Of a stretch of DNA of 36,741 nt, positions 1 to 36,741 are shown piece after piece. The DNA is taken from the NCBI GenBank assembly GCA_016219175.1, contig JACRCD010000042.1, forward strand, positions 1-36,741, in the 5' to 3' direction. Made by a program: the position numbers and the translations under genes. Numbering within the stretch: position 1 is the first letter of the stretch; every line of letters begins with the position of its first letter. The notes under the pieces are model-generated. The model saw only the letters and a program-made list of their open reading frames with translations. It did no database searches and was not told the DNA's origin. Origin of the DNA: Deltaproteobacteria bacterium. Its GTDB lineage: Bacteria; Desulfobacterota; Desulfobulbia; Desulfobulbales; SURF-16.

Positions 1-335
1 GGAAGGTGTAGTACGCTTCCCCTGATACCGCGCTGCTGGTTTTTGTCTGTCGAATGAACATGGATCATCATTGACAGGTTTTCATGAAAAAGTCAATATG
101 TCTCATTTATTTTATGGCACTACATAGCCCCTCTAACAATATACCAATTGATATTATTAGATTTTTTGAGGGCAAATGGAGCAGAAATCGTTAAAATCCT
201 CTCATTGGTGTTAAACTTGGGCTAGTATTTTGTTCCTGTCTCACGACAGTAACGGGTTTACATACGGGGGACTTATACCCCATAAGATCACGCCCGTGCC
301 CGGCGTACACCACCGGCTCCACGCACCAAGGACGC
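1..335. other. Intergenic left edge, no intact gene
   Basis: No convincing gene is visible. The stretch is AT-rich up to about 230 and then carries compact inverted repeats. The clearest has 9-bp arms with one mismatch (232-240 and 245-253) around a TCAC loop. A second pairs GGGG near 267 with CCCC near 279. The reading frame that continues into the remnant at 336-701 is open from 195, after a TAA at 192, but holds no ATG, GTG or TTG before 489. The repeats could be scars of a recombination event that removed the 5' end of that gene. That is inference, and I recognise no known attachment or integron site. Confidence 0.5.
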
Positions 336-701
336 GCGACCCGAAAGCAACTCGCGCTTCAAAACCTAGCCGACTATACGAAGCGCTATCAGGAAATCAT
401 TCTTAATTTCCCAGAGAACATCAATGAACCCGCATTTTCACTCGATGCACTATCCGATCAGAAAACAAGAGACCGGACACTCCGTTACATGAGGGCCTAC
501 TTTGATCTCTGCTCGGAAGAACTTGGGCTGTTCAATGCAGGATATATTGACAAAATGATCTGGCAGACCTGGAGGGAAGGCATGCTGTTCGCATTCTCCA
601 AGACCGCATTCAGGCAAGCGTGGGAAATTATTAGCAAGGATACTCTTTTCGGGAAGGAATTCACGGCGTTGGTGAAGACCGCCGCAGAGTCGAGAAATTA
701 A
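336..701 (+). pseudogene. 5'-truncated hypothetical protein remnant
   Basis: Protein-like sequence runs in one frame from about 336 to a TAA at 699-701. It begins ATRKQLALQNLADYTKR and ends KTAAESRN, mostly helical and charged with several aromatics. There is no ATG, GTG or TTG between the in-frame stop at 192 and the ATG at 489, so the conserved-looking first half cannot start normally. Only a 70-residue C-terminal piece could be made from 489. The composition resembles the soluble part of small bacterial proteins that begin with a membrane helix, which would be the lost portion. That resemblance is an impression, not a match to a named family. An imperfect hairpin (715-720 with 734-739) follows the stop. 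Confidence 0.45.
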
Positions 702-803
702 ACCGCCAACCCCGGTTTGCAGACGGACGATCCGCAAACTCCGCGCCGCTGACGCTGAAACGGAACGGGTTGGGCACCACAGAAGAGGTTGCGAAATGAC
801 CAT

Positions 804-1202
804 TTACCAGATCACTTTCAGCCCAAGCTTTTTGTAGTCAGCAAAGGCCCTGTCCTGGGAAATGAGAGTCAGTTTACGGGAGATGGACTGCCAAATAATC
901 AGACGGTCAAAAGGGTCTTTATGCTGCATGCGGGGAAGGCGGTGGAAGGTAGCCGCATCCATGTCGGCAAGTTGAAGTATGGAAAAGCCAGACTGACGAA
1001 CGGCTTCGGGAAAGTCATCGGGCATCACGTTGTCGAGTTGCAATTTACCGGTAGCGTACTTGAGGGAGATTTCCCAAAATGTAACGACGCTGACCGCAAT
1101 GGTCACATCAGGATTTCGGATACAGTCTGCTGCCTTTTTACCAAGCCGATCGGGGTCGAACAACGTCCAGAGCAAGGCATGGGTATCAAGCAGGCAGTTC
1201 AT
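804..1202 (-). CDS. vapC: VapC-family PIN-domain toxin
   Basis: This 132-residue PIN-domain protein is most likely the ribonuclease toxin of a type II toxin-antitoxin pair. The PIN acidic residues are visible: Asp6 in the LLDTHALLW opening, Glu44 in TFWEISLKY, Asp96/Asp99 in KDPFDR, and Asp117 in ISQDRAF. Length and N-terminus are normal for the VapC subgroup that pairs with Phd/YefM antitoxins. The ATG overlaps the antitoxin stop as ATGA (1199-1202), giving tight translational coupling. The RNA target cannot be read from sequence. The pair sits beside a truncated gene at the window edge, which fits an accessory locus. Confidence 0.85.
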   Translation of the reverse strand: MNCLLDTHALLWTLFDPDRLGKKAADCIRNPDVTIAVSVVTFWEISLKYATGKLQLDNVMPDDFPEAVRQSGFSILQLADMDAATFHRLPRMQHKDPFDRLIIWQSISRKLTLISQDRAFADYKKLGLKVIW

Positions 1203-1438
1203 AAGGAGAGGAATTCGTCGTCAGTTATTTTGAAGTTATCGGCAATTGAGAATGATGCCTTGCCAGCCAACAAGCCAACGATGCGCCGCGGTTTGCCTTC
1301 ATAATTGGCAAATGGCACCAACACCGCAATTTTTTCCTTCTTCTTGCCGTAGCTGATGACGATGTCTTCGCCCTGCTGAACAAGGTCGAGTACTTCTGAA
1401 AAATGGGATTTGAACTGACTCACTGTCATAGTCTGCAT
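1199..1438 (-). CDS. Phd/YefM-type antitoxin
   Basis: This 79-residue protein opens MQTMTVSQFKSHFSEVLDLV, the usual start of Phd/YefM antitoxins, where an N-terminal fold binds operator DNA. The C-terminal stretch (ADNFKITDDEFLSL) is acidic and would dock on the toxin. It lies first in the operon and overlaps vapC by four bases, as usual for antitoxin-first pairs. A GGAGG about ten bases before the ATG and a promoter at 1465-1493 support the start. The expected activity is neutralising the PIN toxin and repressing its own promoter together with it. Confidence 0.82.
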   Translation of the reverse strand: MQTMTVSQFKSHFSEVLDLVQQGEDIVISYGKKKEKIAVLVPFANYEGKPRRIVGLLAGKASFSIADNFKITDDEFLSL

Positions 1439-1464
1439 ATCAGGAACCCTCCTCTATTTCTCAC

Positions 1465-1493
1465 AGTATCTTTTTTTCGTGACATGTTGTCAA
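1465..1493 (-). promoter_or_regulatory. Sigma-70-type promoter of the toxin-antitoxin pair
   Basis: On the minus strand TTGACA (1493-1488) is followed after exactly 17 bases by GATACT (1470-1465), four of six matches to TATAAT. It sits about 30 bases before the antitoxin ATG. A perfect -35 with ideal spacing is good support. No operator repeat was resolved. Confidence 0.6.
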
Positions 1494-1654
1494 GTAAATA
1501 AGGTGGCGTTAAGCACTGGTGCAGGTATTGTCTAGATATCAATTCGAAATCATGGGAAAAAATGACCCAACAATAACATTCTGCGGACAAGGCGCGGATG
1601 TTAGCCGTCAGCTCTTGCGATTGCCACATCGAACATCTGGAAAAAGCAAATAAA

Positions 1655-1688
1655 ACCCTGAAACCCTCGCAACAGACTATCTCAGGGT
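1655..1688 (-). terminator. Terminator of the fabL-maf-pilZ group
   Basis: Read on the minus strand, ACCCTGA (1688-1682, overlapping the PilZ gene stop) pairs with TCAGGGT (1661-1655) across a 20-base loop and is followed by TTTTATTTGCTTTTT. This is a rho-independent terminator layout. Nothing else coding is visible between 1494 and 1654. Confidence 0.6.
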
Positions 1689-2398
1689 ATTTCCAGTTTG
1701 ACCTCGTGGGCAGGGACAAATTTTTCGATGGTGGAGATATACCAGGCGATAATCTTCTGGGTGATATCCGGGGTATTTTCATTAAACTGCAGCCCCACAT
1801 TCGCCTCAACCCTGTTGCTGCGCAGATTTTTCACCACGCCGATGATCTCCAGCGTCTGCTTCACCCCTGGGAATTTGCAGTTTAATCTGACCTCATCGCC
1901 GATCTTGAAATGAATGAGCGTTTTGTTGTTTTTGCCGCGCACCATGAAATGGCAGCCTGATTTGGCGATATCAACCACGGTCCCGTTATTTTCCCGGTCG
2001 CCGGCCGTGACGATGGCCGGGAGATAGCAGAAGGATCTCTTCTCGCTGCGCAATTCGCTCTTCTGGATGAGTTTCGGGTAATAGATGAAGAGAAGGCGCA
2101 CCGGCTGTTCAATCTGGGAAAAAAGCTTGGTTTGAAAGGCATAGATTGTGCCGTGATAGAAATAGCGCACCACCATCTCCGCCCCGTTGAAAAGCTTGTG
2201 CTGGATCTGGTGATAGGGAGAAGGCGGCGAGATGATGATATAATTATCGACAAAGCCGCAAAAAGCACTCTCCAGAGGGATGTCCACTCCCTCAAGCTCT
2301 ATCTTCAAGCGGATCCCCAGTTCCAGGGCAAGCCGTGTACCCTTATCAAACATTTTTTCATCCATTTCGTCTTTCCCTGCCTTTAAAGTATCCGCCAT
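1682..2398 (-). CDS. YcgR-like PilZ-domain protein (probable c-di-GMP effector)
   Basis: This protein of about 238 residues has a two-part layout like the flagellar brake YcgR: an N-terminal beta-rich domain (roughly residues 20-105) and a C-terminal PilZ domain (roughly 115-225). The PilZ c-di-GMP signature is present as RSEKR (Arg117 and Arg121) and DIAKSG (Asp143 to Gly148). In the second motif, Ala replaces the usual Ser of DxSxxG. The frame is open to a GTG at 2413 directly after the maf stop, but AGAGG lies six bases before the ATG at 2398, so that start is preferred. It is last of a minus-strand group with maf. With a flagellar cluster in the window, a role in motility control is a reasonable inference. 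Confidence 0.8.
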   Translation of the reverse strand: MADTLKAGKDEMDEKMFDKGTRLALELGIRLKIELEGVDIPLESAFCGFVDNYIIISPPSPYHQIQHKLFNGAEMVVRYFYHGTIYAFQTKLFSQIEQPVRLLFIYYPKLIQKSELRSEKRSFCYLPAIVTAGDRENNGTVVDIAKSGCHFMVRGKNNKTLIHFKIGDEVRLNCKFPGVKQTLEIIGVVKNLRSNRVEANVGLQFNENTPDITQKIIAWYISTIEKFVPAHEVKLEIP

Positions 2399-2413
2399 CA
2401 CCCGCCTCTTCAC

Positions 2414-3031
2414 TTATAAGGCCGGGAGTGAGGTATTCGGCAAAATGATTCCCAGACCGAGCAGATCGGCAATCACCTCCGCCACAGGTAAGCCAATGAC
2501 ATTACTATAGGATCCGTCTATCCTCGCCACCAGAAATCCGCCCCTGCCCTGCAGTCCGTAACTGCCGGCCTTGTCCAGGGGCTCACCTGTCAGCACATAG
2601 GCCCGGCGCAGATCGGCATCAAGCGGCCGGAAAAGCACCCGGGTCCGCACCGCCCGCTTGACAACAAGCGAATCAGCCAGCCGGCGCAGACAGTAGCCGG
2701 TCCATACCTCATGCCATTTACCGGACATCTTCGCCAGCATTGCCTCTGCATCCGCCGCGTCGCGCGGCTTTCCCAAAATTTCATTGTCCAGCACAACGAT
2801 GGTATCGGCGGCAAGAATACAGGCCCGGACATGTCCGCGGGCAACAGCCTCAGCCTTCTCTTCGGCCAGGCGCAGCACAAAAAATTCAGGGCTCTCCCCA
2901 AACCTGCCGCACTCATCCACGGACGAAGGCTCAACGATGAAATCAAGCCCCAGCTCCTGCAAAAACCTCTGCCGGCGCGGGGAAGCCGACGCCAGTATCA
3001 GTTGACAGGTTGTATGAAATCCGCCGTGCAT
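2414..3031 (-). CDS. maf: Maf-family nucleoside triphosphate pyrophosphatase
   Basis: Maf proteins hydrolyse non-canonical or surplus nucleoside triphosphates to monophosphate and pyrophosphate in the cytoplasm. The signature LILASASPRRQRFL opens the domain. AADTIVVLDNEILGKP carries the catalytic acid, and GSYSNVIGLP closes the active site. The tail resembles the YhdE branch (dTTP/UTP) more than the YceF branch, a tentative reading. The frame extends upstream to 3148, but that would run into the fabL 3' end. The ATG at 3031 gives 205 residues, the normal length, with GGGAG about ten bases before it. It lies about 70 bases after fabL and directly ahead of the PilZ gene. Confidence 0.9.
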   Translation of the reverse strand: MHGGFHTTCQLILASASPRRQRFLQELGLDFIVEPSSVDECGRFGESPEFFVLRLAEEKAEAVARGHVRACILAADTIVVLDNEILGKPRDAADAEAMLAKMSGKWHEVWTGYCLRRLADSLVVKRAVRTRVLFRPLDADLRRAYVLTGEPLDKAGSYGLQGRGGFLVARIDGSYSNVIGLPVAEVIADLLGLGIILPNTSLPAL

Positions 3032-3101
3032 CCTTTTTTCACTCCCCGTCAATGGGCAAAAGCATTCTTGGGCTTGCCACGCCGTGTCAACAACCCGTGG
3101 C

Positions 3102-3854
3102 TCAGGCCCTGATAGCATAGCCGCCGTCAACGACCAGAGTCTGGCCATGGATCATCTTGGCAAAATCGCTGCAGAGAAACAAGGCGAGATCGGCGACATC
3201 CTCAGGCGTTGTCAGACAACCGAGTGGGGTTCGTTCCAGCGCCGTTTCCAGAATCTGGGTGCGGTTGGGAAATTTCTTGAGCGCCTCCGTGTCCACGGCC
3301 CCGGCGCTGATGGTGTTCACGGTGATGTGTTGATGACCAAGCTCCACGGCCAGGTGCCGGACAAGTGATTCAAGAGCGGCCTTGGAGGCGCCCACCGCCG
3401 TATAATTCTCCACGGCGCGCACGGAACCGAGACTTGACACGGCCAGGATTCTCCCCCCCTGGGGCATGAGCGGCACGGCCTGCTGGGCGAGAATAAGCAG
3501 AGCCCTGGCGTTGATATCCATGGCCCAGTTCCAGTGCCGGGTGCTTAATTCCATAACGGGCTTTAAGACCCCTGAGGCTGCATTGCTCACCAGAATATCC
3601 AGCCGGCCGAATTCGGCCTTGATCAGCTCAAACATGGCAAGCACATCATCATCATTGGCCACATTCGCCTTGACAACCAGACATTTCACCCCGGCCTTTT
3701 CAATATCCCTGGCCGTCTCCTCGGCATCCCGCTTATGGCGGACATAGTTCACCACCAGATTAATGCCGTTCTCGGCAAACCGCACGGCAATGGCCCTGCC
3801 TATGCCGCGTGAACTTCCAGTCACCAGTGCAACTTTACCTTCCAGATTATACAT
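3102..3854 (-). CDS. fabL: Enoyl-[acyl-carrier-protein] reductase, FabL type
   Basis: A short-chain dehydrogenase of 250 residues that matches FabL, the NADPH-dependent enoyl-ACP reductase III that completes each fatty-acid elongation cycle. The cofactor loop TGSSRGIG is at 12-19. The active site is Tyr151 with Lys158, a Tyr-x6-Lys spacing that separates FabL from ordinary Tyr-x3-Lys dehydrogenases. The stretch SSLGSVRAVENYTAVGASK and the end IHGQTLVVDGG are also FabL-like, and the length equals that of the Bacillus protein as I recall it. The ATG at 3854 is chosen over the upstream in-frame one at 3887 because AAGGAG lies eight bases before it. It is first in the group with maf and the PilZ gene and diverges from the DUF3124 gene. 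It could be the main enoyl reductase or a second one beside FabI. Confidence 0.85.
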   Translation of the reverse strand: MYNLEGKVALVTGSSRGIGRAIAVRFAENGINLVVNYVRHKRDAEETARDIEKAGVKCLVVKANVANDDDVLAMFELIKAEFGRLDILVSNAASGVLKPVMELSTRHWNWAMDINARALLILAQQAVPLMPQGGRILAVSSLGSVRAVENYTAVGASKAALESLVRHLAVELGHQHITVNTISAGAVDTEALKKFPNRTQILETALERTPLGCLTTPEDVADLALFLCSDFAKMIHGQTLVVDGGYAIRA

Positions 3855-3988
3855 CAACAAAGCTCCTTCATTCCGCTGGATTAACAAATGATTTTTTCAT
3901 TGTAAAATGATAGAATTATAACTTAAAAATGTAAAGATATCTTCATGATTTCCCAGGGATTTACAAAAATTCACAACGAGGTGTCTCC

Positions 3989-4498
3989 ATGCGAAAATTC
4001 ATAAGCCCGCACCACATTCAGGTACTGCTGGCCCTGATTGCCGGCTTGATCCTTGGCCCCGCCAGCCCATGCCGGGCCGACGGCGCGGTTCGGCTTTCCC
4101 AGGGACAGCTGCTCTATGTGCCCGTTTATTCACATATTTACGCCGGAGATAAAACAAAGGGTAATGAATTTTATCTCGCCGCCACCTTAAGTCTGAGAAA
4201 TATTGACCAGAAAAAATCCATAACCGTCACCCAGGCGGATTATTATGATTCCCAAGGCAAGCTGATCAGAAAACACCTGGATAAAACGGCAACGATCGCT
4301 CCCTTCAGTGCAATGGAGTTCATTGTCAAGGAATCGGACATCGAGGGAGGGTCGGGGGCAAAATTCGTGATCCGCTGGCAGTCGGACGAAATGACGAGCC
4401 CTCCGCTGGTGGAGGCGGTGATGATCGGCGCTAAAATGCAGCAGGGCATATCCTTCACCTCCCGGGCCATTGTGCTGGAGGAAAGCGAAGGCAGGTAA
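3989..4498 (+). CDS. DUF3124 family exported protein
   Basis: This 169-residue protein has an N-terminal signal sequence (basic MRKF, hydrophobic VLLALIAGLILG, Cys around residue 29 near the probable cleavage region). A small domain starting SQGQLLYVPVYSHIYAG follows, which I recognise as the DUF3124 family of unknown function. The rest is beta-rich with no catalytic motif visible. GAGGTG about six bases before the ATG supports the start. It is expressed divergently from fabL, and the 134-bp gap (3855-3988) is AT-rich and must hold both promoters. Because a Cys lies near the signal end, a lipoprotein is possible, but no clear lipobox is seen. Confidence 0.72.
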   Translation: MRKFISPHHIQVLLALIAGLILGPASPCRADGAVRLSQGQLLYVPVYSHIYAGDKTKGNEFYLAATLSLRNIDQKKSITVTQADYYDSQGKLIRKHLDKTATIAPFSAMEFIVKESDIEGGSGAKFVIRWQSDEMTSPPLVEAVMIGAKMQQGISFTSRAIVLEESEGR

Positions 4499-4510
4499 TC
4501 CGCAAATACA

Positions 4511-4534
4511 GGCCGGCGCCGGCGCCGGCCTTTC
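4511..4534. terminator. Bidirectional hairpin between convergent genes
   Basis: GGCCGGCGCC (4511-4520) is followed at once by its exact reverse complement (4521-4530), a 20-bp perfect GC palindrome, then TTT. It lies between the stops of the DUF3124 gene and htpX and could stop transcription from both sides. The T-tract is short, so efficiency is uncertain. Confidence 0.55.
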
Positions 4535-4540
4535 CCCACC

Positions 4541-5386
4541 CTAGCCCAACGACAACAACCTGTCGATTCGCTCACGGATAGGGGGATGGGTGGCAAACAG
4601 GCCGGCAATCTGTCCTCCGGACAGCGGGTTGACAATATACATCTGGGCCGTGGCCGGGTTGACCGCCATGGGCTGACGCCGATTGCCCTGCTCCAGTTTG
4701 GCCAAGGCATTGGCCAGGGCATGAGGTCTGCCGCAGATGGAGGCGCCGGTGGCATCCGCCTGAAATTCCCTGCTCCGTGAAATCGCGAGCTGAATGATCG
4801 TCGCGGCAAGCGGGGCAATAATCATCATGGCCAGCCCGGCCAGCATATTGCCGCCGCCCTCTTCGTCATCCCGGCGCATCCCGCCGAAAAGCATGGCCCA
4901 CTGCGCCATGCTGGCCAGGTAACTGATTGCTCCCGCCATAACCGCCGCAATGGAACTGATGAGGATATCCCGGTTCTTGATGTGGGCCAGCTCATGGGCC
5001 AAAACCCCCTCCAGCTCATCCCGGCCGAGAAGCTGCATCAAGCCGGTCGTTACCGCAACCGCGGCATGGTTGGGATTGCGGCCCGTGGCAAAGGCATTGG
5101 GGGTGTGATCATCAATGATATAGACCCTCGGCTTCGGCAAGTCCGCCCTGCTGGCCAGGAAATGCACCATCTGATGCAGATCGGGGGCCTCATTTTCACT
5201 GACTTCGCGGGCCCGGCTCATGGACAGAGCCAACTTATCGCTGAACCAGTAGGCAAAGAAATTCATGCCCAGGGCCATCACCAGGGCAAAAGTCATCCCG
5301 CTCCGTCCGCCCATGGCCTGGCCCGCCACCAGAAAAACCGCGGTCAGCACAGCCATCAATACGCCGGTCTTGATCATACTCGTCAT
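4541..5386 (-). CDS. htpX: Protease HtpX, membrane zinc metallopeptidase
   Basis: HtpX is an inner-membrane M48 metalloprotease that degrades misfolded membrane proteins alongside FtsH. Two N-terminal hydrophobic helices are visible (about 7-25 and 31-48). The zinc site is HELAH (His131, Glu132, His135), and a distal glutamate lies in SREFQADATGA. Further hydrophobic segments follow the active site. The product is 281 residues, close to the family norm. The ATG at 5386 is preferred over the in-frame one at 5410 because AAGGAGAT lies just upstream. It converges on the DUF3124 gene. No heat-shock promoter was resolved in 5387-5535. Confidence 0.95.
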   Translation of the reverse strand: MTSMIKTGVLMAVLTAVFLVAGQAMGGRSGMTFALVMALGMNFFAYWFSDKLALSMSRAREVSENEAPDLHQMVHFLASRADLPKPRVYIIDDHTPNAFATGRNPNHAAVAVTTGLMQLLGRDELEGVLAHELAHIKNRDILISSIAAVMAGAISYLASMAQWAMLFGGMRRDDEEGGGNMLAGLAMMIIAPLAATIIQLAISRSREFQADATGASICGRPHALANALAKLEQGNRRQPMAVNPATAQMYIVNPLSGGQIAGLFATHPPIRERIDRLLSLG

Positions 5387-5535
5387 GACGATCTCCTTAT
5401 TATATGTCAAAAAAATTCTTGGTAATGTCTATAGATAGTCATCTTTTCCCATGGATAGAGCCAGCCTGCTCACAAAAAGTTCTCCCTTTTCACCCGCTGT
5501 TTCCCTGCAAACGACTTTTTTTGCGGGACGCCTTC

Positions 5536-6471
5536 TCATGAGTGCAGCAACAGACGAAGACGCCGGACCAGGCTGGTGACAACCTGGCGGGGGTGGAAGG
5601 GAATCTGTTTTAAAGCGGCGGGAAGCAGAAAGCCGCTCGGCCGGACATCCCCGGGATGCAATAAAGGAAAAACAAGATCCTTTTCAGCGGCCCCCGCATA
5701 CTTACGGCGGGCCGTCTCCCTCCATACCATGCTGGCCCGGGCGGGAACCCCCAGTGTCATCAGCATGGCGGTATCAAGGGCCACGGGATTAACCGAACCG
5801 GCTACAATCCCCAGGGGAAAGGCAACACCATCCATGGGCCCGCTTTGATGCATGGCCTCGATGCCATCCATGAAACTGACGCCCGAAGGCAGCACAGCCA
5901 GCAGATCCACCAGCATCCGGCAGAAAGAATTTTCATCCTTGCCGAGTTTCTGATGCAGCCGGGCCTTGCCAAAGCCCTTCACCGTACCGAAATAGTTTTT
6001 CACCGCCAAGGTGACCAGGGTCTGGGAATGGGCTTTGAATCTGGGGAGGTTGATAAGAAGATCGCAATCCAGGGACTCGGCGGCAATGACGACCTTCTCT
6101 CCGCAGGCAAGTTGCACCGGAAGACCTGTTTTAAAATGAACCAACTTGACCGGCAAATCCTTTACCCTCTCGGCAATACCGCACTGAACCATCACCGCCT
6201 GGGCCCGGCCAAAGGCCGGAGAATCACCGATGGAGACCGTGGCCCCGCAGTCTACACACCACTGCGCCGCCGCGGCGACGAATTCCGGATGGGTACAGGC
6301 AAGGCCGTCATGGCCGCGGCCTGAAACCAGATTAGGCTTGAGCAACACCCGGCTGCCGGAGGGGACGCGAAAAGAAAGGGCAGCGGCCATGGTTGCCAAC
6401 TGCTCTGCTATCATGCCCCTGTCGTACTTGGGACAGCGCAGCAGGCCTACAATGTTTGAGGTGATTTGCAT
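5536..6471 (-). CDS. DUF362 domain-containing protein
   Basis: This 311-residue protein fits the DUF362 family. It shows RVLLKPNLVSGRGHDGLACTH near residue 42, GDSPAFGRAQ, the LLINLPRFKAHSQTLVTLAVKNYFG core near 140-165, and the PLGIVAGSVNPVALD segment. The C-terminal ferredoxin-like cluster found in some members is absent. Biochemical function is not established for this type. Upstream, instead of a plain promoter, lies a sigma-54 promoter (6608-6623) followed by a strong terminator (6526-6565), so transcription into this gene would need read-through. The ribosome site is weak (GAAG four bases before the ATG). Confidence 0.85.
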   Translation of the reverse strand: MQITSNIVGLLRCPKYDRGMIAEQLATMAAALSFRVPSGSRVLLKPNLVSGRGHDGLACTHPEFVAAAAQWCVDCGATVSIGDSPAFGRAQAVMVQCGIAERVKDLPVKLVHFKTGLPVQLACGEKVVIAAESLDCDLLINLPRFKAHSQTLVTLAVKNYFGTVKGFGKARLHQKLGKDENSFCRMLVDLLAVLPSGVSFMDGIEAMHQSGPMDGVAFPLGIVAGSVNPVALDTAMLMTLGVPARASMVWRETARRKYAGAAEKDLVFPLLHPGDVRPSGFLLPAALKQIPFHPRQVVTSLVRRLRLLLHS

Positions 6472-6520
6472 CGATCTTCAGCAAAAAAAAGGGAAAAATC
6501 CGGACTAAAAAGGGGGGCAT

Positions 6521-6598
6521 AAAGCGAAAAAGGCCAACCCTGGGGGGACAGGATCGGCCTTTTTCTGGAGAAAGGAGATAAGAGTTGTTATCTTGATT
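6521..6598 (-). ncRNA. Candidate ~75-nt sigma-54-dependent RNA (or attenuated leader)
   Basis: The region between a -24/-12 promoter and a rho-independent terminator contains no ORF of note. The predicted start is 10-12 bases past the -12 GC, near 6598. The RNA would fold into a 5' hairpin, AGATAA (6593-6588) with TTATCT (6581-6576) around CAACTC. A C/U-rich single strand containing ATCTCCTTTCTCC follows, then the terminator hairpin. The exposed UCUCC stretches could pair with Shine-Dalgarno sequences, as several bacterial regulatory RNAs do. The alternative is a leader whose hairpin attenuates the DUF362 gene 50 bases downstream. Promoter and terminator are seen; the RNA itself is inference. 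Confidence 0.42.
6526..6565 (-). terminator. Strong rho-independent terminator upstream of the DUF362 gene
   Basis: On the minus strand GAAAAAGGCC (6565-6556) pairs perfectly with GGCCTTTTTC (6535-6526). Inside the loop, CCTG pairs with CAGG. The 3' arm ends in a five-T run. It lies 320 bases after the aconitase stop, but only about 35 bases after the predicted sigma-54 start. Confidence 0.7.
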
Positions 6599-6607
6599 AG
6601 GAGATAT

Positions 6608-6623
6608 AGCAATAGGTGTGCCA
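6608..6623 (-). promoter_or_regulatory. Sigma-54 promoter (consensus -24/-12)
   Basis: The minus strand reads TGGCAC-ACCTA-TTGCT, an exact match to TGGCAC-N5-TTGCW with GG and GC ten bases apart. It faces the terminator at 6526-6565 and the DUF362 gene. Sigma-54 promoters need an activator bound upstream; the 265 bp behind it hold the repeats described for 6711-6896. Confidence 0.75.
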
Positions 6624-6710
6624 AGCTGCCAAAAAAATATTTTTTCTCCCAAACCCTTATGCACCAACGGAAAACCTTTTTCTCCGGAAATAACCCCCGA
6701 GCAAAAAAAA

Positions 6711-6896
6711 TACAATTTTTTATACCAAATGCCCCCTTCCCGGAAAAGACAGAAAATAATACGCGATATCAAGACATTACAAGATGAACAATTTTTTGTA
6801 CCAGCCGGTACAAACATTCTGCTCCGCAAAGACCTGTCCATAAAAGTCATAAAACAAACAGATAAGGGAACACGCGGTACAATTTTTTTAATTACC
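6711..6896. promoter_or_regulatory. Candidate enhancer region with palindrome and repeated motif
   Basis: TTTGTACCAGCCGGTACAAA (6795-6814) is a perfect 8-bp-arm palindrome. It contains TGT-N10-ACA, the classical NifA upstream activator pattern, about 200 bp behind the sigma-54 start. ACAATTTTTT recurs three times: 6712-6721, 6788-6797 and 6879-6888. The first two continue to TACC, so 6711-6726 and 6787-6802 are near-identical 16-mers. Binding by a NifA- or NtrC-like activator is inference. The region is otherwise AT-rich and non-coding. Confidence 0.38.
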
Positions 6897-8807
6897 TTTG
6901 GCCCAATTAAGCAAGCCGCCAGCCAGCAGAATCTCCCGGTGCCGGGCGGAAACATCCAGGCTCGCCTCAACAGCCTGTCCGTCGATCTCCACGGCCAGCG
7001 TCTCGGCGCCGGCCAGCAGGGATTGCCGGACATGAGGGATAACGACCTCTGCCCCCTGCTGAATCCGGTCATAATCAGCGGGATTAACAAAGGTAAGAGG
7101 CAGAATGCCGAAATTTATCAGATTGGCCTTGTGGATACGGGCGAAACTCTTCACTATTTTCACCTCAACTCCCAGATACCTGGGGGCAAGGGCCGCATGC
7201 TCCCGGGAAGACCCCTGTCCATAATTTTCACCGCCGACAATCATGCTGCTGCCGGTTTCCCTGGCATGCTTACTGAAGTTTTCATCCAGGGCCTTGAAGA
7301 CAAAGTCGCTGATGGCCGGGATATTGCTGCGTAACGGCAGAACCTGGGCGCCGGCAGGCATGATGTGGTCGGTGGTGATGTTATCGCCCGCCTTCAGCAG
7401 GACTTTCCCTTTCCATGTTTCCGGCAGCGGGGCAAAAGCCGGGAATGGCGCGATATTGGGCCCACGGATGACCTCCACCCCGCTTCCGTCGGGGAGAGGC
7501 GGCTCGATGCGGGAGTCGCCGGGCAGATAGGTCTCCGGCAGGGAAAAGGACGGATACGCCCCGAGGTCCCGCGGGTCGGTAATTTTCCCGGTAATGGCCG
7601 AAGCCACCGCGACTTCGGGACTGCAGAGATAAACCTGATCGTTTTTTGTCCCGCTGCGGCCGGGGAAGTTCCGGGGGAAGGTCCGCAGCGATATGGTGCC
7701 GGTGGCCGGGGCCTGGCCCATGCCGATACAACCCAGGCAACCGGCCTGATGCACTCGGGCGCCGGCGTGAATGAGGGGCAGCATTTCCCCCATGGCCGTC
7801 AGATTCTCCAGCACCTGGCGGCTGCCGGGATTGATTTCAAAACTCACCTCGCTGCTCACCTGTTTGCCGGCCAGGGTTTTGGCGACCACGACCAAGTCCC
7901 GGAGCGAGGAGTTGGAGCAGGAACCGACCAGCACCTGGGCAACCGGTTTTCCCGCCACCTCTCTTACCTTCACCACATTGTCCGGCGAGGAGGGGCAGGC
8001 AATGAGCGGCTCCAGGGCAGACAGGTCAATCTCGACCACCTCATCATAGCGGGCATCACTATCGGCCACAATCTCAAGCCAGCCGCTTTCCCTTCCCTGG
8101 CTCCGCAAAAACTTCAGGGTATTTTCATCCGAGGGGAAAACAGAGGTCGTGGCCCCGAGTTCCGCCCCGAAATTCGTGATGGAGGCCCGATCGGTAACGG
8201 AAAGTTCCTTCACCCCGGGGCCGAAGTATTCCATGATATAGCCAACCCCGCCTTTGACGGAAAGCCTGCGAAGCAATTCCAGCAGCACATCACGGGCCGA
8301 TACCCAGGGCGAAAGCCTACCCGTCAACTTCACCCCGTAAACCCTGGGCATAACCAGATAAAAAGGCTTGCCGGCCATGGCCATGGCCACATCAAGACCT
8401 CCGGCCCCGATGGCCAGCATGCCAAGGCCGCCGCCGGTTGGGGTATGGCTGTCTGACCCGAGGAGGGTCTTGCCCGGCTTGCCGAATCTTTCCAGGTTGA
8501 TCTGGTGGGAAATGCCGTTGCCGGGGGGAGAAAAATACAGACCGTATTTCCTGGCGATGGACTGCAGAAAACGATGATCATCGGCATTCTTGAAATCGGA
8601 CTGCAGCAGGTTATGGTCGACATAGCAGACCGAGCATTCCGTCTGCACCCGGGGGATGCCGATTGACTCAAATTCCAGATAGGCCATGGTCCCGGTGGCG
8701 TCCTGGGTCAGGGTCTGATCAATGCGGATGCCAATTTCTTTGCCTTTCACCATCTCGCCTTCCACGAGATGAGCCTCAAGTATCTTTTCTGTAACGGTTT
8801 TACCCAT
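6888..8807 (-). CDS. Aconitate hydratase, Aquifex-type
   Basis: Aconitase interconverts citrate and isocitrate through a [4Fe-4S] cluster. At 639 residues this is the short, single-chain form often called Aquifex-type rather than the ~890-residue AcnA or AcnB. Visible motifs: LLGSDSHTPTGGGLGMLAIGAGG near 120, the cluster cysteines in VGSCSNSS (about 296) and AGCLGCIGMG (about 355), and a C-terminal swivel domain with NITTDHIMPAG and NYGQGSSREHAALAPRYLGV. It could instead act on a related 2-hydroxy-acid such as homocitrate or isopropylmalate, but no leu genes are nearby. The 390-bp upstream gap is shared with the flagellar operon, transcribed the other way. Confidence 0.9.
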   Translation of the reverse strand: MGKTVTEKILEAHLVEGEMVKGKEIGIRIDQTLTQDATGTMAYLEFESIGIPRVQTECSVCYVDHNLLQSDFKNADDHRFLQSIARKYGLYFSPPGNGISHQINLERFGKPGKTLLGSDSHTPTGGGLGMLAIGAGGLDVAMAMAGKPFYLVMPRVYGVKLTGRLSPWVSARDVLLELLRRLSVKGGVGYIMEYFGPGVKELSVTDRASITNFGAELGATTSVFPSDENTLKFLRSQGRESGWLEIVADSDARYDEVVEIDLSALEPLIACPSSPDNVVKVREVAGKPVAQVLVGSCSNSSLRDLVVVAKTLAGKQVSSEVSFEINPGSRQVLENLTAMGEMLPLIHAGARVHQAGCLGCIGMGQAPATGTISLRTFPRNFPGRSGTKNDQVYLCSPEVAVASAITGKITDPRDLGAYPSFSLPETYLPGDSRIEPPLPDGSGVEVIRGPNIAPFPAFAPLPETWKGKVLLKAGDNITTDHIMPAGAQVLPLRSNIPAISDFVFKALDENFSKHARETGSSMIVGGENYGQGSSREHAALAPRYLGVEVKIVKSFARIHKANLINFGILPLTFVNPADYDRIQQGAEVVIPHVRQSLLAGAETLAVEIDGQAVEASLDVSARHREILLAGGLLNWAKGN

Positions 8808-9129
8808 GTCACCCTCTCCTGTTATGTGCGCATTATCCGAAACGGCCCGGTTGTCCGGACATCAACCATCGGTCCGGCCCCTGGGCCGTTATATTCCTGA
8901 AATACGGGTCCCTTTTACCATAAATGGTCCTGCTTGTCATCGGCCAAGGACCTTTCTTGCCTTGGCAAATTTCCATTCATTTTTTTGACTTTTCGCCTTC
9001 GCAAGAGTCACAAAAATGACCACTGCGGTCCGCTCCCGTCTTGACAGATAATGGAAACAAACAGGACCGAATGAAAATATTTCTTTGTAAACAATATGTT
9101 ATACACTGATTTACTAATCAATATATTTA
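8808..9129. other. Divergent intergenic region with a folded aconitase leader
   Basis: No gene is seen. Beyond the aconitase start, a nested inverted repeat stands out: AACGGCCC (8841-8848) with GGGCCGTT (8883-8890), and inside it GGTTG (8849-8853) with CAACC (8863-8867) around a GTCCGGAC palindrome. It would lie 34-83 nt ahead of the aconitase ATG and could fold in that leader. The half nearer fliL is AT-rich and ends at the sigma-54 promoter. Confidence 0.45.
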
Positions 9130-9145
9130 TGGCATAATACCTGCT
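9130..9145 (+). promoter_or_regulatory. Sigma-54 promoter of the flagellar operon
   Basis: TGGCAT-AATAC-CTGCT matches TGGCAC-N5-TTGCW at nine of eleven positions, with GG and GC exactly ten bases apart. The start would fall near 9156, about 45 bases before fliL. Sigma-54 control of middle flagellar genes is common in polar flagellates. Confidence 0.65.
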
Positions 9146-9201
9146 ATGGCAATGAACAGACAAATAGGGCAGCTGAATTTTTTCTTTCGGGAGACATGAC
9201 A

Positions 9202-9759
9202 ATGGCAGAAGATGAGGCTAAAACCGCTGGCGGCGCCGAAGAGCCAAAAAAGAAGTCCAAGGCGATGCTCTTTATTATTTTGGGGGTGGCGATCCTCCTG
9301 CTGGGAGCCGGCGGTTTTTTTGCTTACACAAAATTTCTGGCCCCAAAATCCCATACAGCGGAGGAGAGCGCCGAGGAAGAGCATGCGGAAACGGCTGAAG
9401 CGGTTGGTGACATCGTGGCCCTTGAACCCTTTGTGGTCAATCTGGCCGACCCGAAAGGCAACCGCTACCTGAAAATGAAAATCAGCCTGGAATTTGAAGC
9501 AAAGGGCGGCAAGGAGGGGAAGGAAGCCAAGGAAGGCAAAGAGGGAGCTGAACCAAAAGGGGCTGCCGAAAGAATTGAAAAAGTTGCGCCGAAACTGCGG
9601 GATATCGTTATCATGATGGTAACCAGTCTTTCCTTTGAAGAGGTCATGACCCCGGAAGGGAAACTGCGCATCCGCGATGAGCTCATCGAGCGATTCAACC
9701 GCATCACCAAGCCCGACAAAGTCAAAAATATTTATTTTTCCGAATTTGTCGTACAGTAA
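9202..9759 (+). CDS. fliL: Flagellar basal body-associated protein FliL
   Basis: FliL is a single-pass inner-membrane protein that surrounds the stator and supports torque. The 185-residue product has a short charged N-terminus, one membrane helix (about residues 20-42) and a periplasmic domain ending IYFSEFVVQ, the family's usual end. A low-complexity Lys/Glu/Gly insert (about residues 99-118, repeats of KEGKEA) interrupts the periplasmic domain. The ATG at 9202 is preferred over 9196 because GGGAG is eight bases before it but only two before the earlier one. It is the first gene of the long flagellar operon. A second FliL-like gene is found at 20561. Confidence 0.9.
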   Translation: MAEDEAKTAGGAEEPKKKSKAMLFIILGVAILLLGAGGFFAYTKFLAPKSHTAEESAEEEHAETAEAVGDIVALEPFVVNLADPKGNRYLKMKISLEFEAKGGKEGKEAKEGKEGAEPKGAAERIEKVAPKLRDIVIMMVTSLSFEEVMTPEGKLRIRDELIERFNRITKPDKVKNIYFSEFVVQ

Positions 9760-9820
9760 TCCAGCCGATGCCAATGCTAACATTTTAACATTAATATAAA
9801 GACATCACTGATCAATTTCC

Positions 9821-10810
9821 ATGGAACAGATCCTCAGTCAAGATGAAGTTGATGCCCTCCTAAAAGGCATTGCCGGCGGTGACATTGAAGAGCCTGAAGA
9901 ACATCTTGACGAAGAGGCCCTTGAATACACCTCGTATGACTTTACCCGGCAGGAACGTATTGTCCAGGTCAAGATGCCGGCCATGGAGGCCATTAACGAT
10001 GTGTTTTTGCGTTCCATCAGAACGTCAATATCCTCGGCCCTCAGACGCATTCTCGACATAACCGCGGTGCCCATGGAACTGGAGCGTTTCGGCGCCTTCG
10101 TCAGGACCCTGCCGGTACCCAGCAGCCTGCAGATTTTCAAGATGGAGCCGTTTCGCGGGCACGCCCTCTTTGTCATTGAACCGAAGCTGGTTTTTGCCTT
10201 TGTGGAAAGCTTTCTCGGCGGCAGCGGCTCCAGGAATGTCAGGATAGAAGGGCGGGATTTTACCGGCATCGAGCAGCGCCTTATCCAGCGGATTGTCAAT
10301 CTGATGCTCAGCGATCTCGAAAGGTCCTGGTACTCCTTGCAACCCATCAAGGTTCAGCATGTCCGCAGCGAAATCAATCCGCAATTCGCCAAAATCTGCG
10401 AGCCCGAGGATGTGGTCATCATCAATCGCTATGAAGTGGATATGGACCGCGCCGTGGGCAGTATCACTTCCTGCATCCCGCTTTCCAATCTCGAATCGGT
10501 CAAGCAGAAACTCATGACCACCTTCCAGCGGGACCAGAGCGAGGAGGATATCAGCCTCAAACGGATTCTGACCGACAACATCAAGCATATTTCCGTCGAC
10601 TTCAAGGTTGAACTGGGCAGGACAGCCCTGCCGGCAGGGGACGTTCTCAGCCTGGAAGTCGGCGACATCATTCAACTTGACAAAAGAAAAGACGAAATGC
10701 TGCCGGCTTTTGTCGCCGGAGTGAGAAAGTATATGGGCTCACCCGGAATTCATCGCGGCAGCAAAGCGTTACAAATTAAACGTAAGGTTTTTGACCAGGA
10801 AAAAGACTAG
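9821..10810 (+). CDS. fliM: Flagellar motor switch protein FliM
   Basis: FliM forms the middle of the C-ring and binds phospho-CheY to reverse the motor. The 329-residue protein starts MEQILSQDEVDALLKGI, the CheY-binding N-terminal peptide. A CheC-like middle domain follows (about 50-235), and a C-terminal SpoA domain (about 255-325, ending near IKRKVF) joins FliN. No strong ribosome site precedes the ATG. It sits 61 bases after fliL and 138 bases before fliN. A 14-bp palindrome overlaps its stop. Confidence 0.96.
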   Translation: MEQILSQDEVDALLKGIAGGDIEEPEEHLDEEALEYTSYDFTRQERIVQVKMPAMEAINDVFLRSIRTSISSALRRILDITAVPMELERFGAFVRTLPVPSSLQIFKMEPFRGHALFVIEPKLVFAFVESFLGGSGSRNVRIEGRDFTGIEQRLIQRIVNLMLSDLERSWYSLQPIKVQHVRSEINPQFAKICEPEDVVIINRYEVDMDRAVGSITSCIPLSNLESVKQKLMTTFQRDQSEEDISLKRILTDNIKHISVDFKVELGRTALPAGDVLSLEVGDIIQLDKRKDEMLPAFVAGVRKYMGSPGIHRGSKALQIKRKVFDQEKD

Positions 10811-10822
10811 CCCCGCGGGGCT
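10809..10822 (+). repeat. GC palindrome between fliM and fliN
   Basis: AGCCCCGCGGGGCT is a perfect 14-bp palindrome that includes the last two bases of the fliM stop. There is no T-run after it, so it is more likely an RNA-stabilising or processing hairpin than a terminator. The rest of the 138-bp gap to fliN shows nothing else clear. Confidence 0.45.
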
Positions 10823-10948
10823 GAACGTTGTTCGGCCCCCAGTTAGGGGATATAAAATTTTTACGCAGGAAAATAACCGGCGGGCCGGAGCTGTTTTGGG
10901 ATCCGAAAACCGCGGAGGAATTGTTTTCATTGAACATGGAGAGAAAAA

Positions 10949-11374
10949 ATGGCTGATGAATCTTTGGATGATGCTTGGGCCAGCGCCCTGGAAGAAGCAA
11001 AGCCGAAAAGCGGAGGAGAAGAGGATTGGGATTCCCTGGCCGCGGGTAACGGCAGCGGATCCCGGTCCGCCAACTTTAGCGAACTTGACAGTGGCGCCGC
11101 AGCCCCGGCCGCCAGCCACAACCTTGATTTTCTGCTGGACATCCCCCTTGAAATCTCTGTCGAACTGGGACGCACCAGCATGATCATTGACAAGATGCTG
11201 CAGCTGAGCCAGGGTTCTGTTGTCGAACTGGACAAGGCCGCCGGCGAGCCGGTGGAAATCTATGTCAACCGAAAGCTCCTGGGCAAAGGCGAGGTCATTG
11301 TCGTTAATGATCGTTTCGGAGTGAGAATAACAGAAATAATAAGCCAGGCTGACCGCATCAAGAACATAGGCTGA
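10949..11374 (+). CDS. fliN: Flagellar motor switch protein FliN
   Basis: FliN builds the lower C-ring and docks the export ATPase complex. The 141-residue protein has an acidic, Ser/Ala-rich N-terminal extension of about 58 residues, then a SpoA domain (LDFLLDIPLEISVELGRTSM to FGVRITEIISQADRI). This is longer than the ~80-residue minimal domain but normal for FliN with a linker. GGAGA six to seven bases before the ATG supports the start. It lies third in the flagellar operon, 48 bases ahead of fliO. Confidence 0.95.
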   Translation: MADESLDDAWASALEEAKPKSGGEEDWDSLAAGNGSGSRSANFSELDSGAAAPAASHNLDFLLDIPLEISVELGRTSMIIDKMLQLSQGSVVELDKAAGEPVEIYVNRKLLGKGEVIVVNDRFGVRITEIISQADRIKNIG

Positions 11375-11421
11375 AATCCGCCGGCCCGGCCCAGACGGCA
11401 GATAGCAAACGACAAACAATA

Positions 11422-11934
11422 ATGAACGGATCATTTCAACACAAAGCCGCACAGACAGTCAGACGCCTGGCCTGGTCATTATTGCCGGGCCTTCCGTTCT
11501 TCGTCCGGCCGGCCATGGCTGCCGAAGAAGCTGCCCCGGCTGCCTCCGTGACAACGCCGGTCGTTGATCTGGCCCAGACAGCGACCCTGGCCTTCACCTT
11601 AATCAAAGTGTTCGGCGCCCTGCTCCTGACGGTCGGCATCATGCTGCTGCTGGTCATCTGGCTCAAAAAACTGGGGCTGAACCGGGCCGGCCTCCGCCAG
11701 GGCACCCTGATCAACATCATTGACACCAAAATGATTGCCCCCAAAAAGTATGTGGCCGTGGTGCAGATCGCTGAAGAGATGCTGGCCATCGGCATAACCG
11801 AACAGCAAATCACCATGCTGACCCGTCTTGACAGCAGTGTTGCCTCTTTTGTGCCCCCCCAGAAAACTGAACAGCCGCACCTGTCATCGTTTTCAACCCT
11901 GCTCACCAAAACGCTGAAAAGGGGTGGACAATGA
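11422..11934 (+). CDS. fliO: Flagellar biosynthesis protein FliO
   Basis: FliO helps assemble the FliP ring of the flagellar type III export gate. The 170-residue protein has a signal-like hydrophobic start, a membrane helix around 60-83 (FGALLLTVGIMLLLVIWL) and a small cytoplasmic domain with VVQIAEEMLAIGITEQQITML, typical of FliO. Family sequence conservation is low, so the order between fliN and fliP is strong added evidence. Its TGA overlaps the fliP ATG (ATGA, 11931-11934), implying coupled translation. Confidence 0.88.
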   Translation: MNGSFQHKAAQTVRRLAWSLLPGLPFFVRPAMAAEEAAPAASVTTPVVDLAQTATLAFTLIKVFGALLLTVGIMLLLVIWLKKLGLNRAGLRQGTLINIIDTKMIAPKKYVAVVQIAEEMLAIGITEQQITMLTRLDSSVASFVPPQKTEQPHLSSFSTLLTKTLKRGGQ

Positions 11935-12680
11935 AAATTTTTTCCCTTTTTCTAACGTCAATTGTTCTGGTGCTCATGGCAACCACGGAGGGCGGGGCGG
12001 TAACCCTGCCCTCCGTCCAGGTCGGTCTGGCGGAAAGCAACGACCCCAAACAGGTGGCCGTGCTCGTCGAGATCCTGCTTGTTTTCACCGTCCTTTCCAT
12101 GGCGCCGGCCATTATCCTCATGACCACCTGCTTCACCAGGCTGGTGGTGGCCTTTTCTTTTCTGCGCAACGCCTTGGGCACCCAGCAGATGCCCCCGGCC
12201 CAGGTGCTCATCGGGCTCTCGCTTTTTTTAACTTTTTTTATCATGACCCCGGTTTTAACGGAAATGAACGAAAAGGCCGTCAAACCTTACATGGAAGAAA
12301 AAATCGGCTTACAGCAGGCTTACACCGAGGGTGTCAAGCCGCTTCGGGCCTTTATGTTCAAGCAAACCAGGGAAAAGGACCTCTCTCTTTTTCTCGGCAT
12401 CGCCAAGATGGAAAAACCCGCCAACAAGGACGAGGTCCCCACCACGATTCTTGTCCCCGCTTTCGTGATCAGCGAACTGAAAACCGCGTTCCAGATAGGT
12501 TTCATCCTCTTTTTGCCTTTTCTGGTTATCGATATGGTGGTGGCCAGCGTCCTTCTTTCCATGGGCATGATGATGCTGCCGCCGGTCATGGTTTCCCTGC
12601 CCTTTAAACTGCTTCTTTTTGTGCTGGTGGATGGCTGGTATCTCATTGTCGGTTCTCTTGTTAAAAGTTTCGGGGTATAG
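11931..12680 (+). CDS. fliP: Flagellar export gate protein FliP
   Basis: FliP forms the five-subunit core of the export pore. The 249-residue protein has a cleavable-looking signal (residues 1-23), then membrane segments with the family signature RNALGTQQMPPAQVLIGLSLFLTFFIMTPV. A cytoplasmic loop is followed by further helices ending LLFVLVDGWYLIVGSLVKSF. Length and topology are normal. It overlaps fliO by four bases and ends two bases before fliQ. Confidence 0.97.
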   Translation: MKIFSLFLTSIVLVLMATTEGGAVTLPSVQVGLAESNDPKQVAVLVEILLVFTVLSMAPAIILMTTCFTRLVVAFSFLRNALGTQQMPPAQVLIGLSLFLTFFIMTPVLTEMNEKAVKPYMEEKIGLQQAYTEGVKPLRAFMFKQTREKDLSLFLGIAKMEKPANKDEVPTTILVPAFVISELKTAFQIGFILFLPFLVIDMVVASVLLSMGMMMLPPVMVSLPFKLLLFVLVDGWYLIVGSLVKSFGV

Positions 12681-12682
12681 CG

Positions 12683-12952
12683 ATGGAGCCATTGCAAGCG
12701 ATCACTTTAGGCCAGAACGCCATCACGGTAACCCTGCTGCTTTCCGCACCCCTGCTGCTGATCGGCATGGTGGTCGGTCTCATCGTGGCCATCTTCCAGG
12801 CGACCACCCAGATCCAGGAAATGACCCTGACCTTTGTCCCGAAAATAGTCGCCGTCATGCTTGCCCTGCTCTTTTTCTCCTCCTGGATGCTGATCAAAAT
12901 GGGCGATTACACCAGGGATCTCATTCTCAGCATTCCCGATCTCATCAGATGA
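12683..12952 (+). CDS. fliQ: Flagellar export gate protein FliQ
   Basis: FliQ is a small two-helix membrane subunit packed around the FliP-FliR core. The 89-residue protein begins MEPLQAITLGQNAITVTLLLSAPLLLIGMVVGLIVAIFQATTQIQEMTLTFVPKI, close to the family consensus, with two hydrophobic helices (about 16-38 and 50-72). It starts two bases after the fliP stop and lies 13 bases ahead of fliR. Confidence 0.97.
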   Translation: MEPLQAITLGQNAITVTLLLSAPLLLIGMVVGLIVAIFQATTQIQEMTLTFVPKIVAVMLALLFFSSWMLIKMGDYTRDLILSIPDLIR

Positions 12953-12965
12953 AAGGGAGACGATA

Positions 12966-13757
12966 ATGGTTGACGCTAGCCTGCTGAACTGGACGATGAA
13001 TCAATTTCTGGCTTTGGTCATTATCATGATCAGGGTGGGGCCATTGCTTTTTCTCATGCCCATTACCGGCTCACGCAATGTCCCCTCTCAGGTCAAAATC
13101 CTCCTGACTGCCGCCACCTCCCTGATTCTGGTCTCCATAGTTCCGGTGCGCGCGGAGCAGCTGCCCGCAACGATGCTCGGTTTTTGTGTCTTTGTTGCCA
13201 GCGAAGTCTCCTTTGCCGTTATTCTTGCTGTTTTTGCCCGTTTGATATTTGATGCTGTTCAGCTCGCGGGCCAGATGGTGGATATCCAGATGGGCATGGG
13301 CATGGCCGGGGTCATGGATCCGCAGTTCGGCATCCAGGTCTCTCTGACGGGCCAGTTCTGGAACCTCATTGCCATTCTCATCTTTTTAGCCATCAACGGC
13401 CATCATCTCTATATCAGCACCCTGGCTGAAAGTTTTACCTGGGTCAAACCGGGAACACTGCATATCAGCGGGGCTACCTTTGAGGGCATGATGCAGGGCA
13501 TGACGCGCATGTTCTTCATGGCGGTAAAAATCATGGCCCCGGCCTCGGCGGCTGTTTTCTTTTCCCATGTCGCCATGGGCATTATCGCCAAAACCGTACC
13601 ACAGGTGCCGATTCTCATTGTGGGCATGCCGTTGAATATCGGGGTGGGTTTTATTTTTATCGGCTTGTCACTGATCTATTTTCTCCCCCTGATGGTCAGC
13701 CAGTTTGAGATGCTGGGGCGCATTCTGCCGAAACTGGCCCAGGGACTGGGAGGGTAA
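12966..13757 (+). CDS. fliR: Flagellar export gate protein FliR
   Basis: FliR is the single-copy subunit that caps the FliP ring and contacts FlhB. The 263-residue protein is strongly hydrophobic with about six membrane segments. It carries the typical stretch QLAGQMVDIQMGMGMAGVMDPQFG and the late motif VPQVPILIVGMPLNIGVGF. GGGAG eight bases before the ATG supports the start. Four bases separate it from flhB. Confidence 0.96.
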   Translation: MVDASLLNWTMNQFLALVIIMIRVGPLLFLMPITGSRNVPSQVKILLTAATSLILVSIVPVRAEQLPATMLGFCVFVASEVSFAVILAVFARLIFDAVQLAGQMVDIQMGMGMAGVMDPQFGIQVSLTGQFWNLIAILIFLAINGHHLYISTLAESFTWVKPGTLHISGATFEGMMQGMTRMFFMAVKIMAPASAAVFFSHVAMGIIAKTVPQVPILIVGMPLNIGVGFIFIGLSLIYFLPLMVSQFEMLGRILPKLAQGLGG

Positions 13758-13760
13758 AAT

Positions 13761-14831
13761 ATGGCTGAAGAACCGAGCGGTCAGGAAAAATCCGAGGAAC
13801 CCACCGCGCGCAGACTCCAGGACGCCAGAAACAAAGGCGATGTGGCTAAAAGCATGGAGGTCCCTTCCGCCGCGGTCCTGCTGTGCGGACTGCTGGCCCT
13901 CTATGCCTTAAGCGGCTTCATGCTGGAAAATTTTCTCAACCTGCTGCGTTATTATCTCGCCAATCTCCATGCCATCGAGATCATTCCCGGAACCTTGCCC
14001 CAACTGACCCAGGAGTCCATGCGACAAATCGCCATCCTTACCGGCCCGCTCATGATCGTCATCTTCATCACGGCCCTTGCGGCAAACTACGCGCAAATCG
14101 GCTTTCTCTTCACCACGGAAAAAATGACGCCGAAGCTTGATAAGATCGACCCGATTCAAGGAATTGGCCGTATCTTTTCCATGCAAACCCTGGCAAACAC
14201 CATCAAATCCATTGCCAAGCTTGCCATTGTCGGCTTTGTCGCCTATAAGGAGATCATGAAAAATCTGGATGGTCTTCTGCCGCTCATGGACCAGGAGCCC
14301 TACCCCATCCTGGTTTTTTACGCCAAGGTTTCCTTCTGGATCTTTCTGAAGGCCGCGCTCATCATCGCCATTCTTGCCGCCTTGGACTACGCCTTTCAAC
14401 GCTGGCAATTCATGAAGAAAATGAAAATGACCAAACAGGAAGTGAAGGAAGAGGCAAAAATGACGGAAGGTGATCCTTACGTGAAGGGACGCATCCGCTC
14501 CATTCAAATGCAAATGGCCCGCAAACGCATGATGGCCGAGGTGCCTCAGGCGGATGTCATCATTACCAACCCGACCCATCTGGCCATAGCCCTGATGTAT
14601 GACAGCACCACCATGAGCGCCCCGCTGGTTATCGCCAAGGGGGCGGGAGTCATTGCCGGGAGGATCAAGGAAGTAGCCAGACAGCACGGCATTCCGGTCG
14701 TGGAGGACAAGCCGCTGGCCCAGGCCCTGTACAAATCGGTGGACATTAATGACCAGATCCCTGAAAATCTCTTCCAGGCGGTGGCCGAAGTTCTGGCCTA
14801 TGTTTATGGACTGAAAAAGAAAAGCGCGTAA
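13761..14831 (+). CDS. flhB: Flagellar export switch protein FlhB
   Basis: FlhB switches export from rod/hook to filament substrates through self-cleavage. The 356-residue protein begins with the typical polar stretch (SGQEKSEEPTARRLQDARNKGDVAKS), has four membrane helices and then a cytoplasmic domain. The autocleavage motif NPTH is at 270-273 in IITNPTHLAIAL. The tail (EDKPLALYKSVDIND type, here EDKPLAQALYKSV) is intact, so normal processing is expected. It is translated right after fliR and is followed by flhA. Confidence 0.97.
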   Translation: MAEEPSGQEKSEEPTARRLQDARNKGDVAKSMEVPSAAVLLCGLLALYALSGFMLENFLNLLRYYLANLHAIEIIPGTLPQLTQESMRQIAILTGPLMIVIFITALAANYAQIGFLFTTEKMTPKLDKIDPIQGIGRIFSMQTLANTIKSIAKLAIVGFVAYKEIMKNLDGLLPLMDQEPYPILVFYAKVSFWIFLKAALIIAILAALDYAFQRWQFMKKMKMTKQEVKEEAKMTEGDPYVKGRIRSIQMQMARKRMMAEVPQADVIITNPTHLAIALMYDSTTMSAPLVIAKGAGVIAGRIKEVARQHGIPVVEDKPLAQALYKSVDINDQIPENLFQAVAEVLAYVYGLKKKSA

Positions 14832-14862
14832 GAGAACCCTGGACACCTGAACCGAAATATCT

Positions 14863-16971
14863 ATGGCGGAAAAAACTGAAAGAATAGGAATGAAGGCGGT
14901 CAATATCGAGACGTCAAGTCTCGTGGTGGCCCTTGGCCTGGTGGGCATCCTGCTGGTCATGATCCTGCCCCTGCCTACGCTCATCCTTGACCTGCTGCTC
15001 TCTCTCAGCATTACCATGGGCATGGTCATCCTGCTCATGTCCATGTACAACACGGACCCCCTTGAGTTTTCCGCCTTTCCCTCACTGCTGCTCTTAACCA
15101 CGCTTTTCAGGCTGTCCCTTAATATCGCCTCCACGCGGCTTATTCTGCTGCACGGCCACGAGGGAACAGGTTCCGTCGGCAAGGTTATCCAGTCCTTCGG
15201 TAACTTTGTGGTGGGCGGTAATTTTGCCGTGGGCATCATCATCTTTCTCATCATGGTGCTCATCAATTTCATTGTTATCACCAAGGGTTCCGGACGTATT
15301 GCCGAGGTTGCGGCCCGCTTCACCCTGGACGCCATGCCGGGAAAACAGATGGCCATTGATGCGGATCTCAACGCGGGCCTTATCAATGAGGAGATGGCTA
15401 AAAAACGGCGGGCGGAGATCAGCCAGCAATCCGAGTTTTATGGGGCCATGGACGGCGCCAGCAAATTTGTGCGCGGTGAGGCAATTGCCAGTATCGTCAT
15501 CATGGTGATTAATATCCTGGGCGGTTTTTTTATCGGCGTTATGATGCAGAACATGGCAATCGGCCAGGCCGCGGAAACCTACACCCTGCTCACCATAGGC
15601 GACGGCCTGGTCGCCCAGATTCCCTCCCTGATCATCTCCACCTCCGCCGGCCTCATCGTCAGCCGCGCCGCTTCCGACACCAGCATGGGCAAGGAACTTT
15701 CCAGGCAATTCGGCAGACAACCCCAGGCGCTGGCCGTCTCTTCCGGCATCATCATGATGTTCGGCTTGATTCCCGGTCTGCCCCATATCCCCTTTCTGAT
15801 GCTTGGCTCGGTGATGGGAGTACTTGCCTGGTTTGCCTTTCAAAACCTGGCCGCTGAAAAAACGGAAGAAAAACTTGCCGAAGAGAAAAGAAAGGAAGTC
15901 GCCCCCCTGCCCGGATCTCCGGAAACAGTCGAGGCGCTCCTTCCCCTCGACACCCTGGAGCTTGAGGTCGGCTACGGACTTATTCCCCTGGTGGACGAGG
16001 CCCAGGAGGGGGATCTTTTGGAACGCATCCGCGGCATCCGCCGGCAGTTTGCCACGGATATGGGGCTTATCATCCCGCCCCTGCATGTCCGGGACAATCT
16101 GCAGATCAAACCAAGCGAATATGTACTGCTCCTGAAAGGCGTGGAGATCGCCCGAGGTGAACTGATGATGGGGTACTTTCTGGCCATGAACTCCGGCGCG
16201 GCCAAGCGGGAAATCGACGGCATCCCCACCGAGGAGCCGGCCTTTAAACTCCCTGCCCTGTGGATAAGCGCTGACAAAAAAGACGAGGCCCAGTTGGCCG
16301 GCTACACGGTTGTTGACCCGTCAACCGTGGTGGCCACCCATTTGACGGAGGTCCTGCGCACCCACGCCGACGAACTGCTTGGCAGGCAGGATGCCCAGAA
16401 GCTGCTGGATAATCTGGCCAAAACCCATCCCAAGGTTGTGGAGGAACTGGTGCCTGGTCTGCTTCCCCTGGGCAAGATCCAGAAAATCCTCCAGAATCTG
16501 CTGCGGGAAAGGGTGTCCATCAGGGATCTGCTTACCATCTGCGAGACGCTGGCTGATTACGCCCCCATGGGCAAAGATCCGGAAATTCTCACCGAATACG
16601 TCAGGCAGAAGCTGTCCCGTTCCATTGTCAGCTCACTTGCCGATGAATCAGGGACCCTGTCCGTGCTTACCCTTTCCACCAAGATCGAAGATATTATCCG
16701 TGAATCGGTGCAGTCCACGGAACAGGGATCATTCCTGGCCATGGACCCCAATGTGGGACAAAAAATTATTGAAGCAATTCAGGCCGCGGTGGGCAAAGTT
16801 TCCCTAGAAGGATATCAGCCGCTGATCATAAGCTCTCCCGTGGTGCGACGGCATCTCAGGAAACTAATTGAGAGATTTATGCCCCAGGTAGTGGTATTGT
16901 CACATAATGAACTGACGAACCAATTAAAGATCCAATCCCTTGGCACCGTTGACATTAAAGCACAGAAATAG
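14863..16971 (+). CDS. flhA: Flagellar export gate protein FlhA
   Basis: FlhA forms the nonameric ring of the export gate that receives chaperone-substrate complexes and couples export to the proton gradient. The 702-residue protein has about eight membrane helices in its first half, with the conserved cytoplasmic loop GSGRIAEVAARFTLDAMPGKQMAIDADLNAGLI. The C-terminal cytoplasmic domain runs from about 350 to the end, including LSHNELTNQLKIQSLGTV. Internal ATGs at residue 10 and later exist, but the chosen ATG gives the normal length. The gene lies 31 bases after flhB and 38 before flhF. Confidence 0.97.
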   Translation: MAEKTERIGMKAVNIETSSLVVALGLVGILLVMILPLPTLILDLLLSLSITMGMVILLMSMYNTDPLEFSAFPSLLLLTTLFRLSLNIASTRLILLHGHEGTGSVGKVIQSFGNFVVGGNFAVGIIIFLIMVLINFIVITKGSGRIAEVAARFTLDAMPGKQMAIDADLNAGLINEEMAKKRRAEISQQSEFYGAMDGASKFVRGEAIASIVIMVINILGGFFIGVMMQNMAIGQAAETYTLLTIGDGLVAQIPSLIISTSAGLIVSRAASDTSMGKELSRQFGRQPQALAVSSGIIMMFGLIPGLPHIPFLMLGSVMGVLAWFAFQNLAAEKTEEKLAEEKRKEVAPLPGSPETVEALLPLDTLELEVGYGLIPLVDEAQEGDLLERIRGIRRQFATDMGLIIPPLHVRDNLQIKPSEYVLLLKGVEIARGELMMGYFLAMNSGAAKREIDGIPTEEPAFKLPALWISADKKDEAQLAGYTVVDPSTVVATHLTEVLRTHADELLGRQDAQKLLDNLAKTHPKVVEELVPGLLPLGKIQKILQNLLRERVSIRDLLTICETLADYAPMGKDPEILTEYVRQKLSRSIVSSLADESGTLSVLTLSTKIEDIIRESVQSTEQGSFLAMDPNVGQKIIEAIQAAVGKVSLEGYQPLIISSPVVRRHLRKLIERFMPQVVVLSHNELTNQLKIQSLGTVDIKAQK

Positions 16972-17009
16972 ATAGTTGATCCGACAACCGCAAACTACTT
17001 GACCGAGCC

Positions 17010-18158
17010 ATGCGCATCAAAAGATTTGAAGCACCAGACAGCAAGACCGCCTTTGCCTTGGTAAAAAAAGAACTTGGCGAAGACGCCGTTATTCTTGCCA
17101 ACAAGACCGTGAATGCCGGAACCGCCAATCAGCGCTATGAGGTTGTGGCGGCGATGGATTACGATATCGAAACCATAACCGCTCCGCCCTCGGACAACAA
17201 CAGCCGGCCCCAGGCCAGGCAGCCGGCCATTTATGGTTATGATTCCTTCAGACAGAAGGGCGCGAATAAAACTTTACCAAATATGGAACAATCGCTGCGA
17301 TCAGGAAAAGACGAGGGCATCAATTTTGAAGCACATGATCTCCGCCTGCGTTTCTCCAGCCTTTTGCGGAAAAATGGCGGCCAACCGCCAACCAAAAATC
17401 CGCCGCCGGCGCAGGCCCCGTCAGCTGAAGCAAAGAAACGCCCGGACCCCGAGGATGTGACCCGCTGGCGCAATCAGTTGATCGACCAGCTGCAGGTTGC
17501 CCCGCCGAAAATAGACAATAAATCAAAAGCGCCTGTCATCCTGGCGCTTACCGGGCCCACCGGCGTCGGCAAGACCACAACATCCGCCAAAATCGCCGCC
17601 TGGTATAGTTTGCGGGAAAAGTGCAAGGTAGCCCTGATTTCCATGGACTGTTACCGGATCGGGGCAACCGACCAGATGCGCACCTACGCCAAAATCATGC
17701 AGCTGCCCTGTGAAATTGTGCTGCGCAAGAAGGATCTGCAGTCTGCGGTTGACAGACATCGGGATTGCAACCTCATCATCATTGATACCGCGGGCAAGAG
17801 CCCTTACGACGCAAGCCACATAAAGGAACTGGCCGGCTGGTTCTCCCCCCTGGCCCGTATCGAGCCGCAACTCGTGTTAAGCGCCACGACCAAAAAAGAG
17901 GATTTACAGCACATCATCGAATCCTATTCCCCTCTAGGACCCACCGGGATCATCCTGACCAAAATCGACGAGACCCGGGCCTACGCGGCGCTCTGTCAGC
18001 AGATTGCCGGAGCCGACATCCCGATATCCTTTCTGGCCACGGGGCAAAGGGTGCCGGAGGACTTTTTCATTGCCTCGAAAACTTTCCTGGAAAAACTTTT
18101 CAAAAAGGGATGGCAGGCAATACTTGATAATGAAAATTCATTCTTCAGCCGCGGCTGA
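17010..18158 (+). CDS. flhF: Flagellar SRP-like GTPase FlhF
   Basis: FlhF is an SRP-family GTPase that sets the place, and with FlhG the number, of polar flagella. The 382-residue protein starts MRIKRFEAPDSKTAFALVKKELGEDAVIL, typical of FlhF. A variable basic/Pro-rich linker follows (about 60-170), then the NG domain with the P-loop GPTGVGKTT (182-190). The later motifs IIIDTAGKSPYD and LTKIDETRAYA are also present. Its presence argues for polar flagella. Its TGA overlaps the first possible flhG start. Confidence 0.95.
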   Translation: MRIKRFEAPDSKTAFALVKKELGEDAVILANKTVNAGTANQRYEVVAAMDYDIETITAPPSDNNSRPQARQPAIYGYDSFRQKGANKTLPNMEQSLRSGKDEGINFEAHDLRLRFSSLLRKNGGQPPTKNPPPAQAPSAEAKKRPDPEDVTRWRNQLIDQLQVAPPKIDNKSKAPVILALTGPTGVGKTTTSAKIAAWYSLREKCKVALISMDCYRIGATDQMRTYAKIMQLPCEIVLRKKDLQSAVDRHRDCNLIIIDTAGKSPYDASHIKELAGWFSPLARIEPQLVLSATTKKEDLQHIIESYSPLGPTGIILTKIDETRAYAALCQQIAGADIPISFLATGQRVPEDFFIASKTFLEKLFKKGWQAILDNENSFFSRG

Positions 18159-18172
18159 TGAGGGAAATCACC

Positions 18173-19057
18173 ATGCATCAGGCAGACACCTTGGAGAAAA
18201 TGATGGAGCAAACCCATAAGCCTCTGGGCGGTTTTACGCCCACGCCAGCGGCCAAGCCGCCGCGGGTCATGTGCGTGACGAGCGGCAAGGGTGGAGTGGG
18301 CAAAACCAACATTGTCGTTAATCTGGCCTACTGCCTGGCAAAACTGGGAAAAAGAACAGTCATACTTGACGCGGATCTCAACCTGGCAAATGTTGACATT
18401 CTGCTGGGGCTTACCCCGCGTTACAACCTGCACCACGTTTTCCTCGGCGAAAAAACATTGCAAGATATCCTGGTAAAAGGTCCGGGTGGCATCTCTATCC
18501 TGCCTGCCAGCTCAGGAATCCTCGAGCTGTCCGACCTTACCGAGGAACAAAAACTCTATTTTCTCTCTGAAATGGCCGAACTCGGCGAACAGATTGATAT
18601 CCTCCTGATCGACACTGCCGCGGGCATCAATAAAAATGTTATCTATTTTACCCTGGCGGCCCAGGAACGCATTATCGTTTTAACCCCGGAACCAACCTCT
18701 CTCACCGATGCCTATGCCATGATTAAAGTCCTCTCCTCACGCCATGAGGTAAAGAAATTCCGCATCCTGGTCAACTCCGCCCATTCAGAAAAAGAGGCCC
18801 TCGCCGTTTTCCGGCAGCTCAGCCTTGTTGCTGATCGTTTTCTGGCCACGCTTTCTCTTGACTATCTTGGTTATATCCCTTTTGATAAAAAACTGCTGCA
18901 GGCCGTCCGAGCGCAACGGCTGGTCACGGAACTCTCCCCAAAATCCCAGGTTGCCGGCATGTTTAAAAAACTGGCCGATCATCTCGCTGAAGAAGAGATA
19001 GTCTCCCAGGCTGATGGAAATATTAAATTTTTCTGGAAAGGACTCTTTGATTTATAA
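18173..19057 (+). CDS. flhG: MinD-like ATPase FlhG (flagellar number regulator)
   Basis: FlhG (FleN/YlxH) is a ParA/MinD-type ATPase that limits flagellar number and stimulates FlhF. The 294-residue protein has the deviant Walker A SGKGGVGKT (37-45), then LDADLNLANVDILLGL and the IDTAAGINKNV switch region. An N-terminal peptide with Gln/Met/His residues could be the FlhF-activating stretch. The frame is open to an ATG at 18158 that overlaps the flhF stop, but AGGGA lies seven bases before the ATG at 18173, so that start is chosen. The downstream fliA gene follows after about 40 bases. Confidence 0.93.
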   Translation: MHQADTLEKMMEQTHKPLGGFTPTPAAKPPRVMCVTSGKGGVGKTNIVVNLAYCLAKLGKRTVILDADLNLANVDILLGLTPRYNLHHVFLGEKTLQDILVKGPGGISILPASSGILELSDLTEEQKLYFLSEMAELGEQIDILLIDTAAGINKNVIYFTLAAQERIIVLTPEPTSLTDAYAMIKVLSSRHEVKKFRILVNSAHSEKEALAVFRQLSLVADRFLATLSLDYLGYIPFDKKLLQAVRAQRLVTELSPKSQVAGMFKKLADHLAEEEIVSQADGNIKFFWKGLFDL

Positions 19058-19097
19058 TATAGTTACTTAACGAATCACAACTAAGGGCTTGCCGGAA

Positions 19098-19919
19098 ATG
19101 ATCCTTCAGCCAGGAACAACTTCACCCAACAAAATGAATAAACCGCAGTCACCTAAATTCAAGGACTATACAAAGGCTTATTTCAGTTCTTCCAGCGAGC
19201 TCTCTCCGGAAAAGCGAAACGAACTGATCCTTACTTATACTCCCCTGATTAAATATATCGCCAGCCGTCTGGCCAGCAGGCTGCCATCCCAGGTCGCGCT
19301 CGACGACCTTGTCAGCTGCGGCATCATCGGACTTATCGATGCCATTGACAAATTCGACCTAAGCAAGAATGTGCAATTCAAGACCTATGCCGAATTTCGC
19401 ATCAAAGGGGCCATGCTGGATGAACTGCGCTCTCTGGACTGGGTCCCGCGCTCGATCCGCCGGAAGATCACCGATCTGGAGCAGACCTATGCGGAACTGG
19501 AAAAAAAACTGGGCCGCCCGGCCACTGATGAAGAAATGGCCCAGCATTTCAAAATGCCCCTGGCGCATTTCCATAAGCTGCTGGATGAAACGAAATCCGT
19601 TACCTTTCTCGATATTGAGCTGCTGCGCCAGCGGAAAACCGACAACAACCCGCACGATAACCTGACCGAGCCTTTTTCCGGCGTTGAAACCGATCCTTTT
19701 TCAGCAATCAACCTCACCCAGATAAGGGATCTTGTCGCCAAAGCCATTGATGATCTTCCCGATAACGAGCGACTGACGGTGTCCCTCTATTATTATAACG
19801 AGTTGACCATGAAAGAAATCGGCCATGTTCTTGGCTATACGGAGTCACGTATCTCACAAATGCACAGCAAGGCCATGCTGCGTCTCCGGACAAAACTAAA
19901 AAAAGCGCTCTCAAGTTGA
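19098..19919 (+). CDS. fliA: Flagellar sigma factor FliA (sigma-28)
   Basis: FliA directs transcription of late flagellar and chemotaxis genes. The product of about 273 residues shows region 2 (LPSQVALDDLVSCGIIGLIDAIDKFDL and TYAEFRIKGAMLDELRSLDWVPRS), region 3 (PATDEEMAQHF) and region 4 (ELTMKEIGHVLGYTESRISQMHSKA), the typical FliA order. The frame is open to a TTG at 19089, but that codon has poor spacing to AAGGG. The ATG at 19098 fits better. A terminator follows (19968-20002), making fliA the likely last gene of the main operon. No flgM-like anti-sigma gene is present in the window. Confidence 0.93.
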   Translation: MILQPGTTSPNKMNKPQSPKFKDYTKAYFSSSSELSPEKRNELILTYTPLIKYIASRLASRLPSQVALDDLVSCGIIGLIDAIDKFDLSKNVQFKTYAEFRIKGAMLDELRSLDWVPRSIRRKITDLEQTYAELEKKLGRPATDEEMAQHFKMPLAHFHKLLDETKSVTFLDIELLRQRKTDNNPHDNLTEPFSGVETDPFSAINLTQIRDLVAKAIDDLPDNERLTVSLYYYNELTMKEIGHVLGYTESRISQMHSKAMLRLRTKLKKALSS

Positions 19920-19965
19920 ATCAAACTTTACGTAACTGAGAAAATCATATATCTATATTATACAA

Positions 19966-20002
19966 AGTCCACTTTGCGCGCGATTCTTCAGTGGATTTTT
20001 TT
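19966..20002 (+). terminator. Terminator between fliA and cheY
   Basis: TCCACT (19968-19973) pairs with AGTGGA (19990-19995) across a 16-base loop, followed by seven T (19996-20002). This splits fliA from cheY. Confidence 0.65.
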
Positions 20003-20096
20003 GGTTAAGCCCTGTTTCGGGTTAAGGATACATAATCGATTCATTCCATTTTGCAATCAGGATGGAATAAGCCGTTTTTTTCATCGGGGGGATGAT

Positions 20097-20477
20097 ATGG
20101 CAGATACCAATATGAAGGTTCTTGTTGTCGACGATTTCGCCACCATGAGGCGAATTGTCAAAAACATTCTCGTCCAGCTTGGCTATAAGAATATTGTCGA
20201 GGCGGATGACGGCACCACCGCGCTTGATGTGCTCAAGAGCGAAAAAATCGATATGATTATTTCTGACTGGAATATGCCCAAAATGACCGGCCTGGACCTG
20301 CTGAAGCACGTCAGGGGCGACGCGAAACTGGCGCACATCCCCTTCATCATGGTTACCGCCGAGGCGCAGCAGGACAACATCATTCTTGCCGTGAAGGCCA
20401 AGGTAAGTCAGTATATCGTTAAGCCGTTCACCGCCGAGACTTTAGGGGAAAAAATCGACAAGGTTTGTGGAAACTGA
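20097..20477 (+). CDS. cheY: Chemotaxis response regulator CheY
   Basis: A single receiver domain of 126 residues, matching CheY, which binds FliM when phosphorylated. The acidic pocket is in VLVVDDF, the phospho-acceptor Asp in IISDWNMPKMTG, the conserved Thr in IMVTAEA and the Lys in YIVKPF. The frame extends upstream to 19974 through the terminator hairpin, so the ATG at 20097 is chosen, with a G-rich ribosome site (20086-20091). It follows a terminator and so should have its own promoter in 20003-20096, none of which I could identify securely. No other che genes are in the window. Confidence 0.93.
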   Translation: MADTNMKVLVVDDFATMRRIVKNILVQLGYKNIVEADDGTTALDVLKSEKIDMIISDWNMPKMTGLDLLKHVRGDAKLAHIPFIMVTAEAQQDNIILAVKAKVSQYIVKPFTAETLGEKIDKVCGN

Positions 20478-20560
20478 TTTCCGCGGGAGAAAACTATCTA
20501 CTTTAAACCACCAGGCACCTCCCCTTGGTGCCGTGAAGCGGACTTTCACAGACAAGGCCA

Positions 20561-21523
20561 ATGGCAGCAGACTCTGATCCGAAAGACTTATTCGATATTA
20601 AATTACCCGAAGGGCTGGACGACGACTTAGGGGGCGACTGGGAATCGGCTTTTCAGGCTGAAGATTTTATGCTTTCGCCTGAAGATGAAGCCAATGTTTT
20701 TTTCGACAAAGAGACCGGGGCAGCGGAAGACATCGATCTGGCCTCCCTGCTTGAAAGCGAAGAGCCCAAACAAAAAGACGCCGGCATCCTTGCCCCCACT
20801 GCCGCAACAGCGGAGAAAGCCCAGACCCGTCCCCTCCCTTCGTTCCTGCCAGCCTCTTTTGTTCTCGCCATTAGCCAAGGCGTAACCTGGTTTCAGGCGC
20901 GTCCTCTTTATCAGAAAATTCTTCTTCCAGGTTTTGTGGTATTCAGTGTTCTCCTGCTGGGCGCCACTTTCTTTTTTCGCGCCACCACCGGCGAACTTGC
21001 CAAACAGGAAGCAACTCCCCCGCAGCAGACAGCCCTGACAGTCCCCCCCGGAGCCACGCCGGAAGAAGAAAATATACAACCGGAGGTCGCCCCCCCGCCC
21101 GCACACGGGACCCAGCCGGATATTTCAGCCCATGGAGCTGTTACCGGCGTCGCTCCCCCTCCCGCACACGAGGCCCAGCCAGCTCAAACCGTCTCAACCT
21201 TACCCAAATCCAGAAAAAAATGGGCCATGCCGGCATTTTTTATTGCCGGGCAACAGGAAAACGGCAAAGAGAGCGTCCTGGTCAGAATTGATTTGAGCCT
21301 GACCCTTCTTCTTGAGCCCGGCGTCCCCATCCCGGAAGAAAAACGACTTTTTGTGCGTGACACTATTTTTCAGTTTTTCGCGAACCGCCCTCCTGACGAA
21401 CTACGCCGTTATGCCCTGGCCAGAGGGGAAATGATCCGCAACCTGGATTCCTGGCTCAAAAAAGAGTGGCCCCAAAATCCCATCGCCTCCGTCATGTTTG
21501 ATCGCTACCAGATCATCAAATAG
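20561..21523 (+). CDS. FliL-like single-pass membrane protein
   Basis: A 320-residue protein of unusual build. It has an acidic cytoplasmic N-terminus (about 1-95), one membrane helix (about 122-142) and a Pro/Ala-rich linker with a repeated APPPAH-x-QP unit (about 176-207). The C-terminal periplasmic domain of about 90 residues matches the FliL pattern: VLVRIDLSLTLLL strand, FVRDTIFQFF helix, a helix with RGEMIRNLDSWLKK, and a closing VMFDRYQII that parallels IYFSEFVVQ in FliL here. It starts 83 bases after cheY; between them GGCACC (20514-20519) pairs with GGTGCC (20527-20532). A stator-associated role beside the true FliL is inferred from topology and position. The family match is by eye only. 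Confidence 0.68.
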   Translation: MAADSDPKDLFDIKLPEGLDDDLGGDWESAFQAEDFMLSPEDEANVFFDKETGAAEDIDLASLLESEEPKQKDAGILAPTAATAEKAQTRPLPSFLPASFVLAISQGVTWFQARPLYQKILLPGFVVFSVLLLGATFFFRATTGELAKQEATPPQQTALTVPPGATPEEENIQPEVAPPPAHGTQPDISAHGAVTGVAPPPAHEAQPAQTVSTLPKSRKKWAMPAFFIAGQQENGKESVLVRIDLSLTLLLEPGVPIPEEKRLFVRDTIFQFFANRPPDELRRYALARGEMIRNLDSWLKKEWPQNPIASVMFDRYQIIK

Positions 21524-21540
21524 CTGCCCCCTAAAACGCA

Positions 21541-21584
21541 TTACAATTCCGTAAAACCTCTATTGATTTATTACAATTATGTAA
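21541..21584 (+). promoter_or_regulatory. Tandem inverted repeats upstream of amtB, candidate activator sites
   Basis: TTACAATTCCGTAA (21541-21554) and TTACAATTATGTAA (21571-21584) share 12 of 14 bases and lie exactly 30 bp apart, close to three helical turns. They sit about 100-145 bp before the predicted sigma-54 start. A near copy lies before glnN (26198-26218). A paired NtrC-type binding site is the natural reading, though the sequence is not the enteric NtrC consensus. Confidence 0.5.
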
Positions 21585-21659
21585 TAAAATATCCGCTCGT
21601 ATTCATTTCCGGCGTCATTTTTGCTCGGCAGATCGGGCAGATAATGCACGATCTGTATC

Positions 21660-21675
21660 TGGCACAGCGCTTGCT
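21660..21675 (+). promoter_or_regulatory. Sigma-54 promoter of amtB
   Basis: TGGCAC-AGCGC-TTGCT is an exact -24/-12 consensus, with GG and GC ten bases apart. The start would fall near 21686, leaving a ~57-nt leader before the amtB ATG. Sigma-54 control of ammonium transporters is well established. Confidence 0.85.
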
Positions 21676-21742
21676 TAAAGAACGCAGATTTCATATCGTT
21701 TTTTCCGCACATAACGAAAACAACAGAGGAGGAAAACAAATA

Positions 21743-22969
21743 ATGATTTCAGGGGCTGACACAGCTTTTATCCTTGTCTCGGCAGCATTGGTTTTGCTGA
21801 TGACCCCGGGGCTGGCTTTATTTTATGCGGGAATGGTGCGCGGCAAAAATGTCCTTGGCACCATATTGCAATCCTTTATCATGATTTCAATAATCAGCAT
21901 CGAATGGGTCTATATTGGCTACAGCATGGCCTTTGGCCCGGATGTAAGCGGATTTATCGGCGACCTCTCCTTCTTTGCCCTCAATGGGGTAAACAGCACC
22001 CCCAGCGCTCTGTACGCCAAAACTATCCCGCAGAACGTCTTTATGATATACCAGTGCATGTTTGCCGTCATCACCCCCGCGCTTATCACCGGCGCCTTTG
22101 CCGAGCGCATGCGCTTCGGACCTTTTCTTGTTTTCAGCCTCGCCTGGGCAATACTGGTCTACAACCCCGTCTGTCACTGGATATGGGGAAACGGCGGCTG
22201 GCTTGGCGCCAGAGGGGTCCTCGATTTTGCCGGAGGCCTTGTTGTTCATCTGACTTCAGGCATGGCAGCCTTGGCCGCGGTTCTTGTTCTGGGCCCGCGC
22301 AAGGGACTCGGCCGGGAAAGCTTCATTCCCCACAGTCTGCCCATGACCCTGCTGGGTACCGGCCTGCTCTGGTTCGGCTGGTTCGGTTTTAATGGCGGCA
22401 GCGCGCTCGCCGCTGATGGGATTGCCGCCGCGGCTTTCATCTCAACCCATCTTGCCGGCATGGCAGGCATGGGCATGTGGCTGCTGGTCGAATGGCTGCA
22501 CAGAAAAAAACCAACAACACTCGGCGCAGCCTCCGGGGCCATTGCCGGTCTTGCCACCGTGACACCGGGCGCCGGATTCATCACCCCGAATTCCGCCATT
22601 ATTATCGGCGTTATTGCCGGGTTGTGCTGCTATCTGGCCGTCACCATGAAAAATAAAATCGGCTTTGATGACAGCCTGGACGTGGTGGGAATTCACGGCC
22701 TGGGCGGGGTGATCGGCACCATCTGCCTTGGCATTTTTGCCACAAAGGGTGTGAACCCGAATGGCGCCGACGGTTTATTAGCAGGTAATCCGGCCTTTCT
22801 GACCACCCAGATTTTCGGGGTGGCGGTTGTCGGGGCCTATGCCTTTATCGTCAGCTTTATTTTGCTGAAAATTATCAATGCCATCTCAGGCGGAATGCGG
22901 GTCAGCCACGAAAACGAGGTCATCGGGCTTGACCAGAGCGAGCACAGCGAAACAGCATACAACATGTAA
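21743..22969 (+). CDS. amtB: Ammonium transporter AmtB
   Basis: AmtB is a trimeric inner-membrane channel for ammonium/ammonia. The 408-residue protein has about eleven membrane helices and starts with a helix rather than a cleaved signal. The pore residues are visible: Asp in GVLDFAGGLVVHLTSG followed by the first twin His, and the second twin His in VVGIHGLGGVIGT. The C-terminal tail keeps the pattern that closes on PII (GLDQSEHSETAYNM). The frame continues upstream to 21563 through the promoter; the ATG at 21743 with AGGAGG ten bases ahead is correct. glnB follows 328 bases later, the usual amtB-glnB partnership. Confidence 0.95.
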   Translation: MISGADTAFILVSAALVLLMTPGLALFYAGMVRGKNVLGTILQSFIMISIISIEWVYIGYSMAFGPDVSGFIGDLSFFALNGVNSTPSALYAKTIPQNVFMIYQCMFAVITPALITGAFAERMRFGPFLVFSLAWAILVYNPVCHWIWGNGGWLGARGVLDFAGGLVVHLTSGMAALAAVLVLGPRKGLGRESFIPHSLPMTLLGTGLLWFGWFGFNGGSALAADGIAAAAFISTHLAGMAGMGMWLLVEWLHRKKPTTLGAASGAIAGLATVTPGAGFITPNSAIIIGVIAGLCCYLAVTMKNKIGFDDSLDVVGIHGLGGVIGTICLGIFATKGVNPNGADGLLAGNPAFLTTQIFGVAVVGAYAFIVSFILLKIINAISGGMRVSHENEVIGLDQSEHSETAYNM

Positions 22970-23636
<667 letters not shown>

Positions 23637-23637
23637 A

Positions 23638-26166
23638 ATGAGGAACGGACTGCGCGCCAAGCGTGATGCCCTGGAGACGCTCTGGCGACAAGGGCTCAGC
23701 GGTCATGCCCTGCTTGAAAAACACACCAGCCTGATAGACGCCGCCCTGGAGGAATATTTCCGGCAAAGCGGCGCGGATGCCAGCCGCATGTGCCTCGTAG
23801 CCTTGGGAGGATATGGCAGGAAAGAACTCTTTCCTTTCTCGGACATTGACCTCATGCTCCTTTATCATCCGGACGCTGAATCCCAGCTGAACGAGGTGAC
23901 CGAAGCGGTTTTCTATCCACTCTGGGATGCGGGCCTCGAAGTCGGGCACGGAGTGAGAACCCCAAAAACCTGCCTCGAAGAGGCCGGGAAAGATTTTTTT
24001 CTGCAGGTTTCGCTGCTGGACGCCAGGTATATTGCCGGCTCCCGGACCCTTTTCGATTCCCTGATGGAGGATTTCCAGAAAACATTCGTGCAAGGGCGGC
24101 GGAAAACCTTTCTGCAGGATATGCTTTTACATCGCCGCAAGCGGCATGAACGATTCGGCAATCACAGCTACCTCCTTGAACCGCACATCAAGGAGAGCCG
24201 CGGGGGCTTTCGGGATATACAGGCCATGCTCTGGTCCGCCCAGGTCCTTTTCACCCTGAAAAAGCCTCAGGATCTGGAAAGGGCCGGACTGATTTCAGCG
24301 GAAGAACTGCAGGCCTTTGACAAGGCCTTCAACACGCTGATCAAAACAAGAAACCGCCTCCATTACATCAGCGGCCGCAAAAACGACCAGCTCTTTTTCG
24401 AACACCAGGAACAAATGGCCAAGGCTTTCGGCTACAAAGACGAACAGGGCATGCTCGGTGTTGAGCGATTCATGCGCGACATCCACGAACAACTGCAAAC
24501 AATTGCCGTCACCACGGATCTCTTTTTTGAACACGCCATAGAGGTGCTTGGTCTGGTCGAGCCGGGAAAACACGCGCAGGACAAAGAGCTGGAAAAAGGC
24601 ATCACTCTCCGCCAGGGGCGTATTCATCTTACCGACAGCGGGTTGCTGACCAAACGCCCGTACCTGCTTATGCGGGTCTTTAGCCACGTATCACAGACAG
24701 CCTCTCCCCCGCATCACCGCACAAAAAAACTTATCAGCGTGCATCTGCGGCTCATCGATGACAAACTGACCCGCTCGAAAAGGATGAGCAAGGCCTTTCT
24801 GGATACCATCCAGGGGGCAAACCCTCTGCAGGCGCTTACCGACATGCTCGAATGCGGTTTGCTGGCCGCCTACATTCCGGAGTTTCATCACCTGAAATCC
24901 CTGGCGCAACATGACATTTATCATGTTTTCACGGTCGACCGCCACCTGCTGCAGACCGTCGAAGAAATGAGCCGACTCCGCCGCTCTGAACACGCGCTGT
25001 TCATCACTGTGCCCTCGCCATACATTCTTTTTCTTGCCGCCCTGCTGCACGATATCGGCAAAGGCCATGGAAAAAACCACGCGGAATACGGGGCCGAGCT
25101 GGCCGGGGAAATCGGCAAACGGCTCGGCATGCCGGATGCCGACATCCGCTGCCTGGCCTTCCTGGTCAGGGAACATCTTTTTTTAGCCGACATCGCCCAG
25201 CGCCGCGACCTGGAGGATGAAACCCTTATAGCCCGATGCGCCCGGCAGCTGAAAGATCCTGACCGGTTGACCATGCTTTACCTGTTGACGATTGCCGATG
25301 CCAAAGCCACGGGACCATCGGCCTGGTCGGACTGGAAAGCAGCCCTTCTCCTGGAACTTTACCTGAAAATAGTCAATATCCTTAGCCGCGACGATCTCAC
25401 CCTGCCCGATCCCCGCGAGGAGATCACCTGGATGAAGGAGCAGGTAGTTGCCCTGCTTGGCGACAGCCCCGCCGTTCCGCTGAAAATTCTGCCCGACGAC
25501 TATCTGCTTGGCAATAACCCTGAAGAGGTTGTTACCCATATTCATCTCCACGAGGTACTTAAGAGACAGGAAGTCATCGTCAAACCCAGCAAGGAAAAAG
25601 GCCACTGGTCGATTTTGATCATGGCCCAGGACAGACCGGGAATCCTCAGCAAAATCTGCGGCGTTATGGCCCTGCATAATCTGAAGGTCCTTGCCGCGCA
25701 GATCTACACCTGGGACGACGGCACGGTTGTTGATATCCTTCATGTTTCTTCAACACTGGATAATCAATTTGAAGACCAGAACTGGCAGGCCCTTGAAGAT
25801 GACCTGGCCAAGGCGATTCACTTCAGAATCGGGCTGACCCATCGTCTGCACAAGAAACTCCTCGGCTCCGGCGGAACAGCTTCCGCGCAGATGGGCCAGC
25901 GCCTCCCGGCCAAGGTGGTTATCGACCCGGAGGCTTCCGACCGGTACACCGTCATTGAGGTTTACGCCCCGAACAGGGCAGGCCTTCTTTACGACATTAC
26001 CCGCACCCTGTCCGACTTCGGCATCAATACCTTCCGCGCCAAAATCGGCACCAAAGGCGATCAGGTGGTGGATGTTTTTTATGTGCTGGACTTCCAAGGT
26101 GAAAAAATTGAAGACCCGGCCTTTAAAAATGAGATCAAAAGCGGGCTGCTCCATGCCGCTGCTTGA
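23638..26166 (+). CDS. glnD: Bifunctional uridylyltransferase/uridylyl-removing enzyme GlnD
   Basis: GlnD uridylylates PII when glutamine is low and removes UMP when it is high. The 842-residue protein has the nucleotidyltransferase motif GGYGRKELFPFSDIDLMLL (57-75) and an HD domain with LLHDIGKGHGKNH near 470. Two C-terminal ACT domains that sense glutamine follow, near 655-725 and 769-840. Domain order and length are normal and every key motif is intact. The frame is open upstream to 23533 inside glnB; the ATG at 23638, one base after the glnB stop, is the natural start with GAGAGG about a dozen bases ahead. A terminator follows the gene. Confidence 0.95.
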   Translation: MRNGLRAKRDALETLWRQGLSGHALLEKHTSLIDAALEEYFRQSGADASRMCLVALGGYGRKELFPFSDIDLMLLYHPDAESQLNEVTEAVFYPLWDAGLEVGHGVRTPKTCLEEAGKDFFLQVSLLDARYIAGSRTLFDSLMEDFQKTFVQGRRKTFLQDMLLHRRKRHERFGNHSYLLEPHIKESRGGFRDIQAMLWSAQVLFTLKKPQDLERAGLISAEELQAFDKAFNTLIKTRNRLHYISGRKNDQLFFEHQEQMAKAFGYKDEQGMLGVERFMRDIHEQLQTIAVTTDLFFEHAIEVLGLVEPGKHAQDKELEKGITLRQGRIHLTDSGLLTKRPYLLMRVFSHVSQTASPPHHRTKKLISVHLRLIDDKLTRSKRMSKAFLDTIQGANPLQALTDMLECGLLAAYIPEFHHLKSLAQHDIYHVFTVDRHLLQTVEEMSRLRRSEHALFITVPSPYILFLAALLHDIGKGHGKNHAEYGAELAGEIGKRLGMPDADIRCLAFLVREHLFLADIAQRRDLEDETLIARCARQLKDPDRLTMLYLLTIADAKATGPSAWSDWKAALLLELYLKIVNILSRDDLTLPDPREEITWMKEQVVALLGDSPAVPLKILPDDYLLGNNPEEVVTHIHLHEVLKRQEVIVKPSKEKGHWSILIMAQDRPGILSKICGVMALHNLKVLAAQIYTWDDGTVVDILHVSSTLDNQFEDQNWQALEDDLAKAIHFRIGLTHRLHKKLLGSGGTASAQMGQRLPAKVVIDPEASDRYTVIEVYAPNRAGLLYDITRTLSDFGINTFRAKIGTKGDQVVDVFYVLDFQGEKIEDPAFKNEIKSGLLHAAA

Positions 26167-26167
26167 G

Positions 26168-26192
26168 GTGCTACCAAAACCAGCACGTTTTT
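26168..26192 (+). terminator. Terminator after glnD
   Basis: GTGCT (26168-26172) pairs with AGCAC (26182-26186), followed by GTTTTTGTTT. The stem is short but placed two bases past the glnD stop, ahead of the glnN promoter region. Confidence 0.5.
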
Positions 26193-26197
26193 GTTTC

Positions 26198-26218
26198 ATT
26201 TATTACAATTTTGTTACA
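26198..26218 (+). promoter_or_regulatory. Candidate activator site upstream of glnN
   Basis: ATTTATTACAATTTTG (26198-26213) matches 15 of 16 bases of the amtB upstream region at 21566-21581, then continues TTACA. It lies about 150 bp before the predicted glnN start, a normal enhancer distance for sigma-54 genes. Confidence 0.48.
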
Positions 26219-26335
26219 AATAAAAAAACTTGCCTCGCGCGCCAGAATATGGGAAATAGATAGACTAATTTGTCTGCTTACAATGCCAATGATTTGCCTT
26301 TGCCAGCATGACAAAATACGGCGCAGCATGAAATT

Positions 26336-26351
26336 TGGCGTATATTTTGCT
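26336..26351 (+). promoter_or_regulatory. Sigma-54 promoter of glnN
   Basis: TGGCGT-ATATT-TTGCT has a perfect -12 element, four of six bases at -24 and the exact ten-base spacing between GG and GC. The start would be near 26362, giving a ~110-nt leader before the glnN ATG. Confidence 0.62.
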
Positions 26352-26471
26352 TCTTAACAGACAAACATATTGAACAGGTTGATATCTTGACCTGGAACAA
26401 GCACGAAACCCTGAAGATTTTCTTCAACAGCAACTATTCCTCAGTAATCATTAGGCAAGGAGAAGACAGAA

Positions 26472-28610
26472 ATGTGTACCGAATGTAACTACGGATGCGA
26501 TTACTCCGATCTGACCAACGTGAACGTGCCGGAACTCTTTGGTTCCAATGTTTTCAGCGACAAGCTCATGAAGGAAAGACTACCAAAGGAGACATACAAA
26601 GCTCTGAAGGAAACCATCGACAAGGGAGCGGCACTGAGAGGGGAGACCGCGGCTGTAGTCGCCAATGCCATGAAGGATTGGGCCATTGAAAAAGGCGCCA
26701 CCCACTATACCCACTGGTTCCAGCCGCTTACCGGATCCACCGCGGAAAAACACGATTCCTTCATTGCCCCGACCGCGGACGGCAGCGTCATCATGGAATT
26801 CTCCGGCAAACAGCTCATCCAGGGCGAACCTGACGCCTCATCCTTCCCGAGCGGCGGACTGCGCGCCACCTTCGAAGCCCGGGGGTATACCGCCTGGGAC
26901 TGCACTTCTCCAGCCTTTTTGAAGGAAGACGCGGCCGGCAATGTCACACTGTGCATCCCCACCGCTTTCTGTTCATACAAAGGAGAGGCACTGGACAAAA
27001 AGACCCCTCTGCTCAGGTCCATGTCCGCTGTTTCCACTCAGGCCCTGAGAGTCCTGCGGGCGCTTGGCAACACAACCGCCACCAGAGTAACTTCAACAGT
27101 TGGGGCGGAGCAGGAATATTTTCTGGTGGAAAAGGAGTATTTCCTGAACCGTCTCGACCTCCTCACCTGCGGCAGGACACTTTTCGGCGCCCCGGCGCCC
27201 AAGGGCCAGGAATTGGAGGATCAGTACTTCGGAGCCATCAAGGATCGCGTGTCCGCTTTCATGAAGGATCTCGATATTGAGCTCTGGAAGATGGGCATCA
27301 CCTCCAAAACCAAACATAACGAGGTTGCTCCGGCCCAGTTTGAGATGGCGCCTGTTTTCGCCACCACCAACATCGCAGCCGATCACAATCAACTCGTCAT
27401 GGAGACCATGCAGAAGGTGGCCCTCCGCCACGGCATGGTCTGCCTGCTGCACGAAAAGCCCTATGCAGGGGTTAACGGTTCGGGCAAGCATAACAACTGG
27501 TCCTTGAGCACTGACGATGGCATTAATATGCTTGAGCCGGGCAACACCCCGGAAGACAATGCCCAGTTCCTGGTTTTCCTTTGCGCCCTGCTCAAGGCCG
27601 TTGATACCCATGCCGATATCATGCGCGGCACCTGCGGAAGTTCGGGCAATGATCATCGCCTTGGCGCCAACGAGGCCCCTCCCGCCATTATCTCCGTCTT
27701 CCTCGGCGAGGAACTGACCAATGTTCTCACCGGCCTGGCCAAAGGCGAGAAGATCTGTTCGCAAGGGGGTTGCCAGTTCATCAAAATCGGCGTTGACACC
27801 CTGCCTGAGCTGCCCAAGGACAACACCGACCGCAACCGCACGTCACCGTTTGCCTTCACGGGCAACAAATTCGAATTTCGCATGGTCGGTTCATCCCAGT
27901 CCATCTCCGGCCCCAATGTGGCGCTGAATACCATCGCCGCCGAGGCGCTGGACGAGATCGCCACCCGCCTGGAAAAGGCAAAAAACGTCAACACCGAAAT
28001 CCTGAGCATCATCAAGGATACGGTAAAAAACCATGCCCGCGTCATTTTCAACGGCAACAACTACAGCCAGGAATGGGAAAAGGAGGCCGAGAAACGGGGC
28101 TTGCCCAACACCAAGACAACCGTGGACGCCCTGAAATCCTTTGTTACCCCCAAGGCTATCAAGCTGTTCGCCAAATACAATGTGCTCACCAAGGATGAGC
28201 TGCACTCCCGCTTCGATATTTATCTTGAACAGTTTTCAAAACATATCAATATCGAGGCGCAGACCGCCATGCAGATGGTTCGGCGGCAATATATCCCGGC
28301 CGCGATCCGCTACATTACCGAACTCGGCAATTCTATCGCCGTGGCGGGGAAAGCAGCCTCCGTGCAAAAAGAGCTGCTTGACAGCATTAATACCCTGCTT
28401 GTCTCCGCGGATAAAAAGCTCAAAAAACTTGCCGACGAGACCGCCAAGGCGCAAGCAATGGACAAGGTTGACAAACAGGCCGTCGCCTTCCGCGACAAGG
28501 TGCGGACAAGCCTGTTTGATCTGCGTTCGGACATTGATGCCATGGAGGTCCTCATGCCCAGCGATCTCTGGCCGGTTTCCGTTTACAGCGACATGCTGTT
28601 CAAACTCTAA
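26472..28610 (+). CDS. glnN: Glutamine synthetase type III
   Basis: This enzyme makes glutamine from glutamate, ammonia and ATP. At 712 residues and with the type III signatures ([86 protein letters not shown]) it belongs to the GSIII family, not the ~450-470-residue GlnA type. GSIII lacks the adenylylation site of GSI, so control is more likely transcriptional. The N-terminus [13 protein letters not shown] is unusually Cys-rich. AAGGAG nine bases before the ATG supports the start. The sigma-54 promoter and the motif shared with amtB place it under nitrogen control with amtB, glnB and glnD. A hairpin terminator follows. Confidence 0.95.
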
Positions 28611-28640
28611 TTACAACAAGGAATTTTCCCGGAAAACGCA

Positions 28641-28668
28641 GGGGGCCCGACCGGGTCCCCTTGCTTTC
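28641..28668 (+). terminator. Hairpin after glnN
   Basis: GGGG-G-CCCG pairs with CGGG-T-CCCC (28641-28660, one G.U pair, very short loop), followed by TTGCTTTC. It lies 30 bases past the glnN stop. Confidence 0.55.
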
Positions 28669-28712
28669 TCCGGGACATTTTATTCCCTGCTGGATTTCTA
28701 AAGCCCTGCATC

Positions 28713-28766
28713 TGCAAAAGAGTCACGGAAATTTCCCGGACGCTTTTGCAAAGACCGGGCTTTTTC
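28713..28766 (+). promoter_or_regulatory. Overlapping alternative hairpins before the exonuclease-like gene
   Basis: TGCAAAAG (28713-28720) pairs with CTTTTGCA (28743-28750) around a GGAAATTTCC palindrome. CCCGG (28735-28739) pairs with CCGGG (28755-28759) and is followed by CTTTTTCCTTTT. The arms interleave, so the two folds exclude each other or form a pseudoknot. The second alone looks like a terminator. Confidence 0.4.
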
Positions 28767-28798
28767 CTTTTGGTAAGCCATGAATCCGCTCATCGCGC

Positions 28799-29641
28799 AT
28801 GCTTTTTAATACCTTCCTTCATATCCCGGGCATCGGAGAGAAAACAGAGAAAACAATCTGGGATTCAGGCATTCACTATTGGGAACAATGGCGTGCGCCT
28901 TTTCCGGAAAGGCTGCCCCCAGCCAAAATAAAACACATCACCTTCTATCTCGAATACTTTCGCGCTCAAGGCAACAACTCCGCCCGGTTTTACGCCAATC
29001 TCCTGCCGACAAATCACCACTGGCGGCTTTTTCCCCATTTCCGTGACCGAACAGCCTTCCTCGACATTGAGACCAACGGGATGGCAGGCAAGGAGTGCGT
29101 CATTACCACCATAGCGCTTTACGACGGAAAAACAATACGTACCTATGTTCAGGGGCGCAACCTGGAAGATTTCCGCCGTGACGTTGACGACTATGAGGTC
29201 ATTGTCACCTATAACGGCAAAAACTTTGATGTACCGGTTATTGAGTCCTGCCTCCACAAACGGCTGACGCAAACTCATATAGATCTGCGACACATCCTGG
29301 CCAGACTCGGCTATAAAGGCGGCCTGAAAGGATGCGAAAAGATGCTGGGAATAAACAGAATGGACCTAACGGGTGTTGACGGATTCGGGGCGGTGCTTCT
29401 CTGGCGCGAATTCACCCGCACGGGGAACAGCAACGTTCTGGAAACCCTGCTGGCCTACAACATCGCCGACACTGTTAACCTGGAGACCCTGCTGGTGCAC
29501 GCCTATAACCTAAACATCGCCTCCACGCCCTTCAGTCTCAGCCACGCTATTGCCCTGCCGGAGGCGCCGGAACCGCCTTTTTACCCGGACAAAGAAATAA
29601 TCAAAAAAATAAAAAACATGTTGCCGTGGGACTACAGATAA
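28799..29641 (+). CDS. YprB-like ribonuclease H-fold exonuclease (DEDDy)
   Basis: This 280-residue protein has a helical N-terminal part (about 1-80) and a ribonuclease-H-like exonuclease domain of the YprB/RNase_H_2 type. The DEDDy acids are visible: FLDIETNG near 87, VTYNGKNFDVPVIE near 138-151, and LLAYNIADTVNLETLL near 218, with the Tyr-x3-Asp of motif III. The opening LHIPGIGEKTEKTIWDSGI resembles a helix-hairpin-helix DNA-binding element. A nucleic-acid processing or repair role follows from the fold; the substrate is unknown. No clear ribosome site precedes the ATG. Its 3' end overlaps the convergent Smr gene by ten bases. Confidence 0.8.
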   Translation: MLFNTFLHIPGIGEKTEKTIWDSGIHYWEQWRAPFPERLPPAKIKHITFYLEYFRAQGNNSARFYANLLPTNHHWRLFPHFRDRTAFLDIETNGMAGKECVITTIALYDGKTIRTYVQGRNLEDFRRDVDDYEVIVTYNGKNFDVPVIESCLHKRLTQTHIDLRHILARLGYKGGLKGCEKMLGINRMDLTGVDGFGAVLLWREFTRTGNSNVLETLLAYNIADTVNLETLLVHAYNLNIASTPFSLSHAIALPEAPEPPFYPDKEIIKKIKNMLPWDYR

Positions 29642-30123
29642 ATGATGAGAGCCCCGCTCCTTTCTCTTTGGCCATTTTCCCAGGCGTATTTAGTAATCCG
29701 CCCCTCGGCCTTCAAGATTCCGGCCAGATGTTCCATGAGGTTCCGCAAGACAGGACCTCCTTGGGAATGAATACCCTTGCCGGTTATTATCCGCACTGTC
29801 ATCAACCCCTTATTCCGGGCAGTTATCAGAAAATTAACAGCCTTACGCTCAGCTTCGGCAGCCGTTAATCCATGCAGATCAATTTGTTCCTGGGGGGCGA
29901 GATAAAGGGTTCTTCCAGAGCTTTTTCCCCTCTCTTCAGCCGCGATGGCCTGACTTTCGCTGTCAAAGAGGGTAAGATTAAACAGTTCCGCAAACGACCG
30001 CTGCTCCTTTTGCCCGTAATTTTCCGCGAAAGGAAAATCATCATCGGTTAACAGGGGAATCCCGCTTTTATCCCTGCTTATTTTTTTTTCATTTTTCCCC
30101 ATATGCCCCCAGCATGTAAACAT
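29632..30123 (-). CDS. Smr-domain protein
   Basis: This protein of about 163 residues has a polar N-terminal part and a C-terminal Smr domain (about 80-160). The domain is marked by IDLHGLTAAEAERKAVNFL, then VRIITGKGIHSQGGPVL, and ends SGALIIYL. Stand-alone Smr proteins are probable endonucleases acting on DNA or on collided ribosomes' mRNA; which applies here is unknown. The frame is open to a TTG at 30129. AAGGA lies six to eight bases before the ATG at 30123, which is preferred to the later ATG at 30102. Converges with and slightly overlaps the exonuclease-like gene. Confidence 0.85.
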   Translation of the reverse strand: MFTCWGHMGKNEKKISRDKSGIPLLTDDDFPFAENYGQKEQRSFAELFNLTLFDSESQAIAAEERGKSSGRTLYLAPQEQIDLHGLTAAEAERKAVNFLITARNKGLMTVRIITGKGIHSQGGPVLRNLMEHLAGILKAEGRITKYAWENGQRERSGALIIYL

Positions 30124-30164
30124 GGTCAATCCTTACACGTATGAGCCCTTTTTAAGCGACTGGA

Positions 30165-30236
30165 GAGAAAAACAAAAGAAAAACCGTAGCTGCTCAGGTG
30201 TTTAGGCCGCAGGCTGAAGGACAGGGAGGGAGCTAC
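30165..30236 (-). terminator. Terminator after the NifX-like gene
   Basis: On the minus strand GTAGCT (30236-30231, overlapping the stop) pairs with AGCTAC (30191-30186), with further pairing inside. GG-TTTTTCTTTTGTTTTT follows. Confidence 0.6.
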
Positions 30237-30532
30237 AAAACGATCCGATCGATAGGTCCCTGATAAATCACCGGGGTTATCCCGCGGCTGGTCACTGCCC
30301 TTTCCGCCTCTTTACAGATTCCCGCCATATATACTTTCTGGCAGTCCTGGATGATATCCGCAATCCAATCGCACATCTCCCTGTCAAAATAATCACCGAC
30401 CAGCGGTTCCGAGATTCTTTCCCCAACAAGCCGCAAACCATCTTTTTTCTGCTCGTAGATCAAAAACCGCTTTGATTTGCCAAAACGGCCATTCACCTCT
30501 ATTCTATCACTCGACACGACAGCTATACGCAT
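30233..30532 (-). CDS. NifX/NifB-C-terminal-like iron-molybdenum cofactor domain protein
   Basis: A 99-residue single-domain protein starting MRIAVVSSDRIEVNGRFGKSKRFLIYE. This is the usual opening of the dinitrogenase iron-molybdenum cofactor domain shared by NifX, NafY, the NifB tail and many small proteins of unknown role. CDWIADIIQDCQKVYMAGICKEAERAVTSRGI is the second conserved half. GAGGAGAT directly before the ATG supports the start. There is no nif structural gene in the window, so a cofactor-carrier or general metal-cluster role is inferred, and nitrogenase involvement is unproven. It is flanked by its own terminator and diverges from the TPR gene. Confidence 0.75.
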   Translation of the reverse strand: MRIAVVSSDRIEVNGRFGKSKRFLIYEQKKDGLRLVGERISEPLVGDYFDREMCDWIADIIQDCQKVYMAGICKEAERAVTSRGITPVIYQGPIDRIVL

Positions 30533-30863
30533 ATCTCCTCCTCATCAACGAATTATTTCGGCAATGAACTTTGCCGAGGACAACGTCGTATTCGTCAGGT
30601 ACAAGTTATATGCCACCTGCCGGCTTTTTTTCGCGCCAATATAACACGCTGTTTTCTCGGTAAAAGTTGTTTACCCTGATTTTCCCCCCTGAAATCCTGG
30701 TCATTTTTTTTACTGCACTTGTGCTGCATAATTCAATTTTTTGAACATTTCAGCTTGACCCTCTCTCGTATTAATAATAATCTTTGCAAGGGCCATGAGG
30801 CATGCGAAAGCTGTTTTGCATGGAGGCCCAACAGACTAAAATAAGCGAATAGAGGTAACCCCT
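30533..30863. other. Divergent intergenic region
   Basis: No gene is seen. CGGCAA (30559-30564) and TTGCCG (30571-30576) form a hairpin or operator 27 bases ahead of the NifX-like start. On the plus strand TTGACC (30755-30760) and AATAAT (30776-30781), 15 bases apart, could be a promoter for the TPR gene. On the minus strand TGGCAT-ATAAC-TTGTA (30615-30600) resembles a sigma-54 site, but the essential -12 GC is GT. Confidence 0.4.
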
Positions 30864-31478
30864 GTGACAAACAATACAAATACTCCCGAAGGTTATATAA
30901 AAAAAGAAACCATGTGGTTTGTTGCCCTGGTGGCATTGGCCTTTGGGTTCCTGTCAGGAATTGTTTTCAGCGTTTACAAATCCGGAACACCCACCTCCGC
31001 TCCTGTCAGCCAACAGTCGGCGCAACAGCAAAGTCAGCCGCAAATTCCGGATGCGGAGATCACCAAGACCATTCTTGCCCTGGAAAAGGAAGTGCTGGCT
31101 AACCCGGGCAACATTGAGGCGTGGACGCAACTGGGCAACTATTACTTTGACAGCGAACAGTTTAGCAAGGCCATAGAGGCCTACAACAAATCTCTCGCCT
31201 TAAATCCCAATGATGCCAATGTGTTGACGGACCTGGGGGTCATGTACCGGCTTAACGGCAACCCTGCCCAGGCGATTGCCTCTTTTGACAAAGCGATTAC
31301 CCTAAACCCGGACCATACAACAGCCAGGTTTAATCGTGGCATTGTTCTTTTTTATGACTTGAAAGATCGCGAGGCAGCCATGGCAACCTGGGAAGAACTG
31401 GTCAAACTGCACCCTGATGCCAAGGCTCCGAACGGGCAGCTGGTATCCGAAATCATTACCTCAATCAAGACACAATAA
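30864..31478 (+). CDS. Membrane-anchored tetratricopeptide repeat protein
   Basis: A 204-residue protein with a short cytoplasmic start, one membrane helix (about 17-38), a Gln/Ser-rich linker (47-60) and three tetratricopeptide repeats (about 82-180; AWTQLGNYYFDSEQFSKAIE, VLTDLGVMYRLNGNPAQAI, ARFNRGIVLFYDLKDREAA). The layout resembles CcmG/NrfG-type or periplasmic scaffold proteins, but no partner genes are adjacent. It starts at GTG with GAGGT eight bases ahead. The repeats suggest protein-protein contact outside the membrane. Confidence 0.8.
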   Translation: MTNNTNTPEGYIKKETMWFVALVALAFGFLSGIVFSVYKSGTPTSAPVSQQSAQQQSQPQIPDAEITKTILALEKEVLANPGNIEAWTQLGNYYFDSEQFSKAIEAYNKSLALNPNDANVLTDLGVMYRLNGNPAQAIASFDKAITLNPDHTTARFNRGIVLFYDLKDREAAMATWEELVKLHPDAKAPNGQLVSEIITSIKTQ

Positions 31479-31771
31479 ATCGCTGGCCTCTTCAGACAAA
31501 ACGGCGATCAGTGCATCTCTTGCCGCCCTGATCGCCCTATCTTCATCGCACTCCCGGGCCATTTATATCCAATCCGGCATATTAGACATCCGCCTGCACA
31601 GGTTGAATTTTTACCACCAACCTGTTAATGATAAATATGGGAGAAATTCAGCGGCGAATATGTCTTTCTGAACACCTTTATTTGTGGGGGGAAGAATGTT
31701 GTTTTAATGCCCTGGAATGCTGTCCCGCATGGTTTCCGCATATTTTATAACCCGGCTAGGGCACAAAACCT
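31479..31771. other. Intergenic region with 8-bp inverted repeat
   Basis: No gene is supported. ACAGGTTG (31598-31605) and CAACCTGT (31618-31625) form a perfect inverted repeat with a 12-base AT-rich spacer, suitable for an operator or a leader hairpin ahead of the kinase. No confident promoter is seen. Confidence 0.4.
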
Positions 31772-33817
31772 GTGAAACGTTTTCTTAACTATCCTCTTTC
31801 CACTTTTTTTGTTCTGGTCGCAGTCATGCTTACCGGGGCTGTTTTTCTGATGTCCACCCACGCCTATTTTCATCACCTTGAAGCGGAACTTGGCAAAAAA
31901 GCGGCAAACGAAAGGTCAAGACATCTCATTGGCGAACAGATCGTCAACAGCCTTCAACAAATCAAATCCCGCTTTTACCAAATGCTCCCTGAAGCGCATC
32001 AGGGAAATCGAAAGACAATCCACGGGCTTATTGGCAAAGATCTTGCCGAAATACGAACAGGGGTGCAGGTCATCGAGAATGGAGGTTTTTTTCACAAAAA
32101 ACTTCCGCGCTCCTCTGCTGAAAAAGAGGAGCTGCAACTGGAAATCACCTATACCCGGACCGGCAGCAGTCAACCTGCGTTGAATACCCAGGCCATCAAC
32201 TCTCTTCTTCCGGAAATTGAGGAAAAATTTGCAACACTTGAAAATTTGCTGCTCAGGAGGGACGAATTAGTGCAGCAGGCTGCCCAGGGAAAAGGAAACC
32301 TGATGCAGATCAGAGAGGAACTTTTTCACTTTATAAAAAACACGGAACCCCTTTTCGGCAAAATGAGCGAAGAAGGAAACGGCATTTGTCTTGCGGGCAC
32401 GAAACGTCTTGAAGAAATAGAGAAGGAAGGGCAAACTCTCATAAAAAAATACCAGCTGGCTGAGTTCTCAATTATTATTGTGATTTTAGCTATAACGTTT
32501 TCGTTGTGCTTCGCGCTGGCCCGGAAGATTCTGGCCATTAACGCCCAGTTGCAAAATGAAATACTTGAAAAAAAACGCGCTGAAGAATCAATCAGCCGCG
32601 CCAAGCAGGAATGGGAACGAACCTTTGATGCGGTTCCGGACCCCATTGTCCTGCTCGACAGCGCACACCGCATTATCCGACTCAACAAAGCCATGGCATC
32701 CCTGGTCGGTAAACCAGTGGAACAGTGTATCGGCTTAAAATGCTATAAAGTGATGCACGAGACAGAGAGTCCACCGTCCTATTGCCCCCATACCCTGCTC
32801 CTGAACGACCAGCGCGAGCATAAAACCGTTCAATTTCTCGATCTTTTCGGGGTTTTTTTTGAGGTTTCCGTTTCTCCGCTTTTTGACCAATCAGGGAAAC
32901 TTGTCGGTTCTGTCCACATAGCCCGTGACATTACCGACCAGAAACAGGCTGAAAATTCATTGCAAAAAGCAAATGAGGAGCTGGAACAAAAGGTTGAGCA
33001 GAGAACTATCGTGCTGAAAAGGTTTATTGACGAATTACAGCATGAAATATCAAACCGGATCAAAGCTGAAGAGGCCCTTTTTCAAACCCAGCATCAGCTT
33101 CTTCATGCCGAAAAACTCAGTGCCATAGGCAAACTGACCGCTTCTATTGCCCACGAATTCAACAACCCTCTTTTTGCCATCGCCAATATTCTCCTGGGCG
33201 TCCAACAGCAGGAATCATTTTCCGAACAGAATATGCGCATGCTCGAACTCGCCATCCAGGAATGCGACAGGATGAAAAATCTCATCCAGAATCTGCGGGA
33301 CTTCAACCGGCCAACCAGCGGCGCTTTGGTTCATACCAATATCCATCAGACCATCGACAACATTCTTCTTCTGTGCAAAAAAGAGTTCAATGACAGAAAA
33401 ATCACCGTTGAGAAGGATTTTGCCGAACACATGCCTGATGTCCTGGTGGTAAAGGATCAAATCTGTCAGGTGTTGCTGAACCTCTTGACCAACGCCAGGG
33501 ATGCCTGTGGCAAGGGAGGGCATGTAAAAATCAAGACCGAACTGCATGGCAAGAATATCGCCATCATCGTCCAGGATAGCGGACTCGGCATAGAGCCCGA
33601 AAATATGCACAAAATTTTTAAACCTTTCTTCACGACCAAACAGGAATTGTCAGGAACGGGATTAGGACTTGCGGTTTCTCTCGGCATCATCGAGAAACAT
33701 GGGGGAACGATTTCCGTTGGTTCCCAGCCAAAAGTGGGAAGCATCTTTACCGTCACCCTGCCGATCATGCCGGAAGATATTCAGCCTTACCCGGCTCACC
33801 AGCAGATGTTGATATAG
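31772..33817 (+). CDS. Sensor histidine kinase with Cys-containing PAS domain
   Basis: A 681-residue membrane histidine kinase. Helix one is at about 8-29, a ~200-residue largely helical extracytoplasmic region follows, and helix two is at about 232-252. Next come a PAS domain (about 280-400), a coiled coil (about 395-445), a HisKA domain with the phospho-acceptor His461 in SIAHEFNNPLFAI, and a HATPase domain (NLLTNARDAC, DSGLGIEPENM, GTGLGLAVS). The PAS domain holds CIGLKCYKVMH and then SYCPH, a Cys pattern seen in PAS domains of redox- or metal-responsive type. No response regulator adjoins, so it is an orphan kinase here. It starts at GTG; the ribosome site is weak. Confidence 0.9.
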   Translation: MKRFLNYPLSTFFVLVAVMLTGAVFLMSTHAYFHHLEAELGKKAANERSRHLIGEQIVNSLQQIKSRFYQMLPEAHQGNRKTIHGLIGKDLAEIRTGVQVIENGGFFHKKLPRSSAEKEELQLEITYTRTGSSQPALNTQAINSLLPEIEEKFATLENLLLRRDELVQQAAQGKGNLMQIREELFHFIKNTEPLFGKMSEEGNGICLAGTKRLEEIEKEGQTLIKKYQLAEFSIIIVILAITFSLCFALARKILAINAQLQNEILEKKRAEESISRAKQEWERTFDAVPDPIVLLDSAHRIIRLNKAMASLVGKPVEQCIGLKCYKVMHETESPPSYCPHTLLLNDQREHKTVQFLDLFGVFFEVSVSPLFDQSGKLVGSVHIARDITDQKQAENSLQKANEELEQKVEQRTIVLKRFIDELQHEISNRIKAEEALFQTQHQLLHAEKLSAIGKLTASIAHEFNNPLFAIANILLGVQQQESFSEQNMRMLELAIQECDRMKNLIQNLRDFNRPTSGALVHTNIHQTIDNILLLCKKEFNDRKITVEKDFAEHMPDVLVVKDQICQVLLNLLTNARDACGKGGHVKIKTELHGKNIAIIVQDSGLGIEPENMHKIFKPFFTTKQELSGTGLGLAVSLGIIEKHGGTISVGSQPKVGSIFTVTLPIMPEDIQPYPAHQQMLI

Positions 33818-33948
33818 ACCTTCTTTATCAGTCACGCGAACTCTTTTCGCAAACGCCCTCCGCCATTTTTTCCGAAGACAGCCCTGCCGTTCTGGTAGGA
33901 TCAGTTAAACGGACAAGCGGCATTTTGGGAAGCTGACGCTCCTTCCGC

Positions 33949-34743
33949 TTATTTTTTCTCCTGGGCGGAACGAGTCCAGATTCCGTCAATATGCTGTAAG
34001 GAGGCCTGCAAATCATGGCTGCTGTATACTTCCAGGGTTACCACCCCATGGAAATCACCCGCGCGAAAAAGCTCACCAAGCCTTGCGGTGAGAGGCCCCT
34101 GTTCCATGCCCAGGGGTTGGTGGTCCCGGCCCTCTTTCACGCCGTGGTAATGAATATGGGTTGTCCCGGGGATATCGTTTAAGACCTGCTCCACATCGTC
34201 GTTGAATCTCACTGCATGGCCGATGTCCAGGCAAAGATCAAAGCCATGCTGTAAAATCAGGGAGCGCACATGATGGAAAGGATAATCTATATTTTCAATT
34301 GCCACTCTGCCGCTTTCCTGGCCAATATTTTTTTTGAGCGCGTCAAGGAAATGAGCTATGTTCTCCAGCCATGCCGGTAAAATAAGGCCCTGCGGCCAGG
34401 CAAGATGCAGATCATAACGCAGAGGCTCAATAGGGGAAAGCACGTCCATGAAATGGACAATTTCAGCGACAGCCCTTTGTCTATCAACTTCAGAACCGCT
34501 CCCCGGCTGGATGTCCGTGGGCAGATGCACGGTGTAACTGAGATTATGGCATGCCGCCACCTCCCGTAACCAGCTGACATCGACCTGTTGAGGCATCCTG
34601 CTTTGACCAGCGGATTCAAAAAAAAGAAGCTGAACATCATCTACCTTATCGGCAAGATAGCGGACATTTTCCTCTATGTCGGCGGGAATGACAAAGGAGG
34701 TGGCCCCGATCCTCCACGGGCATCGTCCCTTAATACTCGCCAT
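33949..34743 (-). CDS. cbiR: Cobamide remodelling phosphodiesterase CbiR
   Basis: This 264-residue TIM-barrel protein has the xylose-isomerase/AP-endonuclease-2 fold. Its opening RIGATSFVIPADIEENVRYLADKVDDVQLLFFES is the recognisable start of CbiR. CbiR cleaves the nucleotide loop of imported cobamides so the lower ligand can be replaced. Metal-site candidates lie in YTVHLPTD, VAIENIDYP, LCLDIGHAVRF, HIHYHGVKEG and VTLEVYS. The ATG at 34743 lies within the 3' end of the upstream metallo-hydrolase gene (14-base overlap), indicating coupling. No other cobamide genes are in the window. A generic sugar-phosphate isomerase is the alternative label. Confidence 0.78.
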   Translation of the reverse strand: MASIKGRCPWRIGATSFVIPADIEENVRYLADKVDDVQLLFFESAGQSRMPQQVDVSWLREVAACHNLSYTVHLPTDIQPGSGSEVDRQRAVAEIVHFMDVLSPIEPLRYDLHLAWPQGLILPAWLENIAHFLDALKKNIGQESGRVAIENIDYPFHHVRSLILQHGFDLCLDIGHAVRFNDDVEQVLNDIPGTTHIHYHGVKEGRDHQPLGMEQGPLTARLGELFRAGDFHGVVTLEVYSSHDLQASLQHIDGIWTRSAQEKK

Positions 34744-35530
34744 GCTCCGCGCTGCCTGCCAGGGAAACCATTGTCCCAACCTTATCCTGCCACGATAAAG
34801 AAATGGCGATTGAGTTGAATTGCCCTGCCGTTACCATTGCCGCCACCGTTTCGTAGGCAAGGGCAGGATCGTTATTCGTTTCGCTGATATGAGCCAAGAC
34901 AACATGCTGCAAACCGGCATGCAGAAGTTCAGAGATAAAACGGGCCGCATCCTCATTGGCCAGATGACCGTGCCTGGAACGCACCCGCTGCTTCAAGTGC
35001 GGAGGGTAGGGTCCGTTTTTCAACATAAGAGGATCGTGGTTGCATTCAATGATCAAACCATGGCAGCCTGTCAGACGGTGCTGAATAAGGCGGGAGACCA
35101 TGCCGGTATCGGTGCAGTAACCCAGGGAGCTTGAGCCGTTTTCAATGACAAAGCCTACCGGATCAACGCAATCATGCGAAACCGCAAAGGGATGAATGAG
35201 GAAATCATGCAGATTGAAACTTGATCCGGTCAGAAACTCATGGAGAGCAGGGACCAGGCCGAATGTTTTTGCCGAGGCGGCGATGGTGCCCTTGTTGGCA
35301 TGAATGGGCAGGTTGTATTTGCGGGCCAGAACAGCAGCCCCCTTTATATGATCGGCATGGGCATGGGTGAGCAGGATGGCATCCAGCGACCCGGGTTCCA
35401 CCCCGATTGAGGCAAGCCTTCTCTCAATTTCCACCCCGGAAAAGCCGTTGTCTATCAACAGCGCCCTGCCACCCGCCGTTACATAGGTGGCATTACCTTT
35501 ACTGCCGCTGCCGAGAACGCAAAACCGCAT
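34730..35530 (-). CDS. YycJ/WalJ-like metallo-beta-lactamase-fold hydrolase
   Basis: A 266-residue metallo-beta-lactamase-fold protein of the YycJ type, proposed to be a DNA exonuclease. It opens MRFCVLGSGSKGNATYV, with the metal site THAHADH (His56, His58, Asp60, His61). VSHDCVDPVGFVIENGSSSLGYCTDTG, a conserved ECNHD and HLANEDAARF follow. The C-terminal HISETNNDP carries the last His ligand. All metal ligands appear intact. It overlaps cbiR by 14 bases. dut lies upstream on the same strand after a 104-base gap. Confidence 0.85.
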   Translation of the reverse strand: MRFCVLGSGSKGNATYVTAGGRALLIDNGFSGVEIERRLASIGVEPGSLDAILLTHAHADHIKGAAVLARKYNLPIHANKGTIAASAKTFGLVPALHEFLTGSSFNLHDFLIHPFAVSHDCVDPVGFVIENGSSSLGYCTDTGMVSRLIQHRLTGCHGLIIECNHDPLMLKNGPYPPHLKQRVRSRHGHLANEDAARFISELLHAGLQHVVLAHISETNNDPALAYETVAAMVTAGQFNSIAISLSWQDKVGTMVSLAGSAEHGEY

Positions 35531-35634
35531 GTATTTTCTCTTCTTGTAAACACTGCCCGGTTGTTAAGGCAAAAACCGCGACCAGCATGTTAACATATCA
35601 TTTTTTGCGGGCGGCAAAAAACATCCGGTTTGCG

Positions 35635-36096
35635 TCAGATGCCGGTATGGCCAAACCCGCCATCGCCTCTGCCAGTTGCCGTCAAATCTCTCACAACCAT
35701 GACCTGGGCTCGGCGGACCGGAGCCAGAATCATTTGGGCGATACGGTCCCCCCGGTTTATAATGAAGGATTTACGGCCCAGATTGATCAAGCCTATTTTC
35801 ACCTCTCCACGGTAATCCGCATCGATGGTGCCGGGACTGTTCACCACCGTGATGCCATGTTTGATGGCCAGGCCGCTGCGCGGGCGAACCTGCAGCTCGA
35901 AACCCGGTGGAATGGCCACGGCAAAACCGGTTGGTATCAGGCAGATATCTCCCGGCGCAAGCACGAGAGGCTCGGTAAGGGCGCTGGCTACATCCATGCC
36001 GGCCGCCAGGTCCGAGTGATATGTGGGTAAAGGCAAATCCGCGTTTTGTTCCGGATCAAGCCACCGCAGGGCAAGGGTGATTTCTTTTTGATTCAT
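35635..36096 (-). CDS. dut: Deoxyuridine 5'-triphosphate nucleotidohydrolase
   Basis: dUTPase converts dUTP to dUMP, keeping uracil out of DNA. The 153-residue protein carries all five trimeric-dUTPase motifs: AGMD (32-35), RPRSGLA (71-77), GTIDADYRGE (89-98), RIAQM (118-122) and GDGGFGHTG (144-152). The length is normal. It is upstream of the YycJ-like gene and follows the repeat element at 36129-36307. Confidence 0.95.
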   Translation of the reverse strand: MNQKEITLALRWLDPEQNADLPLPTYHSDLAAGMDVASALTEPLVLAPGDICLIPTGFAVAIPPGFELQVRPRSGLAIKHGITVVNSPGTIDADYRGEVKIGLINLGRKSFIINRGDRIAQMILAPVRRAQVMVVRDLTATGRGDGGFGHTGI

Positions 36097-36128
36097 GGCG
36101 GGGTCCGCGGATTTTTTTCTCTAAACAT

Positions 36129-36307
36129 GATGGCGTCGTAAAAAATACCCTGAAGGGCATAAATCCGATCTACTGCGTTGTAGCGTATTTTTGTTCGTTC
36201 GGCATACCACATGTATAGCCTCACTCTCAAAAATACACTACGCCTTGTATATCGAATTTTGTTACTTAGCCATCCGGGCTTTGTCGCCGACTTTTTACGA
36301 GTTCATC
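36129..36307 (+). repeat. MITE-like inverted-repeat element, copy 2
   Basis: A non-coding 179-bp element. Its left end GATGGCGTCGTAAAAA (36129-36144) and right end TTTTTACGAGTTCATC (36292-36307) are inverted repeats matching at 13 of 16 bases. Inside, TGTAGCGTATTTTTG pairs with CAAAAATACACTACG, so much of the element folds on itself. A truncated relative is at 23149-23250. No transposase is encoded, so movement would need an enzyme elsewhere. Confidence 0.7.
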
Positions 36308-36322
36308 ATTTTATAACGGCCC

Positions 36323-36741
36323 CTAATTGGCAAAGGCGCCGAATTTAATCGTCGTCAGACATTCCCGCACGGAGCTGTAATCGGCCGGATCTTTCCAACC
36401 GAGATTTTCCCCGGCCTTGGCCTCGGGAGAACCGGGGGCGATTCCCTTCAACGCCTCGGTCATCTTTGCGGCCGTGGCGGCAGGGGTCTTGGCCAGGGCG
36501 GCCATGGGCCATTCAGGGTAGAGGATGGTGCTGTGCACGTAAGGGAAATCGTCCTTGACCTGGTTGATGATGCGGAAATCGGACATCTTGATCTTGCCCT
36601 CGTTCTGCATGCGTTCCATGATGTCGGTACGGACGGAGCCCGCATCGGCCGACCCGTTTAATACCGCCAGCACCACGTTGTCATGCTTTTTCCCCTCCAG
36701 AAAAGCCCCCAGATCCTTCTGCGGGTCTATCCCGGCTTCGA
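36323..36741 (-). CDS. PhnD-type ABC transporter substrate-binding protein (partial, 3' end)
   Basis: The window holds the last ~139 residues, and the frame stays open to the right edge, so the start is missing. The sequence DPQKDLGAFLEGKKHDNVVL, then AVLNGSADAGSVRTDIMERM, and IINQVKDDFPYVHSTILYPEWPMAALAKTP match the C-terminal lobe of the phosphate/phosphite/phosphonate (PhnD-like) periplasmic binding family. In many Desulfobacterota such domains also act as sensors in front of kinases, but here the protein ends at a stop (36323-36325) after the domain. The ligand cannot be told from this part. Confidence 0.75.
   Translation of the reverse strand, partial: EAGIDPQKDLGAFLEGKKHDNVVLAVLNGSADAGSVRTDIMERMQNEGKIKMSDFRIINQVKDDFPYVHSTILYPEWPMAALAKTPAATAAKMTEALKGIAPGSPEAKAGENLGWKDPADYSSVRECLTTIKFGAFAN

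Follow-up and report, generated by a model that had tools for sequence, protein, structure and literature searches.

We describe a small RNA that is very probably transcribed from a sigma-54 promoter in Desulfobulbales, and whose conserved C/U-rich core probably acts by pairing with the ribosome sites of messages. On balance, with confidence slightly above even, we favor the reading that this sigma-54-controlled RNA lowers the synthesis of outer-membrane proteins by pairing with their Shine-Dalgarno regions. From the computed promoter, RNA fold, upstream dyads, conservation and complementarity we infer the transcription, activator, repression and signal of the following circuit. A sigma-54 activator would bind GTAYAAAAAATTRTAY dyads located about 100 bp and further upstream and turn the promoter on, and a standalone sRNA of about 72 nt would be made, ending at its own terminator. 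Its core, UCUCCUUUCUCC, would then pair with purine-rich Shine-Dalgarno regions and block ribosome loading. Among the predicted targets, the best conserved are a subfamily of Porin_5 porins and, in the genus from which the DNA comes, the OmpA/Pal lipoprotein, with single FadL-like and OmpA genes elsewhere. When the activator senses its signal, the sRNA would thus lower outer-membrane protein synthesis, as sigma-E-dependent sRNAs do in enteric bacteria.

The RNA was found in a contig of 36,741 nucleotides (the whole stretch analyzed, hereafter the window), in the minus strand of an intergenic region flanked by an aconitase-like gene (6888-8807, identified by eye) and by a DUF362 gene (5536-6471, minus strand, named in the initial annotation). 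Direct reading confirmed the consensus -24/-12 promoter that the same annotation had placed there. The element, TGGCACACCTATTGCT (6608..6623, minus strand), reads TGGCAC-ACCTA-TTGCT from 6623 to 6608 (TGGCAC-N5-TTGCT), with ten bases from GG to GC, and by its sequence and spacing it is a sigma-54 promoter. Counting 12 bases from the C of the promoter GC, the start of the RNA is predicted at about 6597, where 6598 had been claimed, and the 3' end falls in the T-run, at 6526 or a few bases beyond. The RNA (6526..6597, minus strand) would therefore be about 72 nt long and not about 75. The -24/-12 consensus is placed to start this RNA, as in sigma-54-dependent trans-acting sRNAs. No gene lies between promoter and terminator, as had also been stated. 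The sole listed open frame across the RNA (6332-7090, minus strand, 252 codons, TTG start) overlaps both neighboring genes in a different reading frame, and the only start-like triplet in the window's copy of the sRNA sits within the terminator.

The predicted layout of 5' hairpin, C/U-rich single strand and terminator was reproduced by the fold. In 5' to 3' order there are a hairpin AGATAA-CAACTC-TTATCT (6593 to 6576), the unpaired C/U-rich stretch and an intrinsic terminator hairpin with a UCCCCC loop (6565 to 6526). A 70-nt piece folds on its own with -29.8 kcal/mol (z of -6.1 versus shuffles). The first three bases of the strongly conserved core (6567..6578, minus strand), which is complementary to Shine-Dalgarno regions, are paired within the 5' hairpin and the remainder is unpaired. 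The 5' hairpin itself is variable, being kept in part of family f1, replaced by other forms in f3 (AAGAGT/ACTCTT) and missing in some loci. The terminator with its T-run stood up to the analysis, with a stem of 17 pairs in the fold instead of the 10 described, beginning about 32 nt after the start instead of about 35. Over 17 aligned copies, 7 of the 10 predicted terminator pairs had at least one sequence changed on both sides with the pairing kept. A simple terminator scan of positions 5400-7000 reported no terminator, apparently because of the scan's own loop and tail rules.

In the seven relatives having the RNA, its region was 88-98% identical to the window's copy, versus 47-63% in the 60 nt past the terminator and 58-70% in the 100 nt upstream. 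A match to DUF362 was present in 52 of the 58 genomes searched (the window's own included, and some of them weak), and many of the 30 DUF362 loci fetched have the promoter, core and terminator in their upstream regions; several do not (L014-L018, L026, L028 and L029). In order to follow the RNA independently of its promoter, we used a covariance model of the RNA without the promoter, built from 17 copies including that of the window. It recovered the window copy at 6526-6595 with an E value of 7.6e-18, this copy being itself in the training set. At E≤0.001 there were matches in 140 of the 257 genomes of the order (some weak ones among the 140 will be chance), distributed over 47 of 69 genera; among good assemblies the figure was 86 of 148. 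Most genomes of family f11 gave no match to the model. A sigma-54 promoter (TGGYA-N7-TGY), absent from the model, was located just upstream of 53 of the 60 matches read, or 46 of 53 when the seven places that served to build the model are set aside, versus a background of 0.9% of random 101-nt windows from the loci. The seven matches lacking it were six weaker extra matches of a genome and one best match (L091). The initial annotation had named loss of conservation in relatives as the finding that would speak against the RNA; actually, promoter, core and terminator are conserved across the order. Besides, the sRNA is present two or three times in genomes of family f15, and every copy has a sigma-54 promoter of its own (L104, L105 and L106 in G056; L099 and L100 in G248; L101, L102 and L103 in G249).

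A search of named genomes for the promoter followed by the core yielded 98 stretches. Among the 80 matches listed, 56 were of the window type, carried by Desulfurivibrio sp. SURF_16, Desulfopila, Desulfocapsa, Desulfobulbus sp. Tol-SR and others, 15 were of a Desulfobacca-type variant and 9 came from other phyla. The last 9, with no visible terminator, we take as chance. The variant has an extra C-rich element, GGTTACCCCC, before the same core and a terminator with a CCCCC loop, and its group shows a different enriched upstream motif, GGTTAAAA/ATTTTAACC; it is possibly a sister family. In these 15 loci (L113, L176, L183 and 12 similar ones) the element preceding the core is conserved as GGTTACCCCCG...CCC. 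The RNA had been said to match no recognized family, and Rfam 15 indeed gave no match to it in the window at the gathering score; the scan of ten other loci of the family found only tRNAs and a permissive scan of 6400-6700 had a best E of 0.82. We searched the literature on sRNAs of Desulfobulbaceae, sulfate reducers and sigma-54-dependent sRNAs (covering few subscription journals, and one paper on sulfate-reducer ncRNAs, PMC11124144, by keyword) and found no report of this RNA among the matches listed. Within that literature the sRNA family and its combination of features appear new. The RNA seems to belong to an uncatalogued sRNA family that is conserved through the order Desulfobulbales, with a relative in the Desulfobacca-type genomes.

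The core is complementary to GGAGAAAGGAGA, and we looked for this complementarity at gene starts. The 11-nt pattern GAGAAAGGAGA-N1-12-ATG occurred at 55 places in 20 genomes, whereas the backward pattern gave 5. Several of the 55 are not gene starts: two are the reverse reading of an sRNA gene, three are duplicates, and six recur in an apparent single conserved coding stretch. Twenty-three of the matches read precede a frame of at least 140 codons (some frames being cut by the end of the stretch), and 12 of these are of outer-membrane type, mostly as judged by eye. They comprise five Pal-like OmpA-domain lipoproteins from members of the genus, five Porin_5-like porins from f4 and f1, and two f3 genes, an OmpA-domain lipoprotein and a FadL-like protein. 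Pfam was run on L321, L295, L308 and L294, and the FadL-like protein was named by eye with no Pfam match. The other 11 of the 23, also identified mostly by eye, include DUF6765 (three), aldehyde dehydrogenase (two), TauE, flavodoxin and rhodanese, and matches at HU and FliN were found among the shorter frames. A further Desulfobulbaceae genome added one more porin and one FadL-like case. The matching starts read in the Desulfobacca-type group belonged to MerR-like and other genes, none recognizable by eye as outer-membrane. A relaxed search for a 16-nt complement with 2 mismatches gave 74 places in 8 genomes versus 26 in the backward control, and we set it aside as weak: 8 of the 74 were the RNA gene itself and many lay inside genes. 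That outer-membrane messages are the main targets of the sRNA is a tentative proposal, in which our confidence falls somewhat short of even.

The porin subfamily is present in 38 of the 257 genomes, and among 25 starts read an exact 12-nt complement of the core covers the ribosome site in 15 (from f4 and from genus g27 of f12) and an 11-nt complement in 2 more (f1), leaving 8 with not even 11 nt. The leader sequence outside the complement differs among the matching porins. Against the proposed targets, in g27 the RNA is without the UUUCUCC half of the core and the porins nevertheless keep the full complement, and the RNAs of other lineages pair with g27 porins at least as well as the cognate RNA. 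Distant Porin_5 matches had no such complement and are unsupported as targets; the window's genome gave no match to the L295-type porin. The OmpA/Pal lipoprotein showed a 10 or 11 nt complement in 7 of 12 starts read, corresponding to six genus members and G011. The complement was found in none of the 5 other starts nor in any of 10 starts from other families, so that Pal is unsupported as an order-wide target. One genome, G002, keeps the Pal complement yet gave no sRNA match by the covariance model. The computed pairing energy of the core in the window's genome was -19.7 kcal/mol for the Pal leader and -18.0 for TauE, the best of 31 window gene starts chosen by script being -17.1. A small hairpin, TTGTC-GAGAAAGGA-GACAA (L321, just upstream of 1518), holds the Pal ribosome site in its loop; it is kept in most congeners and could offer the site for pairing.

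Part of the strong pairing seen with purine-rich leaders is to be expected, since the core is close to an anti-Shine-Dalgarno sequence. A sigma-54-dependent sRNA with such a core might mimic the 3' tail of 16S rRNA and damp translation in general by competing for many Shine-Dalgarno sites, with no outer-membrane focus. The resemblance of CUCCUUUCU to the 16S tail would agree with this (a search for 16S rRNA in the window's assembly for this comparison found none), and so would the unrelated genes that carry the 11-nt complement. However, that complement precedes an ATG at just 0 to 6 places per genome, and the porin subfamily, having 11 or 12 nt in 17 of the 25 starts read, looks selective. 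We regard a general damper as unlikely. The repeated CU-rich motifs, the C-rich loops and the extra copies in some genomes could also point to an RNA that mainly binds protein, for instance a pyrimidine-binding chaperone or a ribosomal protein, and works as a sponge. Against this reading, for which there is no candidate protein, are the exact 12-nt complements at the porin ribosome sites and the absence of the C-rich loop from many f12 copies that retain the CU-rich core sequence, and we consider it quite improbable.

The region upstream of the promoter contains a dyad of consensus GTAYAAAAAATTRTAY, and two of its copies in the window are probable enhancer sites, GTATAAAAAATTGTAT (6710..6725, minus strand, 0 mismatches, about 100 bp upstream of the -24 element) and GTACAAAAAATTGTTC (6786..6801, minus strand, 1 mismatch). 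A third, weaker dyad, ATTAAAAAAATTGTAC (6877..6892, minus strand), has 3 mismatches to the consensus, and by eye congeners have a similar copy in this position. The exact form occurs once in the window's genome, at the first of these sites. At up to 2 mismatches and within about 320 bp upstream, the dyad was found in 47 of 52 promoter-bearing loci (from some of which the consensus itself was drawn). Among dinucleotide shuffles it turned up in 10 of 1040, and among other windows taken from these loci in 2 of 386. Loci lacking DUF362 have it too (15 of 18), and in 14 of those 15 it is placed at -94 to -134 relative to the -24 element. This spacing would fit an enhancer for a sigma-54 activator. 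Looking for a wider regulon elsewhere in 18 genomes, we found that matches with at most 1 mismatch were, overall, about as frequent as in the control; f12 has two exact sites away from the sRNA, which adjoin a short gene of no obvious bearing. A lone intergenic GTTCAAAAAATTGAAT (30731-30746, minus strand) has 2 mismatches and is within the chance level of the search.

Other features of this region were observed in some relatives. Between dyads and promoter several of them have, by eye, an inverted repeat CCCTT-N7-AAGGG, perhaps the site of a second regulator, with a degraded form in the window, CCGTTGGTGCATAAGGG (6654-6670, minus strand). At L240-L243 (three g20 loci and one g27 locus, all f12; by eye) the sRNA has a divergently oriented histidine-kinase-like gene beside it, which is followed by a response-regulator-like gene and then, in the three g20 loci, by a short conserved protein. 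We rejected this kinase-adjacent system as the activator; a simple motif scan of the response regulator revealed neither a GAFTGA-like nor a Walker A motif, and it is not an obvious sigma-54 activator.

The initial annotation had suggested nitrogen control, with glnN and htpX as targets. An NrsZ-like sRNA under NtrC and acting on glnN would agree with the sigma-54 promoter, with the presence of glnN in the window and with a lone TGGTGCA near 6662. However, the congeners read by eye have not retained TGGTGCA, and the conserved and enriched upstream motif is a dyad of another kind than the NtrC site. The C/U-rich strand is complementary to the glnN (AAGGAGA) and htpX (AAGGAGAU) sites as claimed, with computed core pairing energies of -11.2 and -10.2 kcal/mol that rank 8th and 13th among the 31 window gene starts. 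Since these sites pair like ordinary ribosome sites, neither gene is supported as a target, and outer-membrane genes would be the better candidates. Of that proposal, the sigma-54-dependent regulatory RNA with its conserved promoter, core and terminator survives; we find the nitrogen circuit very improbable.

The RNA could also be a leader or attenuator of the DUF362 gene, which in 32 of 53 loci lies downstream of it in the same orientation and had been offered as the alternative to an sRNA. An attenuator would always lie upstream of DUF362 and in line with it. Two of the other 21 loci were too near the contig end to judge, and at 19 of the 51 judgeable loci DUF362 was absent downstream, with RNA and promoter kept. 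At least five of the 19 (L101, L102, L104, L105 and L107) are extra copies, another copy adjoining DUF362 in the same genome; L073-L076, L087-L090, L092, L093, L110 and L111, with no DUF362 downstream either, are not known as extra copies. At several loci without DUF362 the next mechanical open frame points the opposite way. Besides, the distance from RNA to DUF362 varies from about 18 to 272 nt, and the copies folded showed no alternative fold. We therefore reject the attenuator on synteny, as scarcely probable. Because DUF362 follows in only 32 of 53 loci and at varying distances, we read the RNA as a standalone sRNA and DUF362, outside the RNA, as a frequent but inconstant neighbor. Having its own terminator and being independent of the downstream gene, the RNA resembles sigma-54-dependent sRNAs. 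A fossil promoter and terminator that are never transcribed would agree with an sRNA known here from sequence alone, but with promoter, core, terminator and dyad all conserved throughout the order, it is the least probable explanation of all.

The sRNA here proposed belongs to an order of environmentally important sulfur bacteria, and its promoter, probable enhancer and core can all be seen. With it comes a testable account of how the outer membrane of Desulfobulbales could be tuned post-transcriptionally, and the dyad provides a handle for finding the activator and hence the signal. In its widest form, which is speculative and which we hold less probable than otherwise, a sigma-54 activator with a dedicated dyad would run an envelope circuit in Desulfobulbales and relatives, where one anti-Shine-Dalgarno sRNA shuts down porins and Pal and fills the role that sigma-E sRNAs have in enteric bacteria, the multicopy lineages having expanded the circuit.

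Three kinds of sRNA are already known separately: those dependent on sigma-54, those that repress omp messages, and CU-rich ones of the anti-Shine-Dalgarno type. Qrr, NrsZ and CrcZ are sigma-54-dependent trans-acting sRNAs with dedicated activators, RybB and MicA are sigma-E-dependent and repress omp messages, and the UCCC motifs of LhrC pair with the ribosome sites of surface-protein messages. By its sigma-54 dependence the RNA described here would be of the same kind as Qrr, NrsZ and CrcZ, with no match in sequence at the gathering score of the Rfam scans. In another sulfate reducer, Desulfovibrio vulgaris, four ncRNAs have been assigned to sigma-54 regulators, and the DVU1419 regulon, labelled envelope stress and posttranscriptional regulation, includes one ncRNA (PMC4641369, PMC3333781). 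These are likewise sigma-54-linked, the comparison being by description and not by sequence; Desulfovibrio was not among the 80 matches listed of the 98 in the promoter-plus-core scan. NcS25 of Burkholderia, an 84-nt sRNA, is a strong repressor of a porin, and is similar in being short and in repressing a porin, as is proposed here; it differs in that, according to its authors, no sigma-54 motif was detected upstream of it, while the porin's own promoter resembles one (PMC10117139). In Listeria, cell-envelope stress induces the multicopy sRNA LhrC by way of a two-component system (PMC4132741). Our RNA resembles it, as far as the descriptions can be compared, in its multiple copies in some genomes and in CU-rich motifs that would pair with ribosome sites, although LhrC belongs to another phylum and is not known to use sigma-54. 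In its proposed outcome the sRNA resembles RybB and MicA, where an alternative sigma factor makes short sRNAs that reduce outer-membrane protein messages, repression of omp messages being documented for sigma-E-dependent sRNAs (PMC1804206). While those use sigma-E, the sRNA of the window would rely on sigma-54 and an upstream dyad to act on a predicted target class of the same nature.
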